Shown: positions 1-64,000 of the stretch, piece after piece
Layout of the letters: every line of letters begins with the position of its first letter
Numbering within the stretch: position 1 is the stretch's first letter
NCBI GenBank assembly: GCA_022495005.1
Contig: JAGYXB010001962.1
Span: 1,178,001 to 1,242,000 of the forward strand
Direction: 5' to 3'
DNA length: 64,000 bases
Source: Rhyacophila brunnea
Lineage: Eukaryota; Arthropoda; Insecta; Trichoptera; Rhyacophilidae
Program-made: the position numbers and the translations under genes
The notes under the pieces: generated by a model
The model's input: the letters and a program-made list of their open reading frames with translations, nothing else
What the model was told of the DNA's origin: nothing
The model's database searches: none

Positions 1-297
1 GGTGTCGCGCTCGATATAATATAGGAGGCCTTTGTATTCGAATAAAGGGCCCTTTATATTATGTTTATGAACGCTCCTAGAGCTAATGAGCAAACGCATC
101 ATTTGGCGTTATAAATTAGAACATAAAACTGGCTGCGGTAATAAAAACAGGTGTATCGGCGGCTTGAGAATATAGTGGCCGACGGAAAAGTGTACCGGAC
201 ACACGTTGACTCATTAACTCTGGGGCATTCATAAACATAATACAAAGGCCCCTTACTCGAATACAAAGGCCTCCTATATTATATCGAGCGCGATACC
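1..297. repeat. Foldback MITE, family A
   Basis: The two ends are inverted copies: the left end reads GGTGTCGCGCTCGATATAAT and the right end reads its near-exact reverse complement. The similarity continues inward for about 100 bases on each side (AGGAGGCCTTTGTATTCGA and its partner), so the element can fold into a long hairpin. It may extend left of the window. A partial copy lies at 36761-36984. No coding capacity is seen; class not determined. Confidence 0.75.
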
Positions 298-468
298 GGT
301 GTCCCGTCTGAATCGGGCCATATCTACCAACACATTTAAATATCCATCCAATATTTCAATAACAATTAAATTAAAATTAATGAAATTTGATATTAATATT
401 TAATAATGCATCATTGACACTAAACCAAGTATTCTAAATTGTTAACAAAAAACAATATATGAAGCAAT

Positions 469-905
469 AAACATAGCTTAAGACATAGCTGATAATCAGT
501 ATCTTTAAAATTATCTACAAATGTGGTAATCTTGCCCATTTTTTGAATAATAAAATGCCTAATTATTGTAAAATTTGGGATCACAAAGATTATAAATATA
601 TTTTTTTATCGTAAATATTTCACCATAATAATGTCAACATAAATTTTACTAATGGTTTTATAAATGCGTTTAAAAATTAGTAAATCTAAAAACACCACTG
701 CACATAGATGTACTTACTGAAATATGACTATTCTAAAACATGTAATAAAAATATTTTATGCAGTCATTAAATGTTTAAAATAAATATAAAGGATAATAAG
801 GCTTCAAAATTATATAAATAGATTATCTACAACGTTTAAGGAATGTTCAGGCTAATGCTTTGAAAATACCATAAAACCTCCATTTTGACCTACGTTGGGC
901 ATGTG
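469..905 (+). repeat. Dispersed repeat, direct copy at window end
   Basis: About 440 bases are repeated in direct orientation at 63495-63954 with scattered substitutions and small indels. Shared landmarks include GATAATCAGTATCTTTAAAA, ATCTTGCCCATTTTTTGAAT and GGTTTTATAAATGCGTTTAA. AT-rich and without a sustained reading frame. Its class is unknown; the two copies are about 63 kb apart. Confidence 0.75.
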
Positions 906-986
906 GGCCGTTAATAAGTTAACAATAAATATAATTTAATATAATCATATTACAAACTACTGTTAAACTAAACTACTGTCATTGTG

Positions 987-1656
987 CAGTGGCGAAGGGT
1001 GAAGGTAAGCTATTAGAGCCCAATGCTTATGGGCCCTTTTAATAAATTTTGTAATTAACGTGTTAATTTGCATTTGAAAAGCAATTAGCAAAAACACAAT
1101 TTTGTACTGCCCGTAAACATTGGGTTAAGATCCGACATAAATAGTGCACATTATTTTTTTTTAAATCAGAACACAATTTACATAAACATTTACATATGGT
1201 GCTGGTTAGTTTTAAAAAATCAAATAAGCCCTGACCATAATATTTTTGGTACATTTTGGGCGATCCTGCAAAATTGTGCACACTTTTTCATTCATCGTTT
1301 TTTGTTTTCGTTGAATTAGAAATACATATTACACATGTCGGTTAATTTAAAAAAATCATTAAGCCCTGCCCAAACCAAACTATAATCAATAGAAGTTATT
1401 ATTCAATCTATAAAATATCCAAAATTATGTATCATTTAATGGCATAATTTTAGATATTTTATAAATAGACGAGTATTTTTTGACGATTATCTATTATGGT
1501 TTGGTTTTTGCGGGGCTTAATTGAATTTTAAAAACTTACCATCACCATCTGCAAATTATAGTCTTAGTTCAATGAGAAAAAATACGTATGACTGACAAAG
1601 TTTAGTGTGCACTTTTTATGGCGGATCAACAGCCTACTTCCGTCTTTTGCCACTGA
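987..1656. repeat. hAT-like long-TIR MITE, family B
   Basis: Starts CAGTGGCGAAGGGT and ends CTTTTGCCACTG(A). The arms are inverted copies over much of their length (TAGTGCACATTA... on the left against ...GTGTGCACTTTTTATGGCGG on the right). The flanks TCATTGTG and TCATTGGG look like an 8-bp target duplication with one mismatch, the size expected of hAT elements. A left-arm copy is at 52630-53093 and a right-arm fragment at 4572-4745. Short frames inside, such as 1063-1281 minus, have no recognisable coding character. Confidence 0.65.
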
Positions 1657-2048
1657 TCATTGGGCCTCTACGCCTGTTGTGGTTTTAAAAAGAATATAAG
1701 TATATGTTTAAACATTTTTTTACAGACAAAAAAGCCTAATGGAATCTATCCAATAAAAATAAATCAATGGATTTAACTTATTATAATAATATAATATACC
1801 TATATACAAAAAAATTAGGTCCTACCTCCATATTTTAAGAGCAGATGAAATCCTTTAAATCAGTATAACTTATTGCTACGGCACGACCGATCTACAATCA
1901 ATATCGATAAAATAGTGACAACTTTAATAATATAATATTATTATCTACAAGTAAAGATGGTAGGTAGGTAGTATCCATTTCTTAACAAACAACCTATGGC
2001 ACGTGTGCTACCTGTAGCAAGTTCGGAAAATCTGGTGACATAATTATA
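1657..2048. other. Unannotated AT-rich spacer
   Basis: No gene, RNA or clear repeat boundary is visible; AT-rich sequence only. Confidence 0.5.
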
Positions 2049-2447
2049 TCGACTGTAGAAAGGAAAAAGGACGTAACCCTTAGTTTTTTCAAAATGGGTT
2101 TTATTGGATAATAACGTTTTAAATGACTAAATACACATTGCGTCCAAAGGATGTAAGCTGCAAATGCCGATTTATTATTTAAATTTGGCTAACAATTTAA
2201 AAAAAAAGTAGGAAGTGAAGTAGGAAAAACGACTTAACCATCATTTTTGTTGGTTTTTCTTTAATTAACTCAATAATTAATATCTGATTAGGAATATAAA
2301 AACTAATTTATTATTTATCATGCACTTCAAGGTTATATATTATACGTTGTATTTAAACTTTGACCGAAAACCATAACAAAAACGTTTTTGTGACTCCTAT
2401 AAAATTTAATTTGTGTGGATTACGTCCTTTTTCCTTTCTACAGTCGA
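2049..2447. repeat. MITE with perfect short TIRs, TA target
   Basis: TCGACTGTAGAAAGGAAAAA at the left is matched by the inverted TTTTTCCTTTCTACAGTCGA at the right, continuing into GGACGTAA / TTACGTCC. Each end is flanked by TA, compatible with a Tc1/mariner-type target duplication. About 400 bp, non-coding. Confidence 0.7.
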
Positions 2448-2813
2448 TATGTATGTGCACAATAATAATAATATACGTTGACTCTAAACAGGGATAGGGC
2501 TCTTATACGAATTCCGTATTATAAATTTGAAGAGTATGATTTGAGTTACCCCATCTCAGTGAGATTCCGTATGGATTTGATGAACATGCTTTGCATAGGG
2601 GTGGCATATAATAAAAGGCGATGAGTGAAGGAATGAATAATTAGAAATTATCAACATCTTAGTTTAAAAAAATGATAGAAGCATAAAAGATGCCGACAAC
2701 ATATAACTATTGTCGCATTGTAACTAAGATTTGTATTTTATACACCGTTGATACATTTTTTAATACATATTATTTATAATGACTAGATACATGTTATTAC
2801 AATTTAGCTTTAA

Positions 2814-3314
2814 AGCGATGTCTTTGCCTACCAGAGGTACCTGGCAGAAAAATACGGAGCTTGCAATTCGAGACATTTTTTTGATAATTTACAATTTTAA
2901 GTGTATTACTTAATAAATATGTATCTGAAATCATTAAAAAGAAAAAAGTCAAAGATAAACTGACAATAATTGTAAAAAAATGTTATCAAATATGAATATG
3001 TCAAATGACCCCATCTTATTATTACATATATTTTATGGTAATATTTATTATTAAAATTTAGTTTATTTAATTTTCTATTCTACACTCAAGAGATTTTTGA
3101 CTAATTCATAATTTTAATATTTTTTATATTTATTTAAAAAAAACATCGATTTTTTATAAAAATATAAATGTGTATAACATGAAATCCTTTTTATTTATAT
3201 CAAATCGAGCTTCAATATTGGGACCATACCTAAATAAGATATCAAAAAAAATGTCTCAAATTGCAAGCTCCGTTTTTTTCCGCTAGGCGCCTCTGGTAGG
3301 TAAAGACATCGCCC
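2814..3314. repeat. TIR element, family D
   Basis: The inverted ends GCGATGTCTTTGCCTACCAG and CTGGTAGGTAAAGACATCGC are followed inward by matching tracts (CGGAGCTTGCAATT...GAGACATTTTTTTGATA and its inverse), giving TIRs of about 75 bp. A fragment of the same end is near 41860-41930. Non-coding MITE of undetermined superfamily. Confidence 0.65.
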
Positions 3315-5976
3315 TAATCGAGCTTCAATAATATTAAGACCATAGGTACCTAAATAAGATTAAGTTTTCAGAATTATTACTTTTACCCACTCCATGTAAA
3401 ATATATTATAATTCCATGAAAACGAGATGGCAGCACAGATTGAAGCCATAGATTAAATAATCTAGGGCCTAGTGCTAGAAGTGAATATGTCAAATATATC
3501 GATCGTACAAAATAAATCTGAATTCCTAACAAAATAATCCGTATAAATACAATAGTTGAAGACAGATGGCTCTGTTGCATATTTTTTACCTTCGACGCGA
3601 ATTCTAAATTCAATACTTGAAGATTCTGATGACAGATGCTTCTGTTTTTTTTTTTTTTTTAATTTTATTATGTTTTTAATCTATTTTTCTTGGGAATCTA
3701 CATAAGGGAAGTTTTAAATAATCGATTAGTATGGAGACTTCGCCACTGCTATAATATGTACCTACTTAAATACACATTTTTAGTTTTATTGGTACACAAG
3801 CATAAGGAGGTTCGCCATCGCTGATCCAAATTATTTATCAATGATAAATAACTATATTTAATCTATAGAACAAATTAATCATAGATTACAGGCGTGTAGG
3901 TATATATATAATATATACGCTACTGTATTTATAATACGTATGTGTATAATGTATTGTATAATACATTGTGTACTATTCTATATTTTTTATTATGCGAATA
4001 CACGAAAAGGCCTATTTTATAATACAGATTACAACTCTTTTAAGCCGGCCATTCTAAAACAGTCGAACTTGATTATTACGATCACGGAAATAGAGAGATC
4101 TCGGATGTAATGAGGAAACATTCGTTAACATTTTAGTTTATGATTTTCTCCATACATTTATTCAATATTATTACGAGCTACTTCTCGGGTATACCGAGCA
4201 AAACTGTTAATGTGTCGATCATTTAAAAACATTTTCAACCCTAAGCAATAAAATCCGACCGGGCAGTTAACTAGACTGATGCCGCCGGGATCGGATTACG
4301 TCTAAGTACCTAATTAGTGTTTTCGCCGACAACATAGAAAAAGTATCCACGCATAGGTATGGTTAAAATTGCATGTAAAGATCCAAGCTTTGTGAAGGCA
4401 GTAGGTACCTACCAGCGCCAGCGGCTCAGCAATTCATTATAATAAACAACTTATTCTGTAGTTTATGAATGAAATGCTTGTTTCGGAGATTTTTACGATA
4501 GTTTTCAGATTTTTTATGTTCTATGCTTAAATAGAACGTGGCGCGAAAAATGTTATAAAACGAGTAATGAATGGAAAAGTGTGCACAATTTTGTCGTATC
4601 ACCCAAAGTATACCAAAACTATTATGGCTTGGTTTAGGCAGGGTTTAATTGATTTTTAGAAACTAACCAACACTAGTCAAAGTTTAATGTGCACTATTTA
4701 TCTATTACAGCTCATAACAGTCTACCGCTTCCCTTCGCTACTGCGAGATATATACGGTAAAGAGAAAGACAGCTGATATTAGCCGCATTTGAAATGTGAT
4801 GATGGAAGCGGATGCTAGGTATCGTTGATGGCTAAAAAACGAAAAAATTTAATGATTCTATCATGAGCGAACTTGAGATTCGAGTTAATCTCTAATCAAT
4901 TTGCCTACGCCGGAATCTCGTTTTTTTCCGCAGAGATGATGGCAATCTAGGAAAACTCGTGGCTTATCAGGTGGATAGTCGGAGAGGATGATAAAGAACT
5001 CCCTATAAATGGAAGAATCGAATTAGGAAATCAATATATTTTCCACTAAAGGCTTAATTAAATTGGCAGACGCGCAGACCCAACCCGATCCAACAACCGT
5101 CGTGGCTAACGTTTCAACACTATTTGTTATTACACGCAACGATTCAATCGCATTGTTCCTTGCTTTTGATTGGTTTAAATAAACATAGTGTTGCTATCAT
5201 TAAAAATATAGGTGGACCGCAAACTAGATATTTCTTAGATTGATGGCTACACTAAACGTATTTCCGCGCAATTTTACGTCAAAAAACTGAGCTGTCAAAC
5301 CTAGCGAGCATCTGTTGAAATTTGCGCGGACGTTTGACATTTATAGAAAGTTTTGTATACTTATTGTTAATTTACATCGTGAATAACTAGGCGAGCTTGA
5401 ATTAATTGTATAGAGTATGGGTATATTTCAACTGGCGTGTATTGATTCGACGAGGACCTCAGCGCTAGTCCATACATTTTTTTGAGATTTCGCCATCTTG
5501 TAGTTGTTAAAATCGATCAGTCAATGACAATGACCGTTTGCGTGGCTCGCGAGCGGGCGCGTATTCGGCTATTTTCGTATCCTTTCTTAACACAAGCTAC
5601 TTAAGGCTGACAAGGGAAGAGCTAGGCCATGAAGGTGAACGTCAGACTACCGAATCATCCAGATAAGGCCATTTGTGACACCATTACATCAAAATGTAAA
5701 CATTTTATTAATTATATTGTGTATGTAAAAACGATAGTTTTATTTACACATTAGGTATATTAAAACATACATACAATAAAGTATACAGGGAATAAAATAA
5801 AAATGAGCTGAGCAGCATCTATCAATAATATTTAGTTTTGACGCAAGGATTTCTGCAGTTTAGGGCATAATTATAATTATTATTACTGGTTAAACCTATC
5901 TGGTTTTTTACATGGAATTTAATCGACAGGTTTTATTTTTAATTTTATAGTTATTAAAATATTTATAGTTATTAAA
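3315..5976. other. Non-coding AT-rich stretch with repeat fragments
   Basis: No supportable gene. Contains a right-arm fragment of MITE family B (about 4572-4745), a short poly-T run near 3644 and a partial inverted pair around 5255-5340. The small frame at 3383-3613 minus lacks features of a real protein. Confidence 0.5.
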
Positions 5977-6486
5977 CGCCTTACCACTATATGGAAGGAT
6001 CGGAGAATTTCGATTGCCACAAAAATTATGCTTATGCAAACATTAGTGTTCTCGATATTTCTATACGGAGCCGAGTCGTGGACCCTGAAGGCAAGATAAC
6101 GGAAGGCAATTAATGCCTTTGAGATGTGGTGTTAGCGCCGAATGCTTCGCATTTCTTGGACAGAGCACAGGACGAACCAGTCAATTATTCAGAGACTGAA
6201 GATAAAGGAACGGCTCTCGACGATAGGTCTGAGAAGAATTCTACAGTTTTTTGGACATATTGTCAGGCGCGGACAGGACAATCTGGAGAGACTGGTAGTT
6301 TTGGGTAGCCTCCAGGGAAGGCGAAGCAGAGAAAGAGCGTCTGCGCGATGGAGCGACCAAGTGAAAGAGCTGACTGGGGGCACCATCCATTCTGCCCTGA
6401 GAGAAGCGGAAGATCGAGAAGGATGGAAAGTCTTGGTCGCTCAAAGGATGGCAAAATTTAAATGTGGTCATGATCCTCAGCCATGA
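5977..6486 (+). pseudogene. 5'-truncated LINE, RTE-like reverse transcriptase C-terminus
   Basis: A single + frame encodes the C-terminal part of an endonuclease-reverse transcriptase of the type common in insect genomes. It starts RLTTIWKDRR, then has the thumb-like MLMQTLVFSIFLYGAESW block, RRMLRISWTEHRTNQ, LRRILQFFGHIVRR, RWSDQVKEL and ends GHDPQP before a stop. Two in-frame stops, TAA at 6097 and TAG at 6133, disrupt it, and the endonuclease and catalytic palm are missing. It is a dead, 5'-truncated insertion. A shorter antisense fragment of the same 3' end is at 45892-46022. Confidence 0.85.
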
Positions 6487-6633
6487 TTGCACGACCAAGA
6501 AGAGAGAAAATATAAAATGCTTTGCAAAACTGTGAGCATAAATTTACAGCACATTCTCAAATCTTGTGAATTATCCCTTGAATAAAAGAAACAGTTTACT
6601 AAATTATTCGCAATAATTATATAATACAAGTAC
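6487..6633. other. LINE 3' tail and spacer
   Basis: Purine-rich sequence after the LINE stop (AAGAAGAGAGAAAATATAAA) probably belongs to its 3' end; then AT-rich spacer. Confidence 0.4.
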
Positions 6634-6858
6634 TAGCGCTCGAAATCGAAAAGTTTACTAACCGGAGCGCTCGTCAATTTTCTGAAGATAATTACATAAT
6701 TATCAAATTTTATAAAAATAAGTGTGTTAGATTTTTTATTATATAGCCTATCTAATTCAGACGGTCAACTTATTTTTTTCACAAGACGGAGCAATAATTT
6801 TACCAATTTCACGAACCGGAACGGCGCTCTGGTGCGCTTCGGTCCGTTTCGAGCCCTG
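6634..6858. repeat. hAT-like MITE, family E, copy 1
   Basis: Ends TAGCGCTCGAAAT and TTTCGAGCCCTG are inverted. Flanks ACAAGTAC and GCAAGTAC form an 8-bp duplication with one mismatch. Inside, ACCGGAGCGCTCG and CGGAACGGCGCTC recur in all four copies (6634, 7138, 23514, 26678). About 225 bp, non-coding. Confidence 0.75.
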
Positions 6859-7137
6859 GCAAGTACTTTATAACTAGCGATACTAGTGATACAAGTGTCG
6901 GTTAGTAATTGTTACCCTGGTTTGAAACATAAAAACCGACAGCTAAAAACTAACTCGATTAGAATTTCATGTAAAAACTACTAGTTAATTTCATATTTAT
7001 TATATAGAATGCGCGTAGCCTAATTTAGTAAAGCACATATACGTCAATCCAGTGAATACATCTCGTATATTATGGTTGTTGATTTAAATTACATGTGCAC
7101 CTATATAGAAGACTTATAAAGTGTCAATAGCATCAAG

Positions 7138-7364
7138 CAGCGCTCGAAATGAAAAATTTTACGAACCGGAGAGTTCGATAACTTTATAAAAATATTAACA
7201 TAGTTATCTAATTATACGTGTATTTTATAAAAATGAGTGTGTCAGATTCTTTTGTTATATGGCATATCTAGCTCAGATGGTTAAATTAATATTTCCACGA
7301 GACGGAGCGATAATTTTGTGGATTTTATGAACTGGAACGGTGCTCCAGTACATTTCAAGCCCTG
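7138..7364. repeat. hAT-like MITE, family E, copy 2
   Basis: Starts CAGCGCTCGAAATG and ends CATTTCAAGCCCTG. Same internal sequence as the copy 280 bp upstream, in the same orientation. The flanks GCATCAAG and TGATCAAG resemble an eroded 8-bp target duplication. Confidence 0.7.
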
Positions 7365-8721
7365 ATCAAGACGATATTAATAGTTTTATATCAACTTCGG
7401 ATGATATCACGAAAATGCTCTAATCTCTACTTAAAAATGGTTGATATTCAGAAATCTCACTTAAGATAACAGTAGGTAGAAAGATCCAACGAGAGATTAC
7501 TTTTAATCCATCAAAGTCCACTGATTTTACGATTTTATTTATCTAGAAAACTAACTGATTATAATTAGTATATTTTATAGTTATTATTATAAATACAATA
7601 TGACAAAAATAATAATAATTACCTACTATGGTATCACTTTCCTAGAAAACAATCTAACATTGACATAAGCACACAAAAAAGAGGCCAAAGTGAATATTTA
7701 TGATATATTACATTAATTTACTGTTTGTTGATAATTAAAATGTTGTCAATTAAAAAAATCAAAAAAAAAATTACACCTAATCTGAAATAACCAAAATTAT
7801 TTTAATCAGTGATTAATTACGCGTAGGGTATAACTTAAATGCAAATAAAATGGTATTGAAATTATTTTTTACTATCTATACCAGTGATTCCCAACCAGAG
7901 TTCCGTAAGGTGTGCCAGGGGCTCCCCGAAAATCTTGCGAAAAAAGTTTAACTCGAAACGTTTTTCATAATAATGACGTAAAGGTTTAAGATTTTTAATT
8001 TGAGGTTATATGTAACAAAGCTGTAGTTCATATTGAAGTAGTTAGAGTTTTACTTAGTATGGACATATTTGTAGCAACGAGGGATGAAGGAATACAGTGA
8101 GTATCAGGTTGTCATTATTAAACGTCACCGCCTACTACGCACTGCTCATCTTGTTTCTGTCAAAGCTTTGCACGTACGTTTACATTATAGTAACAGCAAA
8201 GCATTAATGTTGGTGCCTACTTTTATTGAATGATTTCAATTAATATGGAATTGTGTTAATATACATGGGATAAGTACTATTATTTAAACATTTTTTTTCG
8301 AAATTCAGTTATCTACAATATAATAATAAATAAATACTTACATTAAAATTTCCAATGCAAGAAGTCAGTTCATGCGTTAGAAAATGTGGTGGAAATTTAA
8401 GGAGGAGTGAGACTAAGGCCCTTCTTCCATACAGTAACTGAAATCCGACGTAACTGAAACTCCAATATATAGCTAATGCATTTCAACGGCGGCTCGCTGA
8501 CGGCAAGACTGGAATCTCTCAGTTTCAAAACGTCCGCAACTGAAACCGAGGAAACGCGATATGCTAGTCTCCCAGTCTCTCAGTTGCCTGTCATTCACTA
8601 AACAGTGGAACCAATATCAGTAGATTCGATGAAAAAAATCGTATTTTCTTACCAAAATTGGTAGCACTTCTAAACAAGTGTCATGCCATAACAAGATTAC
8701 AAGACGTCAAACGTAAAAAAT

Positions 8722-8853
8722 ATGGGCGAACAGACTTTTGATTTAAATTTTGTGGCAGAAGTCGAAAAACACTGCTGCCTGTATAATTACAGGCTACCAG
8801 ATTATTCCCGTATAAATATTACGGAAAAGGCTTGGAATGAAGTAGGAAAGTAG
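8722..8853 (+). pseudogene. MADF-domain N-terminus, Harbinger accessory gene
   Basis: The 43-codon frame begins at an ATG and reads FDLNFVAEVEKHCCLYN followed by DYSRINITEKAWNEVGK, the pattern of the first half of a MADF DNA-binding domain (hydrophobic helix, HxxLY, DY, AWxEV). A TAG then ends it, before the rest of the domain. In animal PIF/Harbinger elements a Myb/SANT- or MADF-type DNA-binding protein is encoded next to the transposase, which fits the TAA-flanked element around it. Truncated and almost certainly non-functional. Confidence 0.65.
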
Positions 8854-8990
8854 GTTTTCTTGGACATTCTATAAAAAGCGAGAAATTTGGAATCCGTTTC
8901 TCGAAGTTCCTTGGCAACAGCGAATAGTCTGCAGTTTATATTTTTGTCTATATAAGGATGAATCAAAAATCTTCTTTTATGTTGTCTCAT
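8802..8990 (-). pseudogene. Harbinger transposase N-terminal fragment
   Basis: The minus frame of 62 codons reads KRRFLIHPYIDKN, then LFAVAKELRETDSKF, then FLAFYRMSKKTYF. This resembles the N-terminal part of Harbinger DDE transposases (RRxWVxP, then an acidic helix, then FxxFxRMSxxxFxxLL). The catalytic DDE region is absent and the frame ends in sequence antisense to the MADF fragment, so an internal deletion has joined the two genes. Remnant only. Confidence 0.55.
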
Positions 8991-9908
8991 TTATCTGTAA
9001 TATTGGTAGGTATAGAACCAAAGCCTCCGTCACTCGAAGTCATTATTTATTAGTTAATATTAAGCGTACAAAAGGGTTTTCTGATCTCCTTATTGAGGAT
9101 TCTATGGACAGGATAATAAACTAAACAGAGTGATGTATTCTAGTAAATGCATCAGCGTGCCTGTTGTCAGCTTTTCTCAGAAAATTTATGGTACAATTTG
9201 CAACACCGGCCTCGTGTAAAAAACAGCTGCTGGTCCAGTTTGAGGTTACGAGTTTATTATTTCAAGTGAGTTACAGTAGCCCTGTGTACGAAGCACCAGT
9301 CACAGGCCAGTTTAGAGTTCCATCACCAACCAGTTCCATCGGATTTCACTTGCTGCGTGGGAGGAGGGCCTAATAAGTAAAAACAATGATGTAGATTCTG
9401 TTTGGTGACAAAATTCTCGTCTGCGGTGCAATATACAATATATTGGTTAATTATTTTATATACATACGTAACATTTTGATCAGATATACTATTTTTGCTT
9501 TTTGTTCTAGTCAGGAGATTTTACAAAAACCTTCAAGGGCTCCTATATACAAAAAAGGTTGGGAATCACATGTATTTCTCAACAATTCGTACCTATTGTT
9601 ATAATTTTTCAATCAGTTTACCTAGTAGATTAATTATTTATAAAGCTAATATCTACTATTTCAATTGACTTATTTTTTTCTTATCTTATCTTAAGTCGAT
9701 TTCATGCATAATTTGAGACAGGTAAGCTTATTAGCGAAAATTTTATCGGTTTACCAAAAACAAACAATATAAAATTTTTTATAACATGTTTAATTATATA
9801 ATCTAATCAATATCATTATTAGTTTTATGAAAAAAATCGATACTAATCAGTATCTAAAACTGCTTTATTTTTATTAATATTTTATAGCGATATCACTGTT
9901 GCTATCAG

Positions 9909-10240
9909 CGGGTCTATTCTATACAAAAGGCTGCTTTCGTCCGCTAAAACCGCTAACTAGGATATGTTTGTATCAAATTATTAACACGTATTATAACAAT
10001 TATAATTAGCCGGTATTAATTGTTGCAATAAATGATATATTTTAACGGCATGCCCCCTGCCTGTGCTAAAATTTAGAGCATGGGCGATAGAGAGAGAGCG
10101 AGAAAGAGACAGTTTCGAGTGATTAACTGATTACAATACAATTATAATATTTCAATATAAAATGTATGTAACAAATACTAACACATTATCACGTTAGCAC
10201 GTTAGCGGTCGATAGTCGCCTTTTGTATAGAATAGACCCG
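9909..10240. repeat. TIR MITE, family F, copy 1
   Basis: CGGGTCTATTCTATACAAAA at the left is perfectly inverted at the right (TTTTGTATAGAATAGACCCG), followed inward by GCTAACGTG-like inverted tracts. Other copies are at 18952-19279, 19314-19573 and 40589-40866. Non-coding. Confidence 0.8.
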
Positions 10241-10635
10241 CAGGTGTGATATTGAGCTGTTAAGTTAGGCGTGTCGATATTATTATCTGTTTACATTACA
10301 AAACTTTAATTATAAAGATACAGTAGTACATAATATTGATGATTATTATTGGCAGTAAAATGATTTTCGTAAGAATTGGGTTGAAATTCTTGAATCATTA
10401 AAGCGCACGTCGTCAGCTGCCAAACTAATATCAATTATTTGTTATTAAAATTATTTATTAGATTAGAATAATTTCCATGTCTGGTTTTTTATAATATATC
10501 ATATTATATTTGTCAATTATTTTAATACTTGTGAAAAATATCAGGGTACAAGAAACGGATAAAAAAGTATAAATACTTTAGTGATAGGCAATATAATATA
10601 GAGCAGAAACCCTTCGCCATCGAGGGCGCAATTTA

Positions 10636-11716
10636 GGCCATCCGCTCACGCAGAAACTAAAATCTGACGAACTGGTTGACTTTTATCGTCTTAGCAATGG
10701 TCTTAAGGTTCAAATAGACTATATGACGATCGGGCACATATATGCTAAGAGCGATTTAGTGTAAATGATCATATCTATGCCATTCCGACATATTGTATGA
10801 CAGCTCTGATATCGTATTTACACTCTGTGACACAGGACGCCAACACAATAAACGGGTTTTTTGGCATTTATATGATCAATCGTCATAGAGTCTATTTGAG
10901 CCATTAGCTTGTTATTGCTTGTTTAATTCAGTTCAGCGCTACCAATTTTGGTAAGAAAATATGATTTTTCGTCGAATCTACTAACCAATTTTTATGGGTG
11001 ACTGGAAACTGAGAGACTGGGAGACTAAGGCCCTCCTCCTAAGGCGCAACTGAAATCTGGTGGAACTGGTTGGTGATGGTACTCATAAACTGACCAATGT
11101 GATGATTCGCACACGGCGCTACTGAAACCACTTGAAATAATAATCACATAACCTCAAACTGTCAAACTGGACCATCAGCCGTTTTGTACAAAAACCAACA
11201 ACACGCGCGCTGCAGCGTTTACTTGAATAAAATTAAGTTATTTCAATTTTGCTTGTCTTGTACTTTTGACGTCTTGGGTTGTAAATGGTTTTTATATCAT
11301 GACACTTGTTCGCAGTGCTACCAATTTTAGTAAGAAAATAAGATTTTTCACCGAATCTAATGATGTTGGTACCACTGTTTTACGGTGACTGGAAACTTGA
11401 GAGACCGCGCGACTAGCATGTCGCATCTCTTCGCGACCGTTTTGAAGCCGACAGATTCCAGTCTCGCCGTCAGCGAGCCGCCATTGAAATACATTAGCTA
11501 GATACTGGCTGGAATTTTAGTTTCAGTTCCGACGGAGATAAGTTGCGCCGTGGGAGGATGGCCTAACATGTTGAGTCTCTTCGGGTTTGGTCGCGGACGT
11601 TTTGAAACTGAGAGATTTCAGTCTTGCCGTCAGCGAGCCGCCATTGGAATACATTGGCAAGCTGCTAGATACTGGAGTTTCAGTCTCGTCTTTTTTGAGT
11701 ATTCGCGTGAGCGACC
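10636..11716. repeat. Harbinger-like MITE carrying a nested relative
   Basis: GGCCATCCGCTCACGC at the left is matched by GCGTGAGCGACC at the right, each flanked by TTA. A second Harbinger-like MITE (11029-11563) sits inside. The arms share CTGAAA and CCGTCAGCGAGCCGCCATTG tracts with 8440-8520. Confidence 0.6.
11029..11563. repeat. Harbinger-like MITE nested in another
   Basis: Inverted ends GGCCCTCCTCCTAAGGCGCA and TGCGCCGTGGGAGGATGGCC, flanked by TAA on both sides. Small frames crossing it (11523-11868) are not coding. Confidence 0.65.
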
Positions 11717-11879
11717 TTACAATAACACTCGAAAAATGCCAAGGGCGCATAAACTTTGAAAGGTGGTTTCGTAAGGTGGTGTTACTTTTTTTTACTGATT
11801 ATAAATTTTTTAAAACCCTCCTGTTATTACTTTACAGTCATCAAGATTTGCATTTATTATTTTACTAAATTCAACCAAA

Positions 11880-12009
11880 TTTTATACTCAATGATAATGA
11901 TAGTTAACATACATAATTTTGGAAAACACTCTGAGAAAATATATTATAACCAATAGAAAAAATCTTTTTGATAAAAGTATAAATAAAAATAAAAAATAAA
12001 AAGGAATAT
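11880..12009. repeat. Fragment of tRNA-bearing repeat family, left of insertion
   Basis: The sequence resembles the flank of the repeat near 49020-49090 (ACATAATTTT...GAAAAACACT...GAGAAAATATATTATAACCAAT). The matching other side appears at 16433-16560, so the 12010-16430 element seems to have landed inside a copy of this family. Confidence 0.55.
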
Positions 12010-12080
12010 TGTAGCGCGGGACCTCTCACTCGCACCGAATACTTTCTCCCTCGCACCGAGGCCGTCGCCTACAGTCCACG
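12010..12080 (+). repeat. Left terminal inverted repeat of composite
   Basis: Begins TGTAGCGCGGGACCTCTCAC and contains two CTCGCACCGA words and GGCCGTCGCCTACAGTCCACG. Inverted partner at 16350-16430. Confidence 0.85.
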
Positions 12081-12506
12081 CGGGCGCCTCCCATCGAGGC
12101 GTTCCCTACCTGCGCGCGCCGGCGTCTCAGCTGGACGGCGAGGAGAGGGTCGCCTGGTTGGGAAAATAAGGCGCTACGCAGCCCCCCATGGTTCCGCCAC
12201 AACAACCCGGCGACAAACAGCCACCCCGCATGGTCAGGACCCCCCCGCCCAACGCCACTATTAGCAGCTCCGCAAAATAGAAGACCCCTGCTCCCCACAC
12301 CCAAACCGACCAACTCCCATATTAATATCCCCAGAAACACCCACAACCTCCCCTTAATAAACCAATACAACAACGGCCCCTCAATATTCAATACAGACCG
12401 CAGGTACATCGCCAACCTCCAGGAACTTTGCACAGGCATGAAAAACCTGCTCCAGGTAGCCAATTCCACTCTCGCAGCAATCTGCACACCCCCCAATAAT
12501 TACTGA
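12015..12506 (+). CDS. Possible ORF1 of the LINE, no recognised domain
   Basis: Open for 164 codons from just after a TAG inside the left inverted repeat to a TGA 58 bases before ORF2. No suitable in-frame ATG is seen near the start. The first two thirds is arginine- and proline-rich and probably low in information because the DNA is GC-rich. The last third (ending RYIANLQELCTGMKNLLQVA, then STLAAICTPPNNY) looks more like a real helical protein. No zinc knuckle or RRM is visible, so it could be the C-terminus of a truncated Jockey ORF1 or fortuitous. The opposite-strand 156-codon frame at 12026-12496 is treated as its shadow. Confidence 0.3.
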   Translation, partial: RGTSHSHRILSPSHRGRRLQSTRAPPIEAFPTCARRRLSWTARRGSPGWENKALRSPPWFRHNNPATNSHPAWSGPPRPTPLLAAPQNRRPLLPTPKPTNSHINIPRNTHNLPLINQYNNGPSIFNTDRRYIANLQELCTGMKNLLQVANSTLAAICTPPNNY

Positions 12507-12564
12507 TCCTTTCCCACATCCCCAACAAAAACTACCTTCCACGACTAAATATCTAAAACCTTCA

Positions 12565-13005
12565 ATGGCTACTAAGATACTACCTTCTTCTCTCCAGATA
12601 GCATTCTGGAATGCTTCAGGAGCTGTCCACAGGGACAAACAGGAAATTACCAACTTCCTAGAGGACCACGACATAGACATCTTCTTGATAAACGAAACGT
12701 CTCTCAAACCACATACGACAGTTAACTTCCCCAATTATAACATCTACAGGACCGACAGACTCACGAACAAAGGAGGCGGAACAGCCATCCTCATCAAATC
12801 GACAATAGACCATTGCCCCCCAAGCTCACCAACAACATCAACCCCTCCACACTCCCTCCCAATAGAATCCACCTCAGTTTTAGTCAACACAAAAAACTAC
12901 GGACTAGTACAGTTCACCGCAGTGTACTGCCCCCCCAAGTCCAAAATACAGCAGTCAGACCTGCACGACCTAACATCCCGAATTTCCCCATATCAATCAT
13001 TGCTG
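12565..13005 (+). CDS. LINE ORF2 N-terminus: apurinic-like endonuclease (part)
   Basis: Starts at an ATG. LQIAFWNASG, then FLEDHDIDIFLINETSL and NIYRTDRLTNKGGGTAILIK, are the first motifs of the exonuclease-endonuclease-phosphatase domain of Jockey-clade LINEs, which nicks target DNA to prime reverse transcription. Near 13000 the sensible frame changes by a single-base deletion; the rest of the domain (IIAGDFNAKH, SDHKP) continues in the frame of the next entry. The open frame physically runs to 13101, but the last part is out of register. Confidence 0.8.
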
Positions 13006-15203
13006 GTGACTTTAACGCTAAACATTCCGCTTGGAACAGCACAACCACCACAGCTAGAGGCAAGGAAATTCATCAATACACAGAGAACTCAGAGACGGTA
13101 ATCGTAGCTTCATCAGAACCCACCATCTACACACCAGGCCGCCAATCCAACATCATAGACTTTGCACTCCTTAGAAACACTAGCTATATTCCGATAATCA
13201 GAGTAACTGACGAGCTTAACTCAGACCACAAACCCATCCTACTGTACTTGGGAGACCCAGTAGACCCTCTTGCCACACTCCCGGACAACACCAGATATAA
13301 GACATCTTGGGAAGAATTCGGAGCTTACCTGGAAGAACACCTCACACCGCACACCTTACTCACCAACGAACTAGCCATAGATACCGCGATAATGGATCTC
13401 ACTCAGAAAATCCATGAAGCAATTAAGACAGCTTCTACACCCTCAAATCCAATCACCAAACACAGACTTGACCTACCTAAACACATCAAACTTCTCATCA
13501 CAGAAAAAAACAGACACAGAAAACTAGGGCAACGCACAGGCGACCCCCAGGAATTCGCTCGAGCCAAACAACTCAAAGCGAAAATAGACCACGAAATCTT
13601 AGGTTACGTCCAAAGTAGATGGAATAGCAAGTTACAAGACCTTGTAAAAGGCAGCCAACCTTTCTGGTCACTCACCAAGATTCTAAGGCTCTCAAAATGC
13701 CCAATAACACCACTAACCGGACCCAAAGGGCCAGTATTCACTAACGCAGATAAAGCCACTTTCTTCGCGGACAGCATCCAAGACCAATTCTTTCCTAACG
13801 CCATAGACCGCTCGGACGCCGAAACTAGAAGACACGTAAACGCAATTATTAGAGAAGCCGGTGCCATTCTCAACTCAACACCTAGTCCTTCACCAACACC
13901 ACTAACAGCTGTTACTAAAGACGAAACAGACTACTTGATCAAGCGGATAAACAACCGCAAAGCACCAGGCAACGACGGGATTAGCAATCTCATACTTAAA
14001 ATGCTCCCAGACAAAGGCACTGAGGCCCTAACAAACATCCTCAATGCTTGTATGGACCTACAGTATTTCCCAGACGCCTGGAAATCAGCCGACGTAATAC
14101 TCATACCTAAACCAGGTAAGAACCTCAAGCTCCCACAAAACCATAGACCGATTAGCCTGCTCCCCCCAATGAGCAAGATACTGGAAAGAGCCATAAATTC
14201 AAGACTTAAAAGCATTATCCAAGAGAAAGAACTCATCCCCGATGTACAACACGGCTTCAGACAGGGACACTCTACCAACCACCAACTATTACGCACCTCG
14301 GAATACATCATAGACGTCCTCAACCATCACACATTCACAGTAGGATTATTTCTAGACATAGCCAAGGCCTTCGACAAAGTCTGGATCGAAGGCCTCATAG
14401 TTAAACTAGCCAGAGCAGGAATCGACCTCCCCATGATAAAAATCTTAAACTCATTTCTGACAGACAGACAATTCACGGTTAAATACCACGGTATCAGATC
14501 AACAACACGTACTCCTACCGCCGGAGTCCCCCAAGGTTTAGTTTTAGCCCCTACCCTCTACAACCTATTCACCAGGGACATTCCCATCCCACCTAACTCC
14601 CACTCAAATTCATGTCTAGTAGCTCAGTACGCTGACGATACCGCAATTCTAGCCAAATCCATCAACAGAAACCAAGCCGTAAAGATAGTACAGAAAGCAG
14701 CAGAAAACATCTCGCTATGGTGTAAGAAATGGCGCATCAAAGTCAACGCTGAAAAAAGTGCGGCAATAGTATTCTCACACCGCACCAACCCACACAGCGC
14801 ACGCGCCAAACCCCTTCACATGAACAACACGAACATCCCCTGGACCAACACAGTAAAGTATCTAGGCCTCCACTTAGACAAACATCTTACCTTCTTCAAA
14901 CACATAAATGTCAAAGACAGACAAGCCAGAATAGTCAAGGCAAGACTCAACCCAATGATAGGCAAACGCAGCAAACTATCCCTCAGAGGAAAACGTCTCC
15001 TATACACGGCAATTATAAGACCAATCATGACGTATGCCTGCCCTATCTGGGCACACGGAAGCCCCAATCTAATCAAAAAACTTCAGACTGTACAAAATGT
15101 AGCCCTACGCTCGATCACAAATGCTCCCTCCTACGTCAGAGGGAAAACCCTCCACAACGACCTAGAAATAGAACCCCTAGCATATACAAAAACTAGCAAT
15201 TAA
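12990..15203 (+). CDS. LINE ORF2: endonuclease C-part and Jockey-like reverse transcriptase
   Basis: This frame (open from 12813) carries the endonuclease ending GDFNAKHSAWNS, IIDFALL and LNSDHKPILLY. A linker follows, then the reverse transcriptase with NNRKAPGNDGISN, KNLKLPQNHRPISLL, QHGFRQGHST, FLDIAKAFDKVW, TAGVPQGLVLAPTLYNLF and the catalytic QYADDTAILA. The C-terminal TYACPIWAHGSP block is also present. This is the Jockey-clade order. Two frame breaks are seen: one near 13000, and one near 15190, where an extra A in an A run shifts the frame. The true C-terminus then continues in another frame to a TAA at 15331. The palm motifs are intact, but the copy as read could not give one protein. 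Confidence 0.88.
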   Translation: MSIIAGDFNAKHSAWNSTTTTARGKEIHQYTENSETVIVASSEPTIYTPGRQSNIIDFALLRNTSYIPIIRVTDELNSDHKPILLYLGDPVDPLATLPDNTRYKTSWEEFGAYLEEHLTPHTLLTNELAIDTAIMDLTQKIHEAIKTASTPSNPITKHRLDLPKHIKLLITEKNRHRKLGQRTGDPQEFARAKQLKAKIDHEILGYVQSRWNSKLQDLVKGSQPFWSLTKILRLSKCPITPLTGPKGPVFTNADKATFFADSIQDQFFPNAIDRSDAETRRHVNAIIREAGAILNSTPSPSPTPLTAVTKDETDYLIKRINNRKAPGNDGISNLILKMLPDKGTEALTNILNACMDLQYFPDAWKSADVILIPKPGKNLKLPQNHRPISLLPPMSKILERAINSRLKSIIQEKELIPDVQHGFRQGHSTNHQLLRTSEYIIDVLNHHTFTVGLFLDIAKAFDKVWIEGLIVKLARAGIDLPMIKILNSFLTDRQFTVKYHGIRSTTRTPTAGVPQGLVLAPTLYNLFTRDIPIPPNSHSNSCLVAQYADDTAILAKSINRNQAVKIVQKAAENISLWCKKWRIKVNAEKSAAIVFSHRTNPHSARAKPLHMNNTNIPWTNTVKYLGLHLDKHLTFFKHINVKDRQARIVKARLNPMIGKRSKLSLRGKRLLYTAIIRPIMTYACPIWAHGSPNLIKKLQTVQNVALRSITNAPSYVRGKTLHNDLEIEPLAYTKTSN

Positions 15204-15333
15204 ATTCTACGACTCCATAACAAACCACCCCAACCCCTCAATCAGGAACCTAAACGACTATGACATAAACGACATCACCGAGTTAAACAGACCAAGAACC
15301 ATACTAAGATGCAACCCCCCGCAACCACCATAA
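15194..15333 (+). pseudogene. LINE ORF2 C-terminal tail in shifted frame
   Basis: After the A-run frameshift the + frame reads LAIKFYDSITNHPNPSIRN and then RPRTILRCNPPQPP before TAA. This matches the end expected of Jockey-type ORF2 proteins (AIKFYDSIxxHPNP). It belongs with the preceding CDS. Confidence 0.65.
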
Positions 15334-16140
15334 GAAATATATGTATTACAAATCCACAGGCCAGAAGCAGAAGCAGCAGCAACAGACGTCTACACCCAGG
15401 ACCCCCCAACACTTCTGCTTAATTTTTTCAGATCCCCGGCAGACACTGATGACATATCCAACCTGGAATCACCACAACCAGGACACATCAACACTCCACC
15501 TCTAAAACCGGAGCCAAGCAGCCCAAGACGTCTAAACACAACCAAGGACAACCACTAATACCAATTCCTTTTCATAAAAAAATCACAGCGGTGGGGTTTT
15601 TGGCCTAGAGTATTGCACAAACCACTCTCGGAGGTTTTCACCCCATCGCGGTTCACTTTTTGATGAACGAACAGGCTTAACTGATTCCCTGATAAAGTAT
15701 ATACTCTTCTTTTCTCTTCTCATCGACTTCGCTCGAGCTGGTGACTGGTGCACGCCTTACTCCGAAACTCGCTACCTCGCAACCTTCTCAACCCGATGTC
15801 GAAGCCAATGAACCCAGATGTACCAAAAGGATCCCGGTCGGGCGGCGGGATGATCGATGCGTTGGAAACAAGGACGGCGATGCGGTGGGTGCGGTGTGGG
15901 CCGGGGCGGTGGCCCGAGATCATGGGAACTTAGAAAGGAAAAAAAAAAAAATTCTTCAAATAAAATCAATTAGTAACTTCTAAAATCAAACCTTACTAAA
16001 CAACACCCTTGCATTAAAGGTATAAACCTCTCCCGGTCCTCCTCAAGAACCGAGGACTTGATATTGAAATTAAAAATAAAATCGCACACGTAAAATCATA
16101 CAATCCTATAATACAGATAACTAATACAGATGAAGGGGAT
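15334..16140 (+). other. LINE 3' region and A-rich tail
   Basis: No protein that I recognise, although one frame stays open to 15558. A strong inverted pair (GGTGGGGTTTTTGGC near 15591 and GGTTTTCACCCCATCGCGG near 15633) could form a hairpin. An A-run at 15937-15951 may be the LINE poly(A) tail; downstream sequence (AGTCAAGTCAAGTC at 16180) is different in character. Confidence 0.45.
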
Positions 16141-16371
16141 GTGGGAATAGCTCGGGTGCCCCGAAACCGAGGATTATCTCAAGTCAAGTCAAGTCAAAAA
16201 AATACCATAATAAAGCTCCGAGGACGAACAATACCAATAACATTCGTTATATTGTTAAAATGCAAAGATAACAGGACTCTACTGGGTGTTGATTTCATTG
16301 AAAATGCTGCAATGGTGCTCAACTTACCGCAGCAGACTTGGCACTTTTTCGTGGACTGTAGGCGACTGTAG
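16141..16371 (+). pseudogene. Retropepsin-like fragment (Gypsy-type protease C-terminus)
   Basis: The 76-codon frame contains IKLRGRTIPITFVILLKC followed by RTLLGVDFIENAAMVLNLPQ and TWHF. This is the C-terminal half of the aspartic protease found at the pol start of many insect Gypsy-like elements (xLLGxDFL...AGIVLNLPxxxWxF). The active-site DTGA half is absent and the frame runs straight into the right inverted repeat. It indicates that an LTR-retroelement piece forms the right flank of the composite. Confidence 0.6.
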
Positions 16372-16430
16372 GCGACGGCCTCGGTGCGAGGGAGAAAGTA
16401 TTCGGTGCAAGGGAGAGGTCCCGCGCTACA
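16350..16430 (-). repeat. Right terminal inverted repeat of composite
   Basis: Inverted copy of 12010-12080, ending GGTCCCGCGCTACA. It contains an internal repeat of GGCGACTGTA, making it about 12 bp longer than the left copy. Confidence 0.85.
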
Positions 16431-16432
16431 AT

Positions 16433-16560
16433 ATATATTTTCTAAAAAGTGTCTTTCAAAATTATGTATTTTCAATAATTAGAATGGTACATACTTAAAT
16501 CTTGTGAATTATTCTATGATTGAAAGAAATAGTTAATTAAAAATTATTAGCAAGTTCGAG
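16433..16560. repeat. Fragment of tRNA-bearing repeat family, right of insertion
   Basis: AAAGTGTCTTTCAAAATTATG and AATGGTACAT...GAATTATTC...GAAAGAAATAGTTAATTA resemble 49430-49580 and 51700-51950. It pairs with 11880-12009 as the other half of an interrupted copy. Confidence 0.5.
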
Positions 16561-17230
16561 TAAGTTACATCATAAAATATTGGAGACATCCGTGACGTCG
16601 GTTAGTAATTGAAGTAATAGGTACCTACTTTGATTTAATAAACAATAACCGATTGCCAATAGTAGCTTGATTTGGAAGAACGCTGATGAGCAGGTGTTAA
16701 AAGGAAAATAGTTAAAATGTGTCGTAATTAGTATGTCACCTCGTAACATAGTGGATAATGCGCGGACGGGGTGCAACGCGGTAATATGCTTAAAGACATT
16801 TTTCCTCTATGAAAAAGTGCTCAGCATGTTAGACAGTCAAAAAATAATATTTTTTGGGAAATTTTGGCACGCCTACGTTAAAAGGTTCGCCAACCCTGAC
16901 TAAGATAACCAAAATCCACCTCAATAATTACGTGACACTCAGTGTTTTTCAACACAAAACTATTACAATTTTTTAAAGCCTTGATAGAGATATACCTACA
17001 TGATCGATATTGATTTTATGATATTTCTGTCGATTAAAGATATTTATCATAATTAAGAAATACTGTGATTACTGATTATTATTAAGTTGTAGGTGTAGAT
17101 GTAGATAATAAACGATAAGTTACATATTTTTCGTATATTTTTATTGATAATATCAGATATATACCGGAGCTTTACGTTTTAATGATTGATAAGAGAACAC
17201 CTGCAAATATATGGAGATAAGAGCTTATAA
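16561..17230. other. AT-rich spacer, repeat fragments
   Basis: No gene seen. 16570-16700 resembles, inverted, the segment near 49190-49340 (GATTTGGAAGAACGCTGATG and its counterpart), so part of the same dispersed family. Confidence 0.45.
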
Positions 17231-17743
17231 GGCATAAAGCCCATCAAGACGGACGAGCGGGCGCAGTCGGCGTAAGAAGCGTATATTCATAACCATAATC
17301 ACACGCCTCTTGCCGCGCATTACCCTTCACCTATGTAATAAGGGGCCCAAGAAGCACAAAAAAAATATTATTACAGCGTCTTTCATAACAAAGCAATAAA
17401 AATATTATATTATTTCTCGGGGCTTGTAATTAAATATCGGACACGCAATAACTAAACAAAGCGTACACTGTTCTTAATAATGGCTTCTCGCCCGTCTTAT
17501 CGACGACGCTTCGAGGAGCGTGATTTTGCTTGCTGTGTTCAATGAATGGACTCCATTGTATTTTCGTTAAATCGTATCGCTGAGAAGCGAAAAACGGTGA
17601 CTCATGCGGCACGCGGGCACAAGGCGTCGTCAAATCCAATGTGCGCCGGCGTATTTGATTACGTTGTATTTTCGACGATTTACGCGCCACTTGTAGAAAT
17701 TTTGCGCGAGCGCCCCACTCGCTGCGTCAATAGGCTTTATGTC
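17231..17743. repeat. Harbinger-like MITE, family G, copy 1
   Basis: Left end GGCATAAAGCCCAT and right end ATAGGCTTTATGTC are inverted, with TAA on both sides as target duplication. Interior words GAGCGGGCGCAGTCGGCG and GCATTACCCTTCACCTATGT are shared with a 553-bp copy at 34977-35529. The frames at 17430-17746 are not convincing coding sequence. Confidence 0.75.
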
Positions 17744-17942
17744 TAATACCTACCTACACGCTCGTATATCTAAGCATGTGATTATAATTTGATAAATGAC
17801 AAACCAGAACTGAAGAAACAATATTGAAAAAATAGTTTTATCAGCAACGAGATGAGTTTTGAGCCAGTGTAGTAGTGCTAAAAAGATAGTGCCGGGTTGT
17901 TATTAAAAAAAAATCATAATTACAACCTCAGTGGGTGTGGTC

Positions 17943-18953
17943 CAGTGGTTCTAACGTGAAATGTAATTGTGGCCGCACAATTGACATTGACAGTTCTATG
18001 GAAACGTCTCGTGGCCGCACCAAATTTCACTTTTGTTTTGATTGAAAAGATTAAAACTAAATTTTATTTACTAAAAAATTGGATCAATTTATTTATATAC
18101 AAGTCCATTTAATAAAAGACATTTGAACATTTTAGTACATATCTATTTATTTAAAAATAATGCAAATAGAAATTTCCTCAATACTTCTTTTTTCCAATGC
18201 GAGCTGCATGGCTGCTTCTATGTTTACACAGTGATGCCCGAGACAAAATGCAGCCCCTGGGCAGCGCCATAATGCCGCCCCATTTTTGCATAAGTACCTA
18301 CAATATTTTTTATCATCCATGTTCGTGCCGTTTCTGGTAACCAATGACGTCGAAGGGCAACGGAAGTAAACTAGACATCGCGAACGCGATAAAAATTACA
18401 GTCCTGTTAAACCTTTTATGTAAATTAATACATTTCATTTCCAACCAGTGAGGTGATTTTTTTAAAGGAAAGATATTTTCGTTATTAAGTAGGTACTCAG
18501 TTTAGGTAGGTAGCTATTTCTATATATACCTACCAAATGATTCTCCTCGATATGCCGCCCTTCGAGTAACCGCCGCACCCAAGCGACGCTCAATCTGTCT
18601 ACCCCCATGGGACGTCACTGCGTTTACATCTGTCAACCCTGGCTCCGATATTTGTTTTTTATGAAGTGCATTACACTGAATGATCTTTCACAGTACCTAT
18701 ACAGTAGTAGGAGAAATCGACAATATTTATAAAGAAATTTTTGCTAATTCTTTGAATTGTCTTGATTCTTAGTCAACGTATAACTTCGACCAAAATTTTT
18801 CAACCGTGGTATTATTAAAATGGTTTTAAGTGTTGGTCATGACTTTTTCCAATAACGCATGGTTAACATTAGCTCAGTAAATTAAATTAAATACTGAAAA
18901 TGATGTTGGTGGCCGCAGCAAAATCCTCTGGTGGCCGCACATTAGAACCACTG
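17943..18953. repeat. hAT relic, family H, copy 1
   Basis: CAGTGGTTCTAACGT at the left and AGAACCACTG at the right are inverted, each next to GTGGCCGCAC-type sequence. A minus frame at 18147-18344 ends EAAMQLALEKR, the tail seen after the hAT dimerisation domain. The second copy at 45385-46068 keeps the dimerisation domain itself. No intact transposase. Confidence 0.65.
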
Positions 18954-19279
18954 GTCTATTCTATACTTATCGACCGCTAAAGTGATACATATTATCAAAA
19001 TTAGGTTAGGTTTGTATCACAGTATTAGCACTTTACGTTACGTAACGTACTTTACTTTACGTAACAATTACAATAAGTTGGTTGTAATTGTTGCAATAAG
19101 CGCTATAAATTTTAACAGCAGCAAGATAGGTGCTGTTAAAATATAACATTTATTGCAACAATTACAATCAACTTCTTGTAATTATTACAATAAGTGCTAA
19201 TACTTTGATACAAACCTACCCTAAGTTTGGTAATATTTATCACTTTAGTGGTCGATAACTATAATAGAGTAGACTCGCA
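18952..19279. repeat. TIR MITE, family F, copy 2
   Basis: GGTCTATTCTATACTTATCG at the left is mirrored by CGATAACTATAATAGAGTAGAC at the right. It starts directly at the end of the preceding hAT relic and shares GTAATTGTTGCAATAAG-type interior with the other copies. Confidence 0.65.
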
Positions 19280-19313
19280 GGCGCGCACATGAAAAAATGG
19301 TATGGGGTCCATT

Positions 19314-19573
19314 GGGTCTATTCCATACACAAGGTTGATTATCGACCGTTAAAGCGATACATATTATCACTTTATCATATTTATGTAGTGAGGTCATGGC
19401 CCCCACAAGGAAGGGGCTGACTGGGCTCTAGCCTGGGGGGCCGGCGTGGCGAGTCGACCAAACAAGTGAAATAAAACACTCTAAAATTGTTAAAATAGTG
19501 CTAATAATTCGATACAAACCTACCCTAGATAGCTGCCGTAGAGGCCGAAAAGGAGTTTTGTGTATAGAATGGG
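19314..19573. repeat. TIR MITE, family F, copy 3, interrupted
   Basis: GGGTCTATTCCATACACAAG at the left and TGTGTATAGAATGGG at the right. The interior is broken by a fragment of MITE family I around 19394-19458 (TCATGGCCCCCACA, TAGCCTGGGGGGCC, GGCGTGGCGAGTCGACC). Confidence 0.6.
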
Positions 19574-19904
19574 TGGTTTATGATTTTTAGATAACAGGAT
19601 TGGTGGGGTTAACAAAATCTAGTTGACGCCACCCAGGGAACTTAGAAATAATGGGAACTGAAATACCTAACGGGTAAGGAGTAGCAGGTAACCGATATCG
19701 AGTAAAAAAGAATCTGGGATAAACTTAAACACGTGTAAAGAATACGTCATACGTCGAATACTGACAACTGCTCTCGGTTTATGCATTAATGCTCATTTAA
19801 TATTTGTGTATTACACACACTATTGCACATGCATTTCATTTTCGTAGGACACTCACACAGAAGGTGTGTTAATGCTAGTGTATTATTTATCATGTAACTC
19901 ATCT

Positions 19905-20060
19905 ATCCAAATCAAACCATTCCCTGTGTGAACACGACAGACGCGTCAGTATGACCACTCTATAGAACAATGACAGGTCATATATAGACAACAACGGGAG
20001 GGGCGGAAAAAGTAGGACCAGTCGTTGTGAATGTATCGGCTTTCTACTTGAGTCGGCAAT
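19905..20060. repeat. Dispersed repeat, copy at 40258-40440
   Basis: GACAGACGCGTCAGTATGA, CACTCTATAGA, AATGACAGGTCAT, AGTAGGACCAGTCGT and AATGTATCGGCTT are shared in order with 40258-40440. Function unknown; non-coding. Confidence 0.6.
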
Positions 20061-20834
20061 GAGTTACCTAATAATAGTGGGTATTAATTATCCGTAAATA
20101 ATTTCAGTCTTTAAAAATTTACATTTTGGACATTTGCGTGTAGAGCAGAATTATTTCCAATTTAATGGTAAATGTTATACAACAAATTTAGGCTTAGAAA
20201 TGGGCAACTGTCTGTCATCTTTAATAACAAAGTTCTTCATGGACTTTTAGAAATTATTATATTTGAACACAAAACCGAAATCAGGTATATTGTATATTGG
20301 TTTCCATAATGTGGATGACATACTGTGCTTGTTTATCGGTACAGATACTGATAACTGACCAAATTCCATAACTTTTTTTAAAATCTCTAGATGACAATAT
20401 TAAATCTGTGTGCGAAAGGAAGAGGGCGATGAGTCTGAAATTTGGTAAAATGAGTTGAGTATGCAAAACTTACCTTAATGCATATATGCGTAAAGCAGAA
20501 AAGGGACCAGTCGAATTAACGCCGCTATGTAAGTAAATTTTGTATATTAACAATATGCGATGATTTATTTTTCGTAATATTTCGAAAGCATAAATGCGTT
20601 GAATGTAATCATCTCGCAGGGAACTTTAGTTTTTGTCACACGCCGAAAGGAAGACAGCGTTGAGTCGCGACAACGCCGTATTGCTTTCGACCATTGGCTC
20701 TGTTCACACCAGTTCGAGTTAAACGTCATCGAGTCATCGCTATTTGCTGTTCCCGATTTTAGGCTGTCAAACGTTAAAGTTGGTTATTGTTCTATCTACA
20801 GTTCATTTTTGATAGTAATAATATACTTATTACT

Positions 20835-20898
20835 ATGTCTCGTGAAAGAATCGAATTAATCATGAGGCGTGCGAAGGAAATGTCTCAAAATAATACAG
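20835..20898 (+). CDS. First exon of a gene fragment inside the TIR element
   Basis: ATG opens a frame reading MSRERIELIMRRAKEMSQNN that stops cleanly at ACAG followed by the splice donor GTAAGT, leaving phase 1. The next exon candidate at 21174 follows a TTGCAG acceptor and continues the frame. Charged, helical N-terminus; no family recognised. Could belong to the TIR element's own protein. Confidence 0.5.
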
Positions 20899-21173
20899 GT
20901 AAGTAAACGTCATAACATAACCTCGATATTATTGCAATCATTAAAGTGATGATAATTCTTTAAACCAACAATTTCAACGAATATTTCAATTTTCTCAACA
21001 GTGCTGCACATATTATCATTAGCATTATTTTATAGTTTCAAATTACATTATCATCTTCCATTAGTAGTCATAATGAATTGATTTTTGAAGTGATAGTATT
21101 ACAAGGAAGGTTATTTTAGGTACCTATACTTATCTTTGTTTACTAACTATTGATTATGTTTGTGTTATTGCAG

Positions 21174-21303
21174 TTACTAAAATGGCTACTAATTATGATA
21201 TACTGAATGCTTCTCGGACCAGTAGTCTTACTGAAGAACAGTTGAAAGTAGCCCAAGAAATAGAAGCTACGATGCCATTTTCTGATTCAGGAGATAATAA
21301 TTT
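21174..21303 (+). CDS. Second exon of the fragment, copy a
   Basis: Preceded by TTATTGCAG. In phase with the first exon it reads VTKMATNYDILNASRTSS, LTEEQLKVAQEIEATMPF and SDSGDNN. No donor is found at the end; the sequence passes into a duplicate of the preceding intron. The acidic, serine-rich linker style is like the N-terminal half of many transposon proteins. Family not recognised. Confidence 0.45.
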
Positions 21304-21465
21304 AGCATTATTATATTGTTTTAAATTACAATATTATATTCCATTAGTAGTAAATGACATGCAATGGGTGAAAGGAATTGATTTTTTAAGTACCTGTGTA
21401 ATAGTATTTCGAGGAAGAATGCTTTATATATCTTTATTTACATTGATTGTAAATTGCATGTACAG

Positions 21466-21583
21466 AATTGGGTACTAATTATGATATTATAATGAATGCT
21501 TCTCGGAGAGAAGAACAGTGGAAAATAGCCCAAGAAATAGAAGCCATGATGCCATTTTCTGATTCAAAAGATAATAATGAAGG
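21466..21583 (+). CDS. Second exon, tandem copy b with donor
   Basis: Follows the acceptor ATGTACAG. One frame reads NYDIIMNASRREEQ, WKIAQEIEAMMPF and SDSKDNNE, ending at a GTAAAT donor in phase 1. It is a diverged duplicate of 21174-21303. The intervening sequence 21304-21465 duplicates intron sequence at about 21010-21173, so the unit of duplication is about 290 bp. Confidence 0.45.
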
Positions 21584-21879
21584 TAAATTTAATGGTATTA
21601 AACAACTATGATATTTTAGAGAAATATCAAGACTACCTACTCGAGGATTATTCAATTGTTTAAGTTGCGGAGATTTGTATTCACTATCAATAGATAAATG
21701 ATTTCTTAGTACATCGACCAAAACACAAGCACTTCTACTTAATGAAAGTTCGAGAGACCGAGAGACTAGTACAATCTAGTTAAAAATTGTACGAAAAAAG
21801 ATAATAATTTTGTAGTTAAAGTAATGTACAACGACATGTTTTTAGATTTTGCCTGTCTCTTGAAGGGTCCATCCAGCAG

Positions 21880-22083
21880 GTGAAGTGGTTTCAATTTAAA
21901 AAAAAAAGTGCCGAGGCTAATAACATCCTCTTTAAAAATTGCCTGGATGATTTGCAACAATTCCAGTCAATATCTTTTAGTCGCCGAGGAAGGCATGTTA
22001 TCCTTGAACCTCCCAAATGTTACAGTGGTCCAGTGCAAATTAATAAGGAGAAGAAAAAAGATCTCAGTATTCTACATATTTAA
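21880..22083 (+). pseudogene. Coding-like frame near end of fragment
   Basis: A 67-codon frame reads MKWFQFKKKSAEANN, NCLDDLQQFQSISFSRRGRH and ILEPPKCYSGPVQINKEKKK. The PPKCYxGPxxINxxKKxDL stretch has the look of an internal domain of insect transposon-encoded proteins, but I cannot name the family. It lies inside the TIR element on the same strand as the exons upstream. Confidence 0.35.
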
Positions 22084-22274
22084 TCGATAAAGACTCATGA
22101 GTTTTGCTTGTCAATCCCAGATAAATGTACCATATATAAATCCGGATAATTTTCATGAAAGACTTGACAGGTAGTAGGTATTATGTCTAACTGTGTCAAA
22201 TACGTAACTATAATTTACAATATAAAGTAAAAAATAATATAAAATCATATGCCCTAGTTATTATTTCTAACTGC

Positions 22275-22520
22275 TGTCAAATATGTAATGCCGCAAAAGA
22301 GTGCGACACTTCGTACCCTTGTGGCACAGCCTCAAGAGTTCCGTCGTCGTGGCCGGTCCTCCCTCACCCTGCAGCGGTGCTAGAAAAGCGATCTACGCGC
22401 TGCAGGTCTGGAATGGCGGGAGGCGCAAGAGTTGGCGATGGATCGAGGGAAGAGGCGCGATCTTGTGCTTGCCTTATTCCCTAACGCTGGGTCGTGACAG
22501 GTTGAAAGAAGAAGAAGAAG
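22275..22520 (+). repeat. LINE-like 3' tail with GAA repeats
   Basis: A GC-rich island in AT-rich surroundings, ending in GAAAGAAGAAGAAGAAG. This is the style of a 5'-truncated non-LTR retrotransposon 3' end with microsatellite tail. No RT motif is left. Confidence 0.4.
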
Positions 22521-23118
22521 ATTTACTATGTAAATGTATTAAAATAAAATGATATGTCCTTTGGTTTTATTTTTAACTATCTATCAAATTTATACATATT
22601 GTTTCAAATATAAATGTATTAAAATAAAACTATTTTTTTATTAAATAATAACTTTAATCCAGCTACGTATATTCTATGAAAGTACTAAACTATTACATCT
22701 TACACCTGCAATAATAAATGCCAGATTACATTATTGACATTATAATAATCCATATGCTCCGTCTGGAGGGGAAAAATAATTTAAATTGTCACTAAATGAT
22801 AAAAAAATAATAAAATCACACCTTTTGTACCTACATGTCAAAAGAGATAAGTTGTCAATTTATATTCTTTGTTAAAAATACGAAAGGAAGAAAGGGATAT
22901 GTCAAAAAAATATAGTAAAATCTATAACTATTGAAAATCTGATAAATTTATGCCATAGTATATCAATTTTAATAGACAAGTGCAAAAAAAAATTTCCAAA
23001 AAAATTAATATTTTCGGCTTAATTACAATTTTAAGAATATTCTCAAAGACGCAAATTTTGTTTTGCCTCCTGAAAAGTACCGATTTTCGACTCATCGCCC
23101 TCTTCCTTTCGCACACAG

Positions 23119-24756
23119 AAATTTACATTAGAAGTTTGTGGTAAGAAAATTAATTTTCTCGGAACGGCTGGAATTTATCAACATCGTAAAGGGAAGGTTA
23201 ATATTATTTGTTCTTGTCTACCAATAAACATAATGTATTAATATAATATCGATACATAAATAAACCGTATAAAACTTAATAATTTTGACAGTCGTTGTGT
23301 AAAAAACATCCTACCCCGCTGTGTGATCAGCATCAAATGCATAACGAAACAAATATCTATCGTCACAGGACCGTGCCAAGGATGATTGCCGCCCAGGTGC
23401 CAACCTAAAATGCCCTCCCCCGAATATAAAAATATTTAAAAATAAAATTGAAGAAGTGAAAAATAATTAGTTTTAATATTTTTACGTACATATTATTAGA
23501 GTCAGGGCTCGAAATGGTCCGGACAAAACTATCGCTCCGTCTCGTTTAACAATTTATTTGACAGTCTAAGCTAGATAGGACACATAACAAAAAATCTATC
23601 ACACTTTTTTATAAAATACATATAAAATTAAATAACTACCTACTATGTTAATATTTTCGTAAAATTATCAAGCGCTCCGGTTCGTAAAATTTTCCATTTC
23701 AAGCGCTGAATTTAATGTTTATATTAATATTTATTTACATCAAATATAATACGTAATATGTTATTTATATCCCTATCTAATTATACTATATAATTTCGAG
23801 TTACAAAGTTTCAAGAAACATTTCACACAAACAAACGCCATTTAATTATAATATAATATGTATTATACAAACTTGCGAAGAAAATTGCCCTTTCCTAGCT
23901 CCGTTTGCCATATAAATAATCCAAGTTATTCAGAAACATTTTATTTGGTATGCTATGAATGACAGCTACGATACTGGTCCATTCTATTAGAGAATTCATT
24001 CACCCATCTTGAGAGAATGCATTTCGGTATTTTTTGTATATAACTGTGACCCCATAGATAGGTCATGGATCAAGGATTTTAAGCTTCAGGATGATATCAT
24101 CTATCCGTTCTGGTGACATGATAGATTTGGGCCTCTATTACAGAAATAAGTCTGTAACGCCCAAATTTAATCTGTCATGGAATATAACAAATATATGGAA
24201 GGGGTTGATCCAGTAGACCAGTTTCCCTCATACTAATAACCTTAATCGGAAGACGGTAAAGTGGACGAAAAAAATGTTTTTTTTGGCTCCTAATATGCCC
24301 AATTCAATACTTTTGTAATATATTTTTAAAAAATGTAACCCTAGTCGTAATGTAGTATTTAATGATATCTTATCTATCGAGCAAAGATATTAATATTTAT
24401 CATCAATACATAGTGTGTTATGTTATTATAAACCTAGAATTGATAATAATCAACAAGAACGTATACTACTATTAATCGTAGATAGGTACCAAAGTAGTCA
24501 GTTGTATTGATTGAGAATTTTCATCGGCAACAAAATGGAGGTAGGACCTTACAATTATTATGTGATTATTTGATAAATCCTAATTACAAATCTTACGTGT
24601 CACGAATCATGGTGGAAGAGACACTTCTATGGAGTAATTTCACTAATTTCAGTATCATAACAACGATATTATCACGACCATAATGAAGAAAACATACACC
24701 TTCACGGGTATAAATCCAAAGAGCCATCGATAAACTTTAAAACCATATCCCATAGT
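23119..24756. other. Non-coding stretch with MITE copy
   Basis: Apart from MITE family E at 23514-23708, AT-rich sequence without a supportable gene. Confidence 0.45.
23514..23708. repeat. hAT-like MITE, family E, copy 3 (inverted)
   Basis: Starts CAGGGCTCGAAATGG and ends CCATTTCAAGCGCTG; reverse orientation to the copies at 6634, 7138 and 26678. Slightly shortened in the middle. Confidence 0.7.
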
Positions 24757-25138
24757 CATGGCCCCCGCAACATGAAGTGGGCCCCCAGGCTAGGATCTTT
24801 GGTGGGCCCCCCTACCTATCGCTAAGGATAAAAGCAGTATGATGCTCTGCAGTAGCGTTTTCCAAATGGTGTACTTTGTAAAATTAATGTGTATATTTAG
24901 TGTTTTTTTTTTGTATATTTTAATACATCCATTTGAATCATGGAGTTGTCAAGTATCGATACACAACTAAAAATTGTATCGTACAACCATATAATTTTCT
25001 ATAATAGTATTATTTAGAGGCGACTTTTTTACTATTAGAGAGAATTTCTGATGTGTGTTTATCTCACTTATCTGGTCGACTCGCCACGCCGGGCCCACAG
25101 GCTAGAGCCCTGTCAGCCCCCCCTTTGTGGGGGCCATG
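24757..25138. repeat. hAT-like MITE, family I, copy 1, perfect 8-bp TSD
   Basis: CATGGCCCCCGCA at the left and TTTGTGGGGGCCATG at the right are inverted, and CCCATAGT flanks both ends exactly. Sub-terminal CAGGCTAGGATC and GGGCCCACAGGCTAGAGCCC recur in copies at 50064-50456 and 60020-60427. Length and target duplication fit a hAT-derived MITE. Confidence 0.85.
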
Positions 25139-25215
25139 CCCATAGTATCAGTGGCGAATACTCCATACTAGGCGATTATTTAAATTCTTTAAGAAAAATA
25201 TTTTTGGTACTAGTC

Positions 25216-25397
25216 GGTTATCCTGGATACAGTGGCAAACACATTTTGAAAATAGCCGATATACTGGATTATTTGTTAGGATAACCAAACCTAACCTAAC
25301 CTAACCTAACTTAACCTAACCTAAACTAACCCAAACTAATAAATAATCCAGTATATCGGTTATTTTCAAAATGTGTTTGCCGCTGTATCCAGGATAA
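25216..25397. repeat. Foldback with telomere-like CCTAA loop
   Basis: Two arms of about 59 bp (25216-25274 and 25339-25397) are near-perfect inverted copies (TTATCCTGGATACAGTGGCA against TGCCGCTGTATCCAGGATAA). The loop is mainly AACCTAACCTAACCTAACTT, a degenerate array of the insect telomere unit. A fragment of the arm followed by TTAGGTTAGG is at 36481-36545. Confidence 0.8.
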
Positions 25398-28034
25398 ACG
25401 TATAGGACCATGTTTTTTAATTGCCTATTATCGTATTTAAATAATAACTTCTATATTTTATATTCAGAAAAAAATAATTTAACTTGCCAACGACACCTTT
25501 TGTATATGTAGGGAAGTATTATAAATTGACTCCCGACTAAACGGATATGACGTAGATATCTAATTGTACTGGGCATTTTGAAGGTATATAAACAAAGAAG
25601 GAAATATATGTGATAGATATAGAACTGATAGCACAGCCATTTTTACAATAGGTACTTACTTGAATTTGAATTTTGTTTGTCTCTAATATTTTACTAAACA
25701 AAACATATTATATTTTACTTTTTTATGATAGATATTATAAGAAAAAGACAACAAAATTGTGTTTTCACGAGAGTCTGCAAAAATATATATTTAAACCTAC
25801 ATTATTATACAAATAGATCTTTTAGGCTTTATACATAAAGACTCAGGCCACATGATAGAATGACACTGGTATTGAGATTGTGTGTATATGTTTTTTACAA
25901 TACGTATGTAATTGTTTGTATGTGTTGTGTGCATGAAATGTACTAAATTAGTTGAAGCCTTTGTATTATTGTGTATTTTCTGCTACTTATTAGAACCGAT
26001 ACTATTGGATCAGTAAGAGACAGGTGTAGATAGAATATGTCCGTCTAGCCGGCAGTCAATTTATAAAACATTCCTACATATACGACAGATGTCGTTGGAA
26101 AATTATATTATTTTTGTAGAATAAAAAATAATCAAGCTATAATTTAAATACGTAACCTATTTCAATAATAATTCCCAAGCTTCAAGAATGAAACCTTCTT
26201 TATTGAACGTATATACTTCGGAAATACTTTAGCCAGTACCTCGGTATGTTAGTGCCTGGATTCAAATCACAAAAGCCGGTAGCCAATATTAATGAACTTT
26301 GAGAAGCTTCAATTTTATTGCTTGCGAGGCGCACTATTTTTTACAAAGCTCTGAGGTGTTTCCAAGAAATATCATATAGTTGGGTTCCGAATATATATAT
26401 TATATATTATTTGCCTCTGCTATGAGACATGCCATATTTCGAGCAGAATATAATCAGCCTACTTTATAATATTTCAATATATTATTCAGTTTATGCAATG
26501 TTCTGGACGCCTATCTTGCTTTTCGCCCTCAAAAATGTACGGTGCAATGACTTTTAATCTGGTAGATTTTAGTAATTTAAGCAGATATTGTACCACTCAA
26601 TCACTGTGGACACCTACCTATCTTTAATCTATGGTACCTACCTACCTATATATTCTATCATTTACGTGATACCAGGTCAGCGCTCGAAATGGAAAACTTA
26701 AGAAACCGGAGCGCTAGACAATTTGCTGAAGATACTAACACACTCGTAGTTATCAAATTTAAAAAAAAGAAGTGTGTTTGTTATATGTAACTATTTAAGC
26801 TTAGATGGTTAAATTATTTTTTCCAAGAGATGGAGCGCTAATTTTACCGATTTCACAAGCCGGAATGGTGTTCCGGTGCGCTCCGGTCCATTTCGAGCCC
26901 TGTTCCAGGTGATGTCATAATACATCGTTGTGATTTTTCAAAGCTTGACTATTGCAATGATTTTTTTACTAGTACCTAGTCCAATATTTCCTGTAAGGTG
27001 TGCGCGCGCACACCCACCAAAATGTGTCCGTACACATGTTTTTATCCCCCGCACAGTCCTCATACAAAAATAACACAAAATAGTTCTGCAAGTTTAGTAT
27101 TTAATATATTTTATCAACGAATACTTCTTTATTTCCTATTTTACAACGTTTTTCTTAGCTCGTATTCTTATTTGTCCGGTACAAATCTTGCAATCGATTT
27201 TTAACTAACTTCCCGACTAGCTAGACATTTGAAACTTTTAGAATATACCAGAACACAATGCCAATGCATTTTTTAATACTTTTAGCCATCTTAAAGTAGA
27301 ATTGAATTCATTTTCAGTTAATTCTGTTTTGTATGAAAAGTTATTTCGACACCATTATTGGTTGCTAGGACTCTGGGGTCCTAGCAACTAAATTATTAAT
27401 AAAGACGTGCGTTACTATGGAAACCAATATGACATGTAAAGTACAATTTTTTTGATCGCTTAAGCTAGTCAAGTGGTTATAATATGGTTCAGCAGAAAAT
27501 TTAAAAACGTTGTAGGTATATAAAAAGTTCTTTTTATCTTGTAATTATTTTTATTTACTTCAAAAATAAAATTATCGTTGTTAGTGTTATTATTTTATAA
27601 AATCACTGACATTAATAAATACCTAGGTACCTTAAAACTATATGTGTAAATGAAAAATTGTATGTGTGTGTTTGGGAGGGGGGGTGGGAATTTACCGCAC
27701 CGGGTGACGGCTCATCACTGACGGGTGACACCAACCCTACTTACGCCACTGCTCAGATGTGTTGATGATCCGCACACACAATACTGTCATTTGGCCTCGT
27801 GACATGTTGTTGCGTTAAAATTTTTCAAAACCTATATGTGGTTAGAGCCATCAATGGATGACAGTTATATGATATGATTTGAATGTTAGCATCCTATCGC
27901 CACCAATGAACATTTCGGTGCTTTCCTATATGAAAAATCGTTACTTTAGTTTCACCTATCATAGACTAAAATGTAAATTAATATAAGTATATTATGAAAA
28001 TTTTCATTGAATTGTTTTTATGTTATATTTTCAG
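25398..28034. other. Non-coding stretch, repeats only
   Basis: No supportable gene. Holds MITE family E at 26678-26902 and a dispersed repeat at about 27640-27790 that recurs inverted at 56545-56700 (GTGTCACCC, TGGCGTAA, GGGTTGGTG words plus a C/G run). Confidence 0.5.
26678..26902. repeat. hAT-like MITE, family E, copy 4
   Basis: Starts CAGCGCTCGAAATGG and ends CCATTTCGAGCCCTG, flanked by TACCAGGT and TTCCAGGT (8-bp duplication, one mismatch). Confidence 0.8.
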
Positions 28035-28082
28035 ATAATTACACCTGCTTGCCGTGACTGCATGATAGCGATGACGGGACAG
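28035..28082 (+). CDS. Small exon of cysteine-rich gene family (TGQ exon, set 1)
   Basis: A 48-bp phase-0 exon candidate between ATTTTCAG and GTATTT. It encodes IITPACRDCMIAMTGQ. Only phase 0 is free of stops. Paralogous exons at 46615-46653 (IACKNCLIAQTGQ) and 54769-54816 minus (IEETACKTCLIAQTGQ) have the same splice context and the ACxxCxIAxTGQ motif, which argues for real exons. On gene order the next exon would be 37074, across the Gypsy insertion. The CxxC pair could bind metal or form disulphides; no family recognised. Confidence 0.5.
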
Positions 28083-28126
28083 GTATTTTACTGTTATATA
28101 GGTACTATTAATAGTTTAGCACCCAC

Positions 28127-28372
28127 GGTGGCCGCGCGGCTTAAGCGTTGGACTATAACGCCGTATGTCCCAGGTTCAAATCCTGGGTCTGGCAAGTACA
28201 CATATTGTTTTTCAATTTGTGTGTGAGTCAGGCTATGAACCTAATAGGTTGAGCAAGTGGCTGACATCCATTTCTCGTAAAAAACAACACCTGTTAATAC
28301 AAACCTCTACTCTGTGGATGCCCATATGATCCTATTAGGATCGGACATGGTCGGATATTAATGGTGGGGTAT
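28127..28372 (+). repeat. tRNA-derived SINE, copy 1
   Basis: Has a pol III promoter layout: an A-box-like TGGCCGCGCGGCTTAAGCG and a B box GGTTCAAATCC 40 bases on, then an unrelated tail (AAGTACACATATTGTTTTTC ... GATCCTATTAGGATCGGACA). The second copy at 34861-35742 has the same head and tail. No acceptor-stem pairing, so not a tRNA gene. Confidence 0.7.
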
Positions 28373-28417
28373 TTTTTTAAAACTGTCATTTCAAAATTTG
28401 CATATTTTCAGTAGGTA

Positions 28418-28734
28418 TGTTATGGGTTGGTTTTATTAAAAGATATTATTAATTATATCTAACGTTTTCTTTTATTTCCGATTTATAACACAAAATCACA
28501 TACAATTATTATTACTGGTATACTAATATAATGTTGAATATTACAAGGTACACAATGCGTGTTTCTTGTGAGACGTCCGACTGAAGAGTGTTTTGTTATT
28601 CTGAAATACTTCTAGGAAGGAAACAATAAATATGATGCAAAAAAACTTAAGAAATGAACAAGATGCAACATGTTTCAGCCTGTCGAACCCACAGGCTGAC
28701 TAACTAACGGTACAAATTTGAATGGCACATAACA
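28418..28734 (-). repeat. 3' LTR
   Basis: 317 bp, bounded by the short inverted repeat TGTTATG/CATAACA (as read on +). By eye identical to 34311-34627. The outer flank GGTA (28414-28417) matches the four bases after the other LTR. Confidence 0.93.
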
Positions 28735-28749
28735 CCTCCCTTCAAAAGA
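28735..28749 (-). other. Polypurine tract
   Basis: On minus the sequence directly before the 3' LTR reads GAAGGGAGG, the expected primer for plus-strand DNA synthesis. Position and composition fit. Confidence 0.7.
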
Positions 28750-29008
28750 ATAAACTTATGGTACACAATTTTTTTACCATGAGTTTGGTTAAAAGAAATT
28801 ATAATCATATTAATACATTGGTTTTCGAAAATAGATTTTGTTGTGAACAATAGATTGTGATGTGTGACAAATAGATTTAGAACAATTGAAGTCATATTAC
28901 ATACAGGTATATATATTTTTTTTTACATTTAGAAAAACAATAAAATTCTTAATATTAGTACATATTATAATAAAGTAAATAATAACATAATCCTTTGAAT
29001 GAGATTAT
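28750..29008 (-). other. Short non-coding tail of the retrotransposon
   Basis: About 260 bp between the integrase stop and the PPT with no envelope gene or other sustained frame on minus. Confidence 0.6.
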
Positions 29009-29700
29009 TTATTGTGAGGGATCTAAATTAGCTTGCTTAATTCTATTTGTGTGAACCTTAACTAACTTATTCTGAACCTTAATTGTAACATTTAACGGAC
29101 TGTTAACCTTGACAATTTCGTAAGGTCCTTGGAAATAAGGAGATAATTTTTTTGATTTATTTATTTTAGAGGCGTTATTGGTTAAGTATATTTTATCACC
29201 GATTTCAAATGTTCTTAATGTTTTGTCCTTGTTATACCTTATCTGAGTTTTTTCTTTTCCTTTTATCAAATTGTTTCTAGCTATTTCATGTGATTTCGTT
29301 AATTTAAGTTTAAGATTATCGATAAATGAATCGTATGTGTACTTGAATTCAAATGTTTTTAGAGCTGTCGGCAAACTTGGTAGATTTCCAAAAACTAATT
29401 CGAATGGTGTAAATTTTGTGGCGGTATGCGGAGTAGTGTTATAACTAAACATGGAGAATGGAAGCCATTCATCCCAATCGGTTTGATTCGGAGAGATATA
29501 ATGTTTTAGATAATCAGCTAAAGTAGCGTGACTTCGTTCTAGGGATCCATTACTGGTAGGCGTATATGCGCTAGTTTGTATCTGTTCGATTTTAAAAAGT
29601 TTGGCTACTTCCTTGAGAATATTTGAAGTAAAATCCTTTCCTTGATCGGTAAGTATTTTATCTGGAATTCCATATTGACAAATAAATTTTGAAGTTAGTC
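29009..29700 (-). CDS. pol: pol: integrase core second half and C-terminus
   Basis: In this frame the integrase continues after a single-base deletion near 29697-29700. It contains the second catalytic aspartate region (LTDQGKDF), the region of the catalytic glutamate (TSNGSLERSH), HYISPNQTDWDEWLP, MFSYNTTPHTATKFTPFELV and a C-terminal GPY-type module (SPYFQGPYEIVKV), ending with TAA at 29009. Only the part from 29452 down begins with a methionine, but similarity is continuous upstream. It catalyses insertion of the cDNA into chromosomes. No chromodomain is seen. Confidence 0.85.
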
Positions 29701-31353
29701 CTTTGCAATGGTTACTGCTTCATGATTCGGGATTGGGTAACATTGAGAGTATTTTGTTAAATCGTCTTGGAGGGTTAATATATATTTGTTTCCACTTTCG
29801 GTTAAAGGTAGAGGACCTACTATATCTAAAGCAATACGTTCAAATGGTTTCAGACTGGTGGTAGTAATTTCTATGGGTTGTTTTAAGTTTTTTCGGGATA
29901 TTTTATTTTTTTGGCATGATTCACATTGTTTAATATACATTTTAATATCCTTTTGCATATTAGTCCATCGATATTTAAGTCGTATACGGTTCAAGGTCCT
30001 GTGATATCCTGAATGTCCGCTTAAAGGAGAATCATGGTATTCCTTAAGTATTTGTGGAATTTCATTGTGATTAGGGTTAATTATTGTATTATAACAAATA
30101 GTGATATTTATATTTGAGTTATTGAAAACATATTGAATAATCTTTTTAATTTTTTCCCAATTGAGGTTATCCAAACCACAACCGAGTCGTGGAAATGAAA
30201 TATTTGGTTCTTTGTTATTTTTAAGAATATTTTTTAAATTTGATAATGCCAGAAAAACGGAATTATAGTTTGGTTTTTCCCAAAAATTTTGTTTTGTGAT
30301 TAAGTGGTAAATATTATTTTTACGAAATTTTGATTCGAGTATATCTCCTATTCTCGAATGTGTACTAACTAATTCATCATGATTGGTAATGATTGTACTT
30401 ATTTCTAAAGCTATCCCTTTGGACATCGATTTATCATTTGAAATACAGTGCGCAATTGATTGTTTTTGATTTAGAAGGGATTCGTCGATTTCATTTAAGT
30501 TGAAATTGAAATGTTCATTTTGTTTCTCGAGAAAGTCATTGTATGAATATGAAGGATTATTGGTAGATGGGTTATTTACAAGAACAGTATTTTGATTTCC
30601 GATTCGGGACAAAGCGTCAGCATTAGAGTTTAATTTACCTGGTTTATAAATGATTTCGTAATCGTATTCTTCTAATTTTAATCGCCATCTAATGAGTCTA
30701 GAACCGGGGTCCTTAACATTAAAAAGCCATGTGAGAGGACGATGATCCGTGATTATTTTAAATTTTCGGCCATAGAGATAGGGTCTGAAGTGTTTACAAG
30801 ACCAAACGATCCCGAGTAACTCCCGTTCAGTCGTAGAGTAATTTGTTTCAGCCCTATTTAGTGTACGAGATGCATATGCTATAGGAAGATCTCTGGATAT
30901 AGGTCCTTGTGATAATACGGCCCCTATAGCAAAGTTTGAAGCATCCGTTGTAAGGTTAAACGGTTGCGTGAAGTCTGGAAATTGTAAGACTGGTTCAGTA
31001 AGTAATTTATTTTTTAATGTTTCGAAAGCATCATCTTGAACCTTAGTCCATTTGAAAATTACATCCTTTTTTAATAAACAAGTAAGATTTTGAGAAATTT
31101 TTGAAAACTCTGGAATAAATTTTCTGTAATATCCTACGAGACCAAGAAATGATTTTATATCTTTGGTATTTTTAGGCTTGGGATAGTTTGTAATTGATAA
31201 GACTTTTGAGGGGTTTGGTTTAACTCCATCTTCGGAAATGATATGTCCTAAGTACGCAACTTCGTGACGCATAAATTCGCATTTATCCGGTTGCAGTTTA
31301 AGATTGTGCTGGTTAAGGCGTTGAAAGATTTCGCGTAGTTTCTGAGAATGGGA
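29695..31353 (-). CDS. pol: pol: RT end, RNase H, macro domain, integrase start
   Basis: Open on minus from just after the TAA at 31354 to a TAA at 29695; residue numbers run from the ATG at 31272. RT thumb and connection (VAYLGHIISEDGVKPNP; FLGLVGYYRKFI) occupy 5-55. RNase H (FNLTTDASNFAIGAVL, TERELLGIVW, ITDHRPLTWL, LNSNADALSRI) occupies 105-224. A macro domain lies at about 262-397. The integrase zinc site has H420, H424, C450 and C453, and the first catalytic aspartate is in ERIALDIVGPLP (D483). A normal Gypsy pol goes directly from RNase H to integrase, so the inserted domain is unusual. The frame is lost near residue 525 by a one-base deletion. Confidence 0.92.
   Translation of the reverse strand, partial: SHSQKLREIFQRLNQHNLKLQPDKCEFMRHEVAYLGHIISEDGVKPNPSKVLSITNYPKPKNTKDIKSFLGLVGYYRKFIPEFSKISQNLTCLLKKDVIFKWTKVQDDAFETLKNKLLTEPVLQFPDFTQPFNLTTDASNFAIGAVLSQGPISRDLPIAYASRTLNRAETNYSTTERELLGIVWSCKHFRPYLYGRKFKIITDHRPLTWLFNVKDPGSRLIRWRLKLEEYDYEIIYKPGKLNSNADALSRIGNQNTVLVNNPSTNNPSYSYNDFLEKQNEHFNFNLNEIDESLLNQKQSIAHCISNDKSMSKGIALEISTIITNHDELVSTHSRIGDILESKFRKNNIYHLITKQNFWEKPNYNSVFLALSNLKNILKNNKEPNISFPRLGCGLDNLNWEKIKKIIQYVFNNSNINITICYNTIINPNHNEIPQILKEYHDSPLSGHSGYHRTLNRIRLKYRWTNMQKDIKMYIKQCESCQKNKISRKNLKQPIEITTTSLKPFERIALDIVGPLPLTESGNKYILTLQDDLTKYSQCYPIPNHEAVTIAKD
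30079..30501 (-). other. Macro domain (TARG1/ALC1-like) embedded in pol
   Basis: About 140 residues between RNase H and integrase have the conserved blocks of TARG1/OARD1-type macro domains in order. These are QSIAHCISNDKSMSKGIALE (ADP-ribose-binding start), a helix, IYHLITKQNFWEKPNY, LALSNLKNIL, and ISFPRLGCGLDNLNWEKIKK, then NINITICY. The lysine in LITK (codon 30292-30294) and the aspartate in GCGLD (30169-30171) match the positions of TARG1 K84 and D125, which remove ADP-ribose from acidic residues. The MacroD-type glycine-rich catalytic loop is not present. Activity is inferred, not shown. The identification itself rests on several aligned motifs. Confidence 0.88.
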
Positions 31354-32652
31354 TTATATGGAGTCAGCGTATATTACAATATCATCCAAGTAAACAAAGC
31401 ATTTAATTCCTTGTAAACCAGAGAGAACATTATTCATTAGTCTCTGAAAACACGATACCGCATTTTTAAGCCCAAAAGCCATTTTAGAAAACTGATAATG
31501 TCCTTGATCAGTGGAAAAAGCAGTTTTAGCTGAATCTTTAGGAGACATGGGGATTTGGTGGAAACCGGAGGCTAAATCTAGAATTGTGAAATATTTCGAG
31601 TGACCCAACTGATCTAATATTTCGGAAATATTAGGAATCGGATAACTATCATTAACAGTTACATCATTAAGCTTTCTATAATCGATAACGATTCTCCATT
31701 TCTTTTTACCTGATGCGTCATTTTTTTTAGGTACAATCCAAAGAGGCGAGGACCATGGTGAATTGGAGTGTTCTATTATATTTTGCGAAAGCATTTTCTC
31801 GATTTGATTTTTAACTTCTGTCTTATGTACTTCCGGATACCTGTACGATTTAGTATATATTGGTACTTGAGATGTCACAGGTATTTCATGATGCGTAGTG
31901 TTTGTATGGGTTAATAAATCACCATCTAAATGAAATATATTATTGAATTCTTGACATAATGTTAAAACTGAATTGGCTTCTTCCGTATTTAAATGGGATA
32001 ATCGTAATTCATTTTGAATTCGTTGATTACGCGATGGATTATTACCTAAAGATTCTAAAGTATTTGCAAAGTAAAGAAAACTTTCGTGCTCATTAAAAGG
32101 TTCGAGGTATATGTGATTAGACAATATATTAACCGACTTTTCACTATTATTAAGAACGGTCGCATATACCTTGTTTCCAGGACGTACCTTAGTTAGAGCA
32201 CGTGATAGGAATACATCTGGAAGAATTTGAACATCTGGTATTACACCTTGGTTAATTTCAGGATTTCGAACAACTAATTCTATAAGTGTTTCAGATCTGG
32301 GCTTTAAGGTATACATAGGATTATTGATTTTATTGAATATAGGAATAATTTCATCGTGTATATGTAATGTATTAGTTTCATAGTCAATTTTCGCATTATT
32401 ATTGACGAAAAAGTCATGACCTAGTAATCCGTCTAAAGGAACATTAGTGACATGGTTTGGAATAATGTGAATAGTATGACGAATTTGCATATATTTTAAA
32501 GGAAATGTTAAATTAACTGTTCCGATAGTTTTTACTGGATTCGGAGAGTTATCGATACCTTTGAGCGTGACGAGTTCAGTTTCATTAACAAGTTCGTTTC
32601 CATCTAGGGAACTTATTTTTACTAATGAGATGTCGGCGCCAGTATCAATCAA
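31354..32652 (-). CDS. pol: pol: aspartic protease and reverse transcriptase
   Basis: The frame opens with the protease active site DTGADISLV (residues 3-11) and the later LLGHDFF flap-proximal block. A spacer follows, then the reverse transcriptase: SPWSSPLWIVPKK, WRIVIDYRKLN, YFTILDLASGFHQIPM, FSKMAFGLKNAVSCFQRLM and FVYLDDIVIYA (catalytic YLDD at about 421-424). A TAA follows directly after YADSI at 31354-31356; the same frame continues into the next segment, so this is a point nonsense change or misread base. The ATG at 32652 is probably not the true start: pol coding continues upstream to the gag overlap in another frame, broken at an A9 run (32663-32671). Confidence 0.92.
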   Translation of the reverse strand: MIDTGADISLVKISSLDGNELVNETELVTLKGIDNSPNPVKTIGTVNLTFPLKYMQIRHTIHIIPNHVTNVPLDGLLGHDFFVNNNAKIDYETNTLHIHDEIIPIFNKINNPMYTLKPRSETLIELVVRNPEINQGVIPDVQILPDVFLSRALTKVRPGNKVYATVLNNSEKSVNILSNHIYLEPFNEHESFLYFANTLESLGNNPSRNQRIQNELRLSHLNTEEANSVLTLCQEFNNIFHLDGDLLTHTNTTHHEIPVTSQVPIYTKSYRYPEVHKTEVKNQIEKMLSQNIIEHSNSPWSSPLWIVPKKNDASGKKKWRIVIDYRKLNDVTVNDSYPIPNISEILDQLGHSKYFTILDLASGFHQIPMSPKDSAKTAFSTDQGHYQFSKMAFGLKNAVSCFQRLMNNVLSGLQGIKCFVYLDDIVIYADSI

Positions 32653-32707
32653 TAATTTTAGATTTTTTTTTCTGTATATGGAAATTCAACATACGCTGTA
32701 CTTGGTT

Positions 32708-32881
32708 CTAATGAAAATATTCTGCCTGAATGCTTTGCACGTTCCGGGAGGAGGCAGGTCTCCTGGAGTGCTGGAAGTTTAAAGTGTTTGGATAATTTTG
32801 CGAATTTTGTGAATTTTGCGGAGATTGATCGAAAGAAACATTTGGATTTGTTTGATTAGTTTGAAGCTGAGAAGGATTCAA
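32708..32881 (-). CDS. gag: gag C-terminal extension overlapping pol
   Basis: One base out of register with the main gag frame, minus reads LNPSQLQTNQTNPNV ... NYPNTLNFQHSRRP ... EYFH and stops with TAG at 32708. The polar, Asn/Gln-rich composition fits a Gag tail after the zinc knuckle. To join the main Gag, one base must be missing near 32880. Inside it lies the slippery site at 32777-32783, and pol-like sequence (CLLPERAKHSGRIFSLEP) is found in the -1 frame beyond. Confidence 0.6.
   Translation of the reverse strand: MNPSQLQTNQTNPNVSFDQSPQNSQNSQNYPNTLNFQHSRRPASSRNVQSIQAEYFH
32737..32783 (-). promoter_or_regulatory. Candidate -1 ribosomal frameshift signal
   Basis: On minus, T TTA AAC (32783-32777) sits in the correct phase of the gag tail frame, the canonical X XXY YYZ slippery heptamer. 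After a 5-base spacer comes a possible structure: GCAC (32771-32768) pairing with GTGC (32740-32737) around an inner AGGAG/CTCCT hairpin (32764-32749). Slipping back one base moves reading into the frame of the protease leader. This matches how many Gypsy/retroviral elements make Gag-Pol. Confidence 0.6.
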
Positions 32882-33645
32882 TTATTTTTAAAACGATTAT
32901 TGTACTGTCGTTTTCTGCACTCTTCGATTAAGTGTCCTGATTTTTTGCAATACCTGCACACTTTATTTACTGAAGTTTTGAACTGATTTATATTTTGATT
33001 GTTGTAATTGAAATGATGTGACTGATTATGATTATTATTTTTATAGTTTATGTGCATACCTTTGAAATCATTTAAAATCTTATCCTCGTCTATAGCCACG
33101 TTTGCTGCTTCTGTTAATGTTGTTGGCTTAGACAATCGAACTACCATAGACGTTTGAGGATGGATTCCTAGCATGAAGGTATTTAGAGCGCTATCCTCGA
33201 TTTGTTTAATCCGACCTTTTAACTCGTCGTCATCCTTATGTATAAGTCTGATTGCATTGATGAGGTTATTTCTGCAATTCTCTACACGCTGAATACATTT
33301 GAAAATAGGTTCTTTATAATCCTGTTTGCAATTTCTGAGTTCTAATTCTAATTGTGATGTATGTTTATTTTCACCGTAAGTAGTATTTAGAAAAGATTTG
33401 AAATTGTCATAAGATTCAAATTTATAATTCGAAATTGTATATTTGGCGTTACCTACTACGCAGTGAATCATGTATTTTAACAGGACGGGTTTTAATTCAT
33501 TCGGACATATTTCAAAAGCCGTATCACAGTCATTAAGAAATGGGTATAGATTTTTCCTTTCTCCATCGAAGGTTGAAATAAATTTCATCAGGGTATCTAA
33601 GCTTAGTGACGACATAGTATTATTGTAGTTATTGATAATTTTCAT
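32878..33645 (-). CDS. gag: gag: capsid-like region and CCHC knuckle
   Basis: 255 codons from ATG. A retrotransposon capsid-like helical region (FISTFDGERKNLYPFLNDCD, LELRNCKQDYKEPIFKCIQR, FMLGIHPQTSMVVRLSKP, TEAANVAIDEDKI) is followed by an Asn-rich linker. One zinc knuckle, CRYCKKSGHLIEEC, spans residues 230-243 (CxxCxxxxHxxxxC with the usual glycine). The frame ends at TGA 32878, probably early, because a Gag-like tail continues in the -1 register. Gag packages the element RNA into particles. Confidence 0.9.
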   Translation of the reverse strand: MKIINNYNNTMSSLSLDTLMKFISTFDGERKNLYPFLNDCDTAFEICPNELKPVLLKYMIHCVVGNAKYTISNYKFESYDNFKSFLNTTYGENKHTSQLELELRNCKQDYKEPIFKCIQRVENCRNNLINAIRLIHKDDDELKGRIKQIEDSALNTFMLGIHPQTSMVVRLSKPTTLTEAANVAIDEDKILNDFKGMHINYKNNNHNQSHHFNYNNQNINQFKTSVNKVCRYCKKSGHLIEECRKRQYNNRFKNN

Positions 33646-34290
33646 ATAAATGAATGAATAATTAATTTACCGTTCTGTTGTGGAGAATAAATACCTACAC
33701 TTTACACTGTCACTGTTATATACACTAAGCACTTGACACTCGGAGATTATGTCTTGATGATATTGGAGATTTGAAGACTTGGAGACTTGAAGATCTGATG
33801 GACGCTTGAAGAATATGAAGCTGTAGCTTGAAGCATTTGAAGCTGGAGCTTGAAGAATTGGAGTTGGAGCTTGTAGAAAAGGAGTTGGAGCTTGAAGAAT
33901 TCGAGATTGGAGTTCTAAGAATTGAAGATTTGAGTTTGTAGAATTGGAGTTGGAGCTTGAAGAATTCAAGACTTGAGTTTGATGAATTCGAGATTGGAGT
34001 TTGACGAATTCGAGTTTTGATTTTGAAGAATTGGAGATTATTCGTCGAATTTAGGAATTTGAAGATATTTGAAGACTCTTGATTTAATGATTTTGAAGAT
34101 TTAGGAGAATATACAACTTTATATTATTAATTAGATTTTTAATTTCCGTTCGTTTTTCACAACGATGTACTTTAAAAAAACAATTAGTTTATACGTAATA
34201 TTATTATGTGTTTTATTTTTAGGATTCTTGCTATTTTTAAAGAATTTGAATTCACCGTTAATTTATTTCACGTTATTTAGCTTTATCCAC
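33646..34290 (-). other. Retrotransposon leader with degenerate tandem repeats
   Basis: The untranslated leader between PBS and gag. From about 33777 to 34080 it is built of variations of a 12-to-24-bp unit (GAAGAATTGGAGTTGGAGCTT on + with many substitutions). A 100-codon minus frame across it (33667-33969) is low-complexity Ser/Asn/Leu-rich and probably a by-product. Confidence 0.6.
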
Positions 34291-34304
34291 ACTTCCTGAC
34301 ACCA
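34291..34304 (-). other. Primer binding site, tRNA-Leu-like
   Basis: Six bases inside the 5' LTR, minus reads TGGTGTCAGGAAGT. TGG pairs with the CCA end, and TGTCAGGA resembles the complement of a tRNA-Leu acceptor 3' end (TCCTGACACCA). Assignment to leucine is tentative. Confidence 0.55.
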
Positions 34305-34310
34305 ATTTTA

Positions 34311-34627
34311 TGTTATGGGTTGGTTTTATTAAAAGATATTATTAATTATATCTAACGTTTTCTTTTATTTCCGATTTATAACACAAAATCACATACAATT
34401 ATTATTACTGGTATACTAATATAATGTTGAATATTACAAGGTACACAATGCGTGTTTCTTGTGAGACGTCCGACTGAAGAGTGTTTTGTTATTCTGAAAT
34501 ACTTCTAGGAAGGAAACAATAAATATGATGCAAAAAAACTTAAGAAATGAACAAGATGCAACATGTTTCAGCCTGTCGAACCCACAGGCTGACTAACTAA
34601 CGGTACAAATTTGAATGGCACATAACA
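34311..34627 (-). repeat. 5' LTR
   Basis: 317 bp, identical by eye to the 3' LTR, with the same TGTTATG/CATAACA ends. It is followed on + by GGTA, completing the target duplication with 28414-28417. Confidence 0.93.
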
Positions 34628-34860
34628 GGTACACAGGATATTTTTTTAGATATTCTTACTATATAAAAGTAAAAATTGCAAAAAACTATTAATAGATATC
34701 GTAATTTATTTTTTGCATACTTATTGGTTTTTTTGACAACTTTGCTTATTAACGAATTGGCGAAAAATAATTGAAAAGAGTTTATGAGCTCCAAACAATT
34801 GGTTGGTATAATCGACCCTTCTATTTTCGATGGAAATGTTGATTTGTTGTTGGGATATAT

Positions 34861-35742
34861 TGGTGGCGTTGCTTAAGCGTCGGCCTATAGCATCGTGGGT
34901 CCCAGGCTCGAATCCTGGATCTGACAAGTACACATATTGTTTTTCAATTTGCGTATGAGTCAGAGAATGTGCCTAAGCGATAGCGCTCATAGAACGCGTC
35001 GAGCGGGCGAAGTCGGCGAATGCAGTGTTAATTCATAAGCATAATCACACGTCTCTTCCCGCGCATTACCCTTCACCTATGTAATAAGCGGCCCAAGCAG
35101 CACAAAACAATTATTTTTAAAGCGTCTCTCATAACAAAGCAATAAAAATATTATATTATTTCGGGGCTTGTAATAAATATTTACGACGACATTATTCAAC
35201 CAGCGATAAACTTGACACGCAGTAAAATTAAACAATGATTCTCTGTTATTAAATAATTGCTTTTCGCCCGTCGATCGACGAGGCCTCGAGCGGCGTAATT
35301 TTGGTAGCCGTGTTCAATGAATGGACTCCATTGTATTTTCTTTCATTCGTATCGCCGAGAAGCGGTGATTCGCGAAAAAACGATGATTCATGCGGCGGGC
35401 GCGTATAATGCGTCGTGAAATCCAGTGGGCGCTGGCGTATTTGATTACGTTGTATTTTCGTTGATTTACGCGCCACTTGTAGAAATTTTGCGCGAGCGCC
35501 GCACTCGCTGCGTCAATGGGCTTTATGCCTAATAGGTTGAGCAAGTGGTTGACATCGATTTCTCGTAAAAACAAAATCTGTTAAAGCACATTGACTGCTG
35601 ACTACTTTTTTAATTAACACATTTAAATAGCATGCTAATTATATCGAATGGCCACATAATCGTTACGCGCTAGGTGCGTCTATAACGTCCAATGTCCACT
35701 CTGTGGATGCCCGTAAGATCCTATTAGGATCGGACATGGTCG
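34861..35742 (+). repeat. tRNA-derived SINE, copy 2, interrupted
   Basis: Head with GGTGGCGTTGCTTAAGCGTC and B-box GGCTCGAATCC, then the same AAGTACACATATTGTTTTTC body and GATCCTATTAGGATCGGACA tail as 28127-28372. It is split by Harbinger-like MITE G at 34977-35529 and has another insertion at about 35586-35697, which recurs inverted at 60733-60852. Confidence 0.65.
34977..35529. repeat. Harbinger-like MITE, family G, copy 2, inside SINE
   Basis: Right end GGGCTTTATGCC; the left end is diverged (GCGATAGCGCTCATAGAACG). TAA on both sides is the target duplication within the SINE word CCTAATAGGTTGAG. Interior matches 17231-17743. Confidence 0.7.
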
Positions 35743-37073
35743 AAGAAGAAATAAGTACCAATTATTTGTTGAATTTGGTCGGTGAGGTATTGAAGGTCTT
35801 ACAATTAATATCTTCATCGTCATTATCATCGCTGATCTTTGCATATCTTCTTCTTTTGTGCGGGCTGTCACTTCCACTATATTATATGTATCATTGAGAT
35901 CACGGCTATCCCGAGGAAACCCTTATCTTCACTATCGCTGGGGGATATTTTATTGATGGTTTCACTATCCGTGTCATTCTTTGATTATTCCCTATATTTT
36001 CATGCACATTTTTACAATTTTCTATAAATACACTTTCAGTATTATCAAAATCAACGTTATGGAACGTAAAAAAGTCTTCAAAATCACTATTACTCACCGC
36101 AAATAATCACCGTCGTTTTTTTCATTGGGATTTTTTGTGTTATCAATGGTATTTATTCATTCATATATTTTAATACTTATTAGTTATTACCTACAAAATA
36201 AACAACGCGTGGTTAGAAAATTATAGTGTTCCGCATTACGATCACAATAATAAATGGTCACTAAGTGGTCAAAATGTCGGATACCCGTCACTTATGGAAG
36301 TTTACAATTGACTGTCCTAATAATCGTGTCTGGAAACTTGTACGTGTGCGGTTCGCCGTATCACACTTCACCGTGAAATGTTGTATCGGAAATATTTGGG
36401 CGTATATTAAGACCGTCCAACCTCTTTAGGTCGCGTAGTACTAACATAAATTTCATGTCTTCTTGTCGGTTTACACTTCAGCAGCAAACGAATTTTGAAA
36501 ATAGCCGATTATACTGAATTATTAATTGTTACGTTAGGTTAGGCTTTCATTCTTGAATTCATGAATTTTGCCAAATTCAGCTATGGAAATTGAATAAATG
36601 TTCATATTGAATCTAATAAAATCTGAGTCCGTATAATATACGGTCATGTCTTTCCGATAAGAAAGTTCACGGCGAACTGTGCATGTAACCCCCAAAAATA
36701 TATCAGTTATTAAACAAATACATATATTTTTCAAAGAATCTATTCAACCTAACGGTTGGTGGAGCTAATGAGTCAAAGCGTGTATGGTACACTTTTCCGT
36801 CGGCCGCTACATTCTCAAGCCGCCGATACACATGTTTTTATGACCGCAGCCAGTTTTATGTTCTAATTTATATCGCAAAATTATGCGTTGACTCATTAGC
36901 GCTGGGCGTTCATAAACACAATACAAAGGACCCTTTACTCGAATACAAAGACCTCCTTATTATATACGAGCGCGACATCGGTGTCCCGTCTGAAACGGGG
37001 TATGTCAGCGATTTCCGAATACTCAATACAGGCGTGGTATTCTAATTTTTAATTATTCTGAATTTTATTGCAG
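35743..37073. other. Non-coding stretch with MITE A fragment
   Basis: No supportable gene. Contains a telomere-repeat-arm fragment at 36481-36545 (TTTTGAAAATAGCCGAT... TTAGGTTAGG) and a partial family A foldback at 36761-36984. The frame 35906-36097 minus is not recognised. Confidence 0.45.
36761..36984. repeat. Foldback MITE, family A, partial copy
   Basis: Shares, partly inverted, CTTTTCCGTCGGCCGCTACATTCTCAAGC-type sequence and the right arm ATACAAAGACCTCC...GAGCGCGAC with 1-297; the left arm is missing. Confidence 0.65.
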
Positions 37074-37160
37074 GCTACTGCGAAAGAAGGGCTCTACTGT
37101 CTATTTTCCTGCAGCAAACCAATTGGAACCTGCAGAGACTGTGGCATAACGATCCTCAAG
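37074..37160 (+). CDS. Small exon of cysteine-rich family (CxxxC exon, set 1)
   Basis: 87 bp, phase 0, between TTATTGCAG and GTAAAG. Encodes ATAKEGLYCLFSCSKPIG followed by TCRDCGITILK. The paralogue at 48745-48831 shares GVFCLxTCxKPxxxCRxC, the same length and the same splice sites; a decayed third is at 53930-53992 minus. Four cysteines in a CxxxC ... CxxC pattern suggest metal binding or disulphides. No known family recognised. Probably follows exon 28035 and precedes 38277. Confidence 0.55.
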
Positions 37161-37542
37161 GTAAAGCATCTTTGTATATTTTCGCGAATATGCTATTATT
37201 AAATATGCCACAAGTAGCACGCTACGCAAGGCAATGCCAATTAATAGTAATTGTCGCCTCCCATAATAGTACAATATAACTCTTGTATTTTTGGCTATCA
37301 ACTTATAGTTGATAGCCAAAAATACATAATTTGAAAACCCCTCAATTACTACTAACTGCTAGACAGGACTTGTACCTGTAACCACTAGATTCACCCCAAT
37401 GTAATTAAGCTATGTGCATCTTATTTAATTACGCGCGAAATAACGTTAAAAAATAAAGAGCGTAGCATTCACAAATCTTGTGAATTATTCGTTGAATAAA
37501 TAAAAATACCTAGTTTATATATGAGTCGCCTAGCTAGAGTAA

Positions 37543-37911
37543 AGCGTCAATTACATTGAGCTTCTTTACGAGCTGTTTATTGGCCAATTTACAATCTGCC
37601 TGTAAAGTCGCCCAGTGTAATCAAAGAACAAGCTAATAAGCTGGTTGTAAACACTCTACCAAGAAAAGTTGAAAGCCAGTCAACTTTACACGCTACACGC
37701 CGGCGTGTGGGCCAACTGCGTCTGCGCAGTAGAGCGCAGTAGCAACCTCCCGGTAAAAAAACGAACTACGTTCTGTCAAAATAGTCGCTGGTTTGTGGCT
37801 TCTCAGCGAATGGAAAGTTTTGTGTGTAATCATCAAATCGCAGTAGCTGAATCGCCCGTTTTTAAATTCGCCAACAAACAGCTCGTAAAGAAGCTCAATG
37901 TAATTGACGCT
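37543..37911. repeat. Harbinger-like MITE, family K, copy 1
   Basis: AGCGTCAATTACATTGAGCT and AGCTCAATGTAATTGACGCT are perfect inverted ends, with TAA on both sides. The frame at 37669-37914 is internal and not a real gene. Copy 2 at 46804-47171 is in opposite orientation. Confidence 0.85.
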
Positions 37912-38276
37912 TAATAACTCACATTTTACAATTTTGTCATTTTTGAATTTTTTAAATTTAAATTAAAAACTGTCTTTTCTATTTCTCCTCCTCAAAATAT
38001 TTCTACATTAGAAATAATACTGTTCATCGGCTTTCACAAAGGATTAGGCAATTTAATATTAATAAAACTCCACGCGATATCATACACAAACTGAATTACG
38101 GGCGCGGGGAATGTAGTTGCTGCAAAAATAAATTCAAGAGAAGAAGTTTTAGTTCCAGAAACGACCGTGGTGACGTAGAAGACACGATTTGAAAGTCGCA
38201 CTGTATGTTCATATTTAAGTGACTCGTTTTCTATAACTATTCTTCGTGCAGTGATCGATTATTGATTATTTTATAG

Positions 38277-38396
38277 ATGAATGCAGAAGATTTTTACGAT
38301 ACGGGAAAAGGTTTGCTGCACCGAAAAAAGGATATTTGCAGTCAGCATTCTAAGGAAATCAAGGTAAAAGCTCAAATTCTGTCACCTCCTGTGTGA
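38277..38396 (+). CDS. Likely terminal exon of cysteine-rich family, set 1
   Basis: Preceded by ATTTTATAG. Phase-0 reading gives MNAEDFYDTGKGLLHRKKD then ICSQHSKEIK. It could stop at a GT donor (38364) as an 87-bp exon, or read on as VKAQILSPPV to TGA at 38394. The exon at 51051 is a paralogue (FDYTGKGFQHRDKATC), and similarity of the following sequence (CAAATTCTGTCACCTC against AAAATTCTGCCATCTC) favours a terminal exon. Confidence 0.45.
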   Translation: MNAEDFYDTGKGLLHRKKDICSQHSKEIKVKAQILSPPV

Positions 38397-38629
38397 AATG
38401 AATTTTCCTGTTGGTTCAGTTAGTTACACGTAAATAAATAATATATATATTTAAAAAAAAATTAAAGCAATAAGCTCAAAACATTTGGGAGAAGCGCAAT
38501 GCTATTAGCGGCACCTACCCGGCGACAGAAAACGAAACTTGGAACTTGTTATACTTTTCTGACAATTTACATTTACATAATATATGATTATCTTTAAATA
38601 GTTTGAAAAACACACTAATGTCTTATTTA

Positions 38630-38996
38630 AGGCTATACTTCAGCTGGGGCACGGTCTAAAACGATCGTGACTTCGCGACGCGAAGATTGTGCAAACGACG
38701 CGTGCAGAACACAACATAATTTGTCATAAAAATACAACATGCGTCCATTCAATGTTATGTTTATTTTTCTATTAGTAATAATATTAATATATTCATTGAC
38801 ATGTTTTCTTTTTCAAGTAAATGAGTAACGTTTTTTTGTCATCTTTACACGATTTAAAAATTAGTTCCCCCGTCGCCATCACAAAACAAATTGACGTGTT
38901 CACAGCTCGACTTTCGCTCTCCGATTGCCAGCGAGTCCGAAATTTCATCGCACCTATAGTTGAAAATTATTTGCCGTTTCACTGAAGTATGGTCTT
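38630..38996. repeat. Harbinger-like MITE, family L, tandem unit 1
   Basis: AGGCTATACTTCAGCTG at the left, preceded by TTA; the other end is near CACTGAAGTATGGTC. The following unit (38999-39360) repeats it head to tail. Inverted copy at 55287-55651. Confidence 0.7.
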
Positions 38997-38998
38997 GA

Positions 38999-39360
38999 GG
39001 CTATACTTCAGCTGAGACATGGTCTAAAAAGATCGTGACTAGGCGATGCGCGGATTGTGCAAATGACGCGAGTCGAACGAAATATAATTTGTCATAAAAA
39101 TTCATCATACGTCCTTTTAATGTTATGTTTATTATTATATTCGTAATAATAATAGTATATTCATTGACATGTTTTCTTTTCCAAGTACATGCGGAACGTT
39201 TTTTAGTCATCTTTACACGATTTAAGAATATATTCCTCCGATGCCATCACAAAACAAATTGACGTGCTCACACCTCGACTGTCAGTCTCCGATTGGTGAC
39301 GACTGCGAAATTTCGTTCCACCTACTGTTGAAAATTATTTGCCGTTTCACTTATGTATGC
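38999..39360. repeat. Harbinger-like MITE, family L, tandem unit 2
   Basis: Starts GGCTATACTTCAGCTGAGAC directly after unit 1 and repeats GATCGTGACT, AATTTGTCATAAAAAT, TCATTGACATGTTTTCTTTT and GAAAATTATTTGCCGTTTCAC in order. More diverged at its right end. Confidence 0.7.
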
Positions 39361-41174
39361 TTTTAAACGATACTGTTGATTTTTAAACGATTTTACTTTG
39401 GATTTGTGCGTCCCCGACTTGTCTTCCAATTCACAAATCGGTGACGTGTCCTTACATATCTACCTGCCTGTGCTGAGGACACCTAATAATTATGATTTCT
39501 TTTGTAATGGACCGATTTAAAAAAAACAAATATGCTTTCATCAAATAGCGTCGTGCTAATCCACTGTGGATTCGCTGCCAAGCTGTTTGAGGTAGGACGT
39601 AGGACTTATCACCCGACCAACAAATAAATGTGGCAGAGAATTAGAGAGAGATGTTCAAATCGGTCCAACCAGCTGTTTGGTTCATCGGACCGTCCGACGT
39701 GGTCGCCACAGAGGCCAATTTTGTTGCGCTTAAAAAATTGCGGCATGAAGATCTTTTCACATAGTTTTGAATGTCCGTATTGTTTTTTGTATGTATCTAC
39801 TATATATTTATTATTTAGAATAATTAATTTTTACTAGTTCACCGTGCTCCTCTCTCCCATAGGCACTTTTTATTAGAAAAACTCGTAAACTCAGTCAAAG
39901 TACTCACTTTGGGTGTATGCTCCTGATCACTGCCATCTTTAGATTAATAAAGCTTGAGCATAACTTTTTGCACAAGCAACGAGTGGTCCACTGCCATACT
40001 ATTTATTGATAAAGTACTTGCAAGCAGAGTTTGGTATTCTATAATGACTGAAGAGTATAATAATAAGTCATTAGTTATTGTCGTTTAGAATCGACTGTCA
40101 CATTGACAAACGTTCTAGTGCATTATGCTATTATTATACACAGAAGAAGTTTACTTACTTTGATCGTCACTTCTAATCAGATGAACTCCAAAGTCTCCAA
40201 GATACTCGTACGCTAAAATAATCTGAAAGAAATCTGAAACTAAGAATACTACGACAATTGAACATGACAGACGCGTCAGTATGAGCACTCTATAGACAAT
40301 GACAGGCAATGACAGGTCATCCGTAGACAACGGAAAGTAGGACCAGTCGTGTAATGTATCGGCTTCCTTCTTCAGTGGGCAATGTCCTGATACATTCCTA
40401 GGTGTAGAAAAACTACTGATGATTAACACCAAACGTTGGGCCTCGTGAGCGCTCGATTAAGACCGAGTATGTCCCGCAATTTGTTTGAAGAGGGTTTATG
40501 TTTGTGTGCATGATGCTATGACATACAATGTGACCACAACTGATATACACTATACAATACGCGATAGTATGATTTATGTTCTATTCCAGTGGGTCTATTC
40601 TATACACAAGGCTGATTATCGACCGCTAAAGTGTTATATATTTATGTATTGAGGACATTGATAAATTATAATTGTTACAATAAGTTAGCCGTTAAACAGT
40701 CAAAACTGTCTATCTCGCTCTAAAGTTAACACAGCCAAGAGAGGTGCTATCAAAACATAGCATTTATTGCAACAATTACAACTAATTTATTGTAATTGTT
40801 ACAATAAGTGCTAATAATTCGATACGCACCTACCTCTTCTTGTGTCTTGTGTGTAGAATAGACGCGCAAAGATCGAAAACGCAACGCCGACCGTCGACTG
40901 CGTTGGAAATTCTCTACAACAAAAATAATTCACACGAGATAACAATGTTAGATTTCGCCAAAATCTTTTCCCTTAAACCTTATAAATTCAGATAAGATAC
41001 ATTATAAAAAACATCTATGGTAACCTTTTTTTTAATGATTTCTCCTAGCATTTATTAAATGAAGACCACAATATGGTTATTGAACATAAAAATAATACAC
41101 ACATGAACGAAGCGATCCGGGTAACAACAAGTTATTTAAACAATCAATGTTAATTAATATTTCAATTATTACAG
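39361..41174. other. Non-coding stretch with repeats
   Basis: No convincing gene. Includes the dispersed repeat 40258-40440 (partner at 19905) and MITE F at 40589-40866. The 69-codon frame at 39628 resembles sequence near 56830-56900 and is probably hAT-derived debris. Confidence 0.45.
40589..40866. repeat. TIR MITE, family F, copy 4
   Basis: GTGGGTCTATTCTATACACA at the left and TGTGTGTAGAATAGACGCGC at the right, same interior (CGACCGCTAAAGTG, CAACAATTACAAC) as the copies at 9909, 18952 and 19314. Confidence 0.75.
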
Positions 41175-41252
41175 CAGGGGTCGACAACGCGTAGCCTGCG
41201 TGAAAAAAAAATCGATGCGCCCTCGCCAGCGTTGCCAATTATACAACAGGAG
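41175..41252 (+). CDS. Candidate small exon, set 2, proline exon a
   Basis: 78 bp, phase 0, between ATTATTACAG and GTAAGA. Encodes QGSTTRSLREKKIDAPSPAL then PIIQQE. It aligns loosely with the exons at 43018 and 45138 (HK..xx..P.LPxI), suggesting an exon duplicated in tandem every 2 kb. Weakest of the three. Confidence 0.38.
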
Positions 41253-42229
41253 GTAAGACAATAAATTGATTACAAAAAACACCATCTAGACTTAATTTAG
41301 ATTAAACCAAAATACAATAATTATATTATTAGCTACCACAGTGATTAAGTTGGTATTAGCGGCTACCTATGAAGTCATGGGTCAGGGGTTGATATCGCGG
41401 CTGGGCAAATAAAATTGTAAGTTCGATATAGTTCAAGGACAAAATGGGTTGGGCGAGTGGCCAACTTATAGTAATAATATACTTATATTAATTAATTAGA
41501 ATAATTTGTTTTTTTGTTTTTTGTTAGTAATCCGTGCAATAACCTTTTATAAAAGATGTTTTTCGAATGGCTGACTATTGATTATCTCCTAGGTTCCTGC
41601 ACTGTAAAAGATTTTATAAAATATATTTGACAAAGATCCTTGGTAGTCTGATACTGGCCTAAATGTTAGTTAGTTTAGTTTGTTAATAACATCATTTTAG
41701 AATAATATTGAGCGAAAGGTCTTAAAAATCGTGAAATAGAAATCATTAAATATGCCAAATGAGAAAAGGATCCTTTAAAAAAATATTTTTAGTGCTTTTA
41801 GAAAAGTACCTACGCATTTTTATTAATTAAAATTCTTTAAATTGTTAATTATTATTAAAAAAATGTCTCAAATTGCAAACTTCTGCTGGGTGCCTCTAAT
41901 AGGTGGAGCATTTATCTTAAAGTTGAGTTGTAAAAGTGGCTAGATAATAAACCTTCGTCGGGCGCATGCGACACAAGTGGCAATGGACTAATTGGATTTT
42001 AAACTATGCAGTTGAATTGGATGTCATACATAAATTTCACGATATATGTACCCCAATGAGGTTGGAATATTTCACTGCGCTCATGGAGACGCCCTTACAG
42101 TCGAAAATCGTATATTGACCACCTTTATTTTGGTAAAACCTCTATTATAACCACATTCGCTAAATATCAGTTCACACCAGTCGATACCTGATATGCTGCA
42201 TGGGGTATATTACTAATACGCCGACCAAT

Positions 42230-42847
42230 TAGGGATTGCAAAACCGGTATTTATCAATACCGAAATACCGGTTTTCAAAATCCAAAATAGCGGAATTTTC
42301 GGTATTAAGAAAGCACACTCGTTTACGTTTTTGAAAATGAATTATACGTTATGTGCTGCTAAAATGCAAATATATTGAGTGAATCCAACAGAGGTGAAAA
42401 AATAATAAAACAAATTTCATCAAAAAATATTTTACAAATTATCATAATATTATTTCGAAATATAAAACATCCGTGACAAAAATGTTCAATTATTCTATAC
42501 TTATTCTATACAAGCGTTGAATTTAGGAAGCTTTTCCTGCAGCCGGACTTTTTGCACTTTATTTGAACTTTAGAGGGCTTTAGATTAAATTATAAATATA
42601 TTCAAATTATTTCTAAAAAATCATTAGTTCTACAATTATGATCAATACATATTTTTAAATGTCAACATAATAAATGTAGGTATGTAGGTTTTTGCTATAA
42701 AATAATATTTTAAAAAGATTTTAATATCTATATTTATTATTGATAACCACACACTTCTGATTTTTTTAATGTTTAAGAAATACCGATATTCAATTGGAAA
42801 TACCGAAAAACCGGTATTGACATTTTCATTCGGTATTGCAGTCCCTA
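42230..42847. repeat. hAT-like element, family M, copy 1, perfect TSD
   Basis: TAGGGATTGCAAAACCGGTA at the left and CGGTATTGCAGTCCCTA at the right, flanked exactly by CGACCAAT on both sides. Interior rich in ACCGGTATT words. The copy at 62475-63038 is inverted. Short frames inside are not recognisable transposase. Confidence 0.88.
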
Positions 42848-43017
42848 CGACCAATGAATGATTTCTGAATTGTCAGAAATTGTGTACACACCTTCATTAC
42901 ATCAATGATGTATGTTTTATTTATCATTGAATTTGCTGTTGGGAAGAGGGGTCGTTTTGGCGGTGCAACACTATGACTACTAAAATATACTATAATTATA
43001 ATCTATACTTATTCCAG

Positions 43018-43104
43018 GGATTCAAAATTCGGCGTCCGCATAAGAGACACGGTGCGCCCTTACCAGTGACGTCAAATCACGATGACAAAAATATACCAAA
43101 CAAG
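43018..43104 (+). CDS. Candidate small exon, set 2, proline exon b
   Basis: 87 bp, phase 0, between TTATTCCAG and GTAAAA. Encodes GFKIRRPHKRHGAPLPVTSN then HDDKNIPNK. Paralogous to 45138-45227: PHK(R/K), xxxxPLPV/PPPV, D(D/E)(K)N(I/M)P(N/E)K. The basic-then-proline composition suggests a flexible linker. No domain known. Confidence 0.45.
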
Positions 43105-43371
43105 GTAAAAAATAAGTAATTTTAGTTGGAAAACTGCAAAATTTCTTTAAAATCTTGTAAATTCTGATAAAAATTCACACTATAAGTAGGTGATTCAGTA
43201 ATCTAATCGTTGGTTTAATTGTCTCTCTTGACATAATTAATGAAGCCGTCATGATTATTGAATAGACTTTAGCAGATGACGCCGTAGCATGGTTTGTGAC
43301 AGTCGCGAGCGCAGATATTGAGTTTTGTTGAACGTGGAAAAATAAAATTTTCCCATTTCTGTATGCCGAGA

Positions 43372-44262
43372 ACAAGTAATGGTTGAATATTATATAACTA
43401 AAGATCTTGGCATAATGTTTGACTCACGTTTATCATTTAGCTCATACATCACTTCTTCTTCTTCGTCATCATGAGACAAGCCAAGCCATTCAAGAATCCA
43501 AATGTTTTATGTACAGTCTATGTGTGAGGCCTCAGTGCCAGCGTTCGGCGCAGCGTTGTGCGTTTTGCGCAACTCAAACTTATAGCCGTATAAATATTTA
43601 TCCAAAAAAGGACATTGTCTACGAACATTTTCACACACGGTTATACGTTTGAGTTGCGCAAAACTCTCAACGCTGCGCCGAACGCTGCCACTCAGGACGT
43701 ACACTTAGTGTTGTTAGTACGGAGTATTTTTGAATATGGTTCCGTTATAATATGGAGTCCTTGTAAGGTTTCCTATAAACTTGTTTTAGAGCGTGTTGAG
43801 AAGAAATATTTTCGACATTTTTATTTTAATGTAAGTATATAATTATATTAATTTTGACGGTTTCTCAAAAGAGTATTTTCTGACTTACTCTTCAAAGCAT
43901 GTTTGCCTTATATTCTCTTGAAGCTCCTGGGTCACTTCTGCTCTTAAAGCACTTTTCCTTGCTCTCACGCGGTATAGTTTCCAATCCGGATATTCTGGAA
44001 AAATTTAATTGTTATGTACCCGTCAATTACATGAGTGGTAGCAGCCATGAGACCTATTTTGGATGAAACCTGTTTCCTCATGCCAGGCTCACCAGGCTCC
44101 AATAGCGAGGGCTGTGCGGCTGGTCAATGCACTCCCTAGAGATGTAAACATTTTTACCGATGCATTAAGTATTTTGTTTTTAAAGACTATTTTATTGTTT
44201 AATTTGTAGTTTTCTTGAATTATTTTTATTAATTTTATTTCTTTTGCAATGACATTATTAAT
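43372..44262 (+). pseudogene. Jockey/I-type LINE 3' end, decayed
   Basis: + frames with stops read TKDLGIMFDSRLSFSSYI, then after a MITE insertion VLLVRSIFEYGSVIIWSP and LERVEKKYFRHFYF. Near the end comes APIARAVRLVNALPRDVNIF. These are the thumb and C-terminal motifs of non-LTR retrotransposon reverse transcriptases (SLVRSxLEYGSVIWSP; ERVQxRFLRxL; RLxNxLPxDVDIF). The catalytic palm is missing. 5'-truncated and interrupted by a foldback MITE at 43531-43695. Confidence 0.75.
43531..43695. repeat. Foldback MITE inside LINE fragment
   Basis: Left arm GTGCCAGCGTTCGGCGCAGC...TTTTGCGCAACTCAAA and right arm TTTGAGTTGCGCAAAA...CGCTGCGCCGAACGCTGCC are inverted over about 65 bp, with CCTCA / TCAGG at the ends. 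Nearly the whole 165 bp could fold as one hairpin. Confidence 0.8.
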
Positions 44263-45137
44263 GGACAACGCATTCAATACAGTAGCTAGCAAATAAATTC
44301 ACGCATAGCGACATTCGCACATGTATAGGTAGACGTCACGCAATTTCCATTATGCGATATAACGGATCGGTAATTTATAGGAATATCACCTTTATTGTAA
44401 TGGCGTAAGAACAGTGTTTCTAGTGTCAATCTTCATTTGAGCGACCCGTTCGAACCGAACCATTCGGCAGACCCGACACAAAGCATCGGGAATTTATAGC
44501 AATATTACCTTTATTGTAATGGCGTTAGAACAGATTATGCCATTCGGCAGACCCGACAAAAAAGTGAGTGTCATTTTTCTTTCCAGATGTTTTTTTTTCT
44601 ATACAAAGTTAATTTACTTGTAAGTACTTTTTATTCTTAATGTCATGTTGTGAACGCCTTGAATTAATAATTTGTTATGTGCTCAATATTATAACATATT
44701 AAAACGTCCCTCGGCCAAATCATATTAATAGAGGTAGACTGTGGATATTCGACAAAAATAATGCACACTTTGGCAGTCATATTTATTTTTGTTTTCATCT
44801 AACTTTGGACCCAAAATATATGAATAGTGTTTATTGCAAAAAAATAATTTATGTTAGAGTATGGCTATGTTTATGTACATAAATGTGCTATGGCGTTACT
44901 TATACACTTTTACTTGTCAACTCGTGTAAACTCTACTCAGAATATTGTAGCTTAGTGGTTAGGTTAGGTTAGGTTGTCGAGTAATATAGGTAAAAAATTA
45001 TAAATATTAAATCATATATTTATTTATATGGTATGTTGATACCTAATTACCTTGTGTGCCATAGGTTCGCCACAGCTGGTCTATACTATAATATTTAATA
45101 TCCATACTATATAATGTATTATATTATGTTCTATCAG
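44263..45137. other. Spacer with short telomere-like run
   Basis: No gene seen. GAATTTATAG...CACCTTTATTGTAATGGCGT occurs twice about 115 bp apart (44370 and 44490), a local tandem duplication. GGTTAGGTTAGGTTAGG lies at 44957-44975. Confidence 0.5.
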
Positions 45138-45227
45138 GATTTGAAGATGAAACATCCGCATAAGAAATGTGATGAGCCTCCACCAGTGTTGCCAATAATT
45201 TGTCCTGACGAAAATATGCCAGAAAAG
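45138..45227 (+). CDS. Candidate small exon, set 2, proline exon c
   Basis: 90 bp, phase 0, between TCTATCAG and GTAAGA. Encodes DLKMKHPHKKCDEPPPVLPI then ICPDENMPEK. Best conserved of the three proline exons, with two cysteines. About 1.1 kb before the next candidate exon at 46376. Confidence 0.48.
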
Positions 45228-45659
45228 GTAAGAAAATAATCAATTTCATACGAAAAAATGGTAGCTTTCCGTTAAAACTTTTCCCTTAAATTTGACTTTT
45301 TAAAAAGCTCTCTTGATTATTGCAGATCAAATTATCGTTTATTGTTTGTTTTGTACAAGGTGGAGGTATATTGTAGGTGTAGAGCAGTGGTTCTCAGGTT
45401 AAATTTAACTGTGGCCGCACAATTGACATTGACAGTTCTATGGAAACGTCTGGCGGCCGCAGCAAATTTCACTTTTGTTGTTACAGCTAAATTTTATTTA
45501 CAAAAAATTGGATCAATTTATTTATTTATACAAGTCCATTTAATAAAAGACATTTGAACATTTTAGTATATATCTATTTATTTTAAAATAATGCATATGG
45601 AAATTCCTCAATATTCCTTTTTTCCAATGCGAGCCGCATGGCTGCTTTTAAGTTTACAT

Positions 45660-45878
45660 CTATTCTGTCAACTGGCTTCGATATTTGTTATTATTTATGA
45701 AGGGCATTACACTGAATGATCTTTCACAGTATACAGTAGTAGGAAAAATCGACAACATTAATAAAGCAATTGTTGTAAATTCTTTGAATTGACTTGATTC
45801 TTGGTCAACGTATAAATAACTTCGACCAATTTTTTTCAACCGTGGTATTATTAAAATGGTTTTTAAGTACTTGGTCAT
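45660..45878 (-). pseudogene. hAT transposase dimerisation-domain remnant
   Basis: Minus frame with FKEFTTIALLMLSIFPTTVY and CERSFSVMPFINNNKYRSQL. This is the conserved C-terminal hAT dimerisation region (LxLLSIFPSTxxCExSFSxMxxIKxKYRSRLT). The DDE catalytic part is absent. It stops after LTE at the 5' side as read on +. Confidence 0.8.
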
Positions 45879-45891
45879 GACTCATTTTCAA

Positions 45892-46022
45892 TCTTCTCTT
45901 CTTGGTCGTGCACTCATGGCTGAGGATCGTGACCACATTTAAATTTCGCCATACTTCCGCTTCTGACAGGGCAGAATGGATAGTGCCCAGTCAGCTCTTT
46001 CACTTGGTCGCTCCACGCGCAT
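45892..46022 (-). repeat. RTE-like LINE 3' fragment, antisense
   Basis: Reverse complement of the 3' end seen at 6350-6500: GACCAAGTGAAAGAGCTGAC, GGCACTATCCATTCTGCCCT and the HDPQP-like end all appear in minus orientation. It interrupts the hAT relic, whose other copy lacks it. Confidence 0.75.
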
Positions 46023-46375
46023 TGTGGCCGCAGCAAAATCCTCTGGTGGCCGCACATGAGAACCACTGGTGTAGATTGTAGACGCAGAGACCCGACATAA
46101 ATATGTGCTCTCTAAGCTTTGTTTGACATACCTACCTACATATTTGTTTTCATTGAACTAAGAATACACATTGCAGGTCGTGATGGTTAGTTTTTAAATT
46201 TAATTAAACGCTCCCTAAGCCAAACCCATAAAATATATACACAAGCATGTATTGTAATAATTAGTGTTGTTATTAATTAATTATTATCATACTATCAGAT
46301 ATACCTACCCCTGTGGTTTTTATTATCTACTATCGATAAAACTGTATAATAACTAAAAACTGTACTTTATTCTAG

Positions 46376-46426
46376 AAGACGACAGTGGAGTGCACGGATA
46401 AGAAGATTGATAAACCATCAGAAGAG
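46376..46426 (+). CDS. Candidate small exon, set 2 (17 codons)
   Basis: 51 bp, phase 0, between TTATTCTAG and GTGAGA. Encodes KTTVECTDKKIDKPSEE. Highly charged. Lies 188 bp before the TGQ exon. Without a visible paralogue, support is only splice sites, phase and context. Confidence 0.4.
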
Positions 46427-46614
46427 GTGAGAAATAAATAAGGTGTACTAAGTTTATCCCATATTTTTCCACAACATCCGTAGCATTTTCTACCACTCCC
46501 AGTAGGGTAACAGTTTCCCTAGTAAGCCAATTCCTATTAATAAGTTTGTGTTCCCTGATAAATATATTATATCCACCATTGATTTATTAAACTATTTTTA
46601 TTTTGTAATTTCAG

Positions 46615-46653
46615 ATTGCTTGCAAAAATTGTCTAATCGCGCAAACTGGACAG
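46615..46653 (+). CDS. Small exon of cysteine-rich family (TGQ exon, set 2)
   Basis: 39 bp, phase 0, between GTAATTTCAG and GTAATA. Encodes IACKNCLIAQTGQ. Nearly identical in protein and flanks to the minus exon 54769-54816, and similar to 28035-28082. The surrounding intron is also shared, inverted, with 54820-54990. Confidence 0.55.
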
Positions 46654-46803
46654 GTAATAATTTGATTTATAAATTGTCTATTATAATAATTTAGGGTTGC
46701 TACAATTTTTTTGAGTCAAGTCCGGACGCTTGTTTGGGACCTTGACCCAAGCTTTTATCTTATAATTGATAACTTATAAAAACACGTATATTTTTAGTTC
46801 TTA

Positions 46804-47171
46804 AGCGTCAATTACATTGAGCTTTTTTACGAGCTGCTTATTGGCGAATTTAAAAGCGGGCGGTTCAGCTTCTGCGATTTGATGATTACACACAAAACTT
46901 TCCATTCGCTGGAAAGCCACAAGCCAGCCACTATTTTGACGGAACGTAGTTCGTTTTTTTACCGGGAGGTTGGTACTGCGCTCTACTGCGCAGGCGCAGT
47001 AGGCCCACACGCCGCGTGTAGCGTATAAAGTTGACCGGCTTTCAACTTTTCTCGGTGGAGTGTTTACAACCTGCTTATTAGCTTATTCGATGATTACACT
47101 GGGCGAATTTACAGGCAGATTATAAATTCGCCAATAAGCAGCTCGTAAAAAAGCTCAATGTAATTGACGCT
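46804..47171. repeat. Harbinger-like MITE, family K, copy 2
   Basis: AGCGTCAATTACATTGAGCT at the left and its inverse at the right, TTA on both sides. Opposite orientation to 37543-37911. It sits in the intron between the TGQ and CxxxC exons. Confidence 0.85.
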
Positions 47172-47906
47172 TTACTCAATAATTTTAACTCAGTAATGGT
47201 GGCGCTTTTAGCAGTGGACTGTATTATTTTTCAGGACGATCTGGATGCCAGATCTAGGGGTGGGGGCAATTTAACAGAATGCCAGACACTGACCTTTATG
47301 ATGATTTTTGATGGCTCCGTGGGCTGGTTGCACTGTCACTCGCGCGGTATTGTTTGATTTATGTCACCCGGTGCGCAGAACTTGACGGTACACTGTTTAT
47401 GGATGATAGTGATATATGAATGATGATGGCAGGTTGTATGATCGATGATAGCCGGTATCACGGCTTGCCAGGTATTCAGAAGTATCCGACGGTCCCACTA
47501 TATCAAACTGACGAACTACTTCTTAATCAGTCTGTATTATTGAGTCAATCACTAAGTGACGGAAAGCTATTAGAAACCCGCACGCGTCCGCTGTGTCGAT
47601 CTAACTGAATGTCTCATTTACGCTTGAATTATGATTGTAACTCCGCACTTGCCTGGTCTTGTGACAATTACAAGGAATTTGGAGATGGGTGGGGAAATAA
47701 GGAATAAATGCGAATAAAAATGGCTCAGCCACGTAGAGATTTTTAAATTAATTTCGCATTGGAAGAGGCACAGGCGGTAGGTACCTAGAATTTTTATAGA
47801 GATATTTTATTTAAAAATAATACCTACAGGTACGTGAATTGGTAACGACACACAAAACGACCGTTCGTAAGATATTTGGATCAATTTCTATCAAGAATAT
47901 ATTATT
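47172..47906. other. Intron-like spacer
   Basis: A strong acceptor-like TTATTTTTCAG at 47234 is followed by DDLDARS in frame, but no donor in phase is seen, so I do not call an exon. No other gene features. Confidence 0.4.
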
Positions 47907-48652
47907 AGGGATTCCAATCCCGGATCCCGGGATCCCGAGCTATTTTCGATACCTATGCATCCCGGGATTGATAAACATAATCCCGGGATTTCGGGATTGA
48001 TTTTTTTATAAATTTTTATGGAAAATAAAATAAAAGCGAAAATATATCAGAAAAAATACTTTTAATAAAAAATAACTACATTAGAAATAAACTGCGTTTG
48101 AATGAAGTTTGATTTATACCCATGTGTAGGTAGCCGATTCATTTTATTTTTTCACATAAATTATTAAAAATAAGAAAGATTGGAAAAAAACAATGCTTCG
48201 CACTTTTAACAAAGTAATTCCACCATGATATCATACGTTTTACAGCAGTTTCATATTTAGCTGACTAATTAGATTTATGAAGCGGAAAGCCCATAAGTAC
48301 GCCATGATTATTTGCTTTACTATTTTAAATCTCGCTAATCCATTCTTTATGTCTTTACTATCAGAAACAGCAATCTCATATTAAATTCATTTATATTACA
48401 ATATTATTTACTCCATTAAACTTCTGTATTTCCTAGATTGAACGTATACAATATAAATGTCTTAAATAGAATAAACTATATTTACTAGATTTATTTTTGA
48501 CCGATTTTATCAATGTTATTTGTAAATATAAAACTTTTATATTAACAATGGAAAACAATGCCAATCCCGGGACCAGTCCCGGGATCCCGGGATTGTCAAA
48601 TTGTAATCCCGAAATCCCGGGATCAGAATTTTGGCTCGGGATTGGATTCCCT
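47907..48652. repeat. hAT-like element, family N, with TSD
   Basis: AGGGATTCCAATCCCGG at the left and CGGGATTGGATTCCCT at the right; the flanks ATATTATT and ATATAATT differ at one of 8 bases. Repeated CCCGGGATCCCGGGAT words near both ends give strong sub-terminal palindromes. Confidence 0.8.
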
Positions 48653-48744
48653 ATATAATTATTATTATATCAGGTTTTACGTGTACCGTACATTTTTGTG
48701 TCTCCGTTACAACACATTTTAATTATTCTTATTTCTTATTACAG

Positions 48745-48831
48745 GATGCATCAATTGACGGAGTATTTTGTCTAGATACTTGCACCAAACCCACTGCCAT
48801 CTGCAGGAAATGCTGGTGTGACATCAGCAAG
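48745..48831 (+). CDS. Small exon of cysteine-rich family (CxxxC exon, set 2)
   Basis: 87 bp, phase 0, after TATTACAG and before GTGAAG. Encodes DASIDGVFCLDTCTKPTA then ICRKCWCDISK, five cysteines. Both other phases have stops. The paralogue 37074-37160 has equal length and the same motif. If the weak donor is skipped the frame ends at TAG 48853 after VKRLHTL. The exon at 51051 would follow if spliced. Confidence 0.6.
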
Positions 48832-48959
48832 GTGAAGCGACTACACACATTGTAGTTTTTGTCAATTTTCAGTTAAAGTTACGACGCAAAATTACCCATT
48901 TTTATAGCATGGTTTAACCAGCCCGATTTAATTGTCCAAAACGAATATTACGTAATTAA

Positions 48960-49590
48960 CGAATTTAAAATATTTCATATTAAAATATTTCATTGAATTC
49001 AGTTAATTGATAATTATTGAACATGCATAATTTTTGAAAAACACTTTCTGAGAAAATATATTATAACCAATCGAAAAATCCTTTTTGAAAAAAGTAAGCC
49101 ACCCTAGCAGGGAATCGAACCCTGCATCTCCTGGGTTTACGCCCCGTCCGTTGCATTTACCTCTATGCTACAAGGCGACGTACTAATTGCGACAAATTTT
49201 TACCTATTGGCCTTTTTAATACCCACTCATCAGCGTTCTTCTAAATCAAGCTACTTTGGCAATCGGTTTTTGTTTTTATTAAATCAAAGTAGATACCTAT
49301 TACTTCAATTACTAACCGAAGTCGTGGATTTCTCCAGTATTTTTATGATAACTTACTTTAACTAACTAATAATTTATAATTAACTACTTATTTCTTTCAT
49401 TCGACGAATAATTCAGAAGATTTAAGAATGTACCATTCTGATTATTGAACATACATAATTTTTGAAAAACACTTGGTTGACACATTGGTTATAATATATT
49501 TTCTCAGAAAGTGTTTTTCTTTATTTGAGAAATTGTTCATCAGAATGGTACATTCGTTGAATAAAAGAAATAGTTAATTATAATTGATAA
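48960..49590. repeat. tRNA-bearing repeat, copy 1
   Basis: A dispersed repeat with ACATAATTTTTGAAAAACAC and ATATTATAACCAAT arms, enclosing a tRNA-like block at 49099-49179. Related copies at 51690-51960 and 54130-54740, and halves at 11880 and 16433. Confidence 0.65.
49099..49179 (-). repeat. tRNA-like block in repeat
   Basis: Minus reads GTAGCATAGAGGTAAATGC (A-box-like) and, 45 bases later, GGTTCGATTCC (B box). The acceptor arms do not pair, and GGGCGTAAACCC takes the place of a normal anticodon arm. SINE-type, not a tRNA gene. Confidence 0.65.
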
Positions 49591-49831
49591 TTGTAAAACG
49601 GGTATTTTAACATAACTTAGCGCTACGGATTCTGGTACAAAAGTAAATCTTATACTAACTACTTGTTGATCATTATATAGATCGGATAGTGAACATATAT
49701 ATGATTATGTATTGTTGCTTACGTAGTTTTCATGGACAAGGGTCATCGTAAGAATATTTTGAAACCCTACAAGCAGGTGTTCAACAGAAACATCATAAGT
49801 CTAATTACTATACCTACTCTATAGTCTATGC

Positions 49832-50681
49832 CAGGGTTTCCCAAACTTTTTCTGCAATGGAACATTTCGCAAACCCGAAAATTTTAACGGAACACTTAGT
49901 TTATTTTGTAGGTTATTTTTTAGCGCAGCTAACCGTTCTGCCAATTTTAGCAACTGTCGTTAAACTGACAAGCTGACAGCCGATCAATTAAAAACAATAT
50001 AGGTACCCCATCTTTTTCATGCGCACGGTGTGACAAAAGATGGTCCTTCGTCTGTACTTAGATCATGGCCCCCACATCCCGAAGCGGCCCCCCAGGCTAG
50101 GATCTTTGGCGGGCCACTTACTTATCGCTAAGGTTAAAGGCAATGTGACGATCTACAGTTGCATATTCTAAATGGTGTTCGAGGTAAAATTAAGGGTATT
50201 TTTAGCGATTTTTTGTATTTTTATTACACCCACTTTTATGTCGATTGCACAATTATGGACATGTCAAATATCGACAATAGTATGGAAAAACGACATACTA
50301 TTAACTTTTAGTAAGCTTGAAATGAAACAGCGCCGCAGGCGACATTTTTTACTATTAGTGCATGTTTGTGATGTGTGTTTATCTCACTTGACTCGTCGAT
50401 CTCTCACGCCGGGCCCCCAGGCTAGAGGTCTTTCAGCCCCCCCCTTGTGGGAGCCATAAGCTACCTAGATACTTGACGTCATAAACATCAGTGGAGTTTG
50501 ATCATCAGCTTTTCAATATGAAGTAGATTCTTTAATTATTTTAGTTTTACTTATTTTACTTCTACTTAGTAAAAGATCTTTAAATGTGTTCCAGTGTATA
50601 AAACCTTTCCAAATGGTCGCGGAACACCTATTCAGGTTTGGTGGAACACTGGTGTTCCGCGGAACATAGTTTGGGGAAAAA
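49832..50681. repeat. hAT-like relic with nested MITE I
   Basis: CAGGGTTTCCCAAACTTTTT at the left is matched approximately by the inverted AACATAGTTTGGGGAAAAA at the right. Internal GGAACACTTAG and GCGGAACACC words are inverted too. Interrupted by MITE I at 50064-50456. Confidence 0.55.
50064..50456. repeat. hAT-like MITE, family I, copy 2
   Basis: CATGGCCCCCACATCCC at the left and TTGTGGGAGCCAT at the right with the family's GGCTAGGATCTTTGGCGGG and CGCCGGGCCCCCAGGCTAG blocks. No clean target duplication. Confidence 0.75.
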
Positions 50682-51050
50682 AATATTATATTTTTCATTA
50701 GAAACAGAAATATTTTTTCAAAAAATGTCCAAGGAACCATGGTACAAAACAATCAGTCGGTATTAGTTTGTCCAATGTGCGGACCAATCACCGTCAAGAA
50801 TTATTATACGGTTACCACCCCCTCTACTACGTGATTGGTCAACGGATTGCTTTATCCTTTTCTGATATTAGTGTTGTCAAGCTTTACTGACTATGTCTGT
50901 AATATGAAAGATCTTCCGGCATTTAAATGAACTTTGTTTTTCGTCTCCTGAACATTTCACATATTGTCGCTTTGGACAAACTAATCCTAGAGCAACGAGA
51001 TGGGTCCTTCTGCCATCTGACTACCGAATTGATTATTGATCTTTTTATAG

Positions 51051-51233
51051 GCGACCGTCGAACAATTCGACTATACGGGAAAAGGTTTCCAGCACCGGGA
51101 CAAGGCAACTTGTGACAGCATAAGGAAGAATTTAAAAAAAAACCAGCCGACAACAACTGTTACAGCATGTCTCAGTGTTCATAGTAAACAGGCGCCAGAG
51201 ACCAAGTCATCGAAGGGTGATGGTGGAACTTAA
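51051..51233 (+). CDS. Likely terminal exon of cysteine-rich family, set 2
   Basis: After the acceptor TTTTTATAG, phase 0 is open for 60 codons to TAA: ATVEQFDYTGKGFQHRDKA, then TCDSIRKNLKKNQP, then a Thr/Ser/Lys-rich tail ending GDGGT. AATAAA occurs 15 bases after the stop, as expected for a last exon. The exon at 38277 is its paralogue (FYDTGKGLLHRKKDIC). Together with 46615 and 48745 it gives the same three-exon order as 28035, 37074 and 38277. Confidence 0.52.
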   Translation, partial: ATVEQFDYTGKGFQHRDKATCDSIRKNLKKNQPTTTVTACLSVHSKQAPETKSSKGDGGT

Positions 51234-51247
51234 AATTCTGCCATCTC

Positions 51248-51258
51248 AATAAAATAAA
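51248..51258 (+). terminator. Polyadenylation signals
   Basis: Two overlapping AATAAA hexamers (51248-51253, 51253-51258) just after the stop of the 51051 exon. Confidence 0.45.
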
Positions 51259-51427
51259 ATATACACAATAATATCAACGTCAGTACCTATATCATAAAAA
51301 AATTAAACTAATTTTCAGTGTGATTTTATTTTATGAAAATACCTACTATTGATAAAATATTAAATTTAAGGTTGTGAAAAGACAAATATACAAACATTAA
51401 AAATTATCCACAGTGTTATTGACCTTA

Positions 51428-51500
51428 CCACACCACACCCAGTCTTAATCTGGCGTATCACGGGATTCTACGTTTGGATTTGAAGCAATTTTTGAAGTTA
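51428..51500 (+). repeat. Segment shared inverted with 53845-53900
   Basis: CACCCAGTCTTAATC then TATCACGGGATTCTACGTTTG appear in inverted orientation at 53845-53900, part of the inverted duplication of the set 2 gene tail. Confidence 0.6.
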
Positions 51501-51596
51501 TACTTCCTTAGGCGCGTTTGGAAAATCAGATCAGAGTGTATTTTTGGCGTGTGACATGTAACACATAATTATTTATTTTTCACACAAAAATAAACG

Positions 51597-51667
51597 CACT
51601 CGATTGGATTCGAACCACCGATTGTTCGGTTATCAGCCGAACGCACTACCTTTACGCCACACTCACA
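51597..51667 (-). repeat. tRNA-Ile-like pseudogene or SINE head
   Basis: Minus has TGGCGTAAAGGTAGTGCG, a well-paired anticodon arm TTCGG-CTGATAA-CCGAA (anticodon GAT) and a TTCGAAT T-loop. The T-stem and acceptor stem do not pair and no normal 5' end is seen, so a decayed tRNA-derived sequence is more likely than a gene. Confidence 0.4.
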
Positions 51668-51689
51668 GTATGATACTGAAATCGTAACG

Positions 51690-51960
51690 ATTATACAGAA
51701 TAATTAACTATTTCTTTTATTCAACGAAGAATTCACAAGATTTTAAGAATGTATCATTCTAATTATTGAACATACAATTTGAAAGTATGTCACTGCGTAG
51801 TATATTGGTAAATGCGACGGGTGGGGCGTAAACCCGGGAGATACAAGGTTCGATTCCCCGTCGGGGTGGCTTACTTTTTTCAAAAAAGATTTTTTCTATT
51901 GGTTATAATATACTCTCTCAGAAAGTGTTTTTCAAAATTATGTATGATTATACAGTATAT
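51690..51960. repeat. tRNA-bearing repeat, copy 2
   Basis: Same arms as 48960-49590, with the tRNA-like block now on + (51788-51870: TAGTATATTGGTAAATGC and GGTTCGATTCC). Confidence 0.65.
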
Positions 51961-52317
51961 TATTATAGTTTAGAATTGTTCTGTTGCCTTAACAGCAAAT
52001 TTATTATTGACGGCCATTTGCAATTCCTTACGTAAACAAACTATTTAACGTCAGAGTGACAGTTGGTACTTTAAAAATAAAAACAACGAGAAGCCATTAT
52101 ATAATTAAGTAATATAAGTTAAAGTGTATAGAAATAAACCAACGGCGTTCCAATAAGCGGTCCCTTTTCTTGAGTGTGTAATTTAACAAGATAATTAAGA
52201 GCTAGTCAAAGAATCTAGTTTATCACAAGTTTTGTTTTTATTTTGTTACGCCAAAGAAGTAGCCTGAATTGGAATGGAGCATATATTGGCAAAATTATAA
52301 TAAGTAACAAAATCTAT

Positions 52318-52539
52318 TTATAGTTGAACCAACTTGAGCAGCTCTTCCCTTTCCGTACATTTTTTAGGACATTCCCATGTGTGTGGATGTGTTTGTACGC
52401 AAAAAGTGTTATCACAATAACAAACAAGTGGACTACATCTGCGATCAATGATTGTATCTAAGTAGTTATCGAATAGTTTAATATTATCTAATCTTAGTTG
52501 AGCTCGATTTCCAAACCTTTCAAAATGACCTCTAAACAT
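52318..52539 (-). CDS. Cysteine-rich terminal exon, unrecognised
   Basis: A 73-codon minus frame begins right after an acceptor-like CTAATTAG and ends at TAA. It reads MFRGHFERFGNRAQLRLDN, IKLFDNYLDTIIDRRCSPLV, CYCDNTFCVQTHPHTWECP and KKCTEREELLKLVQL. The six cysteines (Cx4CxCx4Cx9Cx3C) and amphipathic N-terminal helix look like a small secreted or disulphide-stabilised domain. No family recognised, no upstream exon found, and no paralogue in the window. It lies downstream of the minus-strand pseudogene exons but need not belong to them. Confidence 0.4.
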   Translation of the reverse strand: MFRGHFERFGNRAQLRLDNIKLFDNYLDTIIDRRCSPLVCYCDNTFCVQTHPHTWECPKKCTEREELLKLVQL

Positions 52540-52629
52540 CTAATTAGCGTTAGAACAGGGTGGCTGCTTGAGTAGCGGTTTCACATTTTTTTCTAGGTGG
52601 TGCATGATCTCCGAATTGCATCTAGTAAG

Positions 52630-53093
52630 GTAGTAGCGAAGGGTGGAGGTAGGCTGTGAAGATCCGCCATAAATAGTGCACATTAAACTTTGTTAGTCAT
52701 ACATATTTGTATTTATTTAATAAAGACTACAATTAACTTACAGATGGTGTTGGTTAGTTTTTAAAAATCAATTAAACCAAACCATAATAATTTAGGAATA
52801 TTTTGGGCGATTAGACAAATTTTTGCACACTTTTTCATACAAACTTATTTATTTTCGTTAGATGAAGTTAATTTTTTCTTAAATTCATTAAACCCTGCAG
52901 AAACCAAACTATCACAGAAAAAAAATGTTCTATCTATAAAATATCCAAAGTTATGTATGATTTAATTGCATAATTTTAGATATTTTATAGATAGACGAGT
53001 ATTTTTTTTACTATTATCTACGAGTACTGTGTCTTGGTTTTCGCGGGGTTTGATTGAATTTTAAAAACTAACTGACACCATCGCTAAATAATT
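52630..53093. repeat. MITE family B, partial copy 2
   Basis: TAGTAGCGAAGGGTGGAGG, ATAAATAGTGCACATTAAAC, CACACTTTTTCATACAAAC and GAGTATTTTTT...TTTTCGCGGGG follow the order of 987-1560. The right terminal inverted repeat is missing. Confidence 0.7.
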
Positions 53094-53844
53094 GTTGTCT
53101 TAAGCTGGATTCATACTAGACTTACGTGTCGTGTCGTGATGCATCAGAAGCACATCGGACACCTATATTTTGTATGAAGGCGTGCACACTATTCTGACGC
53201 CAGTATTATTCAAAATATAGGCTTCCGTGTGCTTCTGACGCATCAGAGAAAAATATAAAATGCGTAAGAAATAGGGAGACATGGAAAAGGTATACTAACA
53301 TGACTAATTTTATTATAAAATACACCAGAAAAGAGTTATAATAATGTGTGTGAATTTTTACAGAATAATGCATTTGCTTTGATATTATATTTTTTTATTA
53401 TTTCATATTGAATTGTACATATATTATTTAAAATACCATAGAGTACAAGGAAATTGTCAAAAACAAGTCACAAATTACAATATAGGCAGTAAAAAGTTAG
53501 ATAGGTAACGTGCGTCGCATCGAGAAGGCAGTCATATATGTTTGAACGTAGAATATCTAAATATTGTGGTACAGGGTTGAAAAATTAAATAACGGTTGCA
53601 TTCAGTGACTGTATTTCTATATAATATAATAATAAGTATGTAAAATTAACAAATATAAATATAGAAGATGACCGAACGGTAGATGTAAAAGGAGCTGAAT
53701 GATCGAGGATGCTCCATTCCAATCTTCCAAGGCTACCCTGAACTTAAAGTCACGTAAATTCAGTCAAAACACAATATTTATGTGGAATATTCAGTCTTAA
53801 AATATAACTACCCTGAGATATTACTTGTCATAAAAAAAATTCTT

Positions 53845-53900
53845 CATATCCAAACGTAGAATCCCGTGATAAACCCGATTAAGACTGGGTGTAGGCAAAA
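53845..53900 (-). repeat. Inverted partner of 51428-51500
   Basis: On minus, ACACCCAGTCTTAATC and TATCACGGGATTCTACG match the + copy. Directly beside the truncated exon 53930-53992, implying loss of the intervening 2.5 kb in this copy. Confidence 0.6.
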
Positions 53901-53929
53901 CAGAACATGATGAAACAGAGCAGTGACAA

Positions 53930-53992
53930 CTACCAGATGTCGACGGGATCGGTGCAAGAATCTAGACAAAACACTCCTTCAATTGGTCTATT
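53930..53992 (-). pseudogene. Decayed CxxxC exon, minus copy
   Basis: Minus after CTTATTACAG reads NRPIEGVFCLDSCTDPVDIW then TAG. It matches the first 19 codons of exon 48745 (SIDGVFCLDTCTKPTAIC). A small deletion and the stop remove the CRxC half. Confidence 0.5.
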
Positions 53993-54129
53993 CTGTAATA
54001 AGAAATAAGAATAATTAAAATTAGTTGTAACAGAGATGCAACAATAGGTGACAGGTGAAAAACAGATATCTTTCGAATATATTATTATCAAACATGGCAA
54101 GTGTCCGGACTTGATTCAAAAACATTGTA

Positions 54130-54740
54130 ACAACCATAATTAGAATCGAGATTACATATATAATTTAGAAAAACACTTTCTGAGAGAGTATATTATAACC
54201 AATAGAAAAAATCTTTTTTGAAAAAAGTAAGCCACCCCGGCCGGGAATCCAACCCTGCATCTCCACGGGTTTACGCCCCATCCATCGCATTTAACCAATA
54301 TGCTACGGCGTGAGATACTAATTGCGACAAATTTTAACTATTGGTCAATTTTAATACATACTCATCAGCGCTCTTCCAAATCAAGCTACTTTGGCAATCG
54401 ATTTTTGTTTCTTAAATCAAAGTAGGTAACTATTTACTATTACTTCGATTACTAACCGACGTCGTGGAATTTCTCCAATATTTTTTAGATGTAACTACTT
54501 GCACTTGCTAATAATTTATAATAAACTATTTCTTTTATTCAACGAATAATTAACAAGATTTAAGAATATATCATTCTGATTATTGAACATATTATATAAT
54601 TTAGAAAAACACTTTCTGAGAGAGAATAGAAAAAATCTTTTTTGAAATAGTTGATTGAAATAGTTGATTTGAAATAGTTGAATAGTTGATATAATAATTG
54701 ATTATATTCTTTGAATAAAAGAAATAGTTAATTATAGAAT
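54130..54740. repeat. tRNA-bearing repeat, copy 3
   Basis: Same arms and a minus tRNA-like block (54230-54311) as copy 1. Near 54640-54690 GAAATAGTTGAT is repeated three times in tandem. Confidence 0.6.
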
Positions 54741-54768
54741 CTAGATAACTAAAAAATTGAAAAATTAC

Positions 54769-54816
54769 CTGTCCAGTTTGCGCGATTAGACAAGTTTTGC
54801 AAGCAGTCTCTTCAAT
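54769..54816 (-). pseudogene. TGQ exon, minus copy
   Basis: 48 bp, phase 0, between AATTTCAG and GTAATT on minus. Encodes IEETACKTCLIAQTGQ. The exon itself looks intact, but the next exon in order (53992) is broken, so the gene copy is probably dead. Confidence 0.5.
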
Positions 54817-55286
54817 CTGAAATTATAAAATAAAAATATTCTAATAAATCAATGTTGTAAATAATATAATATTTATTAGGGAACACAACATTAATGGGAA
54901 CTGCCCAGCCAGCCCTACCACACCCAACTGGGTGTGATGTAAAAGACTACGGATGTTGAGTGTGGAAAATATGGGATAAACTCACTACAAAATCACAATC
55001 CAAATTAATAAGAGCATAGACCAAAAATACTCAATTTATTTCTACAGTAATAAAATATGTTTGTATTCAATGAATAATTCTCAATATTTAAGAATGTAAT
55101 ATTCTTTTATTGAACATACATAATTTGAAAACACTTGAAAAATATTATATTACTAGTGGAAAAAATCTTTTTGAAAAAATACGACATTTGAGATAAGCAC
55201 CCATGTTCACTGACTATAGGTGCCCTATCTAATTGCGACGAAGGTAACTAGTGTCTTTACAATACTTTCTGAAGCTTCTTAGTTTA

Positions 55287-55651
55287 AGACGGTACTTCAG
55301 AGAAACGGCAAATAATTTTCAACTATATGTGCGACGAAATTTCGGACTGGCTGGCAATCGGAGAGCGAAAGTCGAGCTGTGAACACGTCAATTTGTTTTG
55401 TGAAGGCGACGGGGGAGTTAATTTTTAAATCGTGTAAAGGTGACTAAAAAACGTTACCCATTTACTTGAAAAAGAAAACATGTCAATGAATGTATTATTA
55501 TTATTAGTAATAGAACAATAAACATAACATTAAATGGATGCATGTTGACTTTTTATGACAAATTATGTTTTGTTCTACACGCGTCATTTACATAATCTTC
55601 GAGTCGCGTAGTCACGATCGCTTTAGACCGTGCCCCAGCTGAAGTATAGCC
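55287..55651. repeat. Harbinger-like MITE, family L, inverted copy
   Basis: AGACGGTACTTCAG at the left and CTGAAGTATAGCCT at the right, TTA on both sides. Reverse orientation to 38630-39360. Confidence 0.8.
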
Positions 55652-57110
55652 TTACAGCGCTTTCTAAATTGCGTTTAGAAAACTTTTAGGCAGTCGGCTT
55701 TTGTATTTTTGATTTTTGGTCGATTGAATGTTTGTGATAGTTTGTTGACACTTGATAGCTAACCTCAAAATGGACATTCAGTTGAATACTTTAAGGGGGA
55801 GAGGCATAGAAATTCATTATCAAATTAAAGCTTTAAACATATTTTAATCGATCGATACCTATCTAAATACAATGGGAAAAATAAAATATATTTTTTTATT
55901 TCAAAAAGAAAGCGACAAATTTGAAAAAACGGCTAAAAATAAGGGTTTTACTAAAATAAATATTTATTGTTCCCCAAGTAATTTCTTGAAACAAAATTAT
56001 CGATTTAATGTTGTTTAATAAGTTTTCTTGGAACTAGTGAATCTCTTTTGTCAATTAATTATAGTTTTAATGTTTTTTTTTTTTAATCTAAATCAATCGA
56101 TTTTTACGAAAAATAAAAATGTTCAATTTTCAATAATTGCATCAAGCGAAAACGTGGGCCTGTTCAATATATTTTTCTTACTTTTTAGATATTATATTTA
56201 ACGTATTATTTTAATTTATATTTATTATGTTATTTACTAATTTCAAATTAAATACAGTCGTCAAGGACGTGCTGCCTCTAGCGGCAACAACGTGCGATAC
56301 CGAAATAACTGCCATCTGTATTAGATTCTAGTTCGCATGAATAATAGGTACCTACCTCGTATGTAGATACGTGCGGTTAGTATGCATGCACATGGTAATA
56401 TATTTTATTACGAATGGTCTGAAACAATTTGAGAAATTTATGTTAGCATTTACATTAAGCCGTCTTCTCATTTGTTTACTTGTATATTGATAAAATAAAG
56501 CAAACATTCATCAGTCAATTTCAATACACTGCTAGCAACGTTCCCTCTAATTTTTCTTTTGTGTGTGTGCGGATCATCAACGCATTTGAGCAGTGGCGTA
56601 AATAGGGTTGGTGTCACCCATCAGCCGGTGTGGTAAATTTACACCCCCTCCCCCCCCCACAAACAAACACATACAATTTTTCATTAAAACTTATATTGTT
56701 AAGGTAGGTACCTATTTATTAATTTCAGCGATTTTATATAATAATAACACTAACAACGATAATTTTTGAAGTACCTACTTAAATAAAAAAAATAGGAAAT
56801 AAAGAAAAAAAGCAAAACGCCCGATCTGGTCCCACAAAAGCCAATTTGTTGCATTTAGAAAATTTGCGGCGTCATACTGTCAACGTGAAGATGTTTTTAC
56901 TTCCTTAGATAATTCATAATTATCAGCTTTGTATGAGTAACCAAAATTTTTAATTTTGCTTATGTGTTCCTTTCTTTCATGGCCACTCTTGACTAGTCAT
57001 ATAAATTCGGTTAAAGCACACTTGAGTGCATGGCAACCTCAGTTTGGGTAACTGCTCCTGAGACATTCTCAGTTATAAAAAAGCAATTAGACGAAATAAT
57101 GTTCGCGCTT
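55652..57110. other. Non-coding stretch with repeat remnants
   Basis: No supportable gene. 56545-56700 is the inverted partner of about 27640-27790, including a C-run at 56650-56658. 56830-56900 resembles 39690-39770. Confidence 0.45.
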
Positions 57111-57285
57111 ACGTAGTAGGTAGGTGCAAGTTAATTTTCCTGAATCATCTTATATGAAAAGACATACATATCCTGAAAAACTATTGCGTTTGATATATTA
57201 TATGCATTGAATTCTATTACCATTACTTCAAGTGAATGTGAACGCGAATTTTCGCAAATGAATCTAATTATTACCCCAATAAGCA
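57110..57285 (+). pseudogene. hAT-type transposase C-terminal fragment
   Basis: + frame reads ITITSSECEREFSQMNLIIT, the CERxFSxMN motif of the hAT dimerisation region (KIAA1586/ZBED-type). It then breaks into an unrelated repeat starting AGTGGCGCACCCAGGA with a G-run at 57310-57320. Confidence 0.65.
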
Positions 57286-58382
57286 GTGGCGCACCCAGGA
57301 TTTAATATTGGGGGGGGGGGGCAAAGGAGGAGAATGTAAATTAGTCCCATAGGCTCTTTTTCTTCTTCACAGTGACACGAACAAAAACGCCGACCTTCAG
57401 TTAGTGTTTATGGCAGAGTATGGTTTAACGACATAACTATGCAAATCTAGCCTTGTAGTCAATTCTACTTCTCAATAGCCGTGCGACAATCTCACGACGA
57501 GGTTCAGACAGAATATATAAGTCCCATGGTCCTAAACTATGGAAGAAGCAGGGAAGAAATGGTCGAAAAAGACCATGAACAGGTAACCAGTAGCGTAATC
57601 GTTTAGTAATAGGAAGTAAAATGTATGTTGTTAACCTTTTCTTTGTAAATGTAATAAAATTTTACGTAAAAAATTTCGCCTCCGAAAATCGAGACTGCTT
57701 AAGTGTAATTGGAACGCTGTGACCACAGGCCTCGAAATGTCACATCGCATAGATTCAGCGCGATGTATTTTGGAAATAATTTCCGGGAAATCTCCATTAA
57801 ACTTAGAAAATAAGTTATGGAGAGATTGTTTACGTAAAATTTAGCAAGTACATGCTTCAATAACTTTTATAGCAATAATGGAAGTGTATGAAAATTGGAA
57901 AAGAAAATTGAATATTTATAAATTTATATACTGTATAATTATGAATAAAGAATTTTAATACTAATTTTATCAATACAAGATAGAAGCTAACTACCGTTAT
58001 AAAAATACTGTAAACGCGTACCTATATTTATAGACGCGTAATTATAATTATAGATTTTATTAATGCTATAACTCGCTGACTATAATGAATATTGTAAAAG
58101 TAACAATTGGAAAAACTTAAAATTCTGGTATAAATGGGTTTCTACCCATAAACAATAATAAATCTTAATCGCATCTTGGGTAAATAAAAGAATCAAATAC
58201 TGCAACTAAAAATACAAATTGACGTGTGACCTTGAACTTTAACTGAATTCTGTTCGACTCGAATTTACGGCCCAGCTGTGTTAAGTTGCAAGATAAAAAT
58301 AGATTCAAGGTTACATTCAGATTACTATGTAAAAGTCACTATGCAAGATTAAATAAGTTAGTAACTGCTCGTATATAACACC
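57286..58382. other. Non-coding AT-rich stretch
   Basis: Nothing recognisable beyond the G-run repeat at its left edge. Confidence 0.4.
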
Positions 58383-58961
58383 TTGTTAGGATTAAGCATT
58401 TATATATTTAAGTTGAAATGTTAAGTATAATATTATAGAGTTTCTACGTAATAATATTCGTCCGGAAGGTAAATATCGAATGAGAAAGTTTCTGCGGGAC
58501 CAAACAGTTTTATTAAAACTCAGTAAAATTCTATTGGCCTAAAAAGGCCAAGAGTGGTGGAAAGGACCAGCACGTGGGTGTCAACCTTTCGTTTTGACGT
58601 TTTAAATTTAAAGACTGCCATCCCCTTATCTAGTACACGAATACCTATTCCGATACCTCGTTGAAAGCTAAAAACTTTCCCCTTCGTTTGAACACGAAAC
58701 ATCATATAAAATCAACTATTTTGCTTACGTCATCCTAACGGCGTATTTAAGGGACATGTTCTAGAGGGTGCTTAAAACACCCCTATTGAGTCTTAATTTT
58801 GCGGAAATAAAGTAGAGTAAATTTAACCCGACTAAAGTAGAAGATATCTCTATTAGAAAGTTGTCAGGGACGGGAGATATACGTAAATTTGTCCCGTGAG
58901 AGAAAAATATAGATCTGCTATCCCTTACGGACTATTTCCTGTTAAACCTCTATCCGAAGGG

Positions 58962-58998
58962 TATAAAAGGCGGCCACTTTTTCCGTAAAATCATTAGT
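58962..58998 (+). promoter_or_regulatory. TATA box with initiator-like site
   Basis: TATAAAA (58962-58968) preceded by GGG, then TCATTAGT at about +29 (58991-58998), the spacing of an arthropod TATA/Inr core promoter. No downstream gene is visible. Confidence 0.4.
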
Positions 58999-59106
58999 TT
59001 CTACACTCTTCACCGGCGATCTTCAGCAAGCAGCAGTCCTCACTGCTAAGTTGTGAGACACGGTTCTCAGTACATTCGCGATACAAGTAAGTCCCCTTCG
59101 GCGGGC

Positions 59107-59204
59107 AAAACGTAGCGCGAATATCACGTATCTGTCGGCAGTGACGTATGCCGCTAAAACGTAGCGCGAATATCACGTATCTGCCGGTAGTGACGCACGA
59201 CGCG
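59107..59204 (+). repeat. 49-bp tandem duplication
   Basis: AAAACGTAGCGCGAATATCA...GTATCTG(T/C)CGG(C/T)AGTGACG occurs twice head to tail with a few differences, just downstream of the TATA site. GC-richer than its surroundings. Confidence 0.75.
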
Positions 59205-59336
59205 GAGTAGTTTTATTTTTCATTACTCATCATACGAGGTGACGTAATCGGGATAAATTACGCGATCGGATTTGTTTTATAAAAACAAATTAATAAACTC
59301 AGTTTATAATAATAAATTTTACAAATCTTTTTCGGA

Positions 59337-59530
59337 ATTATAAAATAAATTTTTGAAACTTTATTAAGTAAACATAATTATAAAAACAAATTTTAGTAAA
59401 TAAAATTGTAAACATAAAAAAACAAATTTTAGTAAATAAATTTGTAAACATTAAGCAAACCTTTTGTAAACAAGTTTGTAAACACAAATAAATATTTGTA
59501 GACATACTGTGAACATAAATAAACTTTATA
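59337..59530 (+). repeat. Degenerate AT-rich tandem repeat
   Basis: Variations of AAACAAATTTTAGTAAATAA followed by TTGTAAACAT, with a unit near 31 bp. The 66-codon minus frame across it (59338-59538) is a low-complexity by-product. Confidence 0.6.
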
Positions 59531-60019
59531 AACAACAATAAAATAAATTATATTCTTTTTATAAACCCAATACTGTGTGACTGAAGAATAATTTATATTT
59601 TTCTTACGAAAAAATATTTCATGGAATAAAAATATTCAAAGAATATCTGCGTATACATTCTCCGAGTTAGGTGTGACTTTTTGGAAACTTGTGAAAGATT
59701 TCACAGAGATCCTATAGTGAACAAATAAATAGTTTACTGATACTTTAATGAGATTTAATCATGGGAACAATGACAGTTAACCTTATTGTGAAACCGTGAA
59801 CTCTAGGACCTGAATAAATTCGGCACCACACCAGCTGAGAGTTTTATTTGGGAATTCAAAAGTTGTGATACTACAAAGGAGATCCACCCTCCTAATTCAT
59901 CACTAGTCTCCTCAGTGACGGCCCGGTAGCATTATTGAGCTAGCCGTGAGCCGGGTCATGTCAACAGCCTAATTTATCGTTTATCGGTCTTTGGTCTATT
60001 GCACTCGGTGTACCTACAC

Positions 60020-60427
60020 CATGGTCCCCACATCCTGAAACGGGCCCTCAGGCTAGGATATTTGGCGGGCCTCCTACCTACCGCTAAGATTAAAGGCAGT
60101 GTGAAACACTACATTAACGTTTTTCAAATTGTGTTTTAGTTCAAATTAAGGGTACTTATACAGTGAATTATTGGCGATTTTTAATATATCTACTTTAATA
60201 ATGTAGCTGTCGAGTATCAACACGTAATAATCAAAAAATATATTGCACAATTATATAAGTACTTGAAAATGTTCATGGCCATGAAGTGTAATAGCGCCGC
60301 AGGCGACTTTTTCTACTATTAAAGCTACTTTATGATGTGTTTATCTCACTTATCTGGTCAACCCGACACGCCGGGCCCCCCACAACCCGGCCCCAGACTA
60401 GAGCCCTGTCAGCCCTCCCCAGCCATG
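60020..60427. repeat. hAT-like MITE, family I, copy 3
   Basis: CATGGTCCCCACATCC at the left and CCCCAGCCATG at the right; ACCTACAC and ACCAACAC flank it (8 bp, one mismatch). Contains CAGGCTAGGATATTTGGCGGG. Confidence 0.78.
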
Positions 60428-62114
60428 ACCAACACCACTCCTGAATTCAGTTTGACACCGAGAATTTTTTGACAGTTCATTAGGGATTGGGTTTCCGAAA
60501 TTTTGTTTGTTTTTTTCGTTTTTTTCGAAATTTTTGTGTTAGAAATTAAAATCTAAGAAATTTTTCTAAAAAGGGTGCTGGAGAATTATTACAAATCATT
60601 TTTTTGCCGTGTTTTTATTTGTCTAAGCCCAAAGGTATAGTTTATTGGCTTTCAATTTCAATGTTTAAAATCATTCTGATAATTTTCATGTTTGGGGGAT
60701 GCCAGGGCCCCTCGATCCAGGGCATATCGACTTGGACACTAAAGACGTACCTAGTGCGTAACGATTAGGTGGCCAATCGACATAATTAGCATACTTTTTA
60801 AAAGTGGTAATTAAAAAGCAATTATCTAATCAGCAGTCAATGTGTTAAGTAATTAACATACCTACTTAACATATATTCATCGAAAATAAAATTGACACAA
60901 TGTTTGTAAGTAGCTACATAAAAAAAACATTACTTATAAAATATCTGCAGACTAAATAATGTCAAAATTAATTATAAAATTAATTTGGGATATACCTATT
61001 CAGATTTAAATAATTAGATCAGTCCTTATTTGGTTTTACTTAACCAGTTTCCAATATTTGTATAAGTAATCAGAAGTATTTACCTACCAAAAATAATCTC
61101 GACTGGTATATTTATACCAAGTCACAAATTAAAATTGGCGCAAAATTGCTTGTTTGCGATGGTCCGAGACCACAGAAAAGAAAAAAAAATATTTCTGAGT
61201 TCCCTGTGCAAGCCAATTCAGCCAGCATTGATATATTACTAGGTAGGTACCTGCACGACTGACAGATGCTTTCCAAATAAACCCTGCAGTGTGCCTGCCT
61301 ACATATTATTATTACAAAAAACAACAAAATAAATTATCAACACATTCGACGTACTGTTTTGAGTCCGGTCTATTCTATTCAGATGTTAGGTATATTTTCT
61401 TATGATGAGAATAAATTATTATTGTCAATGTTTTGGGTATATTTAATTATTTTCAAATCACCAAACCGGCTGTCATCTTCGGATTGTTCTAATAATGTAT
61501 TGATAATATTTATATTTTTACTTAGGTAACCTAATCATTATTTTCTAAAAATGTGTTGTAAAATAGTCTATGACGCCATTTTTATGGAGATCATGTGTAT
61601 GGTCTAATGATTCCATTCCTAATTAATTATCTTCATTACTATGAGAATGTCAATAATTCACATATTGTTGTCACATATAAATATCATTACACAATATTAT
61701 AATATGTATATATTTTTTTAATATTACTATAAAATCCAAATTCTAATACAATCCAATCCATTCCAATTAAACTCACATAAGTAATTATTATAAGGTACTA
61801 CCAGGTCGATGGTCCACGTATATTTTTATAATAATCTGACAAAATATAAAAAAGTCCGATTGAAATAAAATGCAAAAATATATATACCATTGTTTAAATA
61901 ATAACTGTAATTATATCATCTGTTTTTAGATTTTTTATTAATATATAATTACAGTGACATCTAGATAAGATGCCTCGAAGATTCATTCAAATTGGATTGT
62001 AATTGGAATTAGATTCTGATATAATTTTGACCTATATGCTTTGTAATTCGGGGAATATGGCTCTATAAAAACGAAACTTTTGATGACATCCCCCTTAATT
62101 CAGAATTACAAAAC
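60428..62114. other. Non-coding stretch
   Basis: No gene. 60733-60852 is the inverted partner of the insertion at 35586-35697 (CCTAGTGCGTAACGATTAGG). Otherwise AT-rich. Confidence 0.4.
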
Positions 62115-62170
62115 CAAACCTAACCTAACCTAACCTAACCTAACCTAACCTAATAATAATAATAATATTA
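62115..62170 (+). repeat. CCTAA telomere-type array and AAT microsatellite
   Basis: About seven perfect CCTAA units followed by (AAT)n. Interstitial insect-telomere-type repeat. Confidence 0.85.
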
Positions 62171-62474
62171 TATTATATCCAATTATAACTAATAAAACCA
62201 TCCGTATTCAATTTACTTTTTTTTCTGTCATGTTGACAGTTTAAGAATTCCATACCCTGGCGAATTCATGTACCCAGCAGAAAATTTACCTAATTCATGA
62301 ATAAGGCAACAGGCTTGACTGTTACATGAATTAGCCAAAATTTTGACCATTTCATGTAATAGTCAATTTCGCACATTCGGTGTAACATATACATCTCAGT
62401 TCAGAATAATAAAAATCAGGAGACAATGAAACTACATGAATATATTATTAAAGAGAGAGACGACAATTTGAATC

Positions 62475-63038
62475 CAGGGATTGCAATACCGAATGAAAAT
62501 GTCATTACCGGTTTTTCGGTAGTTCTTATTGAATACCGGTATTTCTTAAACATTAAAAAAACAGAAGTAGGTGCTTGTCAATAATTAATATAGCTAGTAA
62601 AATCTTTTTAAAACATTACTTTATAGCAAAAACCGACATACCTACATTTATTATGTTGACATTTAAAAATATGTATTGATCATGATAATTGTAGAAGTAG
62701 TGATTGTTTTTACAAATAATTTGAATATATTGATAATTTTTACTAAAGCTCTCAAAAGTTCATCAAGTGCAAATAAGTCCGGCCGCAGGAAAAGCTTCTT
62801 AAATTCAACGTTTGTACAGTCATCAATAATAAAATTATAGAATAATTGAACATTTTCGTTCACTCAATATATTTGCATTTTAGCAGCACATAACGTATAC
62901 CTAATTCATTTTCATAAACGTAAACGAGTGTGCTTTCTTAATAGCGAATATTCCAGTATTTTGGATTTTTAAAACCAGTATTTCGGTATTGATAAATACT
63001 GGAATACCGCTTTTGAAATACCAGTATTGCAATCCTTA
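62475..63038. repeat. hAT-like element, family M, copy 2, perfect TSD
   Basis: CAGGGATTGCAATACCG at the left and CAGTATTGCAATCCTTA at the right; TTTGAATC on both sides exactly. Inverted relative to 42230-42847. Minus frame 62663-62863 is short and unrecognised. Confidence 0.88.
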
Positions 63039-63494
63039 TTTGAATCTGCTTATGGGCGGCACTTTATTGAGATCTTTATGTATCAACCAAGTGGGGGTTC
63101 CACAAGACTTAACAAAATGCTTCCAGGGTTCCATCAACCAAAAACGTTAGATAATCATTATCATATGCCTGTGGCTAGTAAAATAGTATAGTAGGTAGGT
63201 GTAAAATATAAGTATTACCCCTCCCGTTTGGGCTTTTAAACATCTTCTGCAAGCTGGTGCGATTACCTGTAAATATAAAAAATGCAGGTAATGTTATTAT
63301 ATTTTTCGTACCTACGGCTAAAATTAAGGCTCTTTCAACCATTTATATAAGGCAATGACTAGCTAGTAGTTTAACCACTGGGGAATGCCAAAAGAAATGG
63401 CGTATTTCAAAAAAACACTACCTTATTCTTAGGTCAATAATTATTATAAAACAATCATTATTCGTCGGATGTTTATCACACTTAAATGATCAAA

Positions 63495-63954
63495 AACATA
63501 GCTTATAATCAGTATCTTTAAAATTTTCTTCAAATGTGTTAATCTTGCCCATTTTTTGAATAATAAAATGCCCAATTCTTGTCAAATTTGGGATCACAGA
63601 GATTATCAATATAATTTTTTATCGTAAATATTTTACTATAATAATGTCGACATAAATTATACTGATGGTTTTATAAATGCGTTTAAAAATTAATAAATGT
63701 AAAAAATCTTAACACCACTGCACATTTATGTACTGAAATATGACTATATTCTAAATCATTAGAGCGAGAGGTTTAAAAGAATACTATTTTATGTAATAAA
63801 AATACTTTATGCAGTCATCAAATGTTTAAAATAAATACGGATATTAAGGCTTCAAAATTATATACATATATTATCTACAACGTTTAAGGTATGTCCAGGA
63901 TCTTGCTTTGAAAATAGAAAAAAGCTCCATTTTGACCCATGCTGAGCACGTCCG
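63495..63954 (+). repeat. Dispersed repeat, direct copy of 469-905
   Basis: Same order of AT-rich words as the start of the window, with a roughly 30-bp insertion near 63745-63780. Confidence 0.75.
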
Positions 63955-64000
63955 CCCTTGGGACTTACCTAAATGATAATTTATCAAAAAATACCTATGG

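What the first reader, a model, noticed from the sequence alone, without database searches (positions are those of the whole stretch)
30079..30501. Macro domain (TARG1-like) inside a Gypsy retrotransposon polyprotein
Seen: between RNase H (ending LNSNADALSRI) and the integrase zinc site (GHSGYHRTLNRI) lie about 140 residues with AHCISND..MSKGIA, YHLITK, FPRLGCGLDNLNWEKI and NITICY in order. Known: TARG1/OARD1 macro domains have these blocks and hydrolyse ADP-ribose from Glu/Asp with a lysine and an aspartate in exactly these blocks; both are kept here. Inferred: the element may remove host ADP-ribosylation (for example by PARP enzymes, or at sites of integration) or use ADP-ribose binding to steer the integrase. 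I do not know of a description of this exact domain order in insect Gypsy elements, but cannot search. Because the domain is in frame with otherwise normal pol motifs and is free of stops, it seems to be maintained.
Basis: partly seen in the sequence, partly recalled or inferred. Interest (0 to 1): 0.93.

Follow-up and report, generated by a model that had tools for sequence, protein, structure and literature searches.

The report
Retrotransposon carrying an ADP-ribose-removing enzyme domain
A jumping gene of the Ty3/Gypsy type carries, inside its own replication protein, a domain of the kind animal cells use to remove ADP-ribose tags, and several related families in the same genome have kept that domain's active-site residues, so it is probably a working part of the element.

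Summary
Confirmed, on the minus strand. Window 28418-34627 holds a 6.2 kb Ty3/Gypsy LTR retrotransposon (identical LTRs, GGTA target duplication). Between RNase H and the integrase zinc site lies a TARG1/OARD1-type macro domain: best PDB match TARG1 (E 2e-20; profile 1e-32), AlphaFold pLDDT 85, closest solved fold TARG1. The catalytic Lys84 and Asp125 positions are kept. This copy is broken (stop in RT, frame change in integrase), but the trait belongs to a clade: representatives of seven families in the same genome carry the domain in open pol frames. Five (A-D and the first domain of E) keep Lys, Gly and Asp. F, G and E's second domain hold a degenerate version without the Gly and mostly without the Asp. 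Six sampled loci of three other Gypsy lineages have a short spacer and no macro. Element domains form one clade apart from human TARG1 and the genome's TARG1-like genes: probably one old capture. A/B comparison shows strong purifying selection (macro dN/dS about 0.08, dS near saturation). Ten literature searches showed no description of this domain order; fish retroviruses with macro-domain ORFs are a reported precedent. Most likely a hydrolase of the integration complex; activity and target untested.

The parts
34311..34627 (-). 5' LTR, 317 bp
   Evidence: Identical to 28418-28734; TG...CA ends read
28418..28734 (-). 3' LTR, 317 bp
   Evidence: identical LTRs suggest a young insertion
28414..28417 (.). 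target-site duplication GGTA (left copy)
   Evidence: read by eye output
34628..34631 (.). target-site duplication GGTA (right copy)
   Evidence: read by eye output
34287..34304 (-). primer-binding-site-like TGGTGTCAGGAAGTGTGG just inside the 5' LTR
   Evidence: coordinates by my count; resemblance to a tRNA-Leu type PBS is recalled, not tested
32878..33666 (-). gag ORF with zinc knuckle
   Evidence: Pfam Retrotrans_gag E 7e-5 and zf-CCHC_2 E 5e-4, both below curated cut-offs
31354..32685 (-). protease and RT N-terminal part; ends at a TAA (31354-31356) in this copy
   Evidence: RVT_1 E 3e-27, RVP weak at 0.0078; stop
29695..31353 (-). open frame: RT end, RNase H, linker, macro domain, integrase zinc site and start of the core
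30664..30975 (-). RNase H domain
   Evidence: PF17917 residues 127-230, E 4e-40
30091..30456 (-). TARG1-type macro domain core (IAHCIS ... ITICY)
   Evidence: PDB phmmer 2.2e-20; profile 1e-32; AlphaFold and Foldseek
30292..30294 (-). codon of catalytic-type lysine (LITK; TARG1 Lys84 position)
   Evidence: alignment; invariant
30169..30171 (-). codon of catalytic-type aspartate (CGLD; TARG1 Asp125 position)
   Evidence: alignment; invariant in the five catalytic-type domains; lost in 11 of 18 degenerate domains
29899..30072 (-). integrase H2C2 zinc-binding domain
   Evidence: PF17921 residues 428-485, E 1e-21
29009..29719 (-). integrase core and C-terminal part, in another frame in this copy
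   Evidence: rve E 7e-5 and SH3_Tf2-1 E 3e-5, both below curated cut-offs

Best explanation
This is a Ty3/Gypsy LTR retrotransposon of a clade that long ago captured a TARG1-like macro domain and fixed it in pol between RNase H and integrase, directly upstream of the integrase zinc site, where the other Gypsy lineages sampled in this genome have a shorter spacer. After proteolytic processing (inferred) the domain would most likely travel as an N-terminal extension of integrase, or less likely as a tail of RT-RNase H. In families A-D and in the first domain of E it is most likely an active ADP-ribosyl hydrolase using the TARG1 Lys/Asp pair. I propose that it removes ADP-ribose esters from Asp/Glu of integration-complex or chromatin proteins, or from phosphate ends of the element's nucleic acid, so that host PARPs reacting to cDNA ends and integration breaks do not stall integration. 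In F, G and the second domain of E the domain has lost the active-site Gly (and in F and G, with one exception, the Asp) and probably serves as a structural or binding module. Shown by computation: domain identity, position, presence in seven families, residue conservation, selection, common origin. Inferred: activity, processing, target and benefit.
For: Sequence and fold: (DarG, another ALC1-like hydrolase, hit by 7 of 8 members). One representative of each of seven families has RT, RNase H, H2C2 and rve in one open frame with the domain between. Lys/Gly/Asp all kept in A 30 of 30, B 6 of 6, C 7 of 7, D 2 of 2 loci (one and the same copy), E first domain 6 of 6 (one partial). Copies within a family are not independent; the independent count is five families. 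Purifying selection A against B, two pairs: macro dN/dS 0.073-0.079, RT-RNase H 0.040-0.042, IN 0.032-0.033, linker 0.20-0.21. Macro-bearing families split from three macro-less Gypsy lineages in the RT tree at 100/99. Element macros one clade at 98/97 (94/94, not starred, with fewer outgroup rows). Lys84 and residue 125 as TARG1's catalytic pair, and TARG1's action on Asp/Glu esters and nucleic-acid phosphate ends: PMC7050489, passages seen.
Against: No biochemistry. One genome only: protein-database search was off, and viral, prokaryote, plasmid and phage collections gave no second retroelement of this kind. This copy is itself broken. dS is near saturation (about 1.6-1.9 in RT, macro and IN), so the ratios are rough, and macro dN is about twice that of RT or IN. 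Families F and G, with open frames up to 1303 and 1284 aa, do without the Gly-Asp. DarG works without the acid, so loss of Asp does not prove inactivity in the degenerate type, and its keeping does not alone prove activity in the other. Two of 7 family C copies have Asn in place of the Asp of the HCISxD block. A non-autonomous series (9 of 9 fetched, L061-L069) has lost most of the macro along with RT-RNase H and at least the start of the integrase core.
Confidence: 0.68

Rival explanations
1. Reader, not eraser: the domain binds ADP-ribose and steers the integrase to PARylated chromatin or DNA breaks, much as chromodomains steer other Gypsy integrases (recalled); catalysis is incidental or absent.
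For: It sits directly upstream of the integrase zinc site in the representatives of all seven families. ALC1-class macrodomains include readers as well as erasers (PMC7050489, passage). Degenerate relatives in F persist under purifying selection (F_L053/F_L054 macro dN/dS 0.069).
Against: A pure reader would not need both Lys and Asp, yet five families keep the pair. The degenerate domains have replaced HCIS of the HCISxD block, which makes binding there doubtful, though the aligned Asp of that block stays in 15 of 18.
Confidence: 0.15
2. Structural spacer: the fold only extends the integrase N-terminus, as N-terminal extension domains do in some retroviral integrases (recalled), and ADP-ribose is irrelevant.
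For: The family F domain is still predicted to have the macro fold (AlphaFold pLDDT 84.2, TARG1 TM 0.72/0.84; the alignment given also held catalytic-type members) although the active-site Gly and, in 8 of 9, the Asp are gone.
Against: It does not explain why A-D and the first domain of E keep the pocket. Family E has both types side by side, as if each has its own job. Macro-less lineages manage with a 78-109 aa spacer.
Confidence: 0.1
3. The substrate is nucleic acid, as for bacterial DarG: the domain strips ADP-ribose from the element's RNA or cDNA (ends or bases).
For: NCBIfam DarG is hit at E 9.9e-10 in this copy and 4.8e-12 at best (this copy's 38 bits are below that model's cut-off of 250); DarG structures are the next Foldseek hits after TARG1; TARG1 also acts on ADP-ribosylated nucleic-acid ends (PMC7050489, passage).
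Against: Closer to TARG1 than to DarG by sequence and fold, and it has the Lys/acid pair that DarG lacks.
Confidence: 0.06
4. Artefact: a chance motif match, a chimeric assembly, or a one-off insertion into this copy.
For: Pfam's Macro model is below cut-off in this copy; this copy is broken.
Against: 151 matches in the genome, fragments included, on many contigs, seven families, strong profile and fold matches.
Confidence: 0.01

Closest known systems
TARG1 / OARD1 / C6orf130 (ALC1-like macrodomain hydrolase)
   Same: Fold, Lys84 and Asp125 positions, HCISxD block, Gly of the catalytic loop
   Different: Free-standing cellular protein; here inside a retrotransposon polyprotein, 36% identical in this copy, and in a separate clade from human TARG1 and the genome's own TARG1-like genes
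DarG antitoxin macrodomain
   Same: Same macrodomain class; profile hit in 7 of 8 members
   Different: DarG lacks the acidic residue of the pair (PMC7050489, passage); here it is present in the catalytic-type domains
[quoted passage not shown] 2009, as reported in PMC4977317; passage seen; the 2009 paper is not held and was not read)
   Same: A reverse-transcribing element that captured a macro domain
   Different: Vertebrate retroviruses with additional reading frames; here an env-less Ty3/Gypsy element with the domain in frame inside pol. Which macro class the fish ORFs belong to I could not check
Macro domains of insect-associated RNA viruses (thrips flavi-like and negev-like, Hubei virga-like, Kadipiro VP8)
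   Same: Several of the best structural matches among predicted viral proteins, up to 32% identity
   Different: RNA viruses; none of the 50 listed matches is named as a retroelement (about half of the rows carry no name)
Chromodomain Gypsy elements (chromoviruses), recalled
   Same: Extra chromatin-related domain attached to a Gypsy integrase
   Different: Chromodomain is C-terminal and a histone reader; here an N-terminal-side, enzyme-type domain

Membership tests
Ty3/Gypsy LTR retrotransposon | LTRs, short target duplication, gag, and pol in the order PR-RT-RNase H-IN | tested here: met
   RVP itself only E 0.0078, gag below cut-off
Ty3/Gypsy LTR retrotransposon | This copy has intact coding frames | tested here: not met
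   TAA soon after the RT active-site motif and a frame change in IN; other family A copies have frames up to 1282 aa
Errantivirus (env-bearing insect Gypsy) | env ORF after integrase | tested here: not met
   Only about 275 bp lie between the end of the IN ORF (29009) and the 3' LTR (28734)
mdg3 clade of Ty3/Gypsy | RT phylogeny with named references; tRNA-Leu primer | not tested
   PBS-like sequence seen; no named references at hand
TARG1-type macrodomain | Macro fold closest to TARG1 | tested here: met
TARG1-type macrodomain | Catalytic Lys84 and Asp125 equivalents | tested here: met
   for A-D and the first domain of E. Degenerate type: Lys kept in 18 of 18, Asp in 7 of 18 (E 6 of 6, F 1 of 9, G 0 of 3), the neighbouring Gly in 0 of 18
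TARG1-type macrodomain | Groups with animal TARG1 in a tree | tested here: not met
   Element domains are a clade of their own beside human and the genome's TARG1-like proteins
TARG1-type macrodomain | ADP-ribosyl hydrolase activity | not testable with these tools
   needs an assay

The most novel reading that the evidence does not exclude
A clade of LTR retrotransposons carries its own ADP-ribosyl hydrolase as part of the integrase, which would mean that ADP-ribosylation restricts retrotransposon integration in these animals. The clade then evolved a pseudo-enzyme version (F, G) and, in family E, a polyprotein with one catalytic and one degenerate macro domain, a retroelement parallel to the PARP/macro-domain conflicts of RNA viruses.
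Probability: 0.35. Interest if true: 0.9.

Novelty: new variant of a known kind. Interest (0 to 1): 0.72.

Why it matters
Macro domains of RNA viruses are reported counters to host PARPs (abstract openings of PMC7232374 and PMC6521996 in the listing), but whether ADP-ribosylation restricts retrotransposons is, as far as I know, open. A retrotransposon clade that has kept a TARG1-like active site in families about 55-85% identical in pol makes the question directly testable. The sister families with a decayed pocket, and one family with both versions, give a natural comparison between enzyme and pseudo-enzyme.

Tried and rejected
Recent capture of the host's own TARG1 gene: rejected. The genome has TARG1-like loci outside the elements, but element domains form a separate clade (98/97) and these plus human TARG1 another (100/97). 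The source of the capture stays unknown; long branches (G, one viral row) are a caveat. Rows left out of that tree: the window's own row, A_L021, B_L036, C_L038, F_L054 as near-duplicates (A_L005 stands for the window family), and L089.

Family E's two domains as a recent tandem duplication: rejected by AU test, p 1e-5; the second groups with family F (97/94). E's first domain as part of the TARG1 clade, that is a second capture: p-AU 0.028 against, weaker; in an earlier tree with human TARG1 as the only outsider it stood next to TARG1 (96/96), which fits an early branch as well.

A-D domains as one clade: neither shown nor rejected (p-AU 0.26). Order of gain and loss of the two domain types: not resolved; RT, macro and IN trees place E and G differently with weak support.

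Relatives in other organisms: viral contigs with the window domain none, with the A2 profile three TARG1-like open frames of 165-168 residues (L077-L079); integrase profile none; genome contigs none; plasmids 3 and phages 12 records with a match, annotated, where at all, mostly as macro, deacetylase-like or hypothetical proteins, contexts not looked at. These collections hardly hold eukaryotes, so absence there means little.

Papers. Searches held none; only the top 40 of 2,608, 25 of 31, 20 of 258, 10 of 28 and 10 of 94 were listed. None of the listed titles or abstract openings describes a macro domain in LTR-retrotransposon pol. Passages seen in PMC4977317, PMC7050489, PMC8672886, PMC2825203. 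PMC7050489 prints residue 125 of TARG1 as Glu; the PDB sequence has Asp there by my count.

Full report
OBSERVATION. Around it is an LTR element: repeats identical over 319 compared bases, best read as 317 bp TG...CA LTRs at 28418-28734 and 34311-34627 with GGTA on both sides and a primer-site-like sequence just inside the 5' LTR. Gag is at 32878-33666, protease and RT at 31354-32685, RT end through integrase zinc site at 29695-31353, and integrase core and C-terminus at 29009-29719. The copy is defective: a TAA at 31354-31356 soon after the RT active-site motif and a frame change in integrase. Identical LTRs suggest a young insertion. No second copy of the domain lies in the window.

DOMAIN IDENTITY. 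Window 30040-30540 (-) matches human TARG1 in the PDB at E 2.2e-20. A profile of five families reaches about E 1e-32, with DarG and other macrodomains far behind (best other 5e-4). NCBIfam's DarG model is hit by 7 of 8 members, this copy below its cut-off. AlphaFold on eight aligned sequences gives pLDDT 85.1, pTM 0.80; Foldseek ranks TARG1 entries 1 to 8 (4j5q TM 0.77/0.87, 1.7 A, 33% identity), then DarG. Among predicted viral structures several of the best are macro domains of insect-associated RNA viruses. The TARG1 Lys84 and Asp125 positions are K83 and D124 of P0001 (alignment; TARG1 numbering by my own count along the chain).

A CLADE, NOT A ONE-OFF. The segment has 151 matches there, fragments included (150 of 208 candidates scored, so a lower bound). 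I fetched the 30 best loci, 40 chosen by hand from the list, and two more and sorted them by pol similarity (L075 and L076 read): A (window family, about 98%), B (80-85%), C (60-64%), D (61%), E (about 55%), F (50-52%), G (53-55%). One representative of each shows RT, RNase H, H2C2 and rve in one open frame, with the Macro model itself above cut-off in D and just under it in E. A genome-wide scan with Pfam Macro gave four matches, three of them short pieces on C726 and C1345 that I take for exons of ordinary macro genes, and the family D copy. Single-domain families have 189-207 residues between RNase H and the zinc site, E has 376. From the H2C2 scan (150 listed of 645 candidates) I chose seven further loci that did not lie at the macro matches I had sorted: six, of three other Gypsy lineages (L080-L085), have 78-109 residues and no macro match; the seventh, L086, turned out to carry the degenerate macro and was left out. 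In the RT-RNase H tree of representatives the macro-bearing families are separated from those three lineages at 100/99.

TWO KINDS OF MACRO. Families A-D have one catalytic-type domain. E has two: a catalytic-type one next to RNase H and a degenerate one next to integrase. F and G have only the degenerate type. Profile comparison of the two types gives probability 99.9, E 4e-33, flanking linker columns included; the degenerate profile alone still finds only TARG1 in the PDB (E 1.1e-5; 4.4e-5), and family F's domain is predicted to keep the fold (pLDDT 84.2, TARG1 TM 0.72/0.84; catalytic-type members were in that alignment). By profile alignment Lys, Gly and Asp are all kept in the catalytic type: A 30 of 30, B 6 of 6, C 7 of 7, D 2 of 2 loci of one copy, E 6 of 6. 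In the degenerate type the Lys is kept in 18 of 18 (E 6, F 9, G 3), the Gly in 0 of 18, the Asp in 7 of 18 (E 6, F 1). HCIS of the HCISxD block is replaced there, though its Asp is kept in 15 of 18 (Glu in G). Two of 7 C copies have Asn for that Asp. One decayed locus (L070) gave only fragments. Because DarG works without the acid (PMC7050489, passage), these losses make inactivity likely but do not prove it.

SELECTION. A against B (two pairs): macro dN about 0.125, dS 1.6-1.7, ratio 0.073-0.079; RT-RNase H 0.040-0.042; integrase 0.032-0.033; linker 0.20-0.21. dS is near saturation and many of the more distant pairs were saturated (nan), so I rely on the contrast only. Within family F (L053/L054, macro dS 0.73) the degenerate domain is also constrained (0.069).

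ORIGIN. With three viral TARG1-like proteins as outgroup, element domains are one clade (98/97), and human TARG1 plus the genome's own TARG1-like loci another (100/97); with fewer outside rows the element clade had 94/94. So the elements probably share one capture that is older than, or outside, the host's present TARG1 genes. E's two domains are not sisters (AU p 1e-5). The order of events is open: an old duplication followed by loss of one or the other, or exchange between lineages.

NON-AUTONOMOUS SERIES. In 9 of 30 family A loci the pol match begins at residue 242; two of these were read and have protease (one also gag) fused to macro and integrase, without RT-RNase H. Nine of nine other fetched loci (L061-L069) share one pair of in-frame deletions that remove RT-RNase H and most of the macro, and their match ends at or before residue 509 of 552, so they lack at least the start of the integrase core; two were read through to show this. 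Among the copies I looked at, the macro is lost together with the replication enzymes and kept where integrase is coded.

MECHANISM. TARG1 removes ADP-ribose esters from Asp/Glu and from nucleic-acid phosphate ends through the Lys84/residue-125 pair (PMC7050489, passages). The retained pair, the position against integrase and the selection pattern make an active hydrolase acting in the integration complex the best-supported reading. The target is inference. Reader and structural models are the rivals; the degenerate sisters fit the structural model for themselves.

NOVELTY. Ten full-text searches, several with only top rows listed, show no description of this domain order. Fish retroviruses with macro-domain ORFs are reported (PMC4977317, passage; original not held). 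Eukaryotic protein databases could not be searched, and unremarked entries may exist. I therefore rate it a new variant of a known kind.

Noticed in passing
L087 (own genome C899:285690-287290): A 576-aa open frame with three tandem TARG1-like domains (45-53% identical to human TARG1); Glu stands at the catalytic Asp position in all three. Probably an expanded TARG1-like gene family of the host, with further loci on C1096 (L088, Asp kept), C2055, C608, C1726, C1573.
   Followed up: partly
L045-L050 (family E): Pol polyprotein with two macro domains in tandem, one catalytic-type and one degenerate.
   Followed up: partly
L061-L069: A non-autonomous series with the same two in-frame deletions in nine of nine; the two read keep gag and protease.
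   Followed up: partly
window 12015-15203 (+): Non-LTR (LINE) element with endonuclease and reverse transcriptase; Pfam RVT_1 E 1e-40 and Exo_endo_phos_2 E 5e-15. The local GC rises to 47%.
   Followed up: no
window 33804-34051: Imperfect short tandem repeats between the 5' LTR and gag.
   Followed up: no
window 28129-28353 and 34861-35742: The element's two flanks share diverged repeats (81-94% identical), so it may have inserted into or beside an older repeat.
   Followed up: no
window 37542-37912 and 46796-47177: 53-nt inverted-repeat arms bounding a roughly 370 bp unit with a 92% identical inverted second copy; looks like a small DNA transposon.
   Followed up: no
window 51595-51666 (-): tRNA-model match, 37 bits; gene or SINE-derived.
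   Followed up: no
L077-L079 (IMG/VR contigs): TARG1-like open frames of 165-168 residues in viral contigs; L077 and L078 keep the Lys/Asp pair, while L079 reads Asn at the Asp position.
   Followed up: no
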